DNA of 64,000 nt. Source: Acetomicrobium thermoterrenum DSM 13490. Lineage in GTDB: Bacteria > Synergistota > Synergistia > Synergistales > Acetomicrobiaceae. The position numbers and the translations under genes were made by a program. The notes under the pieces were generated by a model. That model had not been told where the DNA came from. It did no database searches and worked only from the letters and a program-made list of their open reading frames with translations. Positions 1-64,000 of the stretch are shown in pieces (the stretch's first letter is position 1; the number at the start of each line of letters is the position of its first letter). Location: positions 186,001 through 250,000 of the forward strand of contig NZ_FNPD01000002.1 in assembly GCF_900107215.1 (NCBI RefSeq), read 5' to 3'.

Positions 1-1341
1 TTCGAGGACATCGCTAAAATCTCTAAAAGATACTATTTCGCCATATAAATACCAATTAGACGCACCAGTTATGCGCACTTTGCACAATTTGCCGAGCATG
101 CTTTCATCTCCCGGCACAAGCACCACCTTATCCGTAGGCGTCCTGCCCTGCAACATACCTTTGCCCTTAGGGGCAAAGTCGTCGAGCAATACTTCAAAAA
201 CCTTACCCTCTAAGATTTTGTTTTTTTTAAATGAAATAGCGTCTTGCAATTCGTTTACGATTGAAAGCCTTCTCTTTTTTTCTTCTTCAGGGATTTGATC
301 GGGCATATTGGCTGCCGGAGTACCCTCTCTCGGAGAATAGGAAGCGGTATGAACTAAGCCGAATTCCATTGTTTTCAACATCTCTAATGTGCATTGAAAG
401 TCTTCCTCCGTCTCACCAGGGAAACCAACGATTAGGTCGCTGGTTATAGAAACTTCGGGCAGGGCCTCTCGCAGGCGCTTTATTATTCTTCCGTAGCCCT
501 CAACTGTGTAACCCCTGTTCATTTTCTTCAAAATCCTGTCGCTCCCCGACTGAATCGGGAGGTTAACGGCCGGACAAATTTTCGATTCCTCTGCCATTGC
601 TTTTATTACGTCTTCGGTGAAGTCGCGTGGGTGAGAAGTGGTAAAACGAACTCTCAATAGTCGGGGAACCTTAGCCACATCTCGCAGGAGATTAGAGAAT
701 CGATAACTTTCTTTAAGATCCTTGCCGTAGGAGTCGACGTTCTGCCCTAAAAGAGTGACCTCGAGGACACCATCATCTACGAGCTCGGATACTTCCTTTA
801 ATATCTCGTTAGGTCGCCTCGACACAAACCTCCCCCGCACATAGGGCACAATACAATAAGTGCAGAAATTGTCGCATCCATGGGCAATGGTTACGAATGC
901 CTTATAGGGATTGCTTCTGATTACTGGAGCATCATGTAGATCTATCATTTCCCTGGGATCTTCGTCGAGATATAAGACAGTTTTATGCCTCATTGCATTC
1001 TCTAAAGCATCGGGAACCCATCCTATATGTCTCGGTCCTGTTACGACCTTCACTTGAGGAAACCTCCGAAGCAAATCAGCTCCCATGTTCTGGGCCATAC
1101 ATCCGATAACTGCCAAAAGAGGCTTACCCTTTGTCTTGTAGAGTTTCCCGTAACGCCCAATCTCGCTTAACACCTTTTGCTCGGCCTTTTCTCTAATGCT
1201 ACAGGTTACAATTACCACTGCATCAGCTTCGTTTCTATCGGTCTCAATCCAGCCTCTTCGTATTAAGGATGTTCTCAACCGATCTCCATCGTATTGATTC
1301 ATCTGACAACCGTATATATCGATAGCGAAACTAAAAGCCAT
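1..1341 (-). CDS. miaB: tRNA-2-methylthio-N6-dimethylallyladenosine synthase MiaB (3' end cut by window)
   Basis: Radical-SAM methylthiotransferase that converts i6A37 to ms2i6A37 in tRNAs reading UNN codons. My translation of the minus strand from 1341 gives 447 open codons with no stop, so the last residues (end of the TRAM domain) lie outside the window. The N-terminal MTTase domain carries the three cluster cysteines in CQMN, CSIRE and CMAQ. The radical-SAM triad is CDNFCTYC near residue 155, followed by PYVRGR, which is characteristic of MiaB. The ATG at 1341 is preferred over an in-frame ATG at 1350 because the ribosome site aaaggga sits about 9 nt before 1341 and abuts 1350. Transcribed alone here, away from the TSUP permease gene, whose stop is at 1408. 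Confidence 0.93.
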   Translation of the reverse strand, partial: MAFSFAIDIYGCQMNQYDGDRLRTSLIRRGWIETDRNEADAVVIVTCSIREKAEQKVLSEIGRYGKLYKTKGKPLLAVIGCMAQNMGADLLRRFPQVKVVTGPRHIGWVPDALENAMRHKTVLYLDEDPREMIDLHDAPVIRSNPYKAFVTIAHGCDNFCTYCIVPYVRGRFVSRRPNEILKEVSELVDDGVLEVTLLGQNVDSYGKDLKESYRFSNLLRDVAKVPRLLRVRFTTSHPRDFTEDVIKAMAEESKICPAVNLPIQSGSDRILKKMNRGYTVEGYGRIIKRLREALPEVSITSDLIVGFPGETEEDFQCTLEMLKTMEFGLVHTASYSPREGTPAANMPDQIPEEEKKRRLSIVNELQDAISFKKNKILEGKVFEVLLDDFAPKGKGMLQGRTPTDKVVLVPGDESMLGKLCKVRITGASNWYLYGEIVSFRDFSDVLE

Positions 1342-1407
1342 TAATATCATTCCCTTTGCTGATCTTATCTTACAAAGATATTATAGGAACTTATCCATGG
1401 TCTAACA

Positions 1408-2151
1408 TCACAGACTTAACAACATCCTTATGGCGCTTACCGTCACCACAACAGACAGTATCAACCTTAGCCACCTATTTCCTTTTAAAATGGCAAAATG
1501 CGCCCCTGCAATACCCCCCATGAAATTGCCTATTGCCAAAACGACACCTAATGGAAAGTTAACCATCCCGTTAAGGAGGAAAATCGCTAAGCTTAATGTG
1601 GTGAACATTGCTATGACTACGACTTTTAACGCATTGGCGTGAAGAAGATCCTTACCTCCCAACCCGACAAGTGCCCATAAAAGTAAAAAACCTACACCCG
1701 CCTGTATAAATCCTCCGTAAATACCTATTAGAAACATGGCAAGGATCAAAACCCATCTGGGCAAGGAAATCTCGCGTTCGCGCTCCCACATATCCGGCTT
1801 CAATACCAAAAGTACGGCCATGCAACATATCAACACTGCTACTGCTATCCTCAAATATCTCTCATCCAAACTAACCGCTCCAAATGTGCCCAAGGCAGCA
1901 CCTAAAAGAGAGGGCAACCCAAAAAACAAACAATCTTTGAGACGAAAAAGTGATTTTTTATGAAAGTGTTGGGCAGCAAAGACGTTTTGAAACAAAACAC
2001 CAACGCGATTAGTTGCGTTAGCCACCGATACATCTAAACCCATAAAAACTAAAAGAGGTATGGTAAGCAGGCTTCCCCCTCCGGCTAACACGTTCAAAAA
2101 ACCTGAGCAAAAACCAACGGCAATCACCAATGCAACAGACAATATTGACAT
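1408..2151 (-). CDS. TSUP (TauE/SafE) family permease
   Basis: Integral membrane protein of 247 residues with the TauE/SafE layout of two related halves. An N-terminal glycine-rich segment (LAGGGSLLTIPLL, about residues 22-34) and a matching second-half segment (GGFIQAGVGFLLLWAL) mark the two repeats. Family members export sulfite, sulfoacetate or related organosulfur anions, but the substrate cannot be read from the sequence. About eight hydrophobic helices are visible. It is a single gene between miaB and the divergent His-rich secreted protein gene; a TTGACA at 2224-2229 could be its -35. Confidence 0.85.
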   Translation of the reverse strand: MSILSVALVIAVGFCSGFLNVLAGGGSLLTIPLLVFMGLDVSVANATNRVGVLFQNVFAAQHFHKKSLFRLKDCLFFGLPSLLGAALGTFGAVSLDERYLRIAVAVLICCMAVLLVLKPDMWEREREISLPRWVLILAMFLIGIYGGFIQAGVGFLLLWALVGLGGKDLLHANALKVVVIAMFTTLSLAIFLLNGMVNFPLGVVLAIGNFMGGIAGAHFAILKGNRWLRLILSVVVTVSAIRMLLSL

Positions 2152-2199
2152 TAAGATTCCTCCGATATTTTCAAAAAAATTTTAACGAAATGTGCATGA

Positions 2200-2229
2200 T
2201 AATTAAACCAAGCCATATGACTTTGTCAA
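2200..2229 (-). promoter_or_regulatory. Possible promoter of the TSUP permease gene
   Basis: Minus-strand TTGACA (complement of 2224-2229) lies upstream of the permease start at 2151. The downstream -10 is weak: TAATTA at 18 bp or AATTAT at 19 bp. The -35 is perfect, so I list it with modest confidence. Confidence 0.35.
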
Positions 2230-2301
2230 GTATTGTTTTGCTTTAATATCCTGACATTGCACTTTTTATCGCCTTCACCATCGGAAATCGCTGTGAAACC
2301 A

Positions 2302-2330
2302 TTGAAATTCTCTCCATTTTGGGATACAAT
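2302..2330 (+). promoter_or_regulatory. Sigma-A type promoter of the His-rich secreted protein gene
   Basis: TTGAAA (2302-2307) and TACAAT (2325-2330) are separated by 17 bp, about 30 bp before the start codon at 2362. The -10 hexamer overlaps the left arm of the palindrome at 2328-2347, so a protein bound there would block initiation. Confidence 0.6.
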
Positions 2331-2347
2331 TTAGGTAAACCTAAATT
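2328..2347. promoter_or_regulatory. DtxR/MntR/SirR-type metalloregulator operator (candidate)
   Basis: Perfect inverted repeat with 9-bp arms (AATTTAGGT and ACCTAAATT) around a 2-bp centre. It overlaps the -10 of the promoter at 2302-2330. The TTAGGT/ACCTAA core resembles known operators of the iron- or manganese-dependent DtxR/IdeR/MntR/SirR repressors. No such regulator gene is in the window, so the assignment rests on motif resemblance and position. Confidence 0.6.
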
Positions 2348-2361
2348 AGAGGTGACATACC

Positions 2362-2778
2362 ATGAAAAAATCAGCAATAGCGGTGTTAGCGGTAACAATA
2401 CTGATATGCTTTTTTGGCTCAGCTTTGGCTCAGGGAAGTTATGGATTCAATGGAAAACATTTAGGTTATACACAGCACAATATTTATAACCCTAATACGA
2501 TAAAAGAATGGAACCACGGACATGCGACAAGTCATATTGCAGGATACAGGTATTATTCTGCTGCCGTGCCATATAAAGTCAAAATCCCCACTTACATAAA
2601 CCATAACATACGTCACATACAACAACATCGATTTAACTTACGATCAACATTGTATACAGATCCGGCAAACAGATTTAGGATATATCGTCTTCACGAATCG
2701 ATGTTATCTCTTCAAAACGAAATCGATAGTTGGAAACTAAGACAAAAAATCAGACTGCACAACTTATATGAAAAATAA
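2362..2778 (+). CDS. Small His-rich secreted protein, function unknown
   Basis: 138 residues beginning with a clear Sec signal peptide (two lysines, hydrophobic core, cleavage likely after FGSALA near residue 23). I recognise no domain. The mature part is rich in His (about 11), Tyr, Asn and Arg and is basic; the C-terminal third looks helical (LHESMLSLQNEIDSWKLRQK). The ribosome site is AGAGGTGA before the ATG. Its promoter overlaps a palindrome of the DtxR type, so expression probably responds to a transition metal. Together with the His content this suggests, but does not show, a periplasmic metal-binding role. It is monocistronic between miaB/TSUP and greA. Confidence 0.75.
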   Translation: MKKSAIAVLAVTILICFFGSALAQGSYGFNGKHLGYTQHNIYNPNTIKEWNHGHATSHIAGYRYYSAAVPYKVKIPTYINHNIRHIQQHRFNLRSTLYTDPANRFRIYRLHESMLSLQNEIDSWKLRQKIRLHNLYEK

Positions 2779-2843
2779 ATCGCCACATCCAGCAAAGGAA
2801 GACCCTCAACCTCGTCATTTCACGGGCAATTACGATGTTTCGA

Positions 2844-2871
2844 TTGACATAGCCGATAAATGTTGTAAAAT
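2844..2871 (+). promoter_or_regulatory. Sigma-A type promoter of greA
   Basis: TTGACA (2844-2849), 16-bp spacer, TAAAAT (2866-2871), about 50 bp before the greA start at 2923, which also has the strong ribosome site aaggaggtaag. Confidence 0.6.
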
Positions 2872-2922
2872 TCTTAAAGCCTAAGCGATCCATAAAGCTC
2901 TTTCCTCAAGGAGGTAAGGTAT

Positions 2923-3417
2923 ATGTCGACACAGAGAACCCAACAAGACGATGTCATCCTTATGACACGTGAGGGATATCAGAAGTTGAGGGCCGAATTG
3001 ATTAAACTAAGAAGCGAAGGCCGATCGGAAATATCTCAGCAACTCGAAGAGGCCAGATCCTTTGGCGATTTGAGCGAAAACGCAGAATATCATGCAGCTA
3101 AAGAGGCCCAGGCAAAACTAGAGGCCAGAATTCAACAGTTGGAAACACAGTTATCCAAAGCTAAGGTGATAGAGAACGACCAAATAGATACCAGCCAGGT
3201 GACTTTAGGGACCAAGGTAACATTGAAAGACTTGGACTTGAATAGAGAATTCACCTATGTAATCGTTAATTCGGAAGAAACCGATCCCAATAATCACAAA
3301 ATTTCTGTCTCCAGTCCCGTAGGACAGGCGATAATAGGAAAGAGCGTGGGAGATGAGGTTATAGCAAGGGCGCCTCGCGGCGTTAGACGTCTTAAAATTC
3401 TTAATATAGACGTATAA
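2923..3417 (+). CDS. greA: Transcription elongation factor GreA
   Basis: Binds the RNA polymerase secondary channel and stimulates cleavage of backtracked transcripts. The 164 residues match the usual family length. The N-terminal antiparallel coiled coil (about 10-80) carries the tip motif GDLSENAEYHAA with the acidic residues D49 and E52 that act at the polymerase active site. The C-terminal FKBP-like domain (about 88-160) contains the typical ISVSSPVGQAIIGKSVGDEV segment. It has its own promoter and strong ribosome site. The gene is convergent with ddl. Confidence 0.97.
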   Translation: MSTQRTQQDDVILMTREGYQKLRAELIKLRSEGRSEISQQLEEARSFGDLSENAEYHAAKEAQAKLEARIQQLETQLSKAKVIENDQIDTSQVTLGTKVTLKDLDLNREFTYVIVNSEETDPNNHKISVSSPVGQAIIGKSVGDEVIARAPRGVRRLKILNIDV

Positions 3418-3466
3418 AGACAAAATGCTTGAAAAAAGTCTATAAGCGTCTTGATTTTTCTTTATA
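3418..3466. terminator. Possible weak terminator between greA and ddl
   Basis: Imperfect hairpin with two short paired blocks (AAGAC/GTCTT and GCTT/AAGC, the latter nested with an asymmetric bulge) followed by a T-rich run on the plus strand. It sits between two convergent genes, where a terminator is expected, but the stem is poor. Confidence 0.3.
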
Positions 3467-3471
3467 TTTAA

Positions 3472-4422
3472 TTAGAGCTTCTTATTCAGCGTATTTTGGA
3501 TAAGTTCCTTCACAAATCTGTCGAAATCCCATCCGATCGCCTTTGCAGCTTTAGGGACCAAACTGGTACTCGTCAGTCCTGGAACAGTATTTACTTCCAA
3601 TACATAGGGATTCCCTTGGGTATCGAGGCGCATATCTACCCTGCTATACAGGCCACACCCCAAGCTGATATGGGCCATGAGCGCGGCCTCTTGAGCCTTT
3701 TTGGCAATCGAATCCTCTAATTGCGCCGGCACGAAATATGCGCTGTTGCCGGGTGTATATTTCGCTTTATAGCTATAAAGCGAATTTTTGGGGACTATTT
3801 CGATCACGGGAAAAGCTTGCGGCTTGTCGTCGTCCCAAACAGCAACGGTTATCTCTTTTCCAGAGATGTAACGCTCTGCAATGATAAGGCTATCGTAGCT
3901 TGAAGCCAGCTGAACAGCTTCATATACGTCGCTGGAGGATGTAATGACGGAAACGCCCAATGTACTGCCACACCTCGCCGGTTTGATGACCATTTTACCG
4001 CCATTCAAAAAATAATCGTAGTATTCCAAGATTTTTTTGCAAGCGCCATTGATCCCCTCTTGAAATAAATTGGCCTCAACGCCATCGGGGGTGGGAATTC
4101 CGTCTCTTTGAAACCTGTATTTACTCAATACTTTATTCATGGCAAGCATACATGCCTCAGATCCCGACCCTGTGTAGGGGATGTCGTAAAAATCAAGAAA
4201 GGCCTGCAACCTGCCATCTTCTCCCCAGCTTCCGTGTAAGGCTATAAATATTACATCGCAATCACGCTCATTCATCAGCCTAACTACGTCTTTGACCGTT
4301 TCAACACAGCCATCCAATACATCGAACCCACACCTTGAAGCTGCTTCCAATACAGCCTTCCCACTCGCCAAAGAGACCTCACGTTCCGGGCTATCGCCTC
4401 CATACAACACTAAAACTTTCAT
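3472..4422 (-). CDS. ddl: D-alanine--D-alanine ligase
   Basis: ATP-dependent ligation of two D-alanines for the peptidoglycan stem peptide (cytoplasmic). 316 residues, usual for Ddl. The N-terminal domain has GGDSPEREVSLASG (about 8-21) and HGSWGEDG (about 64-71). The ATP-grasp domain has MVIKPARCGSTLGVS, and EVNTVPGLTSTS near residue 277 carries the Mg/D-Ala-binding residues. Its start overlaps the end of the lptD-like gene by 4 nt, so it is the last gene of the pyrG-lptC-lptD envelope operon. Confidence 0.96.
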   Translation of the reverse strand: MKVLVLYGGDSPEREVSLASGKAVLEAASRCGFDVLDGCVETVKDVVRLMNERDCDVIFIALHGSWGEDGRLQAFLDFYDIPYTGSGSEACMLAMNKVLSKYRFQRDGIPTPDGVEANLFQEGINGACKKILEYYDYFLNGGKMVIKPARCGSTLGVSVITSSSDVYEAVQLASSYDSLIIAERYISGKEITVAVWDDDKPQAFPVIEIVPKNSLYSYKAKYTPGNSAYFVPAQLEDSIAKKAQEAALMAHISLGCGLYSRVDMRLDTQGNPYVLEVNTVPGLTSTSLVPKAAKAIGWDFDRFVKELIQNTLNKKL

Positions 4423-6128
4423 TTTATAAAACCAACCTCCTGGGCCGGACTTCTTATCTCTTCGACCTCTCCTCCAAAGGTAATATTGCTCTCAGGGAAA
4501 GCTTTTATAACCAACCTCAAGCCGATCCAGTCGTCTTCATCATCGGAATATAACGGTCTTTCATCTTTATATATTATCTCCCAGGCATAACAATGCTCAT
4601 CGTATACCAGGCTTCCCACAACCTCATCCAAATGTTCGTCCCTAAAATCGTAAGCCATCCTTACGGCAACCCTCCAGCGACTGCCCAAAGGAATCCCAAC
4701 AGTCTGGAAGATCTCTCGCCTATCGCTGTAATTGTCCCAACTCATCGGCGATTCGCCCGTCGTCCAACGCTGAGCATAGCTTGTCACCATGGGGAATTCC
4801 CCGATACGGTAACGCAAACCCCATATTGCATCGATAATTTCCTGACGTTGACTTGGGTCATCGTACTTGAACCACTGATACCTAGACCAAATGAAGGGAG
4901 TGAAATTATTGTTCTTTTTATCCAGGGGCGAAAAAGAAGTAGAAAAGTCGAAACCGTAACCCCATCTGTCGACCGATGCCTCATCTCCACCTCTAACTCC
5001 CATAGCTTCATAATGTCCCCAATAAAGGGCGAGCCGCGATTTAGTCTTTGAGGTCAGATCGACCCAGGGAGTGAACAACTCGACTTCGGGAGACCGCCAA
5101 AGTATGCCCTTGTAAGTTCTTCCCGATTCTTTTTTTATAGAAACGCTTTCTGCCTGAGTCCAATGAATCCTTCCGGAAAATCCTGCATTATGGTAACCTG
5201 CACCCCAGCTGGGACGATATCTCTTTTCGTCCTCATCCGAATTATATAAATAGGCTGCCGAGGCAAACAAATTCCACTGATCAGTAAGAACGTAACTGCC
5301 CGATAATATCCACTCTTCATTCATATCAGACCAATAAGCCAGATGGGCATTTACGGACAGTCTGTCGTCCGTGACGATAGGGCCGTATCCTATGATTCCC
5401 GTTCCCTTATCCGAGTCGTCCTTGAATTGATAAACGAAGGGACCGCCCGGCTTTCCTTCTTTTAAACTAACTTCATAGTTAAAAATATATGTGAAGAGCA
5501 ATTTACCGTCCATATAGACTTTGGGACGCTTTAGAACCACTTTATTTCCCGGTATTACAGTCATTTTCGTAGTATAAAGGTGATAATGAGGTTGAGGCGC
5601 ATCGCAAGTCGTATAGTTCGCCCTTTCCCAGACGGCGACGTGGATCTCTTTGTCGGTCTTTTTTAAATCCTCCTTGCCCAACCAACCTTTCTCTAATGCC
5701 GCCTCTGCGGGAGCTACCATGACATCCCCGCCATATACGTAGACAGGGCCTTCTTGGCCCGATCCGTTTTGCATTACACCCTCCTGAGTCATTAAGTTGT
5801 ACTCTAATTTATCTCCCCTTAAAATCCTTTCGCCCCATTCTAAAACGACAGGCTCGTTATCCTTGCTCTGGGCAAATACCATTGAGTCATTTACGTAATA
5901 CTCAACATAAGGAGCTGTAAGCGTCATATCGGCTCGCTTTATGACAACGCTCCCTTCGGCCTCAGCACGGTTCTCAGCCTCAAAAAAAACCACCCTATCC
6001 GCTTCCAGCGTGATTGGCAAGGAAGCATCTTGAGCAACTGCACAAGTGCTTGCGAAAGATACAAAAAATATCAATAAAAAAATATAAATACCTTTTTTGC
6101 GTAGACTCGAATGGTCGCGTCTCATCAT
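4419..6128 (-). CDS. lptD: LptD-like outer-membrane LPS-assembly protein
   Basis: Outer-membrane beta-barrel that would insert lipopolysaccharide into the outer leaflet. 569 residues, shorter than proteobacterial LptD (about 780). An N-terminal signal peptide (about 1-33, cleavage after ...CAVA) is followed by an OstA/LptA-type jellyroll (LEADRVVFFEAENRAEAEGSVVIK, then two further YV/DKLEYN repeats). The rest is alternating aromatic beta-strand sequence (ILSGSYVLTDQWNLFASAAYLY, MVTSYAQRW) typical of a barrel. An upstream lptC-like gene and downstream ddl support envelope biogenesis. Only a few cysteines are present, so the disulphide arrangement of E. coli LptD is probably not conserved. Confidence 0.8.
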   Translation of the reverse strand: MMRRDHSSLRKKGIYIFLLIFFVSFASTCAVAQDASLPITLEADRVVFFEAENRAEAEGSVVIKRADMTLTAPYVEYYVNDSMVFAQSKDNEPVVLEWGERILRGDKLEYNLMTQEGVMQNGSGQEGPVYVYGGDVMVAPAEAALEKGWLGKEDLKKTDKEIHVAVWERANYTTCDAPQPHYHLYTTKMTVIPGNKVVLKRPKVYMDGKLLFTYIFNYEVSLKEGKPGGPFVYQFKDDSDKGTGIIGYGPIVTDDRLSVNAHLAYWSDMNEEWILSGSYVLTDQWNLFASAAYLYNSDEDEKRYRPSWGAGYHNAGFSGRIHWTQAESVSIKKESGRTYKGILWRSPEVELFTPWVDLTSKTKSRLALYWGHYEAMGVRGGDEASVDRWGYGFDFSTSFSPLDKKNNNFTPFIWSRYQWFKYDDPSQRQEIIDAIWGLRYRIGEFPMVTSYAQRWTTGESPMSWDNYSDRREIFQTVGIPLGSRWRVAVRMAYDFRDEHLDEVVGSLVYDEHCYAWEIIYKDERPLYSDDEDDWIGLRLVIKAFPESNITFGGEVEEIRSPAQEVGFIK

Positions 6129-6161
6129 ATTTATTCCCCTTCTATTGGAACGAAAGTGACG

Positions 6162-6746
6162 TCATTTGTTTGCCAAGTCTTGCGCTTTATATACTACTTT
6201 AACCCTTTCAGACAATTGCATTTCACCGGAAAGGCGCACCACTCCTCTCTGGGACTCTATTTCTATCAAATCGCCAAAGGCACGAATGCCGTTATCAAAG
6301 AAAAAAAGTTTTTCGTCAGGTTTCCAGTGTATCTCAGGGGATTCCCAATGATACTTATCCGAACTTACCTGTGTAATGCCTTTGGCATCCTTTAAACTGA
6401 CAACACCCCCGGACAATTCGGGAACGCTCCCCTTCTTAGCCTGCACCTTCCATTCGGTATCGCTGCTTCCTTTAATGGAAATACTAATATCTTCAAGCAC
6501 ATACATATCTTTCGTCTTCCATCCTTTTTTAGCGTCCAATATGTACAGACTGTCGTCAATTATATTTTGATAATGGATATTTTCTACTGCAAAGACATTT
6601 TTATCACCGTCATCACTTTCGACAGTCAAATACAAATCCCTCACCAAAAAAGCAGCGAAGAAGCCGGCAAAAACGATAAAAAGAATTATAAGCCACAGCC
6701 TCTTTTTACCAAACAATTCGCCACCTTCTCCTTTCTTCGACAACAC
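6162..6746 (-). CDS. lptC: LptC-like inner-membrane LPS-transport protein
   Basis: About 194 residues with one N-terminal membrane segment (LWLIILFIVFAGFFAAFLV, about 17-36) and a periplasmic beta-rich domain resembling LptC/YrbK (VLEDISISIKGSSDTEWKVQAKKG, FFDNGIRAFGDLIEIESQRG). LptC links the LptBFG transporter to the periplasmic LptA bridge. The GTG at 6746 overlaps the upstream gene by 41 nt. A TTG at 6716 follows a strong AAAGGAG and gives an 11-nt overlap; it may be the true start. Next gene is lptD-like, 33 nt away. No lptA, lptB, lptF or lptG is in the window. Confidence 0.72.
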   Translation of the reverse strand: MLSKKGEGGELFGKKRLWLIILFIVFAGFFAAFLVRDLYLTVESDDGDKNVFAVENIHYQNIIDDSLYILDAKKGWKTKDMYVLEDISISIKGSSDTEWKVQAKKGSVPELSGGVVSLKDAKGITQVSSDKYHWESPEIHWKPDEKLFFFDNGIRAFGDLIEIESQRGVVRLSGEMQLSERVKVVYKAQDLANK

Positions 6747-7905
6747 CTAACACCTTACTTCGTTCAACTTTTAAAAGGAGCATTTTCTGAATCCCGCTAA
6801 TTTTTACTCTGTTGTCATTGATCCACGCGAGATCATATCCATCGCTAAAGGCCCATCTGATGTTGGACTCCATCGCTGCTTTCTTGAAATCTTCATATGA
6901 ATAGGCATTTTGGCTTTCAGTCGATAGAAGCTCATACATTGTTTCAGTATCTCCGGCTATCCAGCTTTCTACAAAAAGCCTTACAACCTCCTCTTTGGTC
7001 ATGGAAGTTTCTTTTTCGATATCCTTCAACATGTTCTTCAAAAGAACATCCGTATCTGTCTCTTGCGGTTCTTGTGCCCTAAGCAACGGATCGGGCCCGG
7101 GGGCTATCCTGGGCACAACAGTCTTATCGCTTTTACCGGCGACATTCTCTTTTTCAGAAGGAATTGTTTCATCAGGGGCTTTCTTCTCCTTCATCCCTGT
7201 TTCTTTATCGTCACTTTCTGCCGTGTGTGTAGCGGGAAGCTCTACCACGATCTTCTCAAATTTCGGTTTTTCCCCAGCATTTTCACTTTCATGCCAGGTT
7301 TCCTCAGCCTTTGTATGTTTTTGAATATCGGCCTCAGCTTGTAATGTTTTCGACCCAAAGGGGAAAAGCATTTCTCTCGGCTCAAGTCCGCCTAAAAGGA
7401 CGGTAAATTCTTCGGCGTCGATTTTTGGAAAATATACCAAACCCTGCAATAAACCGTATATGGGTTCATCGAAGCTGCTGTCATAAGCCAATAGGCTCAA
7501 TCTCTCTCCGTCTTTTTTCAAAAACAGGTGTTCTGATAAAGGATTCAAAGACAGAGACTTTATGCCGAAATTATATATCGTAAGGAGAAAAGGCTCGCTT
7601 TCGTCGAGCCTTAAATCTTTGACAAAGGCCCGGCGATACTTTTCTTTATCTTGTTCGCCGAACCCTTGTCTTTTAGCTTCAATGGAAACCCAAGGGTCTA
7701 CAATATCTTCGGGATAATGAACCAGCCATACCAGGCAATCCGTACCCCAGCAAAAGGCCGTGCTGCCTTGGAGCTTTTCCACCAGTTCTATGGCAACATC
7801 TTCTGCCCACGCCCACCCCGCAAAAAGAGGACATAGGCAGAAGAATATCGAAATCAAAGCTATCCAGCTTACCTTCCTCAAAAGATGAACCCCTTCTTTG
7901 TACAT
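6706..7905 (-). CDS. Secreted protein with C-terminal NTF2-like domain, function unknown
   Basis: 399 residues. A signal peptide ends near residue 34 (FAGWAWA|ED). The region to about 190 has no recognised fold, then comes a low-complexity charged linker (about 195-280, many E/K/D). The last ~100 residues (MTKEEVVRLFVESWIAGDTETMYELLS...) look like an NTF2/SnoaL-type cone domain, often a ligand or protein-interaction module. A TTG at 7881 preceded by AGAAGGGG is an alternative start and would give a compact signal peptide. It lies between two other secreted unknowns and lptC in one operon, pointing to an envelope role. Confidence 0.65.
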   Translation of the reverse strand: MYKEGVHLLRKVSWIALISIFFCLCPLFAGWAWAEDVAIELVEKLQGSTAFCWGTDCLVWLVHYPEDIVDPWVSIEAKRQGFGEQDKEKYRRAFVKDLRLDESEPFLLTIYNFGIKSLSLNPLSEHLFLKKDGERLSLLAYDSSFDEPIYGLLQGLVYFPKIDAEEFTVLLGGLEPREMLFPFGSKTLQAEADIQKHTKAEETWHESENAGEKPKFEKIVVELPATHTAESDDKETGMKEKKAPDETIPSEKENVAGKSDKTVVPRIAPGPDPLLRAQEPQETDTDVLLKNMLKDIEKETSMTKEEVVRLFVESWIAGDTETMYELLSTESQNAYSYEDFKKAAMESNIRWAFSDGYDLAWINDNRVKISGIQKMLLLKVERSKVLGVVEERRRWRIVW

Positions 7906-7911
7906 TTGCGA

Positions 7912-8337
7912 TTATAGCTTGTAATCTATAACAGCAGAAACACCCACTCCTTGAACTCTTCTAAATCGCTCCAAAGGGTTTAGAGAATCAATGGGTATTA
8001 AAATTTCTATCCTGAAGCGATCCTGAAACTTGGCATCAATCCTTGCTACAGCTTTCGTATTATCTATGGCCGATTTCGGACCCGAAACCTGGGCAGCACC
8101 TATGCGCGTCCCTTGGCCTACGGATACTATTGGCACAACTTTGGTAGATTCTTCGGAAGCCACACCTCTATTTAACGTGACAGTGTTTATGAAATCGTTA
8201 AGGGGATCAGCTATAGTCTCTACCAAAAAACCTCCCCCGATAACGCCTATTATATCCGATACATCGAAGGCATATGCAATGCCTCCTCCTGTAGAAATCA
8301 TTGCAGCCAAAGTCAAAATTAAGATAATTTTCTTCAT
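7912..8337 (-). CDS. Small secreted protein, function unknown
   Basis: 141 residues with a classical signal peptide (MKKIILILTLAAM..., cleavage likely after GGIAYA near 23). The mature protein starts FDVSDIIGVIGGGFLVETIADPL, then has beta-prone sequence ending in an RVQGVGVSAVIDYKL strand. No domain recognised. It sits in the pyrG-lptD operon between two larger secreted proteins, with a 6-nt gap to the next gene. Conserved placement next to LPS-export genes would be the test for a functional link. Confidence 0.6.
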   Translation of the reverse strand: MKKIILILTLAAMISTGGGIAYAFDVSDIIGVIGGGFLVETIADPLNDFINTVTLNRGVASEESTKVVPIVSVGQGTRIGAAQVSGPKSAIDNTKAVARIDAKFQDRFRIEILIPIDSLNPLERFRRVQGVGVSAVIDYKL

Positions 8338-8405
8338 TACTTTACCCCTCCAACAACATATACATTAGTCGTTAACAACTAGGCATAATGTAATTATCTT
8401 TATCC

Positions 8406-9446
8406 CTATTTGGTTTTATTGATAGTCGTAGATGTATTTTCCGTTTGCTCGACCTCTTCCGCAGGAGGAGGTGTCTGCGACGGGTTAATTATGCTTTGCA
8501 ATATCTCGGGCACGGGATAGGCCCTTACAGTCGTAGCTTTAGCAGTTTCCAGATAAAAAGGGGTACCTGCCGGTATGTCTTTGACATCGCCCTTAACGAG
8601 CATTCCACCTGCAAAACCGAGAGGACCGAGCAAAATAGCGCCGACAAAACTGGCTCCGGCCGCTGCAATTACGCTATCGTCAGCCTGGCTAGCTTTTTCT
8701 GCTTCTTCGCCCATCATTACCGGGATTTTATTCACAAGATCTAAAGGTATGATATGATCAAAGGCGATTTTAACCTCTGCAGGTCTACCAAAACTCCTGG
8801 GAGGTTTTATGCTGTCAATTCTACCGAGAACGTAGCTTCCTGAAGGGGCGATCAAGGATGTATTTACGACAAAATCGCCCTGCATTACAAGCTCAACGGG
8901 ATCTCCCACCTTTACGTCCTGAGGCGATAGAGTGTTCTTCAAGGCCACTTTAAAAACCTTTTTGTCGGGAACTTCAACTTCCTCCCATGTTATGCCCTCA
9001 GGAAGTATTAATCCTACTATTCGCTCAAGCCTCATCGCAAAGGGCCCGTCTATTTTAGGTTCACCCTCCAGCAGCTTCTCAAGAGCTTCTAGGCGTTCCT
9101 TCAAATTACCGTCGCCAATCTTCTGTGTTACGATCCACTCGCATACCCCTAACTTAAAAATGAAGGACGGTTGATCCGGCAATCCATTCTCCAGAAAATT
9201 CAAGAAAGCTTGCTGACGTTCCGAAAGGCTTCCCGGCAACTCTCTGCCGAAATAGGCTTTTTCTATTTCGGACAAACGAGACATTAATCCTCCGCTTTTA
9301 GGCTGCCCATAGGTCAACTCTTCGATGTGGGATAGAATCTCAAAAGGGGGTTTATCAAGGGCTTCTTCCCCGTATGCAGTCATGTTACTAGAGATAATCA
9401 TCGCTATTGCCATTACTATAAGCAGACTTTTCAATTTCCCTGTCAT
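8406..9446 (-). CDS. Secreted protein with glycine-rich hydrophobic segment, function unknown
   Basis: 346 residues. The signal peptide ends near residue 26 (NMTAYG|EE). An N-terminal helical part (about 30-145) contains LSEIEKAYFG and LERIVGLILPEG. A beta-rich central domain (about 165-250, VKVGDPVELVMQGDFVVN, IAPSGSYVLGRIDSIK) follows. A glycine-rich segment (ASFVGAILLGPLGFAGGMLVKG, about 265-287) is then followed by IPAGTPFYLE. The C-terminus is Pro/Thr/Glu-rich. The glycine segment could be a membrane hairpin. First unknown gene after pyrG in the envelope operon. Confidence 0.65.
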   Translation of the reverse strand: MTGKLKSLLIVMAIAMIISSNMTAYGEEALDKPPFEILSHIEELTYGQPKSGGLMSRLSEIEKAYFGRELPGSLSERQQAFLNFLENGLPDQPSFIFKLGVCEWIVTQKIGDGNLKERLEALEKLLEGEPKIDGPFAMRLERIVGLILPEGITWEEVEVPDKKVFKVALKNTLSPQDVKVGDPVELVMQGDFVVNTSLIAPSGSYVLGRIDSIKPPRSFGRPAEVKIAFDHIIPLDLVNKIPVMMGEEAEKASQADDSVIAAAGASFVGAILLGPLGFAGGMLVKGDVKDIPAGTPFYLETAKATTVRAYPVPEILQSIINPSQTPPPAEEVEQTENTSTTINKTK

Positions 9447-9460
9447 GACAGTCGCTCCCT

Positions 9461-11098
<1,638 letters not shown>

Positions 11099-11124
11099 TT
11101 AAGATAGTCAATATCATATCATCT

Positions 11125-11156
11125 AAAAAGGCCGAGGAGGCTCTTCTCTCGGCCAA
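11125..11156 (-). terminator. Intrinsic terminator after the phosphohexomutase gene
   Basis: On the minus strand a GGCCGAG/CTCGGCC stem (11130-11136 with 11148-11154) with an 11-nt loop is followed by TTTTT. It lies 43 nt beyond the stop of the gene at 11197-12579 and before pyrG, separating the two operons. Confidence 0.8.
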
Positions 11157-11196
11157 AGGTAGCAAATATAAATTTATTTGACATGGTAAAAACTGC

Positions 11197-12579
11197 TTAT
11201 TTTACATCAAGTCCGAATACGTTCACTGCACTCTCTTTAAATTTTTGTAAGATATCTTCTCCCTTTGCCTCGACATAAAGGCGAACTACGTCTTCAGTTC
11301 CCGATGGTCTCAATAAAATCCACGCCCTCTCGCAGATTATTTTCAATCCGTCATCTCTTTTTACAGATATAACAGCATCGCCGCAAAAAGAACGATCCTG
11401 CCAACTGTTGATTAGAGAAATTACTTTTTCCTTCTGCTCATGGGCAACTTTGAAATCGAGCCTTGTGGAGACATATTTTGCACCAATTTTATCGTATACT
11501 GCTTCAAGCAATTCCTTTAAACTGCGCCCCGTTTCAACGACGGCCTTTAATACCAGAAGGCAGATAAGGATGCCATCTTTTTCAGGGATATGTCCTGCTA
11601 TGGAGGCTCCCCCGGACTCTTCCCCTGCCAGCAAAACCTTTTCCTTCAAAAGCAATTGGCCTAAATATTTAAATCCTACGGGGGTTTCCCAAACCCGTTG
11701 GCCTGTAAGTTTAGCTATTTCGTCCAACATATGTGTCGTAGCCACAGTTCTTGCCACTCCACCGGTGCGGCCGGTTTCCAGCAAATATGAATATAGTATG
11801 GCTAATATATAGTTTGCCGGGTAAAATTCACCTTTTTCGTCGACAACTCCAAATCTATCGGCATCGCCATCCGTAGAAAGTCCAATTACATTCAATTCCT
11901 TAACCTTACCTATGAGAGACTCCAAAGTCTCTTTTTTGGGCTCCGGACTTAATCCTGCGAAGTCAGGCCTTATATCTTCATTTATAGAGATTGCTTCAAA
12001 CCCACACTCTCGCAATATTCGAGGCAAATATCTGCCGCCAACACCGTGTAATGTATCGACAACGATCTTTTGGGCATTGCCTTCCAATTGAACGATACCC
12101 TTGATGTGGGCTATATATGATTCGGTGGGGTCGGCATATTCTATGTTTTCGTCGGAAGTTTCTACAGAAGACGGCGCCATCGCTATGTAAGACTCAATTT
12201 TGCCGGTGATATCGGGAGTGGCCGGACCCGCGAAATAGGGAATATATTTGAGCCCCTGATACTCGGGAGGATTGTGACTTGCAGTGAACATTACTGCTCC
12301 TCTTGCCCCATATTCCTTCACAGCATAAGCACACGTTGGAGTAGCTGTCGGTCCTTCCAATATCGTCGGCTTAAGCCCCATAGCTGCCAAAACCCCGGCA
12401 GCTATGGCTGCAAATTTTTCGCCCAGAAAACGGCCATCACGAGCCACTATCACACTTGCCCTATCACCGTATTCTTCAAGTATATATTTACCTATCGCCC
12501 AACTAACCCTTTTTACATTATCGACGGTAAAATCGTCTGCTATTATTCCACGCCAACCATCGGTCCCAAATTTAATCAC
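11197..12579 (-). CDS. Phosphoglucomutase/phosphomannomutase (alpha-D-phosphohexomutase)
   Basis: Interconverts hexose 1- and 6-phosphates for polysaccharide or LPS precursors. 460 residues. The four-domain family is shown by the phosphoserine loop TASHNPPEYQG (about 100), the Mg-binding DGDADRFG (about 240), the sugar-binding GEESGG (about 325) and the phosphate-binding RPSGTEDVVR near the C-terminus. Start: a GTG at 12588 overlaps the preceding gene, but the GTG at 12579 has the ribosome site GAGGTGA and gives the family start MIKFGTDGWRG, so I use it. Last gene of the operon, followed by a strong terminator. Confidence 0.92.
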   Translation of the reverse strand: MIKFGTDGWRGIIADDFTVDNVKRVSWAIGKYILEEYGDRASVIVARDGRFLGEKFAAIAAGVLAAMGLKPTILEGPTATPTCAYAVKEYGARGAVMFTASHNPPEYQGLKYIPYFAGPATPDITGKIESYIAMAPSSVETSDENIEYADPTESYIAHIKGIVQLEGNAQKIVVDTLHGVGGRYLPRILRECGFEAISINEDIRPDFAGLSPEPKKETLESLIGKVKELNVIGLSTDGDADRFGVVDEKGEFYPANYILAILYSYLLETGRTGGVARTVATTHMLDEIAKLTGQRVWETPVGFKYLGQLLLKEKVLLAGEESGGASIAGHIPEKDGILICLLVLKAVVETGRSLKELLEAVYDKIGAKYVSTRLDFKVAHEQKEKVISLINSWQDRSFCGDAVISVKRDDGLKIICERAWILLRPSGTEDVVRLYVEAKGEDILQKFKESAVNVFGLDVK

Positions 12580-12584
12580 AATTA

Positions 12585-14009
12585 TCACCTCAAGTACTTC
12601 AAAGGATTGACGGGAGAATTATTTTTTCTGACCTCAAAATGTAGATGTGGTCCCGTAGCCCTGCCAGTCGCTCCAACAGTCGCAATTACCTGACCTGCGC
12701 TAACCCTCTGACCTTTCTTTACCGAAATGCTGTTGCAGTGGCCGTATAATGTCCTATATCCTCGACCATGATCTATTACGACTGTGCGGCCATATCCACC
12801 CATCCATCCGGCGTGAACAACACGACCTGCCGCAGCAGCAGCTATGCGAGTACCCCTCGGGGCGGCAATGTCCAAACCCGTATGAAGATCTTTACGACCC
12901 GAAAAGGGATCTCGCCTATATCCGAATCGGCTCGTAATTCGTCCTCTTACGGGCCATCTAAATCCTATAGAACCGCTGTTTCCATCGGCCCTCGAAGTCC
13001 CGCTTGTAAAACTGTTCAGATCCTTTGCTCCCGGCAAGAAGATTTCGCTTCCGGCTATCAAGACTGCATCAGTTTCAATCGAATTCGCAGCCGCAATTGC
13101 CTCAATGTAAATTCCGTATTTTTTTGCAATAGAGCTTAGAGTATCTCCCTTGTTTACCTTGTAAAATATACCGTCCTGGTTGGGGATCCTTAATTTGCTG
13201 CCTGGTTTCAGTAAGTCAGGATTCTTCAGATCATTACAGCCAAATAAAGTATTGATATCTAAATTCACTTTATTTGCTATCGTCCAGAGGCTGTCCCCTT
13301 CTTGGACTGTATAAGTACGGGTTTCTATCTTTGGGGCGGATTTTGCTTCTTCTTCGGCTTTGGCGCGCCTTTTTAACAGCTCTTTCAAAACGACGTCGAC
13401 ATTGTCCTTAGATGTTGGGATTAAGAGAATATCGCCGACATTCAACTTGTGTATGTTGCTAATTTGATTGGCCTTGGCGATATCTTCGATCGAAATTCCA
13501 TACTCCGTGTATCTTTTGACTATGCTGGCCAAGGTTTCGCCCTGTTGAACTTCATGTACCCGATAATCGGGCGTTACCTCTTCGAGAACTATTTCACCGC
13601 TACTATTGTCGTTTCCGGCTTGGAAAGCAGTATCCTGCCCGTTAAAATACTCTTCTTGCAACTTGTTTAGTTTTTCCTGGACATCATTTCCCGGCTCTTT
13701 TTCTTGCGTGTCGGCGTTGTTCAAAGTCTTCTCCTTAAACATTATTGCCCCGGAGCCATCGGGCAAAGGACCTATGGCACCCATGTCTCCATCTGGAATA
13801 AGTAGGTCTGTCACATCAACGATCAAATACCCCGGCAAGCCAAATTCTTTTGCTTCCAAAAAACTCAAGCTTTCCAGTGCTTCTACTTTTGACCTTTGAA
13901 GGGCGGCTCCAGTTATAAATACCGTAGCAGAAATCATTAACGCAACAAATACCAGGAAATCCAACCTTTTCTTAAAGGACTTACCATTAACAGGATCGTG
14001 CTCGAACAT
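12585..14009 (-). CDS. LysM-domain M23 peptidoglycan endopeptidase (membrane-anchored)
   Basis: 474 residues. An uncleaved N-terminal membrane segment (about 16-36) is followed by three LysM modules (about 150-205, 230-275, 281-325), each with the G-D/E-T/S-L start. The C-terminal M23 domain (about 350-474) has the zinc motif HTGLD and HLHFE plus YGHCNSI, so the enzyme looks active (unlike EnvC/NlpD-type regulators). It would cleave peptidoglycan cross-bridges in the periplasm. The ribosome site aggaggggga precedes the ATG. It lies between rho and the phosphohexomutase, which starts 5 nt downstream. Confidence 0.9.
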   Translation of the reverse strand: MFEHDPVNGKSFKKRLDFLVFVALMISATVFITGAALQRSKVEALESLSFLEAKEFGLPGYLIVDVTDLLIPDGDMGAIGPLPDGSGAIMFKEKTLNNADTQEKEPGNDVQEKLNKLQEEYFNGQDTAFQAGNDNSSGEIVLEEVTPDYRVHEVQQGETLASIVKRYTEYGISIEDIAKANQISNIHKLNVGDILLIPTSKDNVDVVLKELLKRRAKAEEEAKSAPKIETRTYTVQEGDSLWTIANKVNLDINTLFGCNDLKNPDLLKPGSKLRIPNQDGIFYKVNKGDTLSSIAKKYGIYIEAIAAANSIETDAVLIAGSEIFLPGAKDLNSFTSGTSRADGNSGSIGFRWPVRGRITSRFGYRRDPFSGRKDLHTGLDIAAPRGTRIAAAAAGRVVHAGWMGGYGRTVVIDHGRGYRTLYGHCNSISVKKGQRVSAGQVIATVGATGRATGPHLHFEVRKNNSPVNPLKYLR

Positions 14010-14104
14010 CTTTCCCCCTCCTAAAGCCTAGGCTACGGTATTGATTTAGCTCCTAAGGTTAAAATTACCTGAAAAACAAAAAGGATGCAACCGTAATTTT
14101 GATA

Positions 14105-15448
14105 TTAAACCTTGATAGTCATCAAAAATTCCTTATTTGAGGATGTTTTCCTTAGTTTTTCCAATATCAAATTCAAGACCTCGGCTTCGTCGAGGTTCGC
14201 TATTCTCCTCCTCAGAGTCCATATCTTAGCCATCTCCTCTTGACTTAAGAGCAATTCTTCCCTTCTGGTGCCAGATCTGAGAAGGTCCATAGCAGGGAAG
14301 ATCCTTTGTTCGGCCAACTTTCGAGACAGATGAATTTCCATATTTCCAGTACCCTTGAACTCCTCGTATATTACGTCATCCATCCTGCTTCCAGTGTCCA
14401 CTAAAGCCGTACCCACTATAGTTAGGCTTCCGCCTTCTTCGATGTTTCTGGCAGCACCAAAGAACCTCTTTGGAAAATATAACGCGACGGGATCCATACC
14501 TCCAGACAGAGTCCTGCCCGATGGTGGAACGATCAAATTAGACGCCCGAGCAAGACGAGTAATGGAATCAAGCAATAAAACAACATCCCTATGAACTTCG
14601 ACCAGACGCTTAGCCTTTTCGATGGCCAAATTAGCTACTCTTATGTGTTCTTCGGCTGGCCTATCAAAGGTAGATGCGATAATCTCCCCATCGACGGAGC
14701 GTTGCATATCCGTTACTTCCTCAGGTCTTTCGTCTATAAGCAGCACCATTAGTATGGCTTCGGGGTTATTTGCGGTAACGGCATTGGCTATCTCCTTCAG
14801 AAGCGTAGTCTTGCCGGCTTTTGGGGGAGATACTATCAAAGCCCTTTGTCCCTTTCCCATAGGAGCAAAGAGGTCGATTAAACGAGTTGACAATATGTCC
14901 AATCTGGTTTCTAATTTAAGCTTTTCGTTCGGAAATATCGGCGTTAGACGTTCGAAATGAGGCCTTTGCCTGGCTATCTCGGGATCGGAGAAATTTACCA
15001 TCTCGACCCGCAACAACGCATCGTAATGTTCTTGATCCTTCGGGGGTCTAACCATTCCCCAAACTACATCGCCATTACGCAGATCGAATCGCCTGATTTG
15101 AGACACAGAAACATATATATCCCGATCACTGGGCAGCAATCCTGAAGGTCTCAAGAAACCATATCCCTCGGGCAGAATTTCCAACGTTCCCCCGCTAAAG
15201 CGCAATCCAAGTTTATCAGCCTGCCTAGCTAAAATAGCAACAACCAAGTCATCCTTACGCCTTAAAGTTGTAACAGAAGGAACGGAAATTTCTCTGGCTA
15301 TCTGGCGTAGATCCTGGATTGTGGCCTTAATCAATTCCCTGAAGGTGTATCTGGGGCGCGGAACTGCCGTTACCACTTCCTGTTCTTCCTCGACCGCTAT
15401 TTTTTTGGTGCTTTCCGTTGCTTGATCTTCAATGGCATTAGTTCCCAT
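14105..15448 (-). CDS. rho: Transcription termination factor Rho
   Basis: RNA-dependent hexameric helicase. 447 residues with a short charged N-terminal extension (about 1-30). Then come the Rho N and cold-shock-like RNA-binding domains ([24 protein letters not shown], about 90-115) and the RecA-like motor: Walker [13 protein letters not shown] (about 205), [10 protein letters not shown], Walker [15 protein letters not shown] and the Q/R loops ([10 protein letters not shown]). The start overlaps the end of the transaldolase gene by 11 nt, so they are translationally coupled. Confidence 0.97.
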
Positions 15449-16097
15449 GATGCTTAACGTATACCTCCCAATCAGCTAAAAACTTTTTTAAACCCTTATC
15501 CGTCAAAGGATGATTAAACATTTGCTCCAAAACGTTAAAGGGGAGCGTAACAACATGCGCTCCCGCAACGACAGCATCAAAAACATGTCTCGAATGTCTG
15601 ATGCTCGCTGCAATAATCTCAGTTTTTATGTTATGGATCGAAAATATCTGCGCTATATCTCGAACCAACCCGATTCCATCCTCACCAATATCATCAAGCC
15701 GACCGACAAAGGGGCTGACATAGGCAGCTCCCGCCAAGGCTGCAAGCAAAGCCTGTTGAGGCGAAAAAACCAACGTGACGTTTACTGGAATTCCCTCTGA
15801 AGATAGCTTTTTAGTAGCTGCTATCCCGTTTTGTATCATAGGGATCTTAACCACGATATTTGGATCCAAAGAACTCAACGATCTTGCCTCTGCAATCATT
15901 TCTTCGGTATCCATAGATATTACCTCGGCACTAACGGGACCTTTAACAATCTCCGCTATCTTCTTCACATGTTGACGAAAAGAAATTGATCCCTCTTTCG
16001 CAACTAAAGAGGGGTTTGTGGTAACGCCTCTGATGACCCCCCATTCAAGACCTTTTTCAATCTCGTTGATATTTGCAGTGTCAAGAAATAATTTCAC
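15438..16097 (-). CDS. tal: Transaldolase (short TalC/FSA-type)
   Basis: 219 residues, the short subfamily that is active either as transaldolase or as fructose-6-phosphate aldolase. [16 protein letters not shown] at the N-terminus, [11 protein letters not shown], and the Schiff-base lysine region VVKIPM (about residue 85) are family signatures, as is [19 protein letters not shown]. Cytoplasmic non-oxidative pentose phosphate pathway. It overlaps the upstream gene by 17 nt and rho by 11 nt, indicating one operon. Confidence 0.93.
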
Positions 16098-16554
16098 TCT
16101 CAGAACCTCCTATCGAAAAGGAAATATCAGCTAATCGCACGCCTTTGCAAGTTATATAAAATTCATACAATCCTTTTTTTAAGGGAGTACCATCGTCGCG
16201 AAGTAAATAAAAAACCTTCACCCCTTCTCCATCTAAATAAACACTCTCGTTATGAATCAAATCACCCTCGTAATACCATTCAACACAAGAATCAAAGTAA
16301 CTGCTGCCCCGGTAGGTAAAGGCGACACACACTTGCGTTATACCATAGGAAAAACCGGAAGAACTCGAAACTACATTAACGGGCACGAGATCACTAGTTA
16401 AATCCTCACATACTATGATATTAGTAATCTCTACTGCACCAGAAATCATGTCGCTACGAACCGTAACGACAAAGGAGGGAACTAACAATATAGCGACTGC
16501 AAGAATAAATATTAAAGGCTTTTTAGTCGTACCATCCATTAATAAATACCACAC
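16081..16554 (-). CDS. Membrane-anchored extracytoplasmic protein, function unknown
   Basis: 157 residues with one N-terminal hydrophobic segment ([20 protein letters not shown], about 13-32) and an extracytoplasmic beta-sandwich-like domain with repeated short strands ([44 protein letters not shown]). Four cysteines may form disulphides. The pattern of W-x-x-G followed by a closing ...[10 protein letters not shown] strand resembles small periplasmic Ig-like domains, but I cannot name the family. First gene of the tal-rho operon. The GTG at 16554 and an ATG at 16539 are both possible starts. Confidence 0.6.
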
Positions 16555-16593
16555 CTTCCAAGTTATGGCAAGTAGTTATTGGCCCTTTTTGCG

Positions 16594-16623
16594 TTATTCT
16601 TCCCGGTATTTCCATGATGTCAA
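16594..16623 (-). promoter_or_regulatory. Weak candidate promoter before the tal-rho operon
   Basis: Minus-strand TTGACA (complement of 16618-16623) with only poor -10 matches (GAATAA/AGAATA) 17-18 bp downstream. The rest of the 298-bp gap 16555-16852 is AT-rich and shows no gene and no strong hairpin. Confidence 0.25.
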
Positions 16624-16852
16624 CTAAAAACATCAGCTTTATATACAGTTCATACGGTTTTTAGTGGTCCAATAGCAAAAATGTACTGTTGCCTACTGCT
16701 CGAGGGTGCTGTTTAATGATACTACAATAGGAAAAATTTTTCAGTATATATAAACTGTACGTAATTTATTTGTGAAATTTTTGGAGTGAATTTGACTCTT
16801 TTTCAAAAAAACAACGTTAGATTTTATTGTCGAAAACTTGAGAAGCGATCTC

Positions 16853-17530
16853 TCAGATACCTACACGGGTCTTTCCGTGTAATAGTCTTAAATTTCCCGA
16901 TGACAACTCATACCAGGGGCCTGTAACTTCCTCCGCAAAATCCGTATCGTGGGAAGCCATAATAATGGTTTTATCAAGATGAGTTAAAATTCCCGACAGA
17001 TTGTTAGCAGCCTCTTCGTCGAGACCGCTTGAAGGTTCATCGAGTAAAAGAAGTTGCGGATCCATAGCAAGAATCGCCGCCAGAGCACCTAGCCTTTTTT
17101 GCCCTCCCGAAAGCGTGTAGGGGGGATTATGGGCCAGATCCTCTATTTTAAGTTCCTTCAAAACGCTCCATGCCCTATCCGTAGCCTCTTCCCTGCTAAG
17201 CCCCATATTCAATGGGCCAAAAAGCACATCATCGAGCAAAGTGGGACAAAAAAGTTGGTCCTCGGGATCCTGAAAGAGAAAACCGACTTTTTGGCGTAAA
17301 TATCGCAGATCTTCCTTAGTCCGAATGCTTTTGCCTTCAAAAATAATTTCTCCCTGGAGTTGTCCGAGCAAACCCATGATCGCATAAAAAAATGTCGTCT
17401 TGCCGGCCCCATTTTTGCCAATAATACACACTTTTTCCTTTGCATAAATTTCGAAGTTAAGTCCATTAAAAATCGGAGGTTTGCCCGGATAAGCAAAGAT
17501 AAGATCTTTTACAACTAACAACGGCTTCAT
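16853..17530 (-). CDS. nikO: Nickel/cobalt ECF transporter ATP-binding protein NikO/CbiO
   Basis: ATPase of a group I ECF metal importer. 225 residues with Walker A GKNGAGKTTFF (about 38), Q-loop LFQDPEDQLF, signature LSGGQKRLG, Walker B LLLLDEPSSGLD and switch ASHD. The start chosen is the ATG at 17530, which overlaps the NikQ stop as ATGA; an in-frame start at 17542 is less likely. Last gene of nikKMLQO. Nickel rather than cobalt is inferred from the NikK/NikL accessory proteins and the NikR-type box. Confidence 0.9.
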   Translation of the reverse strand: MKPLLVVKDLIFAYPGKPPIFNGLNFEIYAKEKVCIIGKNGAGKTTFFYAIMGLLGQLQGEIIFEGKSIRTKEDLRYLRQKVGFLFQDPEDQLFCPTLLDDVLFGPLNMGLSREEATDRAWSVLKELKIEDLAHNPPYTLSGGQKRLGALAAILAMDPQLLLLDEPSSGLDEEAANNLSGILTHLDKTIIMASHDTDFAEEVTGPWYELSSGNLRLLHGKTRVGI

Positions 17531-18243
17531 ACCATCAAACACCCCACAAGAATGGCGTAAAGGACAGCTAGCTTTAAAAAGTCGGGTCGTGAAAGCCTGG
17601 ATTTAAAGGTCAGAAAGGTATAGGTTCCATTAAAACCCCTAAGCAGCATAGCACTATAAACTCTTTGCGATCTAACAAAACTTCGAAATAGTAACATGCC
17701 AATTAAATATCCGTAGGCTCTAAAGGTTCGCAAATTCAAAGAAGGCTCAAAACCCCTCAATGCCATGCTGCGGTGTATCCTTGAAGACTCCTCAGCCAAT
17801 ACATGAATATATCTGTAGGTAAAATGAAGCAAAGCTACCAATTTTGACGGAAAACGCAGTTGACATAAAGCCTGCAATATCTCAGGCATGGAAGTCGTCT
17901 GGAGAAGTGCCATAAATGCCAATACAGCTGCATGGATGCGAATTGTTATGAGCGTGGCTGTTGCGACTCCTTCTTCTGAAGAAAAAGGAAGAGTCAACCA
18001 TAGCATTAAAACGAACCCATCTACAGCCATCAAACGTTTTAAAAGCCTTTTAACCGGTACTCCCGAAAGCCCGACTAAGACAATAGAATACATCAACAAA
18101 AAAATCTGAGCCATAAGGGAATTTAAAAGAGCCACACACAAGGCTACGGAAAAAGTTAAAAGCAACTTTACATAAGGCGGAATACGCTCTAAAAAACTCC
18201 CCTTTGGCTTACTATGATAATTGATGTAACTAACGTTTATCAT
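17527..18243 (-). CDS. nikQ: Nickel/cobalt ECF transporter T component NikQ/CbiQ
   Basis: Transmembrane coupling protein that connects the two ATPases to the substrate-binding NikM. 238 residues from the ATG at 18243 (family start MINVSYINYHS); an in-frame upstream start at 18279 overlaps nikL more deeply. About five membrane helices. The two cytoplasmic coupling-helix motifs typical of EcfT/CbiQ are present as ALRGFEPSL and AMLLRGFNG (A-R-G pattern). It overlaps nikO by 4 nt and the upstream gene by 14 nt. Confidence 0.9.
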   Translation of the reverse strand: MINVSYINYHSKPKGSFLERIPPYVKLLLTFSVALCVALLNSLMAQIFLLMYSIVLVGLSGVPVKRLLKRLMAVDGFVLMLWLTLPFSSEEGVATATLITIRIHAAVLAFMALLQTTSMPEILQALCQLRFPSKLVALLHFTYRYIHVLAEESSRIHRSMALRGFEPSLNLRTFRAYGYLIGMLLFRSFVRSQRVYSAMLLRGFNGTYTFLTFKSRLSRPDFLKLAVLYAILVGCLMV

Positions 18244-18862
18244 GCCCGTCACCGCTTCCCTTTTTAAACCAAAGAGCAATGCCTATCAAGCCAAAAATGT
18301 ACCCTACGCCGCCCATGATTTGATTAAATCCCGGTTTTGAGAGCTCCTTACGAAGTTGTATAATTTCTGCATGCAACGGTTCTATCTCGCTACGAAGTGC
18401 AGATTTTACAATAAACGCAATCTCCTTTTCGTCTAAAGTGACAACCAGGTTTTCTATTTGCTCTTCCTCCATAGGAACTTTATCTGTAGAATTAGAATCA
18501 GACATATCGGTACTATTATCAAATGAAGATAAATTTATATTTACTCTTCCAAGATGCCCCATACCTCCATCGACTACTACAGTTACAATTTTCCTATTTG
18601 ACGGGTCAATATCCACCGAAAACTTGCCATCTTCATCCGTCCATCCTCTTCCTACAACAGAGCCGTCCCCTTCTGCCTTGACCAATACCTCGCAATTTCT
18701 GGCCGGTGCCCCATCGTTGAAGTAAGCCTCCCCAAGGATCGAGCTGTCCTCCGAGTAGGCAAATACGTTAAGTTTATGAGCCATAGCAATGGTCGCCGGA
18801 TAAACGATAACGAACAATGCTAGAATAACCGCGAAGAATAAAGGTGCCCTGTTTACTCTCAT
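18230..18862 (-). CDS. nikL: Nickel transporter accessory membrane protein NikL-like
   Basis: 210 residues. The signal peptide ends at MA|HKLNVFAY. The mature N-terminus begins with His, as in other small accessory proteins of Ni/Co ECF transporters. It has a carboxypeptidase-regulatory-like beta domain (about 35-100: GEAYFNDGAPARNCEVLVKAE, GWTDEDGKFSVDI), an acidic linker, a helix, and one C-terminal membrane segment (IMGGVGYIFGLIGIALWF, about 183-201). NikL-type proteins replace NikN in some systems. It is coupled by 4-nt overlap to nikM. Confidence 0.78.
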   Translation of the reverse strand: MRVNRAPLFFAVILALFVIVYPATIAMAHKLNVFAYSEDSSILGEAYFNDGAPARNCEVLVKAEGDGSVVGRGWTDEDGKFSVDIDPSNRKIVTVVVDGGMGHLGRVNINLSSFDNSTDMSDSNSTDKVPMEEEQIENLVVTLDEKEIAFIVKSALRSEIEPLHAEIIQLRKELSKPGFNQIMGGVGYIFGLIGIALWFKKGSGDGHDKR

Positions 18863-19461
18863 TTTTCGTCCACCCCTAACAATGAAGGCATCATTTTGTA
18901 GATAAATGACGCGATAAAAGCACCTATCAAGGATTCAAGAATCACAACAGGAATATGGGCAATCAACACCAATTTAGCCGTTATCAAAAAAACCTCTCCG
19001 CTAAAAGCCAAGGCAAGCGCAGTAAAAAGAGTGGCTAAAACAACCCCTATCCCTCCAGCCACGGCCCCGCCAAGCCAGGACGGTTTTCCTGAGATTATAA
19101 CGCATCTCCCCAAACGACCGCCTACAAGTCCGGAAATAGCCATTGTGCAGATGTTAACCCCGAGAACCGCCAAACCGCCGAATTGAAACAACAATACCTG
19201 CAAAAAAAGCGCAACAAGATATGCGGGAAACAACTTCATTCCCAACAAAAGGCCACCTATGCCGTTAAGCAGGAGATGCACGCTGGCTGGCCCGATATTA
19301 ATATGAATTAAAGACGAAACGAACAAAGCTGCAGATACAATCCCCACTCGAGGAACTTCATCTATTTCCATTTTCTTCAGTCCAGCCGCTATGCCGACAA
19401 CTGCCCCAACTGCTCCGATTGTCAAAGGGTATAAGGACAGTACACCCTCTGAGATATGCAT
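18859..19461 (-). CDS. nikM: Nickel-binding ECF S component NikM/CbiM
   Basis: Substrate-binding membrane protein of the importer. The ATG at 19461 gives the N-terminus MHISEG, which matters because Met1 and His2 are metal ligands in NikM/CbiM. A longer in-frame start at 19488 would bury these ligands and is rejected. The ATG overlaps the nikK stop as TAATG and follows GGAGAGGGGGAA. The His-rich second-ligand region HINIGPASVHLLLNG (about 54-68 of the short form) and GINICTMAISGLVGG-like segment match the family. About six to seven helices, 200 residues. Confidence 0.92.
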   Translation of the reverse strand: MHISEGVLSLYPLTIGAVGAVVGIAAGLKKMEIDEVPRVGIVSAALFVSSLIHINIGPASVHLLLNGIGGLLLGMKLFPAYLVALFLQVLLFQFGGLAVLGVNICTMAISGLVGGRLGRCVIISGKPSWLGGAVAGGIGVVLATLFTALALAFSGEVFLITAKLVLIAHIPVVILESLIGAFIASFIYKMMPSLLGVDEK

Positions 19462-20249
19462 TAGTTCCCCCTCTCCGCCTTTATCCAAATAACTGCCCCA
19501 AGCTCTATATCAGCATCTTTTCCGCCAGGAGACTTCATTTTTTCGGGAGCATCAACCAGTGCAGCAAAACCCCACCAACCATCCCAGGGCATGGCATAGG
19601 TAAATACACCCTGATCATCGGTCCGCACTACCTGTGTAACATAAACATCTGAGGGAGCCTTAACTTTTTTTCCTTCATTGTAATACTCCACTTCTACTAC
19701 GGCACCTGCCAAGGGCTTCCCCTCCATAATAACCTTACCTTGAAAAACATTGCCGGGCCACAATCCGTAAGGCCTCGTCAACGGCACTATCTCAGCCCTG
19801 AGCCCGAGGGGTTTCTGCCAACTTTCTTCCATGCCGAAAGCATTGACGACGGTTTTCGCATAGTGGATGATATATTTGTTTTCAGCCTCTTCCCAATAAG
19901 GTGAGGGCTCTACATAAAAAATGTGGTCTCCCGGCCGCTTTACATCGAAGACAGTTTCCCAGTATCTTAAACCCGAATCGTTTTTGCGAACCTTTAAATG
20001 TTTCATAAGATCAATATTCTCAGAACGAACAAAGACACCAAACTTTTCTGGCTTTTCCATATCCATCATTTCCTGTTCAAAGGGATGAGTAAAAAGAAGC
20101 CTTAGGTTTAACTCAGAATTTTCGTTTTGAGAAATTATGTTTTTATCGGGCAAAATTACCTGGAAATGAGCCCACGAAGGAGAAGTCGAGAGACAGACAC
20201 AAAAAGCTACAAATACCGCAAAGAATATTCTGCTTAAAACTTTGTTCAT
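19461..20249 (-). CDS. nikK: Periplasmic nickel-uptake accessory protein NikK-like (DUF4198)
   Basis: 262 residues. A signal peptide (about 1-27) is cleaved before HFQVILPD, so the mature protein begins with His, as in DUF4198/NikK proteins of nickel transporters. A C-terminal beta-sandwich (about 170-255) has KPLAGAVVEVEYYNEG and TDDQGVFTYAMPWDGWWGFAAL. It is predicted to hand metal to NikM in the periplasm. First gene of nikKMLQO, directly behind a promoter overlapped by a NikR-type palindrome. Confidence 0.82.
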   Translation of the reverse strand: MNKVLSRIFFAVFVAFCVCLSTSPSWAHFQVILPDKNIISQNENSELNLRLLFTHPFEQEMMDMEKPEKFGVFVRSENIDLMKHLKVRKNDSGLRYWETVFDVKRPGDHIFYVEPSPYWEEAENKYIIHYAKTVVNAFGMEESWQKPLGLRAEIVPLTRPYGLWPGNVFQGKVIMEGKPLAGAVVEVEYYNEGKKVKAPSDVYVTQVVRTDDQGVFTYAMPWDGWWGFAALVDAPEKMKSPGGKDADIELGAVIWIKAERGN

Positions 20250-20269
20250 CAGAAGAGGACCCTCCTTAA

Positions 20270-20297
20270 GTGTTACGTTTCTTTAGTTTAGTATTAC
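20270..20297. promoter_or_regulatory. NikR-type operator upstream of nikK
   Basis: On the minus strand the half-sites are GTAATAC and GTAACAC separated by 14 bp. From memory, the NikR consensus described for metal-reducing deltaproteobacteria is GTGTTAC-N13/14-GTAACAC; here one half is perfect and the other matches 5 of 7. The box covers the -10 region of the nikK promoter, as expected for a nickel-dependent repressor. No nikR gene is in the window. Confidence 0.65.
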
Positions 20298-20318
20298 TCA
20301 TGAAAGTCCGTTTGTCAA
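20290..20318 (-). promoter_or_regulatory. Sigma-A type promoter of nikKMLQO
   Basis: Minus-strand TTGACA (complement of 20313-20318), 17-bp spacer, AATACT (complement of 20290-20295; 4 of 6). The transcript would start about 35 nt before the nikK ATG, which has the ribosome site AGGAGGG. Confidence 0.6.
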
Positions 20319-20380
20319 GGGACTGCTAAAAAAGTGTTAATATTATGTATAGAAAAAATATCAGGAAGGGAGATGAGGTA

Positions 20381-20398
20381 TCGGCATTCAAGTGCCGA
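20381..20398 (+). promoter_or_regulatory. Hairpin between ribosome site and start codon of the FMN reductase gene
   Basis: Six-bp stem TCGGCA/TGCCGA with a 6-nt loop lies between the purine-rich AGGAAGGGAGATGAGG and the ATG at 20406. Folding would shorten the effective distance from GAGG to the ATG to about 9 nt. It is only meaningful if 20406 is the true start. Confidence 0.4.
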
Positions 20399-20405
20399 AA
20401 ATATC

Positions 20406-20966
20406 ATGAAAAAGATTGTTATTTTGCTCGGGAGTCCCAGAAAAAACGGAAACAGCGAGAGGTTGGCCAAATCCTTTGCCACAGGCGCTGAATCTCAAGG
20501 TGCCCAGGCCAGATTTTTTAGACTCCACAATATGAATATACAAGGTTGTTCTGATTGCAGGCAATGCTGGTCCAAGGGCAAACATTGTATAGTAGCAGAC
20601 GATATGTCTCAATTGTACGAGTCCATCGATAATGCCGACGTCGTTGTTTTCGCAACGCCCCTTTACTGGTATAGCTGGAGCGCACAAATTAAAGCGGTTT
20701 GGGATAGAATGTTGCCCTATATGTCAGACAAGGCAAAAACCACCGTTAAGGGCAAGCAAAGCGTATTATTAGTCACGGCCGGAGACGAACGCGAAGACGT
20801 CTTTGCCGCAGTTTTGGAATCCTTCGACAGATCCGCATCCCTTTTAGGGCTCAAGTTGGCAGGCAAAATATGTGCCCACAATGTTTACGATATTGGAGAT
20901 ATAGAAGAGGGAAATTGGCTAGATCAAGCCAAAGACTTGGGAGCATCCGTCGGCAAAGCTAGTTAG
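20406..20966 (+). CDS. NADPH-dependent FMN reductase / flavodoxin-fold iron-sulfur flavoprotein-like
   Basis: 186 residues with the flavodoxin-fold start MKKIVILLGSPRKNGNSERLAKSF, an FMN phosphate-binding loop (GSPRKNGNSE), and C-x2-C-x2-C type cysteines (CSDCRQCWSKGKHC, about 46-59) as in NADPH-dependent FMN reductase/ISF-like proteins, then ATPLYWYSWSAQIKAVWDR. It probably reduces flavins, quinones or other acceptors in the cytoplasm. The family start is the ATG at 20406, which has no adjacent ribosome site; a GAGG at 20375-20378 is separated from it by a small hairpin. An in-frame ATG at 20373 is the alternative. Confidence 0.82.
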   Translation: MKKIVILLGSPRKNGNSERLAKSFATGAESQGAQARFFRLHNMNIQGCSDCRQCWSKGKHCIVADDMSQLYESIDNADVVVFATPLYWYSWSAQIKAVWDRMLPYMSDKAKTTVKGKQSVLLVTAGDEREDVFAAVLESFDRSASLLGLKLAGKICAHNVYDIGDIEEGNWLDQAKDLGASVGKAS

Positions 20967-20983
20967 TATAATCTGCTGATTCA

Positions 20984-21031
20984 AACAAGATAACTGCGTA
21001 CGCAAACGCTAACGTACGCAGTTATCTTGTT
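20984..21031. terminator. Bidirectional terminator (19-bp perfect stem)
   Basis: Perfect 19-bp inverted repeat (20984-21002 and 21013-21031) with a 10-nt loop between the convergent FMN reductase and ECF S-component genes. The stem ends are A/T-rich, so U-rich tails form in both directions. Confidence 0.8.
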
Positions 21032-21096
21032 ATTCGAAAGAAACATTAATCCACAAGAATTTTCTACGGAACAGCCCAGACTTTAGGGAATATCTC

Positions 21097-21588
21097 CTAC
21101 TGTCTTCCAAGAAGCTTTCTAATAGGCCCTTCGATATAGGGCAGAATGACCAGAGCTATTATCGCACCTACGCCGGTTTGGGCCAAATCGGTGAGAAACT
21201 CAATGGGAGCAACCTTCCATCCATATAGAATACCTGCAACCAATGTATATCCTGCAATCATTACGCATGCGCCCGCTATCACTGCCCTTTTTCGATTCTC
21301 TCGCATTTTCCCAACCACAAAACCCTCGATTCCCTTGATCACGAAAGTAAAAGGTGCCCATAGGGGATAGCCAAGCACAATATCGGCAAGAGCTCCTCCG
21401 ATACCCCCGCAAATAGCTCCATATTTTGCCCCCATCAACATAGCAACACAATATATAACGCCTTCGCCTAAATTAAAATAAATCCTATATCCAGGCACGG
21501 GGACATGAATTATTGTTGCTACCGCTACAATTGCCGCAAAAAGAGCACCCAATGCCACTTCCTTGGCGCTTCCCTGTGAAGAAGTCAT
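21097..21588 (-). CDS. ECF transporter S component, substrate unknown
   Basis: Small membrane protein of 163 residues with about five to six helices and the ECF S-component pattern: ALGALFAAIVAVAT at the N-terminus (the A-x3-A motif that docks on EcfT), then PGYRIYFNLGEGVIYCVAMLMGAKYGA and GGIGGALADIVLGYPLWAPFTFVIKGIEGF. Such proteins capture vitamins or precursors and share an energising module; the nearby NikQO is metal-specific and probably not the partner. No riboswitch-like structure was found in the 120 nt upstream. A perfect TATAAT is present at 21655-21660 (minus), but its -35 is poor. Confidence 0.75.
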   Translation of the reverse strand: MTSSQGSAKEVALGALFAAIVAVATIIHVPVPGYRIYFNLGEGVIYCVAMLMGAKYGAICGGIGGALADIVLGYPLWAPFTFVIKGIEGFVVGKMRENRKRAVIAGACVMIAGYTLVAGILYGWKVAPIEFLTDLAQTGVGAIIALVILPYIEGPIRKLLGRQ

Positions 21589-21734
21589 TTCTTGCCACCC
21601 TCTCTATATTTGAAAAATAAAAACATCATTTCCAACTGATTTATTTTATACCACATTATAGACGTAACCGGTAGTATCAGTAAAAGATCCCAACCATTCC
21701 AATCTGTCTTGAATATAAATTGCGCATTTGCATC

Positions 21735-21758
21735 ATATGTGATAATATTGCCACATAT
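21735..21758. promoter_or_regulatory. ArsR-family operator (copy 1) over the arsR -10
   Basis: Inverted repeat with perfect 7-bp arms ATATGTG/CACATAT around a 10-bp spacer. It covers an extended -10 (TGT-GATAAT, with GATAAT at 21741-21746) of the arsR-permease promoter. A nearly identical element with the same 7-10-7 geometry lies at 26923-26946 before a thioredoxin-like gene. Confidence 0.7.
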
Positions 21759-21777
21759 CTGTCAAGGAGGGTTAATA

Positions 21778-22119
21778 ATGGATATGGAAACTCAAGGCAA
21801 AAAGGCGACGCTGTTAAAGGCCATGGGGCATCCAGTCCGTATCGAAATCATCGAACTGTTGGGCAATAAGGAGATGTGTGCCTGTGAAATTGCAAGTTTA
21901 TTTGACTGCGACAGGACTACTGTGAGCAAACATTTGGCCATCCTGAAAGATTTGGAAATTATCGAGCAAAGACGAGAGGGTTTATATATTTACTACAGAC
22001 TTAAATTGCATTGCTTAGTTCCCATGCTTCAGTGTATAGAGCATGCCATTTTTGGCGATCCGGTGAAAATTCAATTTGACTGTAAATGTTCGTGCTCCCA
22101 AGATAACTGCGAAATTTAA
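21778..22119 (+). CDS. arsR: ArsR/SmtB-family metalloregulator
   Basis: Winged-helix repressor of 113 residues starting at the ATG at 21778, which has the ribosome site aaggaggg (a longer in-frame start at 21709 lies upstream of the promoter and is rejected). Helix-turn-helix: CACEIASLFDCDRTTVSKHLAILKDLEIIEQRREG (about 36-70 of the short form; shown here only to locate it). The cysteine pair in EMCACEI matches the As(III)/Sb(III) site of classical ArsR (ELCVC). The C-terminal tail CKCSCSQDNC adds more thiols. Predicted to repress itself and the permease through the operator at 21735-21758. Confidence 0.9.
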   Translation: MDMETQGKKATLLKAMGHPVRIEIIELLGNKEMCACEIASLFDCDRTTVSKHLAILKDLEIIEQRREGLYIYYRLKLHCLVPMLQCIEHAIFGDPVKIQFDCKCSCSQDNCEI

Positions 22120-22158
22120 CATAAATATATTATTTTTAGTTAGTTAGGAGGCATTTTT

Positions 22159-23319
22159 ATGAGCGACAACAAGAAATTAGCTTTAATTCTTCTTACATTT
22201 CTCTTTTTTTACTTTATACCGGCCGATTCACCCAGAGTAACAGTCGCTGCTTCGGAAGCCCTGGCAATGCTTCATGAATATGCCAGACAACACGTCCTGC
22301 TTTGCCTGGTTCCTGCTTTTTTCATAGCGGGCGCCATTTCCGTTTTCATCAGTCAACAGTCCGTCATGAAATATCTCGGAAGCCATGCAAAAAAGTTCGT
22401 ATCCTATGCCGTTGCAGCGGTTTCTGGCACAATTTTAGCCGTATGCTCCTGCACCGTTCTTCCCTTGTTTGCCGGAATTTATACCCGAGGAGCCGGAATA
22501 GGCCCTGCTTCCGCATTTCTTTACTCCGGACCGGCTATCAATGTGTTGGCCATAATTTTAACGGCGAGAGTACTGGGTTTTGAGATGGGCCTGGCCAGAG
22601 CGGTTGGAGCCATTCTTTTCAGCGTTGTCATCGGATTAGCAATGTCAATTATATTTAGAAAAGACGAAGAGAAAAGGCAGGAAGCTTTTGCCTTCCCAGC
22701 CGAAGATGGTACATCTCATCCTCTATGGCAATCGGCATCAGTTATGGCAGGCATGATTTGCTTTTTGATATTCGCAAACCTTGCAGCTCCAAAGGCGGAT
22801 ATCGGTTTTTGGGCACAACTTTATAACGTTAAATGGATAGTAGCAACGATCAGTATTTCCTTTACTGCCCTAGTGATTAAAAAATGGTTTTCAGCAGAGG
22901 AAAGATCCGAATGGTATAGCGCCACTTGGGGATATGCGCTTCAAGTATTGCCATTGCTTTTCGCTGGGGTCCTGATTGCCGGTTTTCTCCTCGGTCGCCC
23001 CGGGCACGAGGGTATCATCCCAGGTGCATACGTATCTTATCTAGTGGGCGGCAACTCAATCTTTTCTAACTTTTTCGCGTCTATCGTTGGAGCCTTCATG
23101 TATTTTGCCACGCTAACGGAAGTGCCGATATTGCAGGGTCTTTTGGGCGCAGGAATGGGTAAGGGACCGGCACTTGCCCTTCTTTTGGCAGGCCCGGCTT
23201 TATCATTGCCAAATATGCTGGTGATACGAACAGTACTGGGAACAAAGAAAACAGTAACATACGTTATCCTCGTAGTGCTGCTTTCTACGCTGGCTGGAAT
23301 AATTTATGGTAATCTTTAG
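22159..23319 (+). CDS. ArsP/UPF0718-type permease
   Basis: 386 residues, about ten membrane helices in two inverted halves. The CSCTVLPLFAGIYTRGAGIG segment (about 95-114) is the thiol-containing motif of DUF318/ArsP permeases, and the second half repeats it as YFATLTEVPILQGLLGAGMGKGPALALLLAGPA. ArsP exports trivalent organoarsenicals; other family members may move other thiophilic compounds. It sits 39 nt after arsR under the same promoter. Specificity is inferred from the regulator and motif, not shown. Confidence 0.82.
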   Translation: MSDNKKLALILLTFLFFYFIPADSPRVTVAASEALAMLHEYARQHVLLCLVPAFFIAGAISVFISQQSVMKYLGSHAKKFVSYAVAAVSGTILAVCSCTVLPLFAGIYTRGAGIGPASAFLYSGPAINVLAIILTARVLGFEMGLARAVGAILFSVVIGLAMSIIFRKDEEKRQEAFAFPAEDGTSHPLWQSASVMAGMICFLIFANLAAPKADIGFWAQLYNVKWIVATISISFTALVIKKWFSAEERSEWYSATWGYALQVLPLLFAGVLIAGFLLGRPGHEGIIPGAYVSYLVGGNSIFSNFFASIVGAFMYFATLTEVPILQGLLGAGMGKGPALALLLAGPALSLPNMLVIRTVLGTKKTVTYVILVVLLSTLAGIIYGNL

Positions 23320-23365
23320 CGTAGGATAATAATCTCTTTATGATTAACAGGAGGAAGTTAAAGTC

Positions 23366-24928
23366 ATGAATTACGTTACTGGATTCATTAATTGCAAGGT
23401 CTACGGGGACATCGGGAATAGCCGGCATTTTGAAGCCTTTTTGGTCGTTAATGGTAAAATCGCCTCCACAGGATCAAACATAGAGATTTCGGAGCAAACC
23501 AAATCTTTGACAGGTGAAACAGTAGACTTGGGAGGGAAAATTGTCCTACCCGGTTTCATTGATTCTCATTTGCACATCGATGAACTTGGAATGTACATTA
23601 ACTCTCTGAATTTAAGAAACACGGCAAGCATCGAAGATCTTCGAGATAAACTAAATAATTTCTCTTCAAAGGCTTCAACTTCGTGGATCTTAGGACATGG
23701 TTGGGACCAAGAGCTTTTCAGAGAAAAAAGATGGCCTACAAAAGACGACTTAGATGCCGTTGAGAAAGAAAGACCTGTTATTCTCTCAAGGGTATGTCTT
23801 CATGCCGCGGTCCTAAATTCAAAAGCCTTAGAGATGACGGGCATAACTTCCTCCACGGGCATAGTGGTGGAGAGTGAATTTCAACGAGCCAGGGAAATAT
23901 TTAAAGATAGCCTTTCTATTTCCGAGTGCAAAAAAATCCTGAAAGATGCCCTCATTTATGCTTCCAAACAGGGGTTGACCTGTCTTGGGTTTGTAAGCTG
24001 TGACGCAAAGATGCTGTCTGCTTTAATGTCACTATGGCATGACGGAGAAATTACCACAAGAGTCAGGGCATATCTGGAGCCAGGAAAAAGATGTCAAACC
24101 GGGGAAAAAATGTACGAAAATACCGAGATCTTATCCGCCTTAGACAAACTAGGCATAAAGAGGTGCTTCGGCGACGACATGTTAAGGATACAGGGAATTA
24201 AAATACTCGCCGACGGGTCGCTCGGTGCCCGCACAGCATGGCTTACCAAGCCCTATTCGGATATGGCTGACCTGCAGGGATTCCCAAACATAGGCAAAGA
24301 AGAACTTTTACAGTTGGTCAAATCAGCTGATGCTGCTGATTTACAGATCGCTGTTCACGGAATAGGCGATGCCACAATAGACATGATACTTGACACATTT
24401 CAGGAAGCTAAAATTTATGATCGAGGACACCGAATCGAGCACCTTTCCGTTTTAAGACCAGACCAAATTAAACGCATGAAGGATATAGGCTTGTATGCCT
24501 CAATCCAACCGCATTTCGTGATCACGGACTGGTGGGCCATTGACCGATTAGGCTCAGATAGGGCAGAGTTCATACACCCCTTTAAAAGTATTTTCTCTTA
24601 CGGAATATCGACTGCATTTGGAACAGATTCGCCTGTGGAAGAACTCAATCCCTGGGAGACCGTCTATGCTGCAGTTACAAGGGGCAAGTACGAGGATATT
24701 CCTCTCGCAGCAGCGACACCAAACGAAGCGCTGGACATAACAGACGCCATTTATTGCTATACTGCAGGAGGAGGCAATATCATGCTAGACCCCGATATAG
24801 GAAATTTGGGAATAGGCATGCCAGCTGATTTTATAGTGTTAGACAAAGACCCCTTTGAAACTGACCCTAGATATATTAAAGATATAAGGGTCCAAAAAAC
24901 ATACATTGGGGGCAAGGAGGTTCGATAG
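23366..24928 (+). CDS. Amidohydrolase family 3 protein (YtcJ-like)
   Basis: Metal-dependent hydrolase of 520 residues. It has the N-terminal beta-sandwich (GGKIVLPGFIDSHLHIDE, with the HxH metal ligands near residue 72), the TIM barrel (ILADGSLGARTAWL, HGIGDATIDMILD, GHRIEHLSVLRPDQI), and a C-terminal closing segment GNLGIGMPADFIVLDKDPFE with FGTDSPVEELNPWETVYAAVTR. YtcJ-type enzymes deacylate or deformylate small amides; the substrate is unknown. 46 nt after the permease, with its own ribosome site (aggaggaag). A strong terminator follows. Confidence 0.85.
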   Translation: MNYVTGFINCKVYGDIGNSRHFEAFLVVNGKIASTGSNIEISEQTKSLTGETVDLGGKIVLPGFIDSHLHIDELGMYINSLNLRNTASIEDLRDKLNNFSSKASTSWILGHGWDQELFREKRWPTKDDLDAVEKERPVILSRVCLHAAVLNSKALEMTGITSSTGIVVESEFQRAREIFKDSLSISECKKILKDALIYASKQGLTCLGFVSCDAKMLSALMSLWHDGEITTRVRAYLEPGKRCQTGEKMYENTEILSALDKLGIKRCFGDDMLRIQGIKILADGSLGARTAWLTKPYSDMADLQGFPNIGKEELLQLVKSADAADLQIAVHGIGDATIDMILDTFQEAKIYDRGHRIEHLSVLRPDQIKRMKDIGLYASIQPHFVITDWWAIDRLGSDRAEFIHPFKSIFSYGISTAFGTDSPVEELNPWETVYAAVTRGKYEDIPLAAATPNEALDITDAIYCYTAGGGNIMLDPDIGNLGIGMPADFIVLDKDPFETDPRYIKDIRVQKTYIGGKEVR

Positions 24929-25010
24929 ATTCGATTATAATTGGTGCCTATAGATAACAAAATATTTGCCTCACGTTAACCTCAGTAAAAATTGCCTCTC
25001 CCACTCAGTT

Positions 25011-25079
25011 AAAAAGAGGTTGTTGGAATAATCTCAAAGAGCTAATTCAAGCTTATTTAAATTCCAATAACCTCTTTTT
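25011..25079 (+). terminator. Terminator after the YtcJ-like amidohydrolase gene
   Basis: Nineteen-bp stem with one G-U pair (25011-25029 with 25061-25079), a 31-nt loop and a run of five T at the end of the right arm. It lies 83 nt after the stop. Apart from this terminator and the promoter of the next gene, I see no gene in 24929-25303. Confidence 0.75.
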
Positions 25080-25159
25080 ATTTGTGAGTCATATATCATT
25101 AATAAGAGATATCTTCTGCTATATAATGCATAAACTTATATAATCGTTTAGTTTAATAT

Positions 25160-25188
25160 TTGACTTTTTATTAAAAGTGCTATATAAA
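25160..25188 (+). promoter_or_regulatory. Sigma-A type promoter of the glutamate dehydrogenase gene
   Basis: TTGACT (25160-25165), 17-bp spacer, TATAAA (25183-25188). It predicts a leader of about 110 nt before the start at 25304. The leader holds a 6-bp hairpin TGCATG/CATGCA (25236-25254). Confidence 0.6.
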
Positions 25189-25303
25189 CATGGATTATTA
25201 AATTCAGCCCATGGGTCACACTTATGTTATACATATGCATGTGCGCATCATGCAGCCTAAATGTCTATTTGTTTTAATAACATTATGAAGGAGTGATCTT
25301 TAT

Positions 25304-26548
25304 ATGCAGCTTAATCCATATGAAATGCTAAAAAAACAAATCGATGATGCCGCAAGATACATCGACATTGATCCGGAGTATTTCGATATTCTAAAAGAAC
25401 CAAGAGAAATTTTAGAGGTATCTCTTCCGGTTCGTTTGAGCGATGGCTCAATAAAGATTTTCAAGGGATGGCGCTGTCACTATAATAATGCTCTTGGACC
25501 CTATAAAGGCGGAATACGCTATCATGTTCAGGTAAACAGGGATGAGGTAATTGCTCTAGCCGGATGGATGACTATAAAATGCGCTGTAGCCCAACTGCCC
25601 TTCGGAGGCGGAAAGGGAGGTATAAATTGCTCACCTGCAGATCTATCGATTGACGAGCTGGAAAAGTTGACCAGGGCATATGCCTTGGGAATATCGCGCT
25701 TCATAGGCACAGATTACGATGTCCCCGCTCCCGATGTAAATACCAATCCTCAAATCATGGCATGGATAGCCGATACCTACGAAAAGATCAAGGGCTTCAG
25801 TCAGCCCTCCGTCATTACGGGCAAACCAGTCGAAGTGGGCGGTTCTTTGGGTCGAAGCAAAGCAACTGCACAGGGCGGAGTATACGTTCTTACTGAAGCG
25901 TTAAAAGCGCTAAATTTCAATAATAAAGATCTCTCCTGCGCCATCGAAGGATATGGAAACGCCGGAAGTTATATGCATCTTTTATTGGAAAAGATGGGAA
26001 TAAAAGTTATCGCTGTATCGGATACCAGAGGTGGAATTTATAATCCAAAGGGCTTGCCTGCTAGCGAGCTAAAGGAACATAAAATGAAAAACAGGACAGT
26101 TGCCAATTTTCCGGAGGGCGAGAATATAACAGACAAAGAATTATTGTCGAGTAATGCGGATATCCTAATACCCGCCGCCTTGGAAGGGATGATAAACGAG
26201 ACAAACGTCAGCGATATAAAGGCCAAAATTATTTTAGAATTGGCAAACGGCCCTGTCACTCCGCAGGCGGAGAAAACGCTTTCCGACAATGGAGTCTTAA
26301 TAATTCCTGATGTTTTGGCAAATTCCGGCGGAGTGATCGTTAGCTACTTCGAGTGGGTCCAGGGAAGATCGGGGGAATATTGGGACGAATCGACCGTGGA
26401 TAAAAAACTTTACAACAGGATAACCGAGGCATTCCGGGAGATATGGGAAATTAAAGGCAGAAGAAAAATAAAAATGCGCGAAGCTGCATACGTAACAGCA
26501 ATCGGAAGAATATCACAAGCAATGCGCATACGCGGAATTTGGCCATAA
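25304..26548 (+). CDS. gdhA: Glu/Leu/Phe/Val dehydrogenase (glutamate dehydrogenase-like)
   Basis: 414 residues, the length of hexameric GDH-2 type enzymes. It reversibly deaminates glutamate to 2-oxoglutarate and is central to amino-acid fermentation. The N-terminal domain has GPYKGGIRYHVQVN, the catalytic-lysine motif LPFGGGKGGI (about 100-109) and VPAPDVNTNPQIMAW. The Rossmann domain has IEGYGNAGSY. ANSGGVIVSYFEWVQG near 345 is typical of the family. It has its own promoter and is flanked by terminators, so it is monocistronic. Leucine/valine specificity cannot be excluded by eye. Confidence 0.92.
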   Translation: MQLNPYEMLKKQIDDAARYIDIDPEYFDILKEPREILEVSLPVRLSDGSIKIFKGWRCHYNNALGPYKGGIRYHVQVNRDEVIALAGWMTIKCAVAQLPFGGGKGGINCSPADLSIDELEKLTRAYALGISRFIGTDYDVPAPDVNTNPQIMAWIADTYEKIKGFSQPSVITGKPVEVGGSLGRSKATAQGGVYVLTEALKALNFNNKDLSCAIEGYGNAGSYMHLLLEKMGIKVIAVSDTRGGIYNPKGLPASELKEHKMKNRTVANFPEGENITDKELLSSNADILIPAALEGMINETNVSDIKAKIILELANGPVTPQAEKTLSDNGVLIIPDVLANSGGVIVSYFEWVQGRSGEYWDESTVDKKLYNRITEAFREIWEIKGRRKIKMREAAYVTAIGRISQAMRIRGIWP

Positions 26549-26580
26549 ATTATAATTACATGCATAGCAACTATGCCTCT

Positions 26581-26627
26581 ACGAGCCTGCCTCTGCTGCG
26601 TTAAATTCCATCATTAGGCAGGCTCGT
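26581..26627. terminator. Bidirectional terminator between gdhA and the thioredoxin-like gene
   Basis: Perfect 12-bp GC-rich stem ACGAGCCTGCCT/AGGCAGGCTCGT (26581-26592 and 26616-26627), 23-nt loop, located between convergent genes. There is no long T-run on either side. Confidence 0.6.
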
Positions 26628-26649
26628 TAAAGTTATGTTCAGAGGTTAT

Positions 26650-26895
26650 CTAATTACCCGATAAGTTTCTAAATGTATCTTTCAGCGCCCCTTCCGACGG
26701 AACTTTACCTGCAATGACAACCTTCCCGTCAACAGCTAAGGCAGGGGTAGCCATTACTCCAAAAGATATTATTTTATTAATATCTGTAACCTTTTCGACT
26801 TCATAATCTAGACCGAGTTCTCGCGCAACTTTTTCAGCCATATCCGCAAGTTTCTTACACTTAGGGCACCCCGTGCCAAGAACTTGTATCTTCAA
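26650..26895 (-). CDS. Thioredoxin-family redox-active disulfide protein
   Basis: Small thioredoxin-fold protein of 81 residues (KIQVLGTGCPKCKKLADMAEKV, CxxC active site CPKC near residue 9; cis-proline in VMATPALAVDGK). This is the 'redox-active disulfide protein 2' group often found beside ArsR and ArsP/DUF318 permeases. I choose the TTG at 26895 because AAAGGAG precedes it by about 11 nt and it gives the family start. The upstream ATGs at 26946 and 26919 lie inside or just after the promoter. It has an operator nearly identical to that of arsR, so it belongs to the same regulon although 3.3 kb away and on the other strand. Confidence 0.85.
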   Translation of the reverse strand: MKIQVLGTGCPKCKKLADMAEKVARELGLDYEVEKVTDINKIISFGVMATPALAVDGKVVIAGKVPSEGALKDTFRNLSGN

Positions 26896-26922
26896 CTCAA
26901 GATCAACTCCTTTGTTCATGAG

Positions 26923-26946
26923 ATATGTGGCAATTATATCACACAT
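26923..26946. promoter_or_regulatory. ArsR-family operator (copy 2) over the thioredoxin-like gene promoter
   Basis: On the plus strand the arms are ATATGTG and CACACAT with a 10-bp spacer. Read on the minus strand it aligns to the arsR operator with about 23 of 28 identical positions. It contains an extended -10 (TGA-TATAAT, TATAAT being the complement of 26933-26938), so the predicted transcript begins near 26926. Confidence 0.7.
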
Positions 26947-27036
26947 AATGGCTTTTCAGAAACAAGCTTGTTTCAAGACAATTTTCGAGGGATAATTTTA
27001 TAGAATGCAATAACAATTATTAAAGGAGGGACAGAA

Positions 27037-28338
27037 TTGTTTGCAATAAAGGACTTTTTGCGAACGGAAGTGGTGCCTGCGCTTGGTTGTACCGAGCCCG
27101 GCGCTGTAGCGCTGGCCGCAGCCCGGGCAAGAAAAGAAATAGGTTCCGAGGAAATCAAAAGAATAGAAGTCGATGTAAGCCCTAATATTTACAAGAATGG
27201 CTATGCAGTAGGCATTCCGGGTGTCAAGGATTTAAAGGGGAATGCTGTGGCAGCAGCGCTAGGGGCTATTTGCGGCAAATCGGAGTATGGCCTGGAAGCG
27301 TTAAAATCTTGCGATAAAAGCGACATCGAAAAAGCTATACAACTTGTCAAAGCAGGCCTTGTTACCGTATCTCCAAATTTTGCAAAAAACGGAGTATATG
27401 TAAAAGTTTCGATAATAACCGACAAACGTACATGTTCTTGTTTTATTGAGGATAGGCATGATAACATTACAAAAATTATGATGGATGGGAAACTTATACT
27501 TTCAAAACGCAAAAGACTCCCCGTAATCCAAAATTCGGAAAAAGCAAGCATATTTGATGCTATTAAAAATATGACATTCAATGAATTGACTTCCCTATTA
27601 AACGACATAGATGGTGAAGATATAAAGTATATTTACGACGGGATAAAAATGAATATGGCTGTCGCGCATATAGGTCTAGACCCCGACAACGATTATGGTC
27701 TTGGAGTAGGAAAAACTATTTTCAAGATGATCAAATCCGACGATCTTTCCGCCCTTCCGCTAAAAATAAAAGCTTACGCCGCAGCTGCCGCAGACGCAAG
27801 AATGGCAGGAATTTCTAAACCGGTAATGAGCAGCGCCGGAAGCGGAAATCACGGTATAACAGCGATTCTTCCGGTTTGCCTGGTGGCAGATTTTTACAAA
27901 AAATCAATGGAAGAAACTGCCAAAGCCGTGACCTTGAGCCATCTCACTACAAGTTTCTTAAAAAGCAGAACTGGGCGGCTAAGTCCGATCTGCGGATGCA
28001 CCGTTGCCGCAGGCGCTGGAGCCGCAGCCGGAATTACATACCTTCTTTCTCAAGATATGACTAAAGTGGAGGATGCAATTGAAATTCACGTCAGCAACCT
28101 GATTGGCATGATATGTGACGGTGCAAAAGACACTTGTGCCCTTAAGGTAGCTACCGGTGCCTATGAAGCCTTTACGGCAGCGATGATTGCCTTAGAAAAA
28201 AACGGACACGATATCCCGAGGGGCATCATAGGAGAGACTCTCGAAGAAACTGTAGACAATATGGCCGAATTGAGCAATAAGGGAATGAAGAATGTTGACA
28301 CTATAATAATCAGCCTACTTCAGAATAACATTTTATAG
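27037..28338 (+). CDS. L-cysteine desulfidase / UPF0597 family (CyuA-like)
   Basis: 433 residues. Iron-sulfur enzyme family related to the L-serine dehydratase alpha domain; characterised members convert L-cysteine to pyruvate, sulfide and ammonia. The conserved Cys residues for the 4Fe-4S cluster are visible in LGCTEPGAVALA (about 17), ICGCTVAAGAGAAAG (about 316) and MICDGAKDTCALK (about 358). GGNHG-type glycine segment SSAGSGNHGITAILP is also present. Starts with TTG at 27037 after the strong site aaaggaggg. A weak promoter (TTGTTT-N17-GATAAT) may lie in the divergent gap with the thioredoxin-like gene. Confidence 0.87.
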   Translation: MFAIKDFLRTEVVPALGCTEPGAVALAAARARKEIGSEEIKRIEVDVSPNIYKNGYAVGIPGVKDLKGNAVAAALGAICGKSEYGLEALKSCDKSDIEKAIQLVKAGLVTVSPNFAKNGVYVKVSIITDKRTCSCFIEDRHDNITKIMMDGKLILSKRKRLPVIQNSEKASIFDAIKNMTFNELTSLLNDIDGEDIKYIYDGIKMNMAVAHIGLDPDNDYGLGVGKTIFKMIKSDDLSALPLKIKAYAAAAADARMAGISKPVMSSAGSGNHGITAILPVCLVADFYKKSMEETAKAVTLSHLTTSFLKSRTGRLSPICGCTVAAGAGAAAGITYLLSQDMTKVEDAIEIHVSNLIGMICDGAKDTCALKVATGAYEAFTAAMIALEKNGHDIPRGIIGETLEETVDNMAELSNKGMKNVDTIIISLLQNNIL

Positions 28339-28375
28339 CAATTCCTTATTTGATAACTTCATACCGAACAAAATA

Positions 28376-28432
28376 AAATATAAACACGAGTCCAATAGGC
28401 GTGACAGCTTACATGAACTCGTGTTTATATTT
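28376..28432. terminator. Bidirectional terminator (16-bp perfect stem)
   Basis: Perfect 16-bp arms at 28376-28391 and 28417-28432 with a 25-nt loop, between the convergent cysteine desulfidase gene and the gene at 28439. AT-rich stem bases provide U-rich ends both ways. Confidence 0.75.
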
Positions 28433-28438
28433 GTTATT

Positions 28439-28882
28439 TTATAGAATCAATTTGTTGCCCGGCTTGCCTCCTTTGGTTATTTTATCCAGTTCGGATAATA
28501 TTGCCGGAGATGCCACATCCAGGCGCGGTTTCTTGTTTTCCTGAGAGGTTAGTTCGCGAAGCTTTTGTTCGTATTCTTCCATGCTCTTTTTAATCGTATC
28601 AGCGTCTCCCTTGAGCCATAGAAGGATATTTTCCGCTATGGCCTTTACCTCTTCATCGGTCAGATCGTTTTGCGTAGCACCAATTGCCTTCATGAGCTTT
28701 CCCTGCTCTCTGACCGCATCTACAATGTCGTCATCGGTTATAATGCCCTTCTTATAAAGGGCTCGACCCAATACATCGAACTTGGTCTTCATGCTCTCTT
28801 CGGACATGGCCACGCTGTCTATACGAGCCATCATCAAAGAAAGCATATCTTCCAATGTCATTTGCATTGCTCTGGGTTGCAT
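28439..28882 (-). CDS. Hypothetical cytoplasmic helical protein
   Basis: 147 residues, no signal peptide or membrane segment, rich in Met, Lys, Glu and Asp and predicted mostly helical. The N-terminal part (TLEDMLSLMMARIDSVAMSEES) and YKKGIITDDDIVDAVREQGKLMK (about 44-66) suggest helical bundles; the C-terminus is lysine-rich. I recognise no family. Ribosome site aaggggga. It may have its own promoter (TTGACG-N18-TATTAG on the minus strand around 28905-28935) downstream of the candidate small RNA. Confidence 0.6.
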   Translation of the reverse strand: MQPRAMQMTLEDMLSLMMARIDSVAMSEESMKTKFDVLGRALYKKGIITDDDIVDAVREQGKLMKAIGATQNDLTDEEVKAIAENILLWLKGDADTIKKSMEEYEQKLRELTSQENKKPRLDVASPAILSELDKITKGGKPGNKLIL

Positions 28883-28989
28883 TATATATTCCCCCTTATG
28901 GTAGATAAATTTCTAATATTTCCGTTCTTGCCTACGCGTCAAGCACGTGTATTTTAACAGAAACAGAATGAATTATAAATGGAAGTTTA

Positions 28990-29082
28990 ATAAAAAAGGG
29001 ACCTCAACGGGTCCCTTTTTTTGAGGAGGAGATAGGGTTTGGATACGGTATTTGGCTTTGTCTTCCATTGCCGCACCCAGCA
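28990..29082 (-). ncRNA. Candidate small RNA (about 93 nt) with own promoter and terminator
   Basis: The 307-bp gap between ridA and the helical protein gene holds a complete minus-strand transcription unit without an ORF. A sigma-A promoter at 29089-29117 predicts a start near 29082 and an intrinsic terminator ends near 28990. The predicted RNA can pair GGG and TGCGG (near its 5' end) with CCGTA and CCC, and carries an unpaired TCTCCTCCTC just before the terminator, complementary to Shine-Dalgarno sequences. It does not look like 4.5S, 6S or tmRNA. It could instead be a leader of the gene at 28882. Confidence 0.5.
28992..29021. terminator. Strong intrinsic terminator of the candidate small RNA
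   Basis: Twelve-bp stem AAAAAAGGGACC/GGTCCCTTTTTT with a 6-nt loop and T-runs on both strands. Confidence 0.85.
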
Positions 29083-29088
29083 AATGAG

Positions 29089-29117
29089 AGTTTAATCACC
29101 TATAGCTGTTTTGTCAA
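29089..29117 (-). promoter_or_regulatory. Promoter of the candidate small RNA
   Basis: Minus-strand TTGACA (complement of 29112-29117), 17-bp spacer, TAAACT (complement of 29089-29094). It lies after the ridA stop and no ORF follows before the terminator. Confidence 0.6.
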
Positions 29118-29189
29118 CTTGAAAATTATATTCTATATTTTTCCATTATTTATAATTTTCAGAATATTTTTTGAGATAATACAGTATTG

Positions 29190-29567
29190 TTATGCTATGG
29201 CAATCACTTCCATCTCAAGTAGAGCCTTTTCCTTTGGTAGTTTGCTCACTTCAACGAGAGATCTGGCAGGTCTATGATCGCCAAAGAATTCTGAATACAC
29301 CTTGTTGATGGCCTGAAAATTGGCAATATCGGTTACAAAAACTGTGGTTTTAACGACTTTCGATATATCAGACCCGGCACTTTCCAGAATTGCCTCAATG
29401 TTTTGCAACACCCTGACCGTCTGCTCCTCTGCAGAACCTTCTACAATCAAGCCGCTTTCCGGGTCTAGAGGCAGCTGCCCCGAAACGAAGACAAATCCGT
29501 TTACTTTTACAGCAAGCGAATAGGGCCCAACTGCTTTAGGTGCTTTATCACTATGGATATATTGCAT
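29190..29567 (-). CDS. ridA: RidA family enamine/imine deaminase
   Basis: 125 residues of the YjgF/YER057c/UK114 family, which hydrolyses reactive enamines and imines released by PLP-dependent dehydratases. Signatures: KAVGPYSLAVKVNGFVFVSGQLPLDP (about 10-35), the substrate-carboxylate arginine in RPARSLVEVSKLPKEKALLEMEVIA near the C-terminus, and EQTVRVLQNIEAILESAGS. Forms trimers in the cytoplasm. Consistent with the amino-acid catabolism elsewhere in the window. Monocistronic. Confidence 0.96.
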   Translation of the reverse strand: MQYIHSDKAPKAVGPYSLAVKVNGFVFVSGQLPLDPESGLIVEGSAEEQTVRVLQNIEAILESAGSDISKVVKTTVFVTDIANFQAINKVYSEFFGDHRPARSLVEVSKLPKEKALLEMEVIAIA

Positions 29568-29674
29568 TTACTTCGCCTCCCAAAAAGAGATAATCTATAT
29601 AGTTAAATCATATTACCACACCTCGTAAACCCCTTTGAAGTACTTATTTCGCAAGCGTCTTCGACCACCTATTT

Positions 29675-29704
29675 TTGCTAACTTTTCCCCAAAAATGATA
29701 TATT
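29675..29704 (+). promoter_or_regulatory. Candidate promoter of the MTH1187-family gene
   Basis: TTGCTA (29675-29680), 18-bp spacer, TATATT (29699-29704), 75 bp before the GTG start. Confidence 0.4.
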
Positions 29705-29779
29705 TTAAGAGACCCAAGACATTAGTAATAAAAATCCAGTGGATTTAGAAAACAAAACAATTTTAAGGAGGTGTGAAAG

Positions 29780-30082
29780 GTGGGAAGAGTTATCGCCGAG
29801 ATAGTCGTGGTTCCCCTGGGAACGAACAGTCCCAGTATAAGCTCTTACGTGGCCGAGGTGGAAAGAACCTTGAGAAAATTCAATCTGAAAGTCAGGTTAA
29901 CGCCTATGAGCACTGTCTTGGAAGGTGAACTGGATGAGGTGCTCAATGCCGCTAAAGTAGCCCACAATTGCTTATTCGAAAAAGGAGTGTCAAGAGTTTC
30001 AACTAATCTCAGAATTGATGAAAGAAGAGATAAAGAATTAACTATGGACGGCAAAATTAAAGCCGTCGAGGAAAAGCTTTAG
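29780..30082 (+). CDS. MTH1187/YkoF-type thiamine-binding domain protein
   Basis: 100 residues, GTG start after a strong aaggaggtg site. VAEIVVVPLGTNSPSISSYVAEVERTL-like N-terminus (here GRVIAEIVVVPLGT), VRLTPMSTVLEG and RVSTNLRIDERRDKELTMDGK match the MTH1187 family of small ferredoxin-like fold proteins. Members can bind thiamine-type ligands; the physiological role is unknown. It is a stand-alone gene followed by a perfect palindromic terminator. Confidence 0.88.
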   Translation: MGRVIAEIVVVPLGTNSPSISSYVAEVERTLRKFNLKVRLTPMSTVLEGELDEVLNAAKVAHNCLFEKGVSRVSTNLRIDERRDKELTMDGKIKAVEEKL

Positions 30083-30093
30083 CTTCCCGCTAA

Positions 30094-30133
30094 ATATTCA
30101 AATGCCCCGCAAGCTTGCGGGGCATTTGAATAT
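30094..30133. terminator. Bidirectional terminator (40-bp perfect palindrome)
   Basis: Twenty-bp arms meet without an unpaired loop, GC-rich at the centre (GCCCCGCAAG/CTTGCGGGGC) and A/T-rich outside, between the convergent genes ending at 30082 and 30141. Confidence 0.85.
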
Positions 30134-30140
30134 GTTCAAT

Positions 30141-30584
30141 TTATAACTTTTGCATTTTAGAGTCCTTGATATAATTGCCTAAAAAATCAACTTCCGCCTT
30201 CGGAGCATATTTTTTGATTATTTCTTCAAGCAAAGGTGCATCGGAACGCTTAAACAATAACTTCCATCCAGTGATTCCTCTTTCAAAAAAGACCATCACC
30301 ATATCGCCCTTGTAGGCAAAAGTAGCTGCTTTTACATCTTCCCATGGAAGAAATTCTTTGGATATTCCAAGTATTCCATATACTTCTTTTGTTATTCCAT
30401 TAGATGAAATGTAGATTTTCTTTTTATACATAATACCGTAAAAGGAAACGATGATTAATATTATCTTATAAAAAGAAAAATCTAATACTGCCGAAAAAAT
30501 GCAATAACACCCGAAAACAAATAAAATGAATTTCATCCAAATGGGAGTCGAATAGCTTGATCGTGATTCGATGATGGTCTCCAT
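30141..30584 (-). CDS. Membrane protein with PH-like C-terminal domain, function unknown
   Basis: 147 residues. Two adjacent N-terminal membrane segments (about 15-34 and 38-52) are followed by a cytoplasmic beta-rich part (KKKIYISSNGITKEVYGILGISKEFLPWEDVKAATF) that resembles bacterial pleckstrin-homology-like (bPH) domains, with the W-x-D-V strand. The C-terminal helix is basic. Function cannot be inferred. Ribosome site ACGGAGGT before the ATG; 26 nt downstream of the antiporter gene, possibly co-transcribed with it. Confidence 0.62.
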   Translation of the reverse strand: METIIESRSSYSTPIWMKFILFVFGCYCIFSAVLDFSFYKIILIIVSFYGIMYKKKIYISSNGITKEVYGILGISKEFLPWEDVKAATFAYKGDMVMVFFERGITGWKLLFKRSDAPLLEEIIKKYAPKAEVDFLGNYIKDSKMQKL

Positions 30585-30610
30585 CGGTCATACCTCCGTA
30601 GACAATTCTA

Positions 30611-32128
30611 CTATACGTTTACGATATCCTCATCCGTATCCTTGCGCCAGAATATCGATTTGCCCATAGCTGTTAAAGCAATGGCCACGATCGGGTTAAG
30701 GTAATTAAGAAAAGCGTAGGGCAAATACTGAATAGTAGGCACTCCTAAGACGCTTGTATGATAAGCTCCGCATGTATTCCATGGGACTAAAACCGATGTC
30801 AATGTGCCGCTATCTTCCAAACTTCTGGAAAGCATTCTCGGGTGAAGCCCTCTTTCATCGAAGGCGGGCTTAAACATCCTGCCAGGCAACACTATTGAAA
30901 CATACTGATCCCCCAAGAAAATGTTGGAAACTATACAAGAAATTATTACCGATGTAACCAGTCCTGTAACGCTTTTTACATGGCGCAAGAGGGCCTGCAG
31001 TAATACCTCCAATATTCCGCAGCGCTCCATGACACCACCGAAGGAAAGTGCGCATAGTATCAAAGAAACAGTCCACATCATGGAATCGAGTCCGCCACGT
31101 TCGAGTAAATCGCTGAGCATCCCTCCCACTTCTTGAGCAAGTTCGGGGGCGACATCGCTGACACCCTGCGCAGCGAGGATGCCCGCTACGGCATCGAGAC
31201 TCTCCGCTCCTGCAACTTCCGCGCTAAAGGCAGGGCTGTAACCGTAATGAATTGCAGTGACCATCGTTCCCAGTCCGCTGCCTTGAAGAAGTATCATTAT
31301 ACCGCCCAGTACCACACCTGCAAATAAACTTGGTATTGCCGGAAATCTTAAAGCTGCCAGCAAAACTACCACTATAGGGGGAATAAGACCCACGACGCTT
31401 ATGTTAAATTCTGCAGCTAGCAGCTTTTGAAAAGCGGCTATCCTCGACACATCTAAAGTCCCGCCTGCAAACCTGAGGCCCAATACTACGGTAATAATGG
31501 CAACTATAACGTAGGTGGGCAAAGTTGTGGAAACCATGGCCCTTATGTGACTAAAAAGAGTCGTCCCCGAAACTGCGGGTGCAAGATTTGTAGTGTCAGA
31601 AAGAGGCGACATTTTATCGCCAAAGTATGCCCCGGAAATAACTACGCCGGCTGCCAGCGGCATTGGAACTCCTAGCCCCGCAGCAATACCTATCAAGGCC
31701 AAACCTACAGTGCCTGAGGTGCCCCACGAGGTGCCCGTAGCCAATGAAACTATAGAACAGATTATCAAAGTTGCAAGTAAAAATATGCTGGGCGAGAGGA
31801 TGCCCAAACCATAATATATGAGCGTCGGCACGATGCCGCCCTGTATCCATGAGCCAATTATCATTCCCACTATCATTAATATCAAAACAGCCTGAAGCCC
31901 TGCAAGGATACCGCGAAACATGCCCTCTTCCATATCTTTCCATTGAAAATGCAACAAATAACGGCCCATTAAACACACAAAGGCAGCAGAGAATACCAGG
32001 GGAATGTGCACATCTACGCCCAAAACCAAAACACCGGTTCCAATACAGACAGCAGCTACGCAAACTGCCAGAACAGCTTCAAAAAGAGTAGGTTTTCTCG
32101 TCGAACTTCTATTTTCGCTCATTCTCAT
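30611..32128 (-). CDS. nhaC: NhaC-family Na+/H+ antiporter
   Basis: 505 residues, about eleven to twelve helices. ISGAYFGDKMSPLSDTTNLAPAVSGTTLFSHI (about 165-196) is the conserved ion-binding segment of NhaC/malate-lactate antiporters, and IFLGDQYVSIVLPGRMF with LEDSGTLTSVLVPWNTCGAYHTSVLGV is the matching C-terminal half. It exchanges sodium (or organic acid) for protons across the inner membrane. The ATG at 32128 follows GAGAGGAGGTAG. The 257-bp upstream gap contains a 7-bp dyad. Confidence 0.92.
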   Translation of the reverse strand: MRMSENRSSTRKPTLFEAVLAVCVAAVCIGTGVLVLGVDVHIPLVFSAAFVCLMGRYLLHFQWKDMEEGMFRGILAGLQAVLILMIVGMIIGSWIQGGIVPTLIYYGLGILSPSIFLLATLIICSIVSLATGTSWGTSGTVGLALIGIAAGLGVPMPLAAGVVISGAYFGDKMSPLSDTTNLAPAVSGTTLFSHIRAMVSTTLPTYVIVAIITVVLGLRFAGGTLDVSRIAAFQKLLAAEFNISVVGLIPPIVVVLLAALRFPAIPSLFAGVVLGGIMILLQGSGLGTMVTAIHYGYSPAFSAEVAGAESLDAVAGILAAQGVSDVAPELAQEVGGMLSDLLERGGLDSMMWTVSLILCALSFGGVMERCGILEVLLQALLRHVKSVTGLVTSVIISCIVSNIFLGDQYVSIVLPGRMFKPAFDERGLHPRMLSRSLEDSGTLTSVLVPWNTCGAYHTSVLGVPTIQYLPYAFLNYLNPIVAIALTAMGKSIFWRKDTDEDIVNV

Positions 32129-32385
32129 TTCTACCTCCTCTCATATTTTAATTATTGCCATGAAAACAATATTGCACGGGTAATATGTCCTCTTCACCTC
32201 CTCTCCTATCGACTGCACTGCTTGTACAATTGTCGAACGCACATGCAACTGTGCGTCTCATTTATGATATATTTTATCATGTAGACATAGGAACGACATA
32301 TATTTATATAACCACTTAAAGTTTCTATATCAGGACTACTTAACGCGTTTTCTGAAACTACGCCAAATATCTGCAGACATCAAAA

Positions 32386-33222
32386 TTATTCTTTCCCATT
32401 AGATGTCGGACGTTGATAAGGCATGGGAACATATTGAACGGAGGGGCGTCTCTGTCCGGCTTGAGGATATAGATGCATCAAAGATGCTACCTCCTCAGGA
32501 ATTCCACTCGTTACATTGAGGCCCAACCGTTTTGCTTCTTCATACATAATAGGATAATCATGGGTCCACCTGCCATCGGTTAATGCAGTGGAGAGTTCTT
32601 CTGCTTTTTCCTCGGGGACGTCATTGCTTATCAAGAGGTCGTATACAAAGCGCCGAGTTTGTGTAATGGCTTTCTTTGACATATCAGCCAATATGATAGT
32701 ATTGTCATCGACCTCTGAAATTGGTTTCTGTTCAAGGACCTTTAGAATGGAAACAGCTGCGTATTGACCTATTTGAGGATCTACCGGGCCCAAAACTGCA
32801 TTTTCATCCATCACTATTTCGTCCGCAGCAAGGGCAATTAGCGTTCCACCAGACATAGCATAATGGGGAACGAAGACAGTAACCTTTGCATCATGCTTAG
32901 ACAATGCGTTTGCAATTTGTTCGGCTGCCAAGAGGATGCCTCCGGGTGTATGAATTATTAAGTCTATCGGCATATCTTTAGGAGTTAATTTTATTGCCCG
33001 AAGCACTTCCTCGGAATCCTCGATGCTAATGAAATTCCGTGCGAACATTCCTAAAAAACCGATGGATTCCTGTCTGTGGATTAGCGTAATGACTCGACTT
33101 CTGCGTTTCTGCTCTATTTTCTTGATCAGTCCTTGTCGGAGCCGTTCGAGGTTCCATTGCCTGAAGGAGGGAAGCACTAACAAAAAAAGAAAGAGCAACC
33201 AAAAAATATCGAAACCGTACAT
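32386..33222 (-). CDS. SDH_sah family membrane-anchored serine protease (ClpP/SppA fold)
   Basis: 278 residues. One N-terminal membrane anchor (about 4-20), then a ClpP/crotonase-fold domain: LIIHTPGGILLAAEQIANAL (oxyanion glycines, about 88-107), catalytic Ser in HYAMSGGTLIALAADEIVMDENAVLGPVDPQIG (Ser about 125). This matches the 'serine dehydrogenase proteinase' family (PF01972). Probably inner-membrane protein quality control. The C-terminus is Pro/Gln-rich. Located between nhaC and the clpC operon, with its own ribosome site (AAGGTGGTG). Confidence 0.82.
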   Translation of the reverse strand: MYGFDIFWLLFLFLLVLPSFRQWNLERLRQGLIKKIEQKRRSRVITLIHRQESIGFLGMFARNFISIEDSEEVLRAIKLTPKDMPIDLIIHTPGGILLAAEQIANALSKHDAKVTVFVPHYAMSGGTLIALAADEIVMDENAVLGPVDPQIGQYAAVSILKVLEQKPISEVDDNTIILADMSKKAITQTRRFVYDLLISNDVPEEKAEELSTALTDGRWTHDYPIMYEEAKRLGLNVTSGIPEEVASLMHLYPQAGQRRPSVQYVPMPYQRPTSNGKE

Positions 33223-33300
33223 TTCAATTACACCACCTTAATATAAAATATAGTTATCGGATGAACTGAAAAAACTTTCAGCTTTCATGATTATAATAGC

Positions 33301-33334
33301 AAAAGGCCACGGAAAAGTAACTATCCGCGGCCTT
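33301..33334 (-). terminator. Terminator of the ctsR-mcsA-mcsB-clpC operon
   Basis: Minus strand: AAGGCC-G-CGGA paired with TCCG-T-GGCCTT (11 bp, one G-U; 33324-33334 with 33303-33313), 10-nt loop, then TTTT. Lies 35 nt after the clpC stop. Confidence 0.8.
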
Positions 33335-33368
33335 AAACTATATTTCACACTTTTAGTGTGCACTAGTA

Positions 33369-35861
33369 CTATGCAGATTCTTTGGAGACAGCTTTCTTTT
33401 TATTGTTGTTCTTTCCCTTCGCTACAGGAATAAAAGTAATATTGTCTTCTGAGACATCGACTTTGATTACGCTTTCCGGTTTTATTTTTCCTTCAAGCAA
33501 AATGTCAGCCAGCCTGTCTTCGATGTATCGCTGTATGGTCCTTCGCAAGGGTCGCGCGCCAAATTTAGGCTCGTACCCCTTTTTCAACAAAAACCCCTTT
33601 GCAGCCTCGCTAACTTCGATGAATATTCCCTTTTCGGCCAATCTTTCAGCTACGTCATCGATCATGATATCTACAATCTGAAGAAGTTCCTTTTCGCCTA
33701 AAGGCTTAAAGACCACTATTTCGTCTATTCTGTTTATAAACTCCGGTCTAAAGGTCCTTCTTACCGCATCCAATATATTTTTCTTTGCGGCCTCGAAATC
33801 GATCTGATTTTCCGATTCGGCAGCAAACCCAATGGCCGGACCTTTCATCAAATCCTGCGCTCCGAGGTTACTCGTCATAATGATCACCGTGTTTTTGAAA
33901 TCGACAACACGACCCTGTCCATCGGTTAACCTTCCATCCTCCAGGATTTGCAAAAGTATATTAAACACATCGGGATGGGCCTTTTCTATCTCGTCGAAAA
34001 GAACCACAGCATAGGGACGCCTTCTGACAGCCTCGGTCAATTTGCCTCCTTCTTCATATCCCACATAACCGGGAGGTGCACCTATGAGTTTGGAAACCTC
34101 ATGGCGTTCCATAAATTCGCTCATGTCGAGACGGATCATGGAATTTTCGTCGCCGAACATAAATTCCGCCAAAGCTTTGCTCAGCTCAGTTTTGCCAACG
34201 CCAGTAGGGCCTAAAAACAGGAAACTCCCTATGGGTCGCCGGGGATCCTTCAAGCCGCTTCGGGCCCTCCTGATCGCTTTGGCCACTATGGATACAGCTT
34301 CCTCTTGATCTATAATGCGTTTATGAATTTCTTCTTCCATGCGAAGCAGCCGTTGGCTTTCTTCTTCCGTCATTTGCGTGACGGGAATGCCTGTCCATTC
34401 TGAAACCACCAATGCGATGTCTTCCTCGTCGACTATTGGTTCTTCTTGCGACTTCTTGGCCTGCCATTCCTTCCGTTTTTCTTCCAGCTCTTCTGATAAT
34501 TTTCTTTCTTCGTCCCTTAAGTCAGCGGCTTTTTCAAATTCTTGAGACGCTACTGCTGCTTCCTTTTCCTTTCTCACCGTCTCGAGCTTCTTTTCCAGCT
34601 CCTTTATAAACTCCGGCGGATTCATAGTAGAAAGTCGCACCCTCGCACCAGCTTCGTCGATAAGATCGATAGCCTTGTCAGGCAAATATCTGTCGCTTAT
34701 GTAACGAGCAGAAAGCCTTGCTGCTGCCTCCAAAGCTTTATCCGTTATTTTGACCCGATGGTGCGCCTCATATTTATCTCTCAAACCCTTTAAGATCTCT
34801 ATGGTGTCTTCTATAGTGGGCTCACCCACAAAAACAGGTTGAAATCTCCTCTCTAAAGCTGCATCTTTTTCGATGTATTTTCTGTATTCGTCCAAAGTCG
34901 TAGCCCCAATTACTTGAAATTCTCCCTTGGCAAGGCTTGGCTTTAAGATATTGGCAGCGTCGACGGCTCCTTCTGCTCCGCCTGCACCAACTAATGTGTG
35001 AATTTCATCGATGAAGACGATCACGTCTTTGGAGTCGCGAACCTCCTTGACCAGTTTTCTCATGCGCTCCTCGAATTCACCTCTGTATTTGGTTCCCGCT
35101 ACCAAATTGCCAATATTAAGTTGGACTATTCTTTTGTTTTTAAGAACTTCCGGGACCTCACCTGTAGCTATTCTCTGAGCCAATCCTTCGACAATTGCAG
35201 TCTTTCCTACGCCTGGATCACCAATGAGGCAGGGGTTGTTTTTAGTCCTGCGCGACAAAATTTGAATTACTCGCTGTATCTCCCGCTCACGACCGATAAC
35301 GGGATCGAGTTCGCCTTGACGAGCCATCTCAACTAAATCGATGCCTAATTGGTCGAGAGTCGGAGTCTTGGTATGAGATTTCTTTCTTGACAAACCTTGG
35401 CTTTGGCTCATTTGATCTACCTCCCCTCCGGAGAGATATCGAACAACTTCCTGATACACCTTTTGCATATCCAACCCCATGCTGGTAAGAACCTGAGCTG
35501 CGATTCCTTCCCCCTCGGCTAACAACCCCAGGAGGATATGCTCTGTTCCAACGTAGTTGACACCCATATTTCGAGCTTCCCTCATAGCCAAGTCCAGAAC
35601 TCGCTTTGCCCTGGGACTTAAAGGCAGATCTATCGGTTTGTCCTTTGCTTGTCCTTTGCCAACCAATTGTTCAACCCTCTTGCGAACTTCATCTAAATCT
35701 ATGCCCAAGGACATCAGCACATGGGCTGCTACTCCATCGCCTTCGGCCAATAAGCCCAGCAATATATGTTCCGTACCTATTACATCGTGACCCAACCTCA
35801 GCGCTTCTCTATGAGCTAATTGGACCACCCTTCTTGCTCGCTCCGTAAAAAATTGCCACAT
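33369..35861 (-). CDS. clpC: ATP-dependent Clp protease ATPase subunit ClpC
   Basis: AAA+ unfoldase (830 residues) that feeds ClpP and, with McsB, degrades phosphoarginine-marked proteins. Double Clp N-repeat (1-145, ARRVVQLAHREALRLGHDVIGTEHILLGLL and its repeat). First AAA domain Walker A GDPGVGKTAIVEGLA (about 215) and DEIHTLVGAGGAEGAVDAAN. The middle domain with a UVR motif (FEKAADLRDEERKL, about 430) distinguishes ClpC from ClpA. Second AAA domain has GPTGVGKTELSKALAEF (about 550). C-terminus is Lys-rich. Last gene of the CtsR operon; no clpP in the window. Confidence 0.97.
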   Translation of the reverse strand: MWQFFTERARRVVQLAHREALRLGHDVIGTEHILLGLLAEGDGVAAHVLMSLGIDLDEVRKRVEQLVGKGQAKDKPIDLPLSPRAKRVLDLAMREARNMGVNYVGTEHILLGLLAEGEGIAAQVLTSMGLDMQKVYQEVVRYLSGGEVDQMSQSQGLSRKKSHTKTPTLDQLGIDLVEMARQGELDPVIGREREIQRVIQILSRRTKNNPCLIGDPGVGKTAIVEGLAQRIATGEVPEVLKNKRIVQLNIGNLVAGTKYRGEFEERMRKLVKEVRDSKDVIVFIDEIHTLVGAGGAEGAVDAANILKPSLAKGEFQVIGATTLDEYRKYIEKDAALERRFQPVFVGEPTIEDTIEILKGLRDKYEAHHRVKITDKALEAAARLSARYISDRYLPDKAIDLIDEAGARVRLSTMNPPEFIKELEKKLETVRKEKEAAVASQEFEKAADLRDEERKLSEELEEKRKEWQAKKSQEEPIVDEEDIALVVSEWTGIPVTQMTEEESQRLLRMEEEIHKRIIDQEEAVSIVAKAIRRARSGLKDPRRPIGSFLFLGPTGVGKTELSKALAEFMFGDENSMIRLDMSEFMERHEVSKLIGAPPGYVGYEEGGKLTEAVRRRPYAVVLFDEIEKAHPDVFNILLQILEDGRLTDGQGRVVDFKNTVIIMTSNLGAQDLMKGPAIGFAAESENQIDFEAAKKNILDAVRRTFRPEFINRIDEIVVFKPLGEKELLQIVDIMIDDVAERLAEKGIFIEVSEAAKGFLLKKGYEPKFGARPLRRTIQRYIEDRLADILLEGKIKPESVIKVDVSEDNITFIPVAKGKNNNKKKAVSKESA

Positions 35862-35882
35862 TCTACATCACCCCTCTTATCC

Positions 35883-36953
35883 TTACTTAGGCTCTATGCT
35901 TTTAAGACGTTCCCGCAAAAAGGTTGCCCTGTACACATCCCTTTCATCCGGGGTCAGTTCCTTGCCCGCAAATAACTGAACATGGTTCGGTTGTACGCCA
36001 AGAACAAGATTATTCCAATCCTCCACGGAAAGTTTAGGAGTTATTTCCATGTCACTGCCCATCTTGATTAGCGAAATCAGTTCAAGAGCTTCTCTCGTGC
36101 TGATGTTTCTGCAATATCTCATTACGCCAAATGCCCTCCAAACCCTGTCATCTAAGGAACTGCCTAATTTACGCTTCATCACCGCTCTGGCGCGTTCTTC
36201 CTCCGTAACAATTTGTCGTACAGCAGAAGCTACCTTATCAATCAGCTCTTCCTCACCGAGGCCCAAGGTAATTTGATTTGAGATTTGATATAATGAGCCC
36301 AGCACATCGCTTCCTTCCCCATAGGTTCCCCTCACTGTAAGGCCAATGCGATTACATTCATTTATCAAAGTAGCGATTTGCTTTGACATCTCAAGCGCCG
36401 GTATATGAACCATTACCGAGGCACGCATTCCAGTTCCGACGTTCGTCGGGCATGCCGTCAGATAGCCGAAATCAGAATCGAAGGCATAATCCAACTTTTC
36501 AAACGTCATTTCGACCTTTTTTGCTATTCTCCACACTTCGTTAAGCTCAAGACCTGCCAAAATAACCTGAATCCTAAGATGATCTTCCTCATTGACCATT
36601 ATCGATATGACACCTTTTGAATCCACTACTACTACTCTGCCAGGTCCGTCGCCTGCGAAGGGAGGACTAATAAGGTGTTTCTCTACCAACACCCACCTGG
36701 ACAAGGAATCCAGGGCGTTCATTTCTACAACATCGCTATCTTTTAAAAGGTCCGAATCTGATATCACTTGTTTAACATTATCAACAATGGCATATAATTT
36801 TTCATGATCACATCGATGGGTAAAAGGAAAATCACTTAAATTTCGCGCTAATCTTATTCTGCTGGAAACAGCTATATTAGAATTGCTTCCTTTCCCCTTT
36901 ACCCACTCTATTGGATGTGCTAACAAGTCACGCTTTGCCATCGCTACCATCAC
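35883..36953 (-). CDS. mcsB: Protein-arginine kinase McsB
   Basis: Phosphorylates arginines on misfolded proteins, tagging them for ClpCP, and inactivates CtsR. 356 residues. Guanido-kinase motifs are intact: SSRIRLARN (about 32-40), VEKHLISPPFAGDGPGRVV, NEEDHLRIQ with the catalytic Glu (about 120), TACPTNVGTGMRASVMVHIPAL, and RGTYGEGSDVLGSLYQISNQITLG (about 208-231). Starts inside the end of mcsA (26-nt overlap) and is followed 21 nt later by clpC. Confidence 0.96.
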   Translation of the reverse strand: MMVAMAKRDLLAHPIEWVKGKGSNSNIAVSSRIRLARNLSDFPFTHRCDHEKLYAIVDNVKQVISDSDLLKDSDVVEMNALDSLSRWVLVEKHLISPPFAGDGPGRVVVVDSKGVISIMVNEEDHLRIQVILAGLELNEVWRIAKKVEMTFEKLDYAFDSDFGYLTACPTNVGTGMRASVMVHIPALEMSKQIATLINECNRIGLTVRGTYGEGSDVLGSLYQISNQITLGLGEEELIDKVASAVRQIVTEEERARAVMKRKLGSSLDDRVWRAFGVMRYCRNISTREALELISLIKMGSDMEITPKLSVEDWNNLVLGVQPNHVQLFAGKELTPDERDVYRATFLRERLKSIEPK

Positions 36954-37470
36954 CTTTCGATGTTAATTCGCGGATACGATCGCGAATTTTCGCCGCACGT
37001 TCGTACTCCTCTTTTTCTACCGCTTCTTTAAGCTCCTTTTTTAATTGTTCCAGTTCGTCTCCTGTAGCATCTTTTTCTATGTAACTCAACTCAGGCTTAC
37101 TCCCCCTATGACGATCAGCTCCATGAATTTTTCGAAGCAAGGGCTTAATATAATCTCGGAAAGACTCGTAGCATTTTGGACATCCAAACTTGCCGGTTTT
37201 TTGAAAAGTCGAATAATCCAACCCGCAGCCTTGGCATTTAATCTCAGTTCTCACGGGCCTGCGCAATTCTTTGGCAGCGAAGGGTTCGAAGAGGGAACCC
37301 AAGAGATTTTCCCATGACAAATCAAAATTAAAATGAGGAAATAGATCGATACCCTCCAGACCCATAGTCTCTGCGCATTCTCTGCATAGATGATATTCCT
37401 TTACCTCACCGTTTATAATTTGCTTGATATGCACCTCTGCTTCCCGTTTCTGACATCGTTCGCACATCAT
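36928..37470 (-). CDS. mcsA: McsA, zinc-finger activator of McsB
   Basis: 180 residues. Two zinc-binding modules are visible as CERCQKREAEVHI...CRECAE (about 3-36) and CQGCG...CPKCYESF (about 80-105). A C-terminal UVR motif (LEQLKKELKEAVEKEEYERAAKIRDRIREL, about 137-166) follows; only the positions matter here. McsA binds metal and stimulates McsB kinase activity. The gene follows ctsR by 12 nt in the operon. Confidence 0.93.
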   Translation of the reverse strand: MMCERCQKREAEVHIKQIINGEVKEYHLCRECAETMGLEGIDLFPHFNFDLSWENLLGSLFEPFAAKELRRPVRTEIKCQGCGLDYSTFQKTGKFGCPKCYESFRDYIKPLLRKIHGADRHRGSKPELSYIEKDATGDELEQLKKELKEAVEKEEYERAAKIRDRIRELTSKGDGSDGKA

Positions 37471-37482
37471 TGTAAATTCCCC

Positions 37483-37962
37483 CTATATAATGGCCAGGCT
37501 TTTGAGCACCCGTCTAACCAGTTCAGTATTAATTTCATCTCTGCGATAGGCGGGTAGATCGAAAAAGGATACCAACACTTCATCGACAAATCTCAAGATA
37601 ACTTCTAACATGGTGCGTTCCCTCAGCGTCAACAGTTCACGTTCTTCCAAATTTTTCAAAAGACGCCTTGTTTCCTGCGGTGTCATTACTCCATCAACTA
37701 TCTCTTCAATGTGATTGAGTCTGTCCTCCACGCCGGAAAGACATACCCGTATAATTCTAATGTAACCGTTTCCTCCCCTTTGACTCTCTACGATAAAACC
37801 TCTTTCAGGCGTAAATCTGCTTTGCAAGACATAGTTTATTTGACTTGGCACACAACCGAAAACATTTGCCAACTCCTTGCGTCGCAATATGATCTCATCC
37901 GCCGAATTAGCCTCAAGCAGGCTTCGTATATATTTTTCTATCTTTTCAGTGAGGCTTTCCAT
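37483..37962 (-). CDS. ctsR: Heat-shock transcription repressor CtsR
   Basis: 159 residues, typical for CtsR. The N-terminal winged helix binds tandem heptads (SADEIILRRKELANVFGCVPSQINYVLQSRF, about 19-49; wing with ERGFIVESQRGGNGYIRIIRV, the Arg of RGGxGYI being the McsB target region). The C-terminal dimer domain (about 80-155) is present. First gene of the clpC operon; it represses its own promoter through the box at 38022-38039 until heat inactivates it or McsB acts. Confidence 0.95.
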   Translation of the reverse strand: MESLTEKIEKYIRSLLEANSADEIILRRKELANVFGCVPSQINYVLQSRFTPERGFIVESQRGGNGYIRIIRVCLSGVEDRLNHIEEIVDGVMTPQETRRLLKNLEERELLTLRERTMLEVILRFVDEVLVSFFDLPAYRRDEINTELVRRVLKSLAII

Positions 37963-38008
37963 ATCTATGTACCCCCATCCTGCCTATGGCATTAGTGCGA
38001 CCATGCTC

Positions 38009-38038
38009 ATTATATGCATGAAGGTCAAAATATGTCAA
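38009..38038 (-). promoter_or_regulatory. Sigma-A promoter of the ctsR-mcsA-mcsB-clpC operon
   Basis: Minus strand TTGACA (complement of 38033-38038), 18-bp spacer, TATAAT (complement of 38009-38014); both hexamers are perfect. Confidence 0.85.
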
Positions 38039-38039
38039 G
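38022..38039 (+). promoter_or_regulatory. CtsR operator
   Basis: Plus-strand heptads GGTCAAA (38023-38029) and TGTCAAG (38033-38039) separated by 3 bp, matching the CtsR direct repeat (A/G)GTCAAA-NAN-(A/G)GTCAAA with two mismatches in the second heptad and one in the spacer. It covers the -35 and part of the spacer of the ctsR promoter. Confidence 0.85.
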
Positions 38040-38097
38040 AATATTTTTAGGGATACAAAACATTTTTAGGGGAATTAAAGTGAGGAAATCTCGGTCG

Positions 38098-38643
38098 TTA
38101 CAAGAATAGCATCTTGACTCCTACAAGACAAATTACAAGACCGCCAAAAACACAAGCCCATCGGCCTAAAAGAAAGCCCAGAGTTCTGCCGAAGTATACT
38201 CCCAATAAACACATGCATAAAGTAACAAAACCAACAACAGAGGAAAAGAACATGATGGAAATATTCGCCACTGCAATACCAATTCCAACGGACAATGCAT
38301 CGATCGAAGTGGCAATCGCAAGAAATAACAATGCCAGCCCCTTAGTAATGTCCCTAGGACTGCATTGTTCTTCCCTTTTTGAATCCTTAAGCATTTTAAG
38401 GCCGATACAAATAAGAACAACCGAAGCTATCCATTCGTCATAGGGAGAAAACTTGCGCAAAATATAGTAACCCAGAAAATATCCAAAGATGGGCATAATA
38501 AACTGAAAAATACCGAACACACTCCCCATTCGTAGGGCAACCGTAAGATGACTATCCTTTCGGCAAGCTCCAACACTCAAGCATACCGAAAATGCATCCA
38601 TCGATAAAGATAGGCCAATTAGTATAATGTAAACAATAGGCAA
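38098..38643 (-). CDS. mntP: Manganese efflux pump MntP
   Basis: 181 residues, six membrane helices in two inverted repeats of three. The acidic intramembrane motifs LSLSMDAFSVCLSVG (about 11-25) and IATSIDALSVGIGIA (about 110-124) carry the two Asp of the Mn2+ pathway. Exports Mn2+ and guards against excess. No yybP-ykoY manganese riboswitch is visible in the 95 nt upstream. Monocistronic between ctsR and plsY. Confidence 0.92.
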   Translation of the reverse strand: MPIVYIILIGLSLSMDAFSVCLSVGACRKDSHLTVALRMGSVFGIFQFIMPIFGYFLGYYILRKFSPYDEWIASVVLICIGLKMLKDSKREEQCSPRDITKGLALLFLAIATSIDALSVGIGIAVANISIMFFSSVVGFVTLCMCLLGVYFGRTLGFLLGRWACVFGGLVICLVGVKMLFL

Positions 38644-38738
38644 ATGTGCGAAACTCCCTTCTCAATCTTTTAAATACCCTTCAACAGCAAATGGTCATTA
38701 TACTCCTTTCGAATTATATAATCATGCGCTCCAAAACC

Positions 38739-39332
38739 TTAAGTGGCTCTTTCGCCAACTTTATGCTCGGTCCCTGCTAATAATCTTCTGATATTTGCAT
38801 GATGTCTAACTATTGTAAGGAACGCCAAAAAGGACGAGGCCACGATATAAGAAATATCGGCGCCAAACAACTTCAACCATATCGGCGTTGAAGCAAGGGA
38901 TATCATAGATGCTAAAGAAACGTAACGACTCACCCTCATCACGCAATACCACACAACCCCGCCAAGGATCGAAGCGAGGGGGTAAAACATAAATATAACG
39001 CCGAAGGAAGTTGCCACTCCCTTTCCGCCTTTAAATTTCAACCACACAGGAAAATTGTGTCCCAAAACAGCTACAACTCCTAAAAAAGACAGCAATTGCG
39101 GAGAAGATACCCCCAAGACCCTTGCAATTAGTAAGGCCAATCCGCCTTTTGTTATGTCGAAGATACCCACAGCGATTGCCCACTTTTTACCCATCACTCT
39201 CCCGACATTTGTAGCTCCTATATTGCCTGAACCATACTTCCTAATGTCATCGCCCTTTACTAGTTTGACAACCAAATATCCCATAGGAGCTGATCCCAGC
39301 AAATAGGCCAATAGTATCAGAAACACCGACAC
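38739..39332 (-). CDS. plsY: Glycerol-3-phosphate acyltransferase PlsY
   Basis: Inner-membrane enzyme that transfers acyl groups from acyl-phosphate to glycerol-3-phosphate, the first step of phospholipid synthesis. 197 residues, five helices. Three conserved loops are seen: GSAPMGYLVVKLVKGDDIRKYGSGNIGATNVGR (about 13-45), HNFPVWLKFKGGKGVATSFG (about 98-117), and a C-terminal VRHHANIRRLLAGTEHKVG. GTG start at 39332 with gaaggagtg upstream, 6 nt after the acyl-CoA synthetase stop. Confidence 0.95.
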   Translation of the reverse strand: MSVFLILLAYLLGSAPMGYLVVKLVKGDDIRKYGSGNIGATNVGRVMGKKWAIAVGIFDITKGGLALLIARVLGVSSPQLLSFLGVVAVLGHNFPVWLKFKGGKGVATSFGVIFMFYPLASILGGVVWYCVMRVSRYVSLASMISLASTPIWLKLFGADISYIVASSFLAFLTIVRHHANIRRLLAGTEHKVGERAT

Positions 39333-39338
39333 CTGACA

Positions 39339-41441
39339 TCACTCCTTCTCTTTGCGCAATATTAGAGCATCCGCAACTAACACTCCTTTTCCTTCGTCTA
39401 GTACAAAAACCGGATTTGCATCCAATTCTTTTAGCTCACTTTCTATACATGCCATTCTCGATATTAAACTAACTGCTTTTGCCAAAGCGTTTATGTCCTT
39501 TCGTTTTTGACCACGTGCTCCTGCAAGCAGGGGGTAACCTTTAAGTTCCTCTATCATTTCCATAGCGGTATTCTCATCGATGGGGGCGCGTCGCAACGAA
39601 ACATCTCTCAGCACTTCGACATATATTCCTCCCAAACCGACGGCGACAATCGGGCCAAAAATCGGGTCTCTTTTGACACCTATCATACATTCCAAACCGC
39701 TACCGACCATTTCTTGAACTAATACTCCCTCTATGTTGGCTTCAGCGTTAAATTTCCTGGCCTTTTCCAATATTCTGCCGTAGGCATTGCGAATTTGTTC
39801 TTCATTTTGCAAGTTTAGGGCAATTACTCCAGCCTCAGTTTTGTGAAGAATTTGAGGAGACATAACCTTTAAAGCCACGGGATACCCAATCTCTTCGCTT
39901 GCTTCTATGGCCTCTTCCAAGGACAAGCAAAGTCTCTCATTTGTCACCGGAACGCCCCAATGCTCCAACAATTTCTTTGAGTCGTATTCCGTCATCATTA
40001 ATGGAAGTTTGGGCAAAAATGGTTCTCCCTTGACCTCTATGTCTTTCGTAGGTTTCAACATGACTTCATACCAGTTGGCAAGTGTGCTCAGTGCAAAAGC
40101 ACTTCTGCGCAAACTTTGAAATAACGGTACACCTGCAGCCTTAAGCTGTTTCAAAAAAACTTCCCCATGTTTACGGTCAATCAGCCAGGTACAATTGATA
40201 GGTTTTTTGGTCCCTTGACTCGCAGCTATGAGGTCCTGGACCATCTGTTCGCCCGATTTACCGGTAATCATGGATATAATGACGGTGACCATGTCTATGT
40301 CAGGACATTCGAGCACCGCATCCAAACAGCCAGGGAAACCTTTGGGGTCATTTATCACCTGCGCAGTCATGTCTATAGGGTTTGAGCTGGAGCCGAAGGG
40401 GGGTATATAGGGTTTTATCTTCTCTTGCGTGTTTTCATCCAAAACCGGCACATTCAGGCCATAGTCGTCCAACAAATCCGTCATGATTATACCTGCTCCT
40501 CCGGAAGTAGTTAACACCGCTACCTTTTTGCCTGTAGCTCTTTTGGGAGAAGAAAATATCGTTCCCAGATCGATGATATCTTCTACGTCAGAAATGCTTA
40601 TAACACCATATTGCTTAAATACGGCATCCCAAACTTCCCTATCACCCGTAAGAGCAGCTGTGTGACTTTTCGCTGCCTCTTTAGCCACATCGCTCTTACC
40701 GACTTTCAGTACTGCAATTGGAATTTCCCTCTTTTTGGCTTGTTGCACTAAATCCAGGAACTTTGAGCCGTCTTTCAAACCTTCCATGTAAAGGATAAGA
40801 AGTTTCACTTCTCTGTCCTCAATAATGAACCGCCCAAAATCAACTACATCTAAATCTACTTGATTGCCAGTAGTTACTACATAGCGAAACTTTACACCAC
40901 TGTCGGCACCTAGGGCAAAAGAGGCAAATCCAAAAGCTCCACTTTGCGAGACGTAAGCAATATGTCCAGGTTCCAGGGGTTCTGCGTCTAGTGAAGCAGA
41001 AAAACTCAGAGGAACACCGTCGACAAAATTTACCAAACCTTGACAATTCGGACCTACCAAACGGATATTCCATTTATTTGCTATATAAATTATTTTATCC
41101 TGAAGTTGAGTGTCGTCAGCTTCAGCAAACCCCGAAGAAAATATGACAGCGAAGGGAACGTTTTTCTCTCCGCATTGTTCCAAAATATCGGGCACAAGGG
41201 CAGCTCTTACTCCAATAATGACAACATCCGGAGACGCCGGAAGGGATCTAATATCTGGATAACATTTGAATCCATGAAGTGAATCGTATTTAGGATTCAC
41301 AGGAAAAATATCCCCTCTATAATTGTATCGGTTCAGCAATTTTAAAGGTCGACCTGATATGCTATCCATGTTAGATGATGCGCCAACTATGGCAATTTTT
41401 TTAGGCTTAAAAAGGCGGTTTAGGTCCACAAATGATGACAT
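39339..41441 (-). CDS. ADP-forming acetate/acyl-CoA synthetase (fused alpha-beta)
   Basis: Converts acyl-CoA + ADP + Pi to acid + ATP + CoA, substrate-level phosphorylation in peptide fermenters. 700 residues from the ATG at 41441 (agGAGGGGATGAA ribosome site). CoA-binding domain (KKIAIVGASSNMDSISGRPLKLL, about 12-34), succinyl-CoA-ligase-like domains with the phosphohistidine region KSHTAALTGDREVW (about 255), then a C-terminal ATP-grasp domain (about 480-700; GYPVALKVMSPQILHKTEAGVI, LVQEMVGSGLECMIGVKRDPIFG). Alpha and beta are one chain. Works naturally with the nearby ferredoxin oxidoreductase. Confidence 0.92.
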   Translation of the reverse strand: MSSFVDLNRLFKPKKIAIVGASSNMDSISGRPLKLLNRYNYRGDIFPVNPKYDSLHGFKCYPDIRSLPASPDVVIIGVRAALVPDILEQCGEKNVPFAVIFSSGFAEADDTQLQDKIIYIANKWNIRLVGPNCQGLVNFVDGVPLSFSASLDAEPLEPGHIAYVSQSGAFGFASFALGADSGVKFRYVVTTGNQVDLDVVDFGRFIIEDREVKLLILYMEGLKDGSKFLDLVQQAKKREIPIAVLKVGKSDVAKEAAKSHTAALTGDREVWDAVFKQYGVISISDVEDIIDLGTIFSSPKRATGKKVAVLTTSGGAGIIMTDLLDDYGLNVPVLDENTQEKIKPYIPPFGSSSNPIDMTAQVINDPKGFPGCLDAVLECPDIDMVTVIISMITGKSGEQMVQDLIAASQGTKKPINCTWLIDRKHGEVFLKQLKAAGVPLFQSLRRSAFALSTLANWYEVMLKPTKDIEVKGEPFLPKLPLMMTEYDSKKLLEHWGVPVTNERLCLSLEEAIEASEEIGYPVALKVMSPQILHKTEAGVIALNLQNEEQIRNAYGRILEKARKFNAEANIEGVLVQEMVGSGLECMIGVKRDPIFGPIVAVGLGGIYVEVLRDVSLRRAPIDENTAMEMIEELKGYPLLAGARGQKRKDINALAKAVSLISRMACIESELKELDANPVFVLDEGKGVLVADALILRKEKE

Positions 41442-41562
41442 TTCATCCCCTCCTAACAATATCGGATATGTAAATATATTATCATATCTCCTTTATTAAC
41501 AGATTCAGGAGAGGAAACTTATTGCCCACAAATTGCGAAACTCACTTCTCATTAACGCTATC

Positions 41563-41600
41563 AAAAAAAGAAGGAGCCTGTTGTGGCTCCTTCTTTTTTT
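41563..41600 (-). terminator. Terminator after tRNA-Leu
   Basis: Sixteen-bp perfect stem (41563-41578 with 41585-41600), 6-nt loop, seven T on each strand side. It ends 6 nt beyond the tRNA CCA. Confidence 0.88.
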
Positions 41601-41606
41601 GATCTA

Positions 41607-41691
41607 TGGTGCCGAGGGGGGGATTTGAACCCCCACGGGAAATCCCACACGCCCCTCAAACGTGCGTGTCTACCAATTCCACCACCTCGGC
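41607..41691 (-). tRNA. tRNA-Leu (anticodon GAG)
   Basis: Minus-strand gene of 85 nt including an encoded CCA. Acceptor GCCGAGG pairs with CCTCGGC. The D-arm has the leucine pattern GGAATTGGTAGAC. Anticodon stem CACGT/GCGTG holds loop TTGAGGG, so the anticodon is GAG (codons CUU/CUC). A long class II variable arm (GGGATTTCCC) and T-arm GGGGGTTCAAATCCCCC follow. An intrinsic terminator lies directly downstream. The remainder of the gap 41460-41818 holds nothing else I can support. Confidence 0.97.
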
Positions 41692-41818
41692 GTTGCAATC
41701 GCATTATACGCAACTTATTTTTATTAGTCAATACTGATGAGAAATGGATCAATTGGGTATGGCGCTTTTAGTAAGCAATTTAGCATATTAGCCCTAAACT
41801 TAAAAGGGTTAAGATTTT

Positions 41819-42745
41819 TCAATTGGCAATGTGGTCTTTTAGAATACATATTTTACAATTGGTTGCATCCAAATGCGCCTTCAGACCTATGGGTACGGTA
41901 ATTTTAGAATCACAATGCCCAGCTGAAAAGTTAGCTATTGTGGGTTTTCTGAGGGGGATAATGTAATCAGCGAATACTTCCTCAAGATTAAGGCTTTTGG
42001 AAGCATCTGTCTCTTCGCAATTTCTAAAATCTCCCAAAATAAAACCTGCAGCCTCTTCCAGTTTCCCGGCCAAGCGCATTTGCAGAAGCATTTTATCTAC
42101 CTTGTACGGTTTTTCGTCGATATCCTCCAGCAAAAGCAGTTTCCCCCGAGTATCTATTTCATAGGGCGTTCCTAACGTAGCAGCAACTATGGACAAATTT
42201 CCCCCGACAATTTCTCCCTCTGCTTCTCCCTGAGATAAAGCCCGAAGTGGTCGGCCTTCGGGATTGGATAGGATCATATTTTCCGTTGAACCGCAAACTG
42301 CTGATATGAAACTATTTTTAGTAAATTCATCTAAACCCTTCGCGAAATCTATTCCCATAGGTCCGTGAAAGGTGGGCATTTTTGCCCTTTGAAAAAAGGT
42401 TACAAGTAGAGCCGTTATATCGCTATACCCTATAAAAGGTTTAGGGTTGTCTTTGATAATATCGAAATCCAGCATATCGAGTATTCTCATGCTCCCGTAT
42501 CCGCCACGCAGGCAAATTATTCCGTCAATATCTTCATTAACGAACATTTTGTTTACATCACTGGCTCTTAAGTGATCATCACCCGACAAATAGCCCCTAC
42601 GGGCATAACAAGATTCGCCAACGATGACCTTAAACCCCAACTCTTTAATTGCGATCTCGGCCTTCTTTAGGTCCTCCTCATTGGTTGGGCTCGCAGGCGC
42701 CAGCATTCCAAGGGTATCGTGTCGTTTTAAAGCCCTAATTTGCAT
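41819..42745 (-). CDS. S66-family LD-carboxypeptidase (LdcA/MccF-like)
   Basis: Removes the terminal D-Ala from murein tetrapeptides during recycling, or, in MccF relatives, cleaves peptide-nucleotide antibiotics. 308 residues from the ATG at 42745 (agaggaggac upstream). N-terminal domain LGMLAPASPTNEEDL, IDGIICLRGGYGSMRILD; nucleophile Ser in FIGYSDITALL (about 105); the Glu in LLLEDIDEKPYKVDKML (about 205) and the His in ANFSAGHCDSKITVPIG (about 283) complete the Ser-His-Glu triad. Single gene next to tRNA-Leu. Confidence 0.9.
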   Translation of the reverse strand: MQIRALKRHDTLGMLAPASPTNEEDLKKAEIAIKELGFKVIVGESCYARRGYLSGDDHLRASDVNKMFVNEDIDGIICLRGGYGSMRILDMLDFDIIKDNPKPFIGYSDITALLVTFFQRAKMPTFHGPMGIDFAKGLDEFTKNSFISAVCGSTENMILSNPEGRPLRALSQGEAEGEIVGGNLSIVAATLGTPYEIDTRGKLLLLEDIDEKPYKVDKMLLQMRLAGKLEEAAGFILGDFRNCEETDASKSLNLEEVFADYIIPLRKPTIANFSAGHCDSKITVPIGLKAHLDATNCKICILKDHIAN

Positions 42746-42842
42746 TCTTGTTTGTCCTCCTCTAAACAAAATTTCATTTTTCCTTTGGCATTTGTATGTA
42801 ATTTATAGTAAAATATTTCTTAGAAAAGCCCTTCCTCATCGG

Positions 42843-42892
42843 GACATACATACATAGGCGTTGCCGTTCCCTCCTGCCTATGTATGTATGTC
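42843..42892. repeat. Perfect 17-bp inverted repeat built from ACAT units
   Basis: Arms GACATACATACATAGGC (42843-42859) and its exact complement (42876-42892), 16-nt loop. It lies between the amidohydrolase gene (stop 42941) and the LD-carboxypeptidase gene (start 42745), both minus. The T-rich tail is on the plus strand, where no gene precedes it, so an ordinary terminator role is doubtful. Confidence 0.7.
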
Positions 42893-42940
42893 TTTATTTT
42901 TAGGCATTTATCGAGGGGTAATAAAAAGGATACGCTCAAA

Positions 42941-44110
42941 CTACAAAGAACGCTTCACTATGTTTCCCTCGACCATAACAAGGAGAAGATGACTGGAGTA
43001 GCTTAAAGGATCCCCGTCCCACACCAGAAGATCGGCTACTTTGCCCTTATCTATTGATCCGAGCTCCTTCTCCATTCCGATATGTTCGGCTGCTTTTATT
43101 GTAATGGCTGCCAAAGCCTCATCTGAAGGCATGCCTGCCGAGACAGCTAAAGAGGCATGCAAAACCAGGTGATTTAACGGAACAACCGGATGGTCAGTAG
43201 TAAAACACAGATGAACGCCTTTTTCGTATTGTTCTACGGCACCTTCCCACGATCTGTTTTGAAGTTCCAACTTAGATCTTGAGGTGATACCCGGACCATA
43301 AGCTACAGGAATTTGCCTCGGAGCGAGGACCTCGGTTATCTTGTCCCCTTCTGTACCATGCTCTAATGTAAACTTGAGGTTAAACTCATCGGCTATACGA
43401 ATGGCTGTTATCATGTCATCGGCCCTATGGGCATGAATCCTTAAGGGCAATTCGCCCCTCAATACGGGAAGCAAAGCTTCCCATTTCATATTTCTGTCAA
43501 AAATATTGCCTTCTCTTTGAGCACGATCTTTCCTTTGAGCATAATCTTGAGCCGTCATAAACGATTCTCTCAAAATTGCAGCCACTGACATCCTCGTGGC
43601 GGGAGAACGGTCTTTCTTTTTGTATAAATTTTTCGGGTTTTCTCCGAAAGCCGCTTTCATACCTGAAGGAAATCTTCTAACCATTTTATCTATTATTCGA
43701 CCATAAGTTTTGATGATAGCTCCCTGACCACCCAAAACATTTGCACTTCCGGGCAAAACCTGCACTGTCGTCACTCCGCCTGATATAGCTTCGTCAAAAG
43801 CTCTATCATAGGGATTTATCGCATCAATGACGCGCAGATGTGGCGTTACAGGATCGGTGTGTTCGTTTACACTTTCTTCATCTTGCGGATAACCTTCCTC
43901 TATTAGACCGATATGTGTGTGAGGGTCGATAAAACCGGGTGTGACAATACGATCTGTCACGTCAACCACTTCGCACTCGGAAACGCCTTTGAGTCCTTTG
44001 CCTATGTCTTTAATAATCCCCTCTTCGATCAATATATCAACGTTTTCTAATACACCCTTGGTTACAGTAAATACAACGCCGCCCTTCAATATAACTGATG
44101 AATTTTTCAC
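42941..44110 (-). CDS. Amidohydrolase (imidazolonepropionase-like superfamily)
   Basis: 389 residues. N-terminal beta-sandwich then metal site PGFIDPHTHIGLIEEG (HxH near 65); ISGGVTTVQVLPGSANVLGGQG; ligand His residues in LRIHAHRADDMITAI and FTLEHGTEG; catalytic Asp in CFTTDHPVVPLN (about 308); closing strand GSIDKGKVADLLVWDGDPLS. Cytoplasmic hydrolase of a cyclic amide or dipeptide-like substrate; identity unknown. Divergent from the 2-oxoacid oxidoreductase genes. The leader has the ribosome site AAAGAAAAG. Confidence 0.85.
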   Translation of the reverse strand: MKNSSVILKGGVVFTVTKGVLENVDILIEEGIIKDIGKGLKGVSECEVVDVTDRIVTPGFIDPHTHIGLIEEGYPQDEESVNEHTDPVTPHLRVIDAINPYDRAFDEAISGGVTTVQVLPGSANVLGGQGAIIKTYGRIIDKMVRRFPSGMKAAFGENPKNLYKKKDRSPATRMSVAAILRESFMTAQDYAQRKDRAQREGNIFDRNMKWEALLPVLRGELPLRIHAHRADDMITAIRIADEFNLKFTLEHGTEGDKITEVLAPRQIPVAYGPGITSRSKLELQNRSWEGAVEQYEKGVHLCFTTDHPVVPLNHLVLHASLAVSAGMPSDEALAAITIKAAEHIGMEKELGSIDKGKVADLLVWDGDPLSYSSHLLLVMVEGNIVKRSL

Positions 44111-44276
44111 TTTTCTTTAAGACCCTCCGCTCTTTAATTTTTGGCCAATACCAATTATGAACTCTATCATCGATTAATTCAAATTAAACTTATTTTCCAA
44201 CGGGTTTATTATTTGAAATATCTGCTGATTATTGATATATTTACTTAAAACATTTTTAAAAAAGGGAGTGGAAAAG

Positions 44277-46001
44277 GTGATTACCTTACCCCAAGGTAAG
44301 AATGAGGACATCTCGATAGTTGTTACAGGAGCAGCCGGTCAAGGCATTCAAACGGTCGAGGATATTCTTGGAAAAGTACTTAAAAGAAGCGGGCTTAACG
44401 TATTTGCCACTAAAGAATATATGTCCCGAGTCAGAGGAGGAAATAACTCTACTGAAATTCGAGTTTCATCAAAGAGCGTACGAGCCTTCGTAAATCGCAT
44501 AGATCTGCTCATTTGTTTAAACAAAGGACTCAGGAATTACCTTAAGGAACGCATCAGCAGCGATACTGTTATAATAGGCGACATAGAGGAAATGGGAAAG
44601 GAATTGGCAGGAAGGGGCCAAATGTTTTTTGACGTACCCTTGCTACATTTTGCCAAAGAGTTAGGTAGCCCCCTATTCGCCAACGTCGTCGCTGCCGGGA
44701 TAATAACGTCCCTTTTTGACGTAGATATGTCCCTTTTGGAACAGTACTTTGACGAAAGATTTGGAGCAAAGGACAAGAGTTTAGTAACCAAGAATATTGA
44801 TGCAGCTAAAAAGGGCTACGAAATAGCACAGGAACTTGCAGAGGACATAACCGTAAAGATGGACCACAACAGCGAAATTGGAAAAGAACTTCTTCTTACA
44901 GGAAGCGATGCAGTGGCTTTGGGAGCAATTGCAGGCGGTTGCAATATGATCTTCGGTTATCCAATGTCCCCTGCAACAGGGGTTCTTTCCTATCTTTCAC
45001 AAGTCGCTGAAGAGTTTGGAATAGTGACCGAACAAACCGAAGATGAAATTTCTGCCATAAACATGGCCATCGGGGGCTGGTACGCTGGCGGCCGTGCCAT
45101 GGTTACGACCTCCGGCGGAGGGTTTGACTTGATGAGCGAAGGGTTGTCCTTAGTCGGGATTGGCGAGAGCCCAATGGTAATACATCTGGGACAACGCCCC
45201 GGGCCGGCTACAGGTCTTGCCACGCGAACTGAACAGGCGGATTTAAATTTAGCCCTCTACGCGGGACATGGCGAATTTCCACGGGCAATACTCGCTCCGG
45301 GTTCGATCCAGGAAGCTTTTTATATGACACAGCATGCCTTTAATTTAGCGGCTCGCTATCAGGTCCCTGTTTTCATTCTCACCGATCAGTATCTTTTAGA
45401 CTCGTCGTATAACCTTCCCGCTTTCTCTTGCGAAGGCCTTAAGGTCGAAAAACATATCGTAAAAACAGATGAATCATACAAACGTTATGTCATAACCGAA
45501 GATGGTGTATCGCCAAGAGGCATTCCGGGCTACGGCAAGGGACTAATAGCCTTTGACAGCAACGAACATGGTGAGACGGGAAGAAATATGGATGAAGATC
45601 CTCAAATTCGAAGCGAAATGAACGCCAAAAGAATGCGCAAACTGAAGGGACTAGAGGAAGACTCTCTTCCGCCTGCACTTTATGGAGACGTAGATTACGA
45701 TGTGCTTTTAATAGGGTGGGGATCTACTAAACATATCATCGAAGAGGCGATAGAGAAATTTTCAAGGCCAAAAACGGCCTTTTTGCAAATAAGACAGCCC
45801 TTCCCGCTGCACAGCTCTACAAAAGATTATTTGAAAAGAGCAAAGGTTATAGTAGACATAGAAGGGAACGCTACGGCTCAAATGGCCAACTTAATTAAGC
45901 TGCTTACCGGCATTGAAGCATCTCATCGAATACTGACATCTTCTGGAATGGAAATTACGGTTGAAGAATTATTAATTAAGCTGCGTTGTTTGCATGTATA
46001 G
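44277..46001 (+). CDS. korA: 2-oxoacid:ferredoxin oxidoreductase, fused gamma-alpha subunit
   Basis: Oxidises 2-oxoacids to acyl-CoA + CO2 with ferredoxin. 574 residues from GTG 44277 (site gggagtgg; the longer start at 44232 has none). N-terminal gamma domain (VVTGAAGQGIQTVEDILGK, RVRGGNNSTEIRVS, about 18-190), then the alpha domain with MIFGYPMSPATGVL, TEQTEDEISAINMAIGGWYAGGRAMVTTSGGG (about 255-290) and QRPGPATGLATRTEQADLNLALYAGHGEFPR. The N-terminal gamma-alpha fusion is characteristic of KorA-type enzymes. korB follows after 15 nt. No separate ferredoxin subunit is present. Confidence 0.9.
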   Translation: MITLPQGKNEDISIVVTGAAGQGIQTVEDILGKVLKRSGLNVFATKEYMSRVRGGNNSTEIRVSSKSVRAFVNRIDLLICLNKGLRNYLKERISSDTVIIGDIEEMGKELAGRGQMFFDVPLLHFAKELGSPLFANVVAAGIITSLFDVDMSLLEQYFDERFGAKDKSLVTKNIDAAKKGYEIAQELAEDITVKMDHNSEIGKELLLTGSDAVALGAIAGGCNMIFGYPMSPATGVLSYLSQVAEEFGIVTEQTEDEISAINMAIGGWYAGGRAMVTTSGGGFDLMSEGLSLVGIGESPMVIHLGQRPGPATGLATRTEQADLNLALYAGHGEFPRAILAPGSIQEAFYMTQHAFNLAARYQVPVFILTDQYLLDSSYNLPAFSCEGLKVEKHIVKTDESYKRYVITEDGVSPRGIPGYGKGLIAFDSNEHGETGRNMDEDPQIRSEMNAKRMRKLKGLEEDSLPPALYGDVDYDVLLIGWGSTKHIIEEAIEKFSRPKTAFLQIRQPFPLHSSTKDYLKRAKVIVDIEGNATAQMANLIKLLTGIEASHRILTSSGMEITVEELLIKLRCLHV

Positions 46002-46016
46002 TTTGGAGGGATAAAA

Positions 46017-46880
46017 ATGACAGATGTTAGAATGTTCGATGTTCCTGGCCCTATAGATATAATGTGGTGTCCCGGTTGTGGCAATTTCCCCATACTTGAC
46101 GCAATCAAAAAAGCCTTGGCCGAGCTCGATCTTACGCCCCAAGACGTGCTGATCTGTTCCGGAATAGGACAGGCCGCTAAACTAAATCACTATGTCAATA
46201 CCCACTTTCTTCATGGCCTCCATGGCCGCTCTATTTCGAACGCTACCGGGGCAAAAGCAGCCAATCCCAAGCTGGTCGTCCTAGACGTTGGAGGAGACGG
46301 CGACAGATATGCTGAAGGGGGAAATCATATAATTCACACAATAAGGCGAAACCCGGATATAACAGCACTCGTTCACGATAACAGGGTTTACGGTTTGACA
46401 AAGGGGCAGGCCTCCCCAACAAGCCCTATGGGATACATATCGCCCACAACCCCGAAAGGAGTGGCAAGCTTGCCTTTGAATCCAATTGCCCTCGCCGTAT
46501 CACTCGACGCTTCTTTCGTTGCTCAAGCCTTTGCAGGAGACATAGAAGAAACAAAAGAGATACTAAAAAAAGCCATATCCCATAAAGGATTTTCTTTTGT
46601 CAACATATTTCAACCCTGCGTCACCTTTAATAAAATCAATACTTATCAATGGTTTAAAGAAAACACATATTATCTTGGAGATGACTACGATGCAAGCGAC
46701 CGAAAGATGGCTTTAGAGAAAGCATTTGAAACGGATAAATTGCCCCTTGGGGTAATATACGTAAACAACAGAAAGACCTTCGAGGAATCTCTGGCAGCTT
46801 ATGAAAATTCCGATAAACCACTTTACGATCGCGACATATCGTGGGATAAACTGACAAAGACTTTTGAGCGCTTTGTTTAA
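46017..46880 (+). CDS. korB: 2-oxoacid:ferredoxin oxidoreductase, beta (TPP-binding) subunit
   Basis: 287 residues. WCPGCGNFPILDAIKKAL (about 20-37) has the cluster cysteines; GLHGRSISNATGAKAANPKLVVLDVGGDGDRYAEGGNH (about 62-99) contains the TPP/Mg GDG motif, followed by DNRVYGLTKGQASPTSP. Partner of the gamma-alpha subunit immediately upstream. With the ADP-forming acyl-CoA synthetase 5 kb away, it completes 2-oxoacid to acid plus ATP. Confidence 0.93.
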   Translation: MTDVRMFDVPGPIDIMWCPGCGNFPILDAIKKALAELDLTPQDVLICSGIGQAAKLNHYVNTHFLHGLHGRSISNATGAKAANPKLVVLDVGGDGDRYAEGGNHIIHTIRRNPDITALVHDNRVYGLTKGQASPTSPMGYISPTTPKGVASLPLNPIALAVSLDASFVAQAFAGDIEETKEILKKAISHKGFSFVNIFQPCVTFNKINTYQWFKENTYYLGDDYDASDRKMALEKAFETDKLPLGVIYVNNRKTFEESLAAYENSDKPLYDRDISWDKLTKTFERFV

Positions 46881-46912
46881 TTGAAATTTAGGATACGTTC
46901 AAAGTTTCCAGA

Positions 46913-46945
46913 AAAGCGGGGGCAAAAATACAATGCCCCCGCTTT
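46913..46945. terminator. Bidirectional terminator between korB and the threonine dehydrogenase gene
   Basis: Twelve-bp GC-rich stem AAAGCGGGGGCA/TGCCCCCGCTTT (46913-46924, 46934-46945), 9-nt loop; TTTT follows on the minus strand. Genes are convergent. Confidence 0.8.
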
Positions 46946-46963
46946 CATCGTTAGATGAAAGTA

Positions 46964-47926
46964 TTACTTATAATCTATCCCCAGCTTTTTCGACAGCTTT
47001 TCAAGCATATCCTTAACCATTGTTGGCAAATCGTACTCGGGATTCCATCCCCACTCCTGTCTGGCACAGCTATCATCGAGCATATCGGGCCATGAATCGG
47101 CAATGCCCTGTTTTACAGGATCTACATCATAGTAAATCTCGAACTCAGGTATATGTTTCTTTATTTCCAAAACAAGCTCCTCGGGAGTAAAGGCCATAGC
47201 CGTAATGTTAAAGGCATTCCTGTGAACAAGCTTTGACGGATCAGCTTCCATCAGGTCGATGGCAGCCTTTAAAGCATCAGGCATATACATCATATCCATG
47301 CGAGTGTCTTTTTTTAGATAACATGTATATTTTTTGTTTTTTAAGGCTTCGTAGAATATTTCAACGGCATAGTCTGTCGTGCCGCCGCCGGGAAGGGTTT
47401 TGTAAGAAATCAATCCAGGATATCTGACTCCACGAGCGTCCACGCCATATTTAAGAAAATAATAATCACACAAGAGCTCTCCCGTCACTTTGGTAACGCC
47501 ATACATGGTATGAGGTCGTTGTATAGTATCCTGTGGGGTTTTCCATTTCGGAGAGCTCGGTCCAAAAGCAGCAATGGAGCTGGGGACAAAGAGAGAGCAT
47601 TTATATTCCCTGGCTATTTCCAGGGCGTTTATCAAACCGGTAACATTTACGTGCCAGGCGCCCATCGGATTTTCTTCTGCCTTTGCGGATAATATGGCCG
47701 GCAGGTGATATATAACGTTAACACCATATTTTTTCACAACATCGACGTATTCATCTGCATTGGCAACATTGACCACTTCGTATGGGCCGCCTTCTGCTAA
47801 TTCGGGGTCCGGGTTGCGCCTATGACCTCCACACACCACATTATCGCTTCCATATTTTTGCCTAAGCGCAGGCACCAGCTCCGAACCGATCTGTCCCGTT
47901 CCGCCCGTGACAAGAATTCTCTTCAA
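46964..47926 (-). CDS. tdh: SDR-type L-threonine 3-dehydrogenase
   Basis: NAD-dependent oxidation of L-threonine to 2-amino-3-ketobutyrate. 320 residues of the extended short-chain dehydrogenase fold (not the zinc MDR type of E. coli). TGGTGQIGSELVPALR (NAD loop, about 7-22), FVPSSIAAFGPSSPK (Ser of the triad), MYGVTKVTGELLCDYY (Tyr/Lys), and RYPGLISYKTLPGGGTTDYAVEIF are signatures of this subgroup. Feeds glycine/acetyl-CoA or aminoacetone formation. Preceded by a dyad at 47975-48004 that may be an operator. Confidence 0.9.
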   Translation of the reverse strand: MKRILVTGGTGQIGSELVPALRQKYGSDNVVCGGHRRNPDPELAEGGPYEVVNVANADEYVDVVKKYGVNVIYHLPAILSAKAEENPMGAWHVNVTGLINALEIAREYKCSLFVPSSIAAFGPSSPKWKTPQDTIQRPHTMYGVTKVTGELLCDYYFLKYGVDARGVRYPGLISYKTLPGGGTTDYAVEIFYEALKNKKYTCYLKKDTRMDMMYMPDALKAAIDLMEADPSKLVHRNAFNITAMAFTPEELVLEIKKHIPEFEIYYDVDPVKQGIADSWPDMLDDSCARQEWGWNPEYDLPTMVKDMLEKLSKKLGIDYK

Positions 47927-48080
47927 TGGTAATCCTCCCTTCGATATTTAACCACAGTCGTCTTTTAATGTACCTCGATCCTCTTTATAAAGTTTAAGGA
48001 TCGAAACTATCTATCATTGCATATCATATATTATATACCTGACTTGTTCTATTATACACATTTCTTGAATTTAGGCTTAG

Positions 48081-48119
48081 AAAAAAGGCTTGCATACATA
48101 ATTGATGCAAGCCTTTTTT
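48081..48119 (-). terminator. Terminator of the ylxM-ffh-...-rplS operon
   Basis: Fifteen-bp perfect stem AAAAAAGGCTTGCAT/ATGCAAGCCTTTTTT (48081-48095, 48105-48119), 9-nt loop, six T. It ends the minus-strand operon 50 nt past the rplS stop. Confidence 0.88.
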
Positions 48120-48123
48120 CTAT

Positions 48124-48156
48124 TTTCAGACAAATTTCAGACAAATTTCAGACAAA
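48124..48156. repeat. Three perfect tandem copies of an 11-bp unit
   Basis: TTTCAGACAAA repeated at 48124-48134, 48135-48145 and 48146-48156 without mismatch, inside the 3' untranslated region of rplS just before the operon terminator. Confidence 0.9.
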
Positions 48157-48168
48157 GCATTATCTCGT

Positions 48169-48516
48169 TTATCTGCGGCGTTCTTTTATGCGGGCAGCTT
48201 TACCGGAAAGCTTTCTCAAATAATACAACTTGGCCCTTCTTACCTTACCATGGCGAACGACCTCTATCTTTTCCACGTTAGGACAGTATAAGGGAAATAT
48301 CCTTTCCACACCAATACCACCGGATACTTTTCTTACAGTAAACGTTTCTCTTAAGCCACCATTTTTCCTGGCAATCACGACACCTTCAAAAACCTGAATT
48401 CTCTCTTTGCCGGCCTCCCTTACCCATACGTGAACTCTAACGGTATCACCAGGCCTGAATTCTGGCAGCTCGCGTTTCTGGTATTGTTTTTCAACTAATG
48501 CAATCCTCGGATCCAT
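48169..48516 (-). CDS. rplS: 50S ribosomal protein L19
   Basis: 115 residues, standard length. [35 protein letters not shown] (about 21-55) and [35 protein letters not shown] are L19 signatures; sits at the 30S-50S interface. Last gene of the operon, 27 nt after trmD. Confidence 0.98.
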
Positions 48517-48543
48517 TTTTATTTTCCTCCCTCGTTTAAATCT

Positions 48544-49803
48544 TTATCTCCATCCAAAAAGTCGGTCCAACACAACAGCTACTGCGCTCCTTACGGATAA
48601 ATGATTATACTCTCCATTACCTCCCATTATAGGCTTCAAAACCAGATCGACATGGTCAAAAACTTCATCGGCAAGGCCCCAACTTGTGCCAAAGAGAATG
48701 CACAAAGGAACATCTTTTTCAAGTGCTATTCTTTTAAGCTCCAAATAAGGAAGCGCTCCCTTGACTTGTTTGGCAGTCGTAGCCACAACCAAGGGTTTCT
48801 CTCTTTCCTTTTTTTCTATCCAAGCCAAACCTGAGTCAATCGACCCGAAGACCTTAAGTAAGTTTAAAGCCTCGGCCCTCAGCGGATTGAGGCCCATCTC
48901 ATGAGCTTTTTGCCAATGTCCTGCTATTTTGGAAACCATCTCGCGCTGCGACCTAAGGGGAGTAACCACCAAAAACTTATCTACCCCGAAGGTCATGCAA
49001 CTTCTGCTAATATCGTGAAGGTCGAGGCCCGTCACCGCAGAAGTGACCACATTACCGCTTTTATTTAACACAGGATAGTGCGCTAACATTAAATAAACCC
49101 CTTTTGTCAGATAGGGCCTAATTCCAGCTCTGGACAAAAGATCGGGGCGACGCCTAAGCGTTCTGGTAGCGGCCTCCCTTCTTCTCCATGTTGCAGCCTC
49201 TTGATGATTTCCCGACGTAAGCTCTTTTGGAACTCCCAGACCTTGCCAATTAACCGGCCTCGTGTAATGGGGATAATCCAACATTCCCTTATAAAAGGAA
49301 TCCTCCGACACCGCCTCTTCCTTTCCGACCACTCCCGGAATAAGGCGAGAAATGGCGTCAATTATGATCATCGCAGGCAGTTCTCCGCCCGTTAAAACGT
49401 AATCCCCTATGGATATTTCAAGGTCCACACATTTTTCGACGAAACGCTCGTCAATTCCTTCGTAGTGACCGCATATTAACACGATGTGATCCTTCTTAGT
49501 CAACGCCTCCACCAGGTCCTGAGTCAGCACCACCCCCTGGGGCGAAGGATATACAACGCAAGAACCGGCGGATTTGATATCTTCTAAAGCCTTATAAAGA
49601 GGTTCGGGCATTATTACCATTCCGCCACCGCCATAGGAGTAGTCATCTATTTGGCCATATCGGTTCGAGGCGTAATCCCTTAAGTTAACGATCTCGACCT
49701 CAATTTTTGCCTCCTTGACGGCCCTTCCTATAATGCTCATGTTCAAAAAGGCTTCAAAGTACTCCGGAAAAGCAGTCACTACAGAAAAGTGCACTATTCC
49801 CAC
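48544..49803 (-). CDS. trmD: TrmD tRNA (guanine37-N1)-methyltransferase fused to a second SPOUT methyltransferase domain
   Basis: 419 residues, against about 240 for TrmD alone. Residues 1-230 are TrmD: FPEYFEAFLNMSIIGRA, YGGGGMVIMPEPLY, ICGHYEGIDERFVEKCVDLEISIGDYVLTGGELPA (trefoil knot, about 112-146), and DYPHYTRPVNWQGLGVPKEL. Residues about 235-419 (MLAHYPVLNKSGNVVTSAVTGLDLHDISRSC...CILFGTSWGLADEVFDHVDLVLKPI...YNHLSVRSAVAVVLDRLFG) match the COG4752/Methyltrn_RNA_4 SPOUT family, usually a separate neighbouring gene. The start overlaps rimM by 10 nt. The second domain's RNA target is unknown. Confidence 0.92.
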   Translation of the reverse strand: MGIVHFSVVTAFPEYFEAFLNMSIIGRAVKEAKIEVEIVNLRDYASNRYGQIDDYSYGGGGMVIMPEPLYKALEDIKSAGSCVVYPSPQGVVLTQDLVEALTKKDHIVLICGHYEGIDERFVEKCVDLEISIGDYVLTGGELPAMIIIDAISRLIPGVVGKEEAVSEDSFYKGMLDYPHYTRPVNWQGLGVPKELTSGNHQEAATWRRREAATRTLRRRPDLLSRAGIRPYLTKGVYLMLAHYPVLNKSGNVVTSAVTGLDLHDISRSCMTFGVDKFLVVTPLRSQREMVSKIAGHWQKAHEMGLNPLRAEALNLLKVFGSIDSGLAWIEKKEREKPLVVATTAKQVKGALPYLELKRIALEKDVPLCILFGTSWGLADEVFDHVDLVLKPIMGGNGEYNHLSVRSAVAVVLDRLFGWR

Positions 49804-50324
49804 AATCCTTCCAACAAATGCACCTTTACAAAACCGTTATCGATATTGATCTCTTTTACAACTTCTGATATCGCCGGAAGCATGTGCCTTTTTCCCTTTT
49901 CAGTTTCTACAACGTAAACATCATTGCTCCCCGTTGGCATGATTTCCACCAAAGTACCCAGATTGTTGCCCGTATCGTAATCGACGACAGCAAGACCAAG
50001 TAAATCGTCAATCCAGTAGAAACCATCGGGAAGTTCCACTCTTTCTTGAGGTCTGACCATTACAAGGCCACCGCGCAGACTTTCAGCAGCATCCCTATCG
50101 ACTATCTCGTCTACACCTACGATAAATTGCCCCTTGCCAACATGCTCCCGAATCGAATTTATAGTGAGTCGGCACCAAAAAGAACCGTTGGGGCGATAGA
50201 CATCGAGGTAATCCATATCTTTAAAACGCTCAGGAAAGTCCGTTAAAGGCAAAAGCCGTAACTCTCCTTTTATGCCGTGAGCCCCCACAATTCGGCCTAC
50301 GGTAACCAACTCCTCAGAAAACAT
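49794..50324 (-). CDS. rimM: Ribosome maturation factor RimM
   Basis: 176 residues from the ATG at 50324 (GAGGTGAG upstream; the longer GTG start at 50336 overlaps that site). VTVGRIVGAHGIKGELRLLPLTDFPERF (N-terminal barrel), then the PRC barrel with LPDGFYWIDDLLGLAVVDYDTGNNLG and LPAISEVVKEIN. Assists maturation of the 30S head with S19. Between khpA and trmD in the conserved order. Confidence 0.95.
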   Translation of the reverse strand: MFSEELVTVGRIVGAHGIKGELRLLPLTDFPERFKDMDYLDVYRPNGSFWCRLTINSIREHVGKGQFIVGVDEIVDRDAAESLRGGLVMVRPQERVELPDGFYWIDDLLGLAVVDYDTGNNLGTLVEIMPTGSNDVYVVETEKGKRHMLPAISEVVKEINIDNGFVKVHLLEGLWE

Positions 50325-50344
50325 ATGCCATCTCACCTCTTTGG

Positions 50345-50584
50345 TTACTCCTCAACCACTACATCTATTTTATCTTTGGATTTGATGGCCGCTGCCTTGG
50401 CTATAACGCGTATTGACTTGATTGTAGCTCCAGATTTACCGATGACACGACCCATATCTTCCGGGTTCACTTTTATAGACACTTTAACCTTTCCATCCTC
50501 GATTTCTTGTCTTACATCAACGTCGTCCGGCATGGTAACCAACCGGGATACTATTGTTCTTATCAACTCAGCATAATCTGCCAT
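50345..50584 (-). CDS. khpA: KhpA-type KH-domain RNA-binding protein
   Basis: 79 residues. A single KH domain with the GxxG loop in MGRVIGKSGATIKSIRVIAKAAA (about 43-65). Homologs (YlqC/KhpA) partner KhpB and bind many RNAs. Five nt after rpsP in the operon. Confidence 0.93.
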   Translation of the reverse strand: MADYAELIRTIVSRLVTMPDDVDVRQEIEDGKVKVSIKVNPEDMGRVIGKSGATIKSIRVIAKAAAIKSKDKIDVVVEE

Positions 50585-50589
50585 TTACA

Positions 50590-50859
50590 TCAAACCTTCT
50601 TGCTTTCCATAAATTTATCCCACACTCCGACTTTTCGCAAAAGCGACCTGGCCGTTTCAGAAGGCTGAGCACCCACTTTAAGCCAATACATTGCCCTTTC
50701 CTCGTTCACCTTAACATCTGCGGGATCGGTCAAGGGATTGTAGGTGCCTATCATTTCAATGAACTTTCCATCCCTGGGCGAACGGGAATCCGCCACAACC
50801 AACCTGTAAAATGGCCTTTTTTTTCGCCCATGACGAGCCAACCTGATTCTAACTGTCAT
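50590..50859 (-). CDS. rpsP: 30S ribosomal protein S16
   Basis: 89 residues. [41 protein letters not shown] is the S16 signature; [18 protein letters not shown] closes the protein. Needed for 30S assembly. Located 12 nt after ffh. Confidence 0.98.
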
Positions 50860-50871
50860 ATATTACACCTC

Positions 50872-52209
50872 CTAAAATAATCCCTTTGGAAGTTTAAGGC
50901 CCTTGAACTTGCCCTTACCCTTTCCAAAGCGCTTAAATATCTCCTTCATTTGCTCGTATTGTTTTAAAACTTGATTTACCATTTGAACACTCGTACCGGA
51001 ACCGCTTGCAATTCTTCTTTTTCTGCTTCCCTTTATAATCTCGGGTTTCTTTCTTTCTTCCGGCGTCATCGAGAGTATGACAGCTTCGACATGTTTAATG
51101 CGCCTAAAATCTATATCTGACACTTGAGACTTAACCTTTCCCGGAAGAGGGAGCATATCCATAACCTTGTCAAGTGGTCCTAACTTTTGAACTTGTCTAA
51201 GCTGGACCAACAAATCATCAAGGGTAAACTTGTTGTCTTGGAGGTTTTTTTGAACTCGTTCGATTTCTTTGGTGTCGCCAGATTTCTGTATTTTTTCGAG
51301 CAGGCCCTCCATATCTCCCATTCCAAGTATACGTTGGGCCATTCGTGTAGCGTCAAACTCCTCCAAATCTTCCAGGTGTTCTCCTACCCCAACGAGCTTA
51401 ATTGGAACACCTGTGGCTGCCTTTACAGCAAGAGCGGCACCTCCGCGAGCGTCTCCATCGAGCTTGGTTAAAACCACACCCGTTATGCCGGCTTTTTCTT
51501 TAAAGGCCTCGGCTACGTTAACTCCCTCCTGACCCGTCATGGAATCGATAACTAAAAGCACCTCACTGGGATCCAGAAGTTTATGCATCTGCTCCAGTTC
51601 TGTCATAAGGTCATCGTCAATATGTAAACGTCCTGCAGTATCAAATATTATGACATCAATCAAATGAGCATCGGCATAGCTCAAAGCCTTTCTAGTCACA
51701 TCCATCACGTTGCCCGAACCAGCCTCTTCGGGACCGAAAAAAAGTATACGAGCTTTTTCAGCCAGTACTTTCAACTGTTTTACAGCAGCAGGACGACGTA
51801 GATCACAGGCCACGACCATAGGTTTGTGGCTGTCAGATATCTTCAGCGCCAGTTTTACTGCCGTGGTGGTCTTACCGGAACCTTGTAATCCGACCAACAT
51901 AAATACCGATGGCGGTTTAGCGGCGAAATTTAGCCTTTCTTTCTTGCCACCCATCAGGTTGCAAAGCTCTTCATATACGACGGCATACACTTGCTGCGCT
52001 GGGGTTATCGACGACAAGACTTCTTGTCCCAGGCAACGTTCTTTAATGCGTTCTACCAAATCCTTTGCTATTTTGTAGTTTACATCCGCCTCGAGGAGCG
52101 CTCTTCTGACCTCGCGAAGTGCATCATTGATATCTTCTTCAGTAAGTCTCCCCTTGCCTCTTAACTTGGAAAATATCCCTTCCAGCCGTTCCTTCAAGGA
52201 ATCAAACAT
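50872..52209 (-). CDS. ffh: Signal recognition particle protein Ffh
   Basis: GTPase that with SRP RNA targets nascent membrane proteins to FtsY. 445 residues from the ATG at 52209. N domain (1-85), G domain with GLQGSGKTTTAVKLALKI (G1, about 104), DTAGRLHIDDDLM, VLTKLDGDARGGAAL, and the Met-rich M domain (about 300-445) with GSRKRRIASGSGTSVQMVNQVLKQYEQMKE. The start overlaps ylxM by 8 nt. The SRP RNA gene is not in the window. Confidence 0.97.
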   Translation of the reverse strand: MFDSLKERLEGIFSKLRGKGRLTEEDINDALREVRRALLEADVNYKIAKDLVERIKERCLGQEVLSSITPAQQVYAVVYEELCNLMGGKKERLNFAAKPPSVFMLVGLQGSGKTTTAVKLALKISDSHKPMVVACDLRRPAAVKQLKVLAEKARILFFGPEEAGSGNVMDVTRKALSYADAHLIDVIIFDTAGRLHIDDDLMTELEQMHKLLDPSEVLLVIDSMTGQEGVNVAEAFKEKAGITGVVLTKLDGDARGGAALAVKAATGVPIKLVGVGEHLEDLEEFDATRMAQRILGMGDMEGLLEKIQKSGDTKEIERVQKNLQDNKFTLDDLLVQLRQVQKLGPLDKVMDMLPLPGKVKSQVSDIDFRRIKHVEAVILSMTPEERKKPEIIKGSRKRRIASGSGTSVQMVNQVLKQYEQMKEIFKRFGKGKGKFKGLKLPKGLF

Positions 52210-52582
52210 CTTGATCACCTATCTTTCTCAATTCCGAAAGCAATTCTGACATTTTCGATTTAAATTCTTCCGAAAGTTCTTTTTCGTGCTGATCTAACAA
52301 TTTTTCCAGATTTTTCTTATATTCCTCAAGAGCAAGTAAGGTTCGTTTAAAACCCACTACTTCCTCTATTTCAACCAACCTCTTTCGCGCACGTTGAAGG
52401 AGCTCAAAAACCCCTTGTCGGCTAACCTCTATGGCATCAGCTACCTCTGATAAAGACCAATCGGACATTTCGTGAAGCTCAAAGGCCTTTCTCTGCTTAT
52501 CGGTCAAAAGACCGCCATAGATATCGTAAAGCAAGCTCATCTCGATTCGAGACTTCAAAAAATCCTCACACTTATCTGCCAT
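52202..52582 (-). CDS. ylxM: YlxM/p13-like SRP-associated DNA-binding protein
   Basis: 126 residues. LYDIYGGLLTDKQRKAFELHEMSDWSLSEVADAIEVSRQGVFELLQRARKRL (about 15-66) is a sigma70 region-4-like helix-turn-helix that defines the UPF0122/YlxM family. The C-terminal half is a charged coiled coil (about 75-120). Family members are always next to ffh and can stimulate SRP GTPase activity. Its start lies just after a hairpin whose 3' arm contains the ribosome site GGGGAGA. Confidence 0.92.
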   Translation of the reverse strand: MADKCEDFLKSRIEMSLLYDIYGGLLTDKQRKAFELHEMSDWSLSEVADAIEVSRQGVFELLQRARKRLVEIEEVVGFKRTLLALEEYKKNLEKLLDQHEKELSEEFKSKMSELLSELRKIGDQDV

Positions 52583-52588
52583 AAAAAA

Positions 52589-52635
52589 TCTCCCCGCTCA
52601 AAGCCTTTAGCAATAACAAAACCTGAGCGGGAAGA
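52589..52635 (-). promoter_or_regulatory. Hairpin overlapping the ylxM ribosome-binding site
   Basis: Minus strand: a 12-bp stem (one G-U) between 52624-52635 and 52589-52600 with a 23-nt loop. The 3' arm holds the ribosome site GGGGAGA and is followed by TTTTTT and then the ylxM ATG. It could act as an attenuator or hide the ribosome site. The predicted start at about 52628 would shorten the usable stem to roughly 7 bp. Confidence 0.55.
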
Positions 52636-52663
52636 TTATATATCCGACATAAATTGATGTCAA
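52635..52663 (-). promoter_or_regulatory. Sigma-A promoter of the ylxM-ffh-rpsP-khpA-rimM-trmD-rplS operon
   Basis: Minus strand TTGACA (complement of 52658-52663), 17-bp spacer, TATAAT (complement of 52635-52640). Both hexamers and spacing are consensus. Confidence 0.85.
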
Positions 52664-52798
52664 CGACAAAACGTTTACAGACTGATTGAAGCCATCAATA
52701 AGCAACTCTTCATATGACATTTGACCCCAAATGAACACAGCAAGATTCTACACTATAGCTTGCTCAATACCTCTTTAAGTCCTTTCTATGTAATATTA

Positions 52799-53791
52799 TC
52801 AACTGCGTTTCACAACTTCGGAATTTACTAAATTAGGCGGTACTTCTCCTTTGAGCGCTTTAATGACATTTTCTGCTGCCATGGTTGCCATTTTTGCGCG
52901 TGTAGCATATGATGCAGAACCTAAGTGCGGCAGCAGGACAACGTTGTCAAGCTCAAGAAGCTCGGAGGCTACCTCTGGTTCTCGCTCAAAGACGTCAAGA
53001 CCTGCTCCCCTAATCCAACCTTCTTTAAGTGCCTTCGCCAAGGCCTTTTCGTCCACAATTGGTCCCCTTGCGGTATTTATAAGATATGCCTCCTTTTTCA
53101 TCATCTTCAATTCCCGCTCTCCGATCAGATGTCGAGTTTCTTTGGTTAAGGGTACATGAATAGATATGAAATCGGCTTCCCTAAGCAGGTCATCAAGCGA
53201 CCTATATTCGGCGTTTAACTTCTTTTCCACCTCTTCGGAGGCTCTATGGGCACTGTAATATATGACCTTCATGTCAAAGCCGATTGCCCTCCGCGCCACT
53301 GCCCTTCCGATGCTTCCAAAGCCGATGATGCCAAGCGTTGCATGATGAACGTCGGTGCCCAGAAGAAGCATCGGCTTCCATCCCTTAAACTTCCCCTGGC
53401 GCAGGAATTTATCGCCCTCAACTACCCTGCGAGCCGTGGCTAGAATCAATGCCCATGCCAGATCGGCCGTCGTATCAGTGAGCACACCAGGGGTGTTAGT
53501 AACCAGGATGCCACGCTTTGTGGCTGCCTCTATATCTATATTGTCAAAGCCTACGGCATAGTTAGCGATGATTTTTAGCTGAGGGCCAGCTGCGTCCATC
53601 ACCTCGCCATCGATTTTATCGGCAAGCAGGCATACGATGGCATCTACTCCTTTGACCTCCTTTAAAAGCAAATCTCTAGGAAAGACACCTTCGTAGTCGA
53701 ACACCTTGATATGGCAATATTCCTCTAAAATGCGCATCCCTTCTTCAGGGATGCGACTTGTCACCAAAACCTTGGGCTTGCAATCCATCAC
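52799..53791 (-). CDS. D-isomer specific 2-hydroxyacid dehydrogenase (glyoxylate/hydroxypyruvate reductase-like)
   Basis: 330 residues. The NAD domain has [17 protein letters not shown] (about 150-166). Catalytic residues are visible: Arg in [10 protein letters not shown] (about 235), Glu in DVFEREPEV (about 264) and His in [13 protein letters not shown] (about 284). [41 protein letters not shown] is typical of the GyaR/GRHPR group. It reduces 2-oxoacids to D-2-hydroxyacids in the cytoplasm. The start overlaps the stop of the M20 hydrolase gene by 4 nt (ATGA), so the two are coupled. Confidence 0.92.
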
Positions 53792-54996
53792 CGATCACTC
53801 CTTTTTGTTCCTTCCATCGCAAGAGCCGCTAGAAGCGCTACACCTTTTTTTAGCACTTCATCATTAGTCTTAAACATTGGATTATGATGCTCGGCGTCAG
53901 TGCCCTTTTGGGAATCTGTAATGCCCAGGAAAAATATAGCTCCTGGCACTTTCTGTTGATAGAAGCTAAAATCCTCCGAACCCATGGCAATGGGTACCTC
54001 AACCAAAGATTTGTCCCCGAACATAACTGAGGCAACTTCTTTCAACGTCTCAATCATGATCGGATCGTTTACGGTGACCGGGTAAACGTGGATATAGTTG
54101 GTTTTGACTTCACACCTCAAAGCGCTGCCTATGCCTTTTACGATTCGTTCTATCTTTTCTGGCAGTCCGTCACGTACCTTCGAATTGGTGGTACGAATGC
54201 TACCTTGAATGAAGGCTTTATCGGGTATTATGTTAGGTGCACTCCCGCTTTCAAGCCTGCCGATGCTCAATACAGCTGTTTCCAGCGGATCCAACTCACG
54301 ACTTATGATAGTCTGCACTGACATGATTATATTTGCAGCTGCTATGGTAGGGTCTTTGGCCTCGTGAGGCCTTGAGCTGTGACCGCCTTTACCCTTTACC
54401 TCTACCTCCCAAATATCCGACGACGCCATTATAGGGCCTGATCTGTAGCCTATTGTTCCGGCCGGAAGCGGACTCCATACGTGAAGGCCCCAAATAGCCT
54501 CAACGTCATCTAATACGCCTTCCTTAATTAGCTGCTGAGCCCCGGATCGAACTCCCGATTCTTCCGCCGGCTGAAAGATCAAACGCACTTTACATGGAAG
54601 TTTATCCCTTAACGAGGCAAGCACATGGGCAACGCCTAAAAGTATCGCTGCATGGGCATCATGCCCGCAAGCATGCATGACCCCTTTATTCGTGGACTTC
54701 CATGGTACATCAGCTTCTTCCTCAATGGGCAGGGCATCAATATCAGCTCTCAGGGCAACAATGGGAAATTCCTTTTTCCCTGCGATATCTCCCACAACTC
54801 CCGACTCTGTCCCTCCAAAGCCACGACGTACGCCATCAAACCCGAGTTCTATTAGCACTTGCTCTATAATTTTGGACGTTCTTTCCTCCTCCCAGGAAAG
54901 CTCTGGGTGAGCATGAAAATCGTGACGAAAGTTTATGACCTTTTCTTCAAATCTCTCGGCAAGCTCCAAAATTTCCTCAAATTTCAAAAAAATCAC
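53788..54996 (-). CDS. M20D amidohydrolase (N-acyl-amino acid / peptide deacylase)
   Basis: 402 residues. [17 protein letters not shown] (about 24-40), the metal-binding Cys/His in [20 protein letters not shown] (about 106-125), catalytic [17 protein letters not shown] (about 140-155), the dimerisation domain with [20 protein letters not shown], and C-terminal [20 protein letters not shown] are M20D signatures (hippurate hydrolase, IAA-amino acid hydrolase and AbgA/B relatives). Probably releases amino acids from N-acyl conjugates. A transporter gene lies just upstream (14 nt), suggesting uptake and hydrolysis of one compound. Confidence 0.93.
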
Positions 54997-55010
54997 GCTC
55001 CTTAAAAAGT

Positions 55011-56198
55011 TTATAGCAGCTTTACTAGGAATCCTGCCAAGAAAACCGAGGCAATGGTAACTGTAGTAAAGCCAGAAACCAACATCTTTGGCAGTATCTT
55101 AGTGAGCACAAACTCCTTTTCTTCGGGAGTTTCTCCTACAGCGTTTGCTACTTCCTGAGACACTATAAAGGTCCCCGGAAAGCCAAACAGACAACAAACA
55201 CCGATTGCAAGGCTCATTTCCCATGAATACCCGAAAACTTTAGACAAAATCACAGAAGAGATGATAATTCCCACTACGGCTATGGCAAAGGACAAAGCTA
55301 TAGGAACTATTAGGGAAATAACCATGCTTGGAGTAGCCTTGCTCAGATTCATAAAAATCGGAACCAGCAAGGCAAAAAGGATAAAGCCTTCTGAATTCGC
55401 CTTTGTTAAAATTTTTGGCTCAAGAAATCCAATTTCGTAAAATATAATGCCAAAAATCAAAGCCATTACGAATTTATCTATAACGCCGCCCAAAAGCTGC
55501 GCTACCATTACAGCAAGCCACCCAACAAGCACAGTTTTCATGATCAAGATGAATGGTGTCTGCAGCTCTTTTGGTGTAGCAGGTATAAATTTCCATTTTC
55601 TATTGTTTTCTATGGAATTATCTTCTGGTTTAAGAGGCGTCCCATCTATGGAAACACCACCGCTTCTATATATATCTCTAAGCCGATGACCTTCTCGTGA
55701 CAAACAAATAGAAGCTATGGGCAAACCAACAAAGTTCTGAAGCACTAAAAGGAGTGTAAGAAAAACCAACACCGTTTCCAAACCCTTGGACTTTGCCGCT
55801 TCACTCATAATAAGCGTCGCTACAACACCACCAGAGATAGGACCCGCTGCCGGTATAGCATACTCACGACCCACTAGAGGAGAACCTATTACAAAAAGGG
55901 CAACACCAGCAAATACTATGGCGCTAAAGGCAATGACAACCGTTTTCCATTCTTCTTGCAAATCTTTAAGCCTCATCAACGTACCCATATGAACCATAAG
56001 TATAGGGATCAATGCTAAAGCAAGCTTTACAATAACAGCATCCTCAAACAATGTCTTTGGAATTCCAAGCCAAAATCCAATCATAAATATAATTCCGGAA
56101 ACAAATAACATGGAAAAAATAGCCTTGGTTTTTTGCGAAACAAAATCTCCAATAGCATACACAATAGCGATGATCAATAACGCAGTAATCGGACTCAA
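55011..56198 (-). CDS. Polytopic membrane transporter, substrate unknown (GltS-like layout)
   Basis: 395 residues, about ten to eleven hydrophobic helices with a hydrophilic loop at about 178-212. Each half has a glycine-rich segment near an acidic or polar helix (AAGPISGGVVATLIMSEAAKSKG at about 117-139 and CCLFGFPGTFIVSQEVANAVGETPEEKE at about 337-364), an inverted-repeat layout like the Na+/glutamate (ESS) and 2-hydroxycarboxylate carriers. I cannot name the family with confidence. The gene starts the three-gene run transporter, M20D hydrolase, hydroxyacid dehydrogenase. Confidence 0.65.
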   Translation of the reverse strand: MSPITALLIIAIVYAIGDFVSQKTKAIFSMLFVSGIIFMIGFWLGIPKTLFEDAVIVKLALALIPILMVHMGTLMRLKDLQEEWKTVVIAFSAIVFAGVALFVIGSPLVGREYAIPAAGPISGGVVATLIMSEAAKSKGLETVLVFLTLLLVLQNFVGLPIASICLSREGHRLRDIYRSGGVSIDGTPLKPEDNSIENNRKWKFIPATPKELQTPFILIMKTVLVGWLAVMVAQLLGGVIDKFVMALIFGIIFYEIGFLEPKILTKANSEGFILFALLVPIFMNLSKATPSMVISLIVPIALSFAIAVVGIIISSVILSKVFGYSWEMSLAIGVCCLFGFPGTFIVSQEVANAVGETPEEKEFVLTKILPKMLVSGFTTVTIASVFLAGFLVKLL

Positions 56199-56567
56199 TT
56201 ATGCTTCCTCCTTTTAATAAACATTTACATCAAAATTTGTTTAGTTTTTACTTTACCTGCTCTGCCGTGACTGTTATCACCGCTGCTTATGTAAGTCCTC
56301 AGCATAGACATCGAATGCTCTAAAACCCCTACTGGTCCATGGCCCTGGAACTTAACCTTGAAGAAAGAAAATGACTTATATGACCTTCGAGACTTGAGAT
56401 GCCACAATCTCTTTTGATTCGAGAATCGTAATGTAGCTCTAGTTATGAAACGTCCGTTTAAATATAATGTTTCATCGAATGCCAAGGTGTATTTAATTCT
56501 GATCAAACAGTAATTCAGTAATTCCCCAAATATATAAGGACTGCATCAAAGTACAACCATCATGTAT
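56199..56567. other. Intergenic region with no supported gene
   Basis: A 93-codon minus-strand frame (56225-56506) runs through it but has no ribosome site, no recognisable domain and an abnormal basic, low-hydrophobic composition (RSYKSFSFFKVKFQGHG). It may be chance or the remnant of a decayed gene. No clear terminator was found for the livF end at 56568 and no strong promoter for the transporter gene. Confidence 0.5.
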
Positions 56568-57287
56568 TTACATACCCAGATATGCTCGTTTTATTTCCTC
56601 GCTCTCGAGGAGATCTTTCGATGGGCCTGACATAACGACCCTGCCGGATTGGATTACGTAACCCTTATCGGCAATCTCCAAGGCTTCGAGAACACGCTGT
56701 TCAACTAATAACACCGTTACTCCGTATCGTCTTATTTCGGTAACAATCTGTAATACCTTTTCGACCAAACTAGGCTGCAAGCCTAAACTCAATTCATCTA
56801 AAAGTATTACTTTTGGTGCACTCATGAGCCCTCTTGCAATGGCAAGCATTTGTTGCTCCCCACCGCTCATGGTTTCAGCCTTTTGATTAATTCTTTCCTT
56901 TAATATAGGAAACAAAGAATAGACCCATTCTAAACGCTGCTCAATGACTTCTCTACTCTCTTCTTTAAAAGCTCCAAGTTCCAGATTTTCTTTAGCAGAA
57001 AGCTTGCCAAAGATCCTTCTGCCCTCAGGGACATAGGTAAGGCCCTTTCTAACCATTACATGAGCGGGAAGTCCAGTTACATCTTCCCCGTAAAATTTTA
57101 CAAAGCCGCTTTTTGGGCGTAATAAGCCTGAAACAGTACGCAAGGTGGTCGTCTTGCCTGCACCATTTGCTCCAACGATCGCAACTATCTCGCCCTCTTT
57201 TACTTCAAATGAAATACCATGAAGCACAGGTACCCCCTCATACCCTGCGTATAGGTCCCTCACTTCAAGCGCAAAGTCAGTCATCAC
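56568..57287 (-). CDS. livF: Branched-chain amino acid ABC transporter ATP-binding protein LivF
   Basis: 239 residues. Walker A GANGAGKTTTLRTVSG (about 37), signature TMSGGEQQMLAIARGLM, Walker B VILLDELSLGLQPSLVEKV, H-loop LVEQRV. TYVPEGRRIFGKLSAKENLELGAF is typical of LivF. Last gene of livJHMGF; the start overlaps livG by 4 nt. Confidence 0.96.
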   Translation of the reverse strand: MMTDFALEVRDLYAGYEGVPVLHGISFEVKEGEIVAIVGANGAGKTTTLRTVSGLLRPKSGFVKFYGEDVTGLPAHVMVRKGLTYVPEGRRIFGKLSAKENLELGAFKEESREVIEQRLEWVYSLFPILKERINQKAETMSGGEQQMLAIARGLMSAPKVILLDELSLGLQPSLVEKVLQIVTEIRRYGVTVLLVEQRVLEALEIADKGYVIQSGRVVMSGPSKDLLESEEIKRAYLGM

Positions 57288-58030
57288 GCCTTCATCTCCC
57301 TAAGTCGTTTGCTAAACTTCTCTCCTAAATATGCAGCTATAACCCTTTCGTCCTGAACTACTTCGCTGGGTGGCCCTTCCGCTATCTTCACCCCACTATC
57401 CAATACAACGACTTTGTCTGCAATAGGCATAATTGCCTCCATAATATGCTCTACAACCAACAATGTGATCCCTCTCGATTTAATGTCCTTTATTACATCA
57501 ACGGCTTCTTTTAGTTCTGTGCCAGTCAACCCGGCCATTACTTCATCGAGCATCAAGAGGCGCGGCTGCGTAGCCATGGCTCTAGCCAACTCCAGGCGTT
57601 TTTTTAAGCCAATAGTGAGGCTCCCCGCTTTTTTATCCCTGTGATCATCAAGATGGCACATTTTTAGGCAAGATTCTGATATTTCAAAAGCAACTTCAAG
57701 TTTGGAGGTTCTTAAAAAAGCACCAACTAATATATTATCGAAGACGGTCATATCAATCAAAGGACGTACAACCTGAAATGTCCTAACTGCTCCCAAGCGA
57801 GCGACTTTATGGGGAGGCCAACCTGTTATATCGGTGCCCTCATAAAAGACCTTTCCGGAAGTCGGTTTGTAAACTCCTGAGATACAATTAAAAAGGGTCG
57901 TCTTCCCCGCACCATTGGGCCCAATTAGTCCAACTATGGCGCCCTCTTCGACATCAAAGGATACGTCATTGTTAGCAACAAGGGAGCCGAATTTCTTGGT
58001 TAGGTTACGTACTTCCAGCAAAGCCATCAA
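57284..58030 (-). CDS. livG: Branched-chain amino acid ABC transporter ATP-binding protein LivG
   Basis: 248 residues. Walker A GPNGAGKTTLFNCISGVYKPTSG (about 37), RTFQVVRPLIDMTVFDNILVGAFL, Walker B LLMLDEVMAGLTGTEL, H-loop VVEHIMEAIM. The signature region reads SLTIGLKKRLELARAMA, with a TIGLKKR variant in place of the usual LSYGxQR; this divergence is common in LivG. It overlaps livM by 4 nt. Confidence 0.95.
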   Translation of the reverse strand: MMALLEVRNLTKKFGSLVANNDVSFDVEEGAIVGLIGPNGAGKTTLFNCISGVYKPTSGKVFYEGTDITGWPPHKVARLGAVRTFQVVRPLIDMTVFDNILVGAFLRTSKLEVAFEISESCLKMCHLDDHRDKKAGSLTIGLKKRLELARAMATQPRLLMLDEVMAGLTGTELKEAVDVIKDIKSRGITLLVVEHIMEAIMPIADKVVVLDSGVKIAEGPPSEVVQDERVIAAYLGEKFSKRLREMKA

Positions 58031-59034
58031 TCATCGCCTCCCTTTGTTGCTTTGAAACGTGTAGTCAACAAATTTATGAAACCCATAACGCCCTTCGGTT
58101 GACGAGTTACGATGAGAACAATCAAAATTCCGAATATTATCAGGTCGACTCCTCCGCCCAACCCGCCCCATATTGCACGACTATACTCCTGCAAGGGAAT
58201 TAGTATGGCTGCTCCAAGCAAGGGCCCCCAAAAAGTTCCCAATCCTCCGAGGATTGTTATCAATACAAACCTCATGGACATATCGAGCGACATGACCATT
58301 GGCGGATCGACCCTCAAGTTGTACTGCACAAAAAAAGCTCCGCATAAAGCCGCCAAAAAAGCGGAAATAGCTATCGCAGTCAATTTAACGGCCGTGCTGT
58401 TAACGCCTAATGCCTCAGCGGCTTCCTGCCCGTCCCTAACGGCTTTCAAGTAATAGCCCAATTTATTGGCTTCCATCCAGCGCACAAAGGAAAAAATCAA
58501 GATAAATAGTCCAAAAGCACCGTAATAATACTGAGTTTTAGTCTGAAACCACATGAAATTCTTCCAACCTTCTTCTATTATGGGATAATCTAGACCAAGA
58601 GCCCCACCTACCCAGTACCAAACCATAAATAGTCGGTTAAATATTTCTACTATTGCAAAAGTAGCAATGGCAAAATAATGCCCTTTGAGCCTGAAACAGG
58701 GATAACTTATAATGAGCGACACAATCGCTGCGAGTAATGCACCGATTATTGCGCCAGGCCATGGCGTAAGGCCGTAAGTTACCACTGCCATGCCAGCTCC
58801 ATAAGCGCCGATCCCAAAAAAGACCGAATGGCCAAATGAAACCTGCCCACAATAACCACCCAAAATATTCCAAGCTTGAGACATACATGCAAAAAGCAAG
58901 GTTAAAACAAGTACATGTTGAGCAAAAGGGCTTTGAAGCGGTCCGGGAATTAATGGCAAAACTGCAATAAAGAGAAGAACGACATACCACAATTTCCTGC
59001 CTCTTTTTGTACAACTCATCCGACCGATCACCAC
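58027..59034 (-). CDS. livM: Branched-chain amino acid ABC transporter permease LivM
   Basis: 335 residues, about nine to ten helices. GGYCGQVSFGHSVFFGIGAYGAGMAV (about 54-79), YPCFRLKGHYFAIATFAIVEI and the EAA-like loop YYLKAVRDGQEAAEALGVNSTAVKLTAIAISAFLAALCGAFF (about 193-234) define LivM. The start overlaps livH by 7 nt. Confidence 0.95.
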   Translation of the reverse strand: MVIGRMSCTKRGRKLWYVVLLFIAVLPLIPGPLQSPFAQHVLVLTLLFACMSQAWNILGGYCGQVSFGHSVFFGIGAYGAGMAVVTYGLTPWPGAIIGALLAAIVSLIISYPCFRLKGHYFAIATFAIVEIFNRLFMVWYWVGGALGLDYPIIEEGWKNFMWFQTKTQYYYGAFGLFILIFSFVRWMEANKLGYYLKAVRDGQEAAEALGVNSTAVKLTAIAISAFLAALCGAFFVQYNLRVDPPMVMSLDMSMRFVLITILGGLGTFWGPLLGAAILIPLQEYSRAIWGGLGGGVDLIIFGILIVLIVTRQPKGVMGFINLLTTRFKATKGGDD

Positions 59035-59888
59035 CCGAATAAACCCTTAGGCCTTATTAATATAACGATCAAATAAAGTCCAAAAACTGCCACATACTTA
59101 AATATGGGAGCTACATAAAATCCGACTAAAGCCTCTACCAATCCGACAAGTATTGCCGCCAACAACGACCCAACAATGCTGCCAAACCCGCCTAACGCAA
59201 CGCAAACAAAGGCTATCAAACTAAAAAGGCTTCCTGCCTCAGGATGCACAGGCATATACATGGGAAGCAATCCTCCTGCTACACCGACACAGGCCCCTCC
59301 AATGCCAAATACTAAAGCGTAGATTTTGCTGGTATCTATGCCCATTAGTTCAGCCGCATCCCTGTCCATGGCAGTGGCCTGTATCGCCCATCCCGTTCTG
59401 CTTCCGGTCATAAATCGGTATATGCATGTGATGACTATTAAGGAAACGATTGCAATGACAAGTTGAGGAAGAGGGAGAATTAAATCTCCCATGGGTATGA
59501 CTCTGCCCCCCAAATACGTGTCCGACAACAACTTAAAGTTTGGTGAAAATCTGTTCAAACATATGTTTTTAATGAGCATCGACAACCCAAAAGTGGCAAG
59601 AAGAGCTGAAAGAGGGGGCTTACCAATGAGTTGACTTATAACCAACTTGTAAACAATAACAGATAAAATAAATACAAATGCCGCAGAAGCAATCCATGAA
59701 ATCAAAGGATCAACATTCATTAAAAAACCCAACCAATAAGTCACATACATGGCCACCATCAAAAATTCTCCATGGGCAAAATTTATAACGTCCATTACAC
59801 CCCAAATCAGAGATAATCCAACGGTTATTAACGCATACAACATTCCATTAAGCAGTCCGTCCAATACTACCTGCAGGAATATTGCCAT
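59028..59888 (-). CDS. livH: Branched-chain amino acid ABC transporter permease LivH
   Basis: 286 residues from the ATG at 59888 (aaggaggaat upstream; a longer frame to 59948 adds non-family residues). GLLNGMLYALITVGLSLIWGVMDVINFAHGEFLMV (about 10-44) and the EAA-like loop GWAIQATAMDRDAAELMGIDTSKIYALVFGIGGACVGVAGGLL are LivH signatures. About eight helices. Confidence 0.95.
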   Translation of the reverse strand: MAIFLQVVLDGLLNGMLYALITVGLSLIWGVMDVINFAHGEFLMVAMYVTYWLGFLMNVDPLISWIASAAFVFILSVIVYKLVISQLIGKPPLSALLATFGLSMLIKNICLNRFSPNFKLLSDTYLGGRVIPMGDLILPLPQLVIAIVSLIVITCIYRFMTGSRTGWAIQATAMDRDAAELMGIDTSKIYALVFGIGGACVGVAGGLLPMYMPVHPEAGSLFSLIAFVCVALGGFGSIVGSLLAAILVGLVEALVGFYVAPIFKYVAVFGLYLIVILIRPKGLFGW

Positions 59889-59966
59889 CGGCAATTCCTC
59901 CTTCAATCTAAAATTTGGGAAGAAGGCTTCAAGAAACCCTCTTCCCAAATTCTATGCAATTGATCG

Positions 59967-61241
59967 CTATTTACGTTGGTCCCAGGAAGGCATAGGAACT
60001 ACTGGTTCGGCATTTGCAAATTCCTCAGGAAATACCCTTCGATATTCTCCGCCAATTAGTTGGGTAATTGTACTCATGGCCTTTATGTTTTGACCGCCCG
60101 GGGCAAATGCCACTTTTCCACCCAAGGAAAGCGGTGAATCCCACTCGTTGGCATAGAGGGCATCGACTATTTTTTCCGTATCAAGAGAGCCAACTTTTTC
60201 GATAGCCTGGGCCAGTACAAGCATTGCCACTGCCTCTTGAATGCTATCGCTATCAAAGGGAACGGGAGGATCTATTTTAGATTTATATATTTCTTCAACA
60301 GGAGCTACAGCTGGCATTAGTTCTGCTAGTTCCGGAGAATATCCGGTGGTACCCATGAAATAATCTCCATCGCCACCGAGCTGCTTTGCAATTAATGGAT
60401 CTTGATAACCCGAACAGTAGTTTAAACTTACCTTAGGAAGCCAAGAAAGTTGTTTCATAGTTTTTATCCAGAGTATGTAGTCTGCACCTAGACATGCACC
60501 AAACACGACGTCGGGATTTTTTCCTTTCAGCATCTGCACCTCGCTGTTGAGGTTTGTAGCTCCAGGATTGAAAGCTACGTCTGCAACATATTCGAAGCCG
60601 GCCTCTTCGATAGCCTTTTTGGCCTCCTGCGCAGCATGCTTTCCAAATTCGGTGTTTTCATAAATAACTCCGAAGGTCTTGTAATTTGTTCCTTCAGTTT
60701 CGTTAAGCCATTTAATGAAATTCACGAACTCGATGGATTCGGTCTCGTCAGTGGGAGCAATACGGAAGAAATATCTCGTACCCCTCTTAGTAAGTTCGGC
60801 TGAACTCGATGCACCACACATAAATATCCTCTTTCTTCTCTCGGCGACCATACTTGCCGGTTTAGTTACAGCGCTGTTATAGCTTCCTATTATTGCGAAA
60901 ACACCTTCCTGGTCGAAGAGGCGTTCCGCTTCGCTTTTACCTACATCGGGCTTCCCTTGATGATCGGCGTGGATTAAAACGATTTTATATCCATCCAAAA
61001 TTCCCTCTTGATCAGCTAAAGGAACAGGAATGTCCGGATAGGAGTTGTTTATCACTTCAACTGCAGCTTCAACTGCGGCCTTACACCTCTGTCCCGCCAA
61101 GGCCACAGGCCCAGTTAAAGGAAAAAGCGTGCCGATCTTTATTACCTTTTCCTCGGCACAGGCAACATCGGAGACTGTAAAACCGGCCAGGAGTGCGATA
61201 GCAATAATCGACGTAATTACTCTACCCCATCTCTTGCTCAT
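59967..61241 (-). CDS. livJ: Branched-chain amino acid ABC transporter substrate-binding protein LivJ/K-like
   Basis: 424 residues. Sec signal peptide (about 1-29, ACA|EE). Periplasmic-binding type I fold: VIKIGTLFPLTGPVALAGQRCKAAVEAAVEVIN (about 32-64), IGSYNSAVTKPASMVAERRKR, FGVIYENTEFGKHAAQEAKKAIEEAGF, DVVFGACLGADYILWIKTM. Delivers leucine, isoleucine, valine or another amino acid to LivHMGF. First gene of the operon, with a strong promoter overlapping the stop of the M24 peptidase gene. Confidence 0.94.
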   Translation of the reverse strand: MSKRWGRVITSIIAIALLAGFTVSDVACAEEKVIKIGTLFPLTGPVALAGQRCKAAVEAAVEVINNSYPDIPVPLADQEGILDGYKIVLIHADHQGKPDVGKSEAERLFDQEGVFAIIGSYNSAVTKPASMVAERRKRIFMCGASSSAELTKRGTRYFFRIAPTDETESIEFVNFIKWLNETEGTNYKTFGVIYENTEFGKHAAQEAKKAIEEAGFEYVADVAFNPGATNLNSEVQMLKGKNPDVVFGACLGADYILWIKTMKQLSWLPKVSLNYCSGYQDPLIAKQLGGDGDYFMGTTGYSPELAELMPAVAPVEEIYKSKIDPPVPFDSDSIQEAVAMLVLAQAIEKVGSLDTEKIVDALYANEWDSPLSLGGKVAFAPGGQNIKAMSTITQLIGGEYRRVFPEEFANAEPVVPMPSWDQRK

Positions 61242-61297
61242 GATAACAACACCCCCTCAGAATTATTAAATGATTTTTTTAACGACTATTTGTATAA

Positions 61298-61326
61298 AAT
61301 ATAAAGTTCTATCAGATAACTGTCAA
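61298..61326 (-). promoter_or_regulatory. Sigma-A promoter of livJHMGF
   Basis: Minus strand TTGACA (complement of 61321-61326), 17-bp spacer, TATATT (complement of 61298-61303). The -35 overlaps the stop codon of the upstream M24 peptidase gene. Confidence 0.75.
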
Positions 61327-62420
61327 ATGACGATAATATCCTTGGGAAGTTTACAAAGCGACCTGCATCCGTCATCTGTAACGACTACGATATTTTCAAT
61401 GCGAATGCCAATTTTGCCTGGTATATAAATGCCGGGCTCTATACTGAAAGTCATTCCCGGTTCCAAAGGTGTTTTATTACCTTCTATAATGTAAGGCGCT
61501 TCATGGATTGCAACGCCTATACCATGACCGAGGCGGGTATTGAAGTATTCACCGTATCCTGCGTCTTCTATTACACTTCTTGCAGCTCTATCCACTTCTT
61601 CGGCCAGGACTCCGGGCCTCACGGCAGCTTCTCCTGCTTCCTGGGCATTTAATACTACTTCATAAAGATTCTTTTCTTCATCTGATGGATCTCCGACGAA
61701 GATCGTCCGAGTGGTGTCAGAACAATAACTTTCATATCTACACCCAAAGTCAATAAGCACCAGATCCCGTTCTTCTATAACACCTTTTGTGCCGTTGTAA
61801 TGAGGTTTTGAGGCGTTCTCCTTACGCGCAACTATTACATCAAATGCAGGACCATCTGCTCCACGCTCTTCAAAAAGCTCTATCAGTTTTTTCTTTATCT
61901 CTCCCTCGGTCAATCCCGGTCTTATAAAGCCTAAAAGTTCTCTAAAAGCTGCATCAGAAATCTGCGTTGCCCTTTCGAGCTTTTCTATCTCCGAAGGGCT
62001 TTTAATTATTCTCATTCTCTCCAAAAAATGCCAACCGTTTAACAACTTTACCCCTTGTTGATCGGAAATCTCTATGGCGTCCACGGCTCTAACTCCAAAG
62101 TTGACGGCAAGTTTCTTATCGTTTAGATTAAAATCGTTCATTGCCTTTGCTAAAACAGGATAAAACCAATCTTTGTCATTCCACACATAAATGGGCGCCT
62201 CACTGCCGAATGCCGCCTCAAATTCTTCTAAATAAAGATGGGGCGTGATACAAAAATAACTGCCGTCGGCCAAAATAAACAGCCCTTTGAATCGCTCACA
62301 CTCACCAGTTTTAAGCCCGCTAAGGTACTCCAAGTCGTCTCCCGGACCCAAAAGAAAAGCATCGATTCCTCTCTTCTGAAGATCCTTCGAAATTTCCCGT
62401 ATCTTTCTTTTGTCCAACAT
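61323..62420 (-). CDS. M24 family metallopeptidase (Xaa-Pro aminopeptidase/dipeptidase-like)
   Basis: 365 residues with a creatinase-like N-terminal domain (about 1-130) and the pita-bread catalytic domain. The five metal ligands are visible: Asp in LVLIDFGCRY (about 225), Asp in YCSDTTRTIFVG (about 236), His in TRLGHGIGVAIHEAPY (about 300), Glu in FSIEPGIYIPG (about 333) and Glu in IRIENIVVV (about 347). Releases amino acids next to proline from peptides; cytoplasmic. Same strand upstream of livJHMGF. Confidence 0.93.
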   Translation of the reverse strand: MLDKRKIREISKDLQKRGIDAFLLGPGDDLEYLSGLKTGECERFKGLFILADGSYFCITPHLYLEEFEAAFGSEAPIYVWNDKDWFYPVLAKAMNDFNLNDKKLAVNFGVRAVDAIEISDQQGVKLLNGWHFLERMRIIKSPSEIEKLERATQISDAAFRELLGFIRPGLTEGEIKKKLIELFEERGADGPAFDVIVARKENASKPHYNGTKGVIEERDLVLIDFGCRYESYCSDTTRTIFVGDPSDEEKNLYEVVLNAQEAGEAAVRPGVLAEEVDRAARSVIEDAGYGEYFNTRLGHGIGVAIHEAPYIIEGNKTPLEPGMTFSIEPGIYIPGKIGIRIENIVVVTDDGCRSLCKLPKDIIVI

Positions 62421-62495
62421 TCTTAAATGCCTCCTCCCTTCAAAGTAACTTGCAAATGACAGTAAATATCTTCATGCAGATGCAAAAAGCAAGAT

Positions 62496-64000
62496 CTATC
62501 TTCGTTCCACAGAAACCGTGTTTTTGCCTCTGGATTTTGAATTGTACAAGGCTTTATCGGCTCTTTCTATTGCTCTTTCAAAGGGTTCGTCGGGCAAATA
62601 TTGGGATATTCCGATGCTAATAGTTACGTGCATACCCGAGTATAAGCGACTTTCCACATTTTTCCTTAACCTATGGGCAATGTGCAAAGCTTGGTTTAAC
62701 GATATCATTGAAATAAGTAAAAATTCATCTCCACCCCATCTAACGAATATATCATCTTCTCTTATAGTTTTCCTGACGGTTTCACTCAACTCTTTCAGCA
62801 CTAAATCTCCTACCAGATGGCCGTAAGTGTCATTTATCAGTTTGAAACCATCAATATCAAATAAAAAAATACTGATATCTTTTCCATAATCCCGGCACTT
62901 GGTTATCAAATCGGACAGCTTGTCCTGTAATCCCTTTCTGTTCAAAGCACCAGTTAAGGCATCTACTGTAGAGCTTGTATAAAGTCCTTCAATTAATTGC
63001 TTTGTTTTCATTTCTCTAATTTTATCATCGGTTATATCCCAAAATATTCCGGCTAGGAACAAAGGCCTTCCCTCGAGATCATGTTCGGTTACAACAGCTG
63101 TGGTCTCAACCCACATATATGTTCCATTTTTCTTCCTTATCCTGAATTTGTTGTTGTAAATACCCCTATCTTGTTCCAATGCCTGCTTTATAGCTGATTC
63201 ATATGATTGACGATCATCGGGATGTACTAGTGCTTTAAATTGAGATATTGATTTAATCTCTTCTTTATCATATCCTAAAATCTCATAAGCAAGAGGGTTC
63301 AATTGCAACTCGCCTGTTTTAATGTTTCGTTCGTAGTAAGCAACTTTACTTCGCGCCAACGTCAATTCTAATCGTCTTTTTTGCCCTCTCAAGGATTCCT
63401 GCATCTGAACTAATTGTGTAATATCGGTCATGACTATGAGAAAACCCAACGTGCCGTCACCATTTGTGACCTGTTTTTTATTGATTTTCAAATAATGAAT
63501 CCTTCCGTTTCTATCTTTAAAAAGATGTTGACTTGCTTTGAATTCACCATCTGATGTTAAATAAGAACCTTCTAGTTCTAAATCTCCCCTAAGCGATATA
63601 TCTGATATACAGTCGAATAGTTTACATTCTCTGATTTGGCCGATATCAGAGGAAAGGTAGTTTTCAAATGCTTTATTGTATAACTTGATATATCCCTCGT
63701 TGTCAATATAACATATTGCTTCAGGGATTGTTTCAATTAATTGTTTTAAAAATGTTATTTCGCGATTGAGCGATATTTCCGCATACTTTCGCTTTTTTAT
63801 ATTTATTAATAATGAAAACACTATAACTGATAAAACTAATAATATACATACTGCCGGAAGGAGAACTCTTTTATGCTTCATATAAAATGTCTCTGGAATA
63901 TTTATTAATATATGATTTTGAGGGAGCAAAGATTTACGGATTTCAAATCTTTTAAGCATAGGATAATTAACGATTAAATTTTTAGGAAGGTTCATAGTAA
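62496..64000 (-). CDS. PAS-PAS-GGDEF diguanylate cyclase with truncated periplasmic sensor (5' end outside window)
   Basis: The frame is open to the window edge, so the true start lies beyond 64000. Visible order: tail of a periplasmic domain (YPMLKRFEIRKSLLPQNHILIN), one membrane segment (about 44-66 of the visible frame), a first PAS (about 82-200), a second PAS with PAC (about 210-330) and a GGDEF domain (about 345-499) with an intact RWGGDEFLL active site. No inhibitory RxxD is obvious upstream. The C-terminal LKRF/LLP-x-N segment followed by a TM is what I know from ABC-type binding domains fused to sensors. Makes cyclic di-GMP; ligand unknown. Confidence 0.9.
   Translation of the reverse strand, partial: TMNLPKNLIVNYPMLKRFEIRKSLLPQNHILINIPETFYMKHKRVLLPAVCILLVLSVIVFSLLINIKKRKYAEISLNREITFLKQLIETIPEAICYIDNEGYIKLYNKAFENYLSSDIGQIRECKLFDCISDISLRGDLELEGSYLTSDGEFKASQHLFKDRNGRIHYLKINKKQVTNGDGTLGFLIVMTDITQLVQMQESLRGQKRRLELTLARSKVAYYERNIKTGELQLNPLAYEILGYDKEEIKSISQFKALVHPDDRQSYESAIKQALEQDRGIYNNKFRIRKKNGTYMWVETTAVVTEHDLEGRPLFLAGIFWDITDDKIREMKTKQLIEGLYTSSTVDALTGALNRKGLQDKLSDLITKCRDYGKDISIFLFDIDGFKLINDTYGHLVGDLVLKELSETVRKTIREDDIFVRWGGDEFLLISMISLNQALHIAHRLRKNVESRLYSGMHVTISIGISQYLPDEPFERAIERADKALYNSKSRGKNTVSVERR

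Follow-up and report, generated by a model that had tools for sequence, protein, structure and literature searches.

Among the alpha-r14/NfeR1 small RNAs (sRNAs) of the alpha-proteobacteria, the cuckoo RNAs, NfeR1 is Hfq-independent and carries an ultraconserved, unpaired anti-Shine-Dalgarno sequence, CCUCCUCCC, with which it silences mRNAs by occlusion of the ribosome-binding site (PMC10746234). In Bacillus and Staphylococcus the C-rich regions of RoxS/RsaE, FsrA and CsfG pair with mRNAs of central metabolism, sometimes at the ribosome-binding site (PMC8216469). The locus described here lies between two ordinary genes in a 64,000-nucleotide stretch, called the window, that was analyzed from the genome of Acetomicrobium thermoterrenum DSM 13490, a heat-loving anaerobe of the phylum Synergistota. 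Its predicted RNA is like the alpha-r14/NfeR1 RNAs in having an unpaired, conserved anti-Shine-Dalgarno motif and in the trans mode of action proposed below, and like RoxS/RsaE, FsrA and CsfG in being compact and having a C-rich region. The architectures are different. NfeR1 folds into three hairpins with CCUCCUCCC in an unpaired region of each, whereas the Acetomicrobium RNA has one copy of its motif, with a 5' hairpin on one side and the terminator on the other; a covariance match to alpha-r14/NfeR1 was not obtained. RoxS/RsaE, FsrA and CsfG have several C-rich regions in another arrangement; the Acetomicrobium RNA showed neither sequence nor covariance match to them, and its sequence and structure place it outside RsaE/RoxS. 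The best reading is that it would act like alpha-r14/NfeR1 or RoxS/FsrA while standing outside those families.

The transcription unit was read directly from the sequence and its features are collected in Table 1. Judged by sequence only, it has the make-up of a bacterial intergenic sRNA gene, with a promoter and a terminator of its own around a short non-coding stretch. Seventeen nucleotides separate the -35 and -10 boxes; about 6 nt after the -10 box TAAACT the conserved segment TGCTGGGTGCGG (29082-29071) begins, and beyond the apical loop come CCGTATCCA (29048-29040), AACCCTATCTCCTCCTCA (29039-29022) and the terminator. The start of transcription was predicted at about 29082, roughly 7 nt past the -10 box, and the 3' end was set at the U-run. 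A preliminary description of the locus had given TTGACA-N17-TAAACT and a 12-bp terminator; the coordinates and spacing of the former were found to be right, and the latter indeed has 12 pairs at 29021-28992. The RNA without an ORF that was proposed there has no conserved ORF, and its predicted length is about 91 nt rather than about 93 nt. The pairings GGG/CCC and TGCGG/CCGTA are real, but both are parts of one 5' helix of 9 bp (29079-29071 with 29048-29040; UGGGUGCGG/CCGUAUCCA). The complementarity to ribosome-binding sites noted for the CUCCUCCUC stretch before the terminator was confirmed, CUCCUCC being the complement of the consensus. The sRNA terminator is absent from the list of a generic terminator scanner, apparently because its U-run pairs with the A-run and was counted as stem. 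It may also serve as a stop for read-through from ridA.

Table 1. Features of the sRNA locus and its neighbours (window coordinates)
Feature	Position	Strand	Basis or remark
ridA (Rid family, Ribonuc_L-PSP), upstream neighbour	29190..29567	(-)	Pfam/family search
AT-rich box ATATAGAATATA	29127..29138	(-)	invariant in 3 lineages
sRNA unit, promoter to terminator	29117..28992	(-)	read directly from sequence
-35 box TTGACA	29112..29117	(-)	perfect consensus; 6/6 columns invariant
-10 box TAAACT	29089..29094	(-)	5/6 columns invariant; TAGACT in one lineage
Predicted sRNA, ~91 nt	28992..29082	(-)	covariance model, fold, 6/6 Acetomicrobium genomes
5' arm of 5' hairpin, UGGGUGCGG	29071..29079	(-)	inside invariant TGCTGGGTGCGG (29082-29071)
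Apical loop of 5' hairpin, 22 nt, variable	29049..29070	(-)	8/22 columns invariant
3' arm of 5' hairpin, CCGUAUCCA	29040..29048	(-)	two variable columns keep G-C/G-U pairing
C-rich tract AACCCUAUCUCCUCCUCA, 18 nt, proposed anti-Shine-Dalgarno seed	29022..29039	(-)	17/18 columns invariant
Intrinsic terminator, 12 pairs	28992..29021	(-)	AAAAAAGGGACC-CGTTGA-GGTCCCTTTTTT
Extended -10 promoter of 28882 gene, TGTTAAAAT	28942..28965	(-)	downstream of sRNA terminator, bounds sRNA unit
28882 gene, conserved 147-aa Synergistota protein	28439..28882	(-)	in 58/61 genomes

The predicted RNA of about 91 nt has a minimum free energy (MFE) of -32.1 kcal/mol, as against -19.5 +/- 3.1 kcal/mol in shuffled sequences (z = -4.1). 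The same two-hairpin fold was the MFE structure in three lineages, with z values of -4.1, -3.5 and -3.9, and in all three the CUCCUCCUC tract was unpaired save for its first bases in one. A composite scan for a -35 box with at least 5/6 matches, a -10 box with at least 4/6 matches and a strong U-tailed hairpin 40-160 nt downstream returned two units in the 64-kb window, namely the sRNA unit and one over a tRNA gene found with Rfam; in eight Markov-randomised windows the scan returned none.

Relatives were sought by a DNA search of 61 genomes and with two covariance models, R1 (the whole RNA) and R2 (the RNA minus its terminator), over 188 Synergistota genomes. By DNA search and both models the sRNA was found in six of six Acetomicrobium genomes, A. 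hydrogeniformans among them, and the order ridA - sRNA - 28882 gene was kept in all Acetomicrobium sequences aligned. The window locus itself matched at 110 bits, its sequence being one of the three from which the model was built. Conserved columns were counted over the three diverged lineages only (G000, G001 and G004), which are about 80% identical over the element. The promoter spacer is 17 nt long in every lineage while only 6/17 of its columns are invariant, and the start region after the -10 box has 0/6. By comparison, the 5' arm segment TGCTGGGTGCGG is invariant in 12/12 columns and the 3' arm in 7/9. The apical loop differs between lineages in both length and sequence. Terminator columns were invariant in 21/30 cases and those of the spacer beyond it in 11/26; for the 28882 gene the figures were 21/24 in its promoter and 13/46 in its 5' UTR. 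Arms and tract together gave 36/39 invariant columns versus 60/177 in drifting columns (Fisher p = 1e-11), a p-value that is descriptive only, because the columns depend on the alignment and on phylogeny and because segments were picked after looking. Two one-sided changes, G-C to G-U and back, occur in the 5' helix with pairing kept, and no two-sided pair change was seen there in the three lineages; since no pair varies on both sides, the helix is supported by thermodynamics and conservation and not by covariation. Upstream of the promoter, the AT box ATATAGAATATA is identical in 12/12 columns, with 18/51 and 4/9 in its surroundings. Its position, about -45 to -56, is one that would suit an UP element or an operator, and the box is read as a putative site of this kind.

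The locus is thus conserved in relatives as an RNA rather than as a protein, and the conserved tract that its fold leaves unpaired has complementarity to ribosome-binding sites. It is very probably an RNA gene.

Beyond Acetomicrobium, the remaining 182 Synergistota genomes searched yielded no homologue. The sequence ahead of the 28882 gene was also read directly in 25 further Synergistota genomes, and no RNA of this type was seen. R2 matches outside the genus were at chance level over the 188 genomes, the best scoring 26 bits. Among the weak outside matches, those inspected owed their score to the terminator, sat next to tRNA genes or consisted of a C-rich stretch, which in these cases resembles the complement of a ribosome-binding site on the opposite strand. 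A second match in the window (41564-41643) proved to be the 3' end of a tRNA gene plus a terminator and not a second copy of the sRNA. As judged from these genomes, the predicted sRNA is confined to the genus Acetomicrobium. No Rfam model matched the window locus or two diverged copies at the gathering score; down to E <= 10 only low scores were obtained, well under the gathering scores, and none belonged to an anti-Shine-Dalgarno sRNA. The library of 4227 Rfam models presumably included alpha-r14 and, likewise, RsaE.

Other readings of the locus were weighed against an sRNA gene. Transcription attenuators and riboswitch leaders also consist of a hairpin followed by a terminator on the same strand as a gene 3' of them, and the 28882 gene lies about 110 nt further on in the same orientation, where read-through would reach it. 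Here, unlike in such leaders, the promoter of the downstream gene follows the terminator. The extended -10 element TGNTANAAT was present in 24/28 orthologous upstream regions across the Synergistales, compared with 1% in shuffles, about 50-90 nt before the matched start of the 28882 orthologues, and in Acetomicrobium this promoter is positioned past the sRNA terminator. The gene therefore travels with a promoter of its own, conserved across the order, and this separate promoter speaks against a gene relying on leader read-through. In addition, none of these orthologues outside Acetomicrobium has the sRNA, the MFE structure of a longer RNA showed no alternative anti-terminator pairing with the terminator stem, and the aptamer-like part is a single hairpin with a variable loop. 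A leader acting in cis on the 28882 gene, whether attenuator or riboswitch, is accordingly very unlikely. In the preliminary description an attenuator had been offered as the alternative to an sRNA, which was preferred there on account of a separate promoter for the 28882 gene. The preference agrees with the RNA-gene type of conservation in 6/6 Acetomicrobium genomes, and the attenuator is disfavoured in view of an extended -10 promoter kept across the Synergistales. A covariance search across the Synergistota, also named there, recovered the RNA in the genus Acetomicrobium and not phylum-wide, and the outcome named as refuting, a region left unconserved while its flanking genes are conserved, was not what was seen within the genus. 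The 147-aa protein of the 28882 gene gave no Pfam or NCBIfam match; it represents an order-wide family with a conserved extended -10 promoter.

The unit could also belong to ridA, either as a 3' UTR and terminator that have no function of their own or as the source of an sRNA processed from the ridA mRNA, given that ridA lies upstream on the same strand in the genus and that the scanner saw no terminator between it and the sRNA unit. An inert 3' UTR would not be expected to hold a -35 box of perfect consensus and, at a constant 17-nt gap across a drifting spacer, a conserved -10 box; the conservation of the C-rich tract would also be left unexplained. This origin is highly improbable. A short protein-coding gene is barely conceivable: an ATG at 29068-29066 in the window starts a 31-codon frame that runs through the terminator, but frame, start codon and length are lost in other lineages, the ATG being absent in one, and this reading was rejected because the frame is not conserved across the three lineages. 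Finally, the RNA could be real and yet not pair with Shine-Dalgarno sequences, its tract for example binding a protein or acting as a sponge for a G-rich RNA. Conservation of the tract would suit any single-stranded binding function, the genomes show no enrichment of the extended anti-complement, and C-rich Firmicute sRNAs are bound by the G-rich sponge RosA (PMC8216469). Nevertheless the core CUCCUCC, the defining feature of the tract, complements the consensus ribosome-binding site exactly, and a non-pairing role is considered rather unlikely.

The best reading is a stand-alone, genus-specific, Hfq-independent sRNA acting in trans, new to the databases searched and of a known kind. Transcription would start at a dedicated sigma-70-type promoter and stop at the unit's own intrinsic terminator. 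The two hairpins, one at the 5' end and one in the terminator, would shield the ends of the RNA and keep the 18-nt AACCCUAUCUCCUCCUCA open between them, and the open tract is complementary to Shine-Dalgarno sequences that have AU(A)GGG after them. Given this complementarity, the most likely mode of action is in trans at ribosome-binding sites, where the RNA would cover those of selected mRNAs and lower their translation without Hfq. Anti-Shine-Dalgarno pairing in trans is the probable mechanism. Hfq-free action is expected because Hfq (PF17209) had no match in four Acetomicrobium genomes (G000, G001, G004 and G066), while control genomes did match.

Sites of the form GAGGAGG-N3-9-ATG are in excess by tens per genome. 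As GAGGAGG ribosome-binding sites are common, any specificity would depend on the AACCCUAU extension. Predicted duplexes of the tract in the three lineages had energies of -21.7, -24.4 and -27.2 kcal/mol with the ribosome-binding site of sepF and -21.7, -20.0 and -25.5 kcal/mol with that of glpK, values that are biased upwards, as both genes were picked by a genome pattern search; among 57 window genes the median was -12.5 and the best -20.2 kcal/mol, so that about one in 57 reaches -20. The name sepF rests on a Pfam match and glpK (glycerol kinase) on reading of the start of the protein. On this evidence sepF (cell division) and glpK are candidate targets as leads only. Counts of the extended complement AGGAGGAGATAGGGT with up to 3 mismatches equalled those of a reversed control, that is, there was no enrichment in the genomes. 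Since the tract can match a very large number of ribosome-binding sites, and since the extended complement shows no enrichment, no target is established. An identical extended-complement site in two lineages was rejected as a target, being antisense within coding sequence, and fhs (formate-tetrahydrofolate ligase) was rejected at only -17 kcal/mol. Two genes of one genome, L108:1501 and L111:1501, have products 97% identical over 501 aa with a start resembling formate-tetrahydrofolate ligase, and share the ribosome-binding site GGAGGAGATCCCATG.

At 29154-29168 the sequence AATTTTCAGAATATT differs from the Firmicute CodY box at one position, with 0.09 such occurrences expected per window. The Firmicute box is also bound by a CodY-like protein of Synergistota (PMC9318921). 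By eye the two diverged lineages have not kept the box, and for this reason CodY control of the sRNA is not claimed. A broader proposal, in which the RNA would be a genus-specific, Hfq-independent global regulator in the Synergistota, nutrient-controlled through the AT box or a CodY-like site and tuning cell division (sepF) and glycerol use (glpK) via the ribosome-binding sites of these genes, is improbable.

Apart from its phylum, the gene is of an ordinary kind. Table 1 of a 2022 survey gives a single annotated sRNA for Synergistota (PMC9029176). sRNAs are nearly undescribed in this phylum, and the locus provides a clearly bounded candidate in a genus that can be cultured and seemingly has no Hfq. 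The candidate bears on whether anti-Shine-Dalgarno sRNAs arose independently in Synergistota, as in the alpha-proteobacteria and the Firmicutes.
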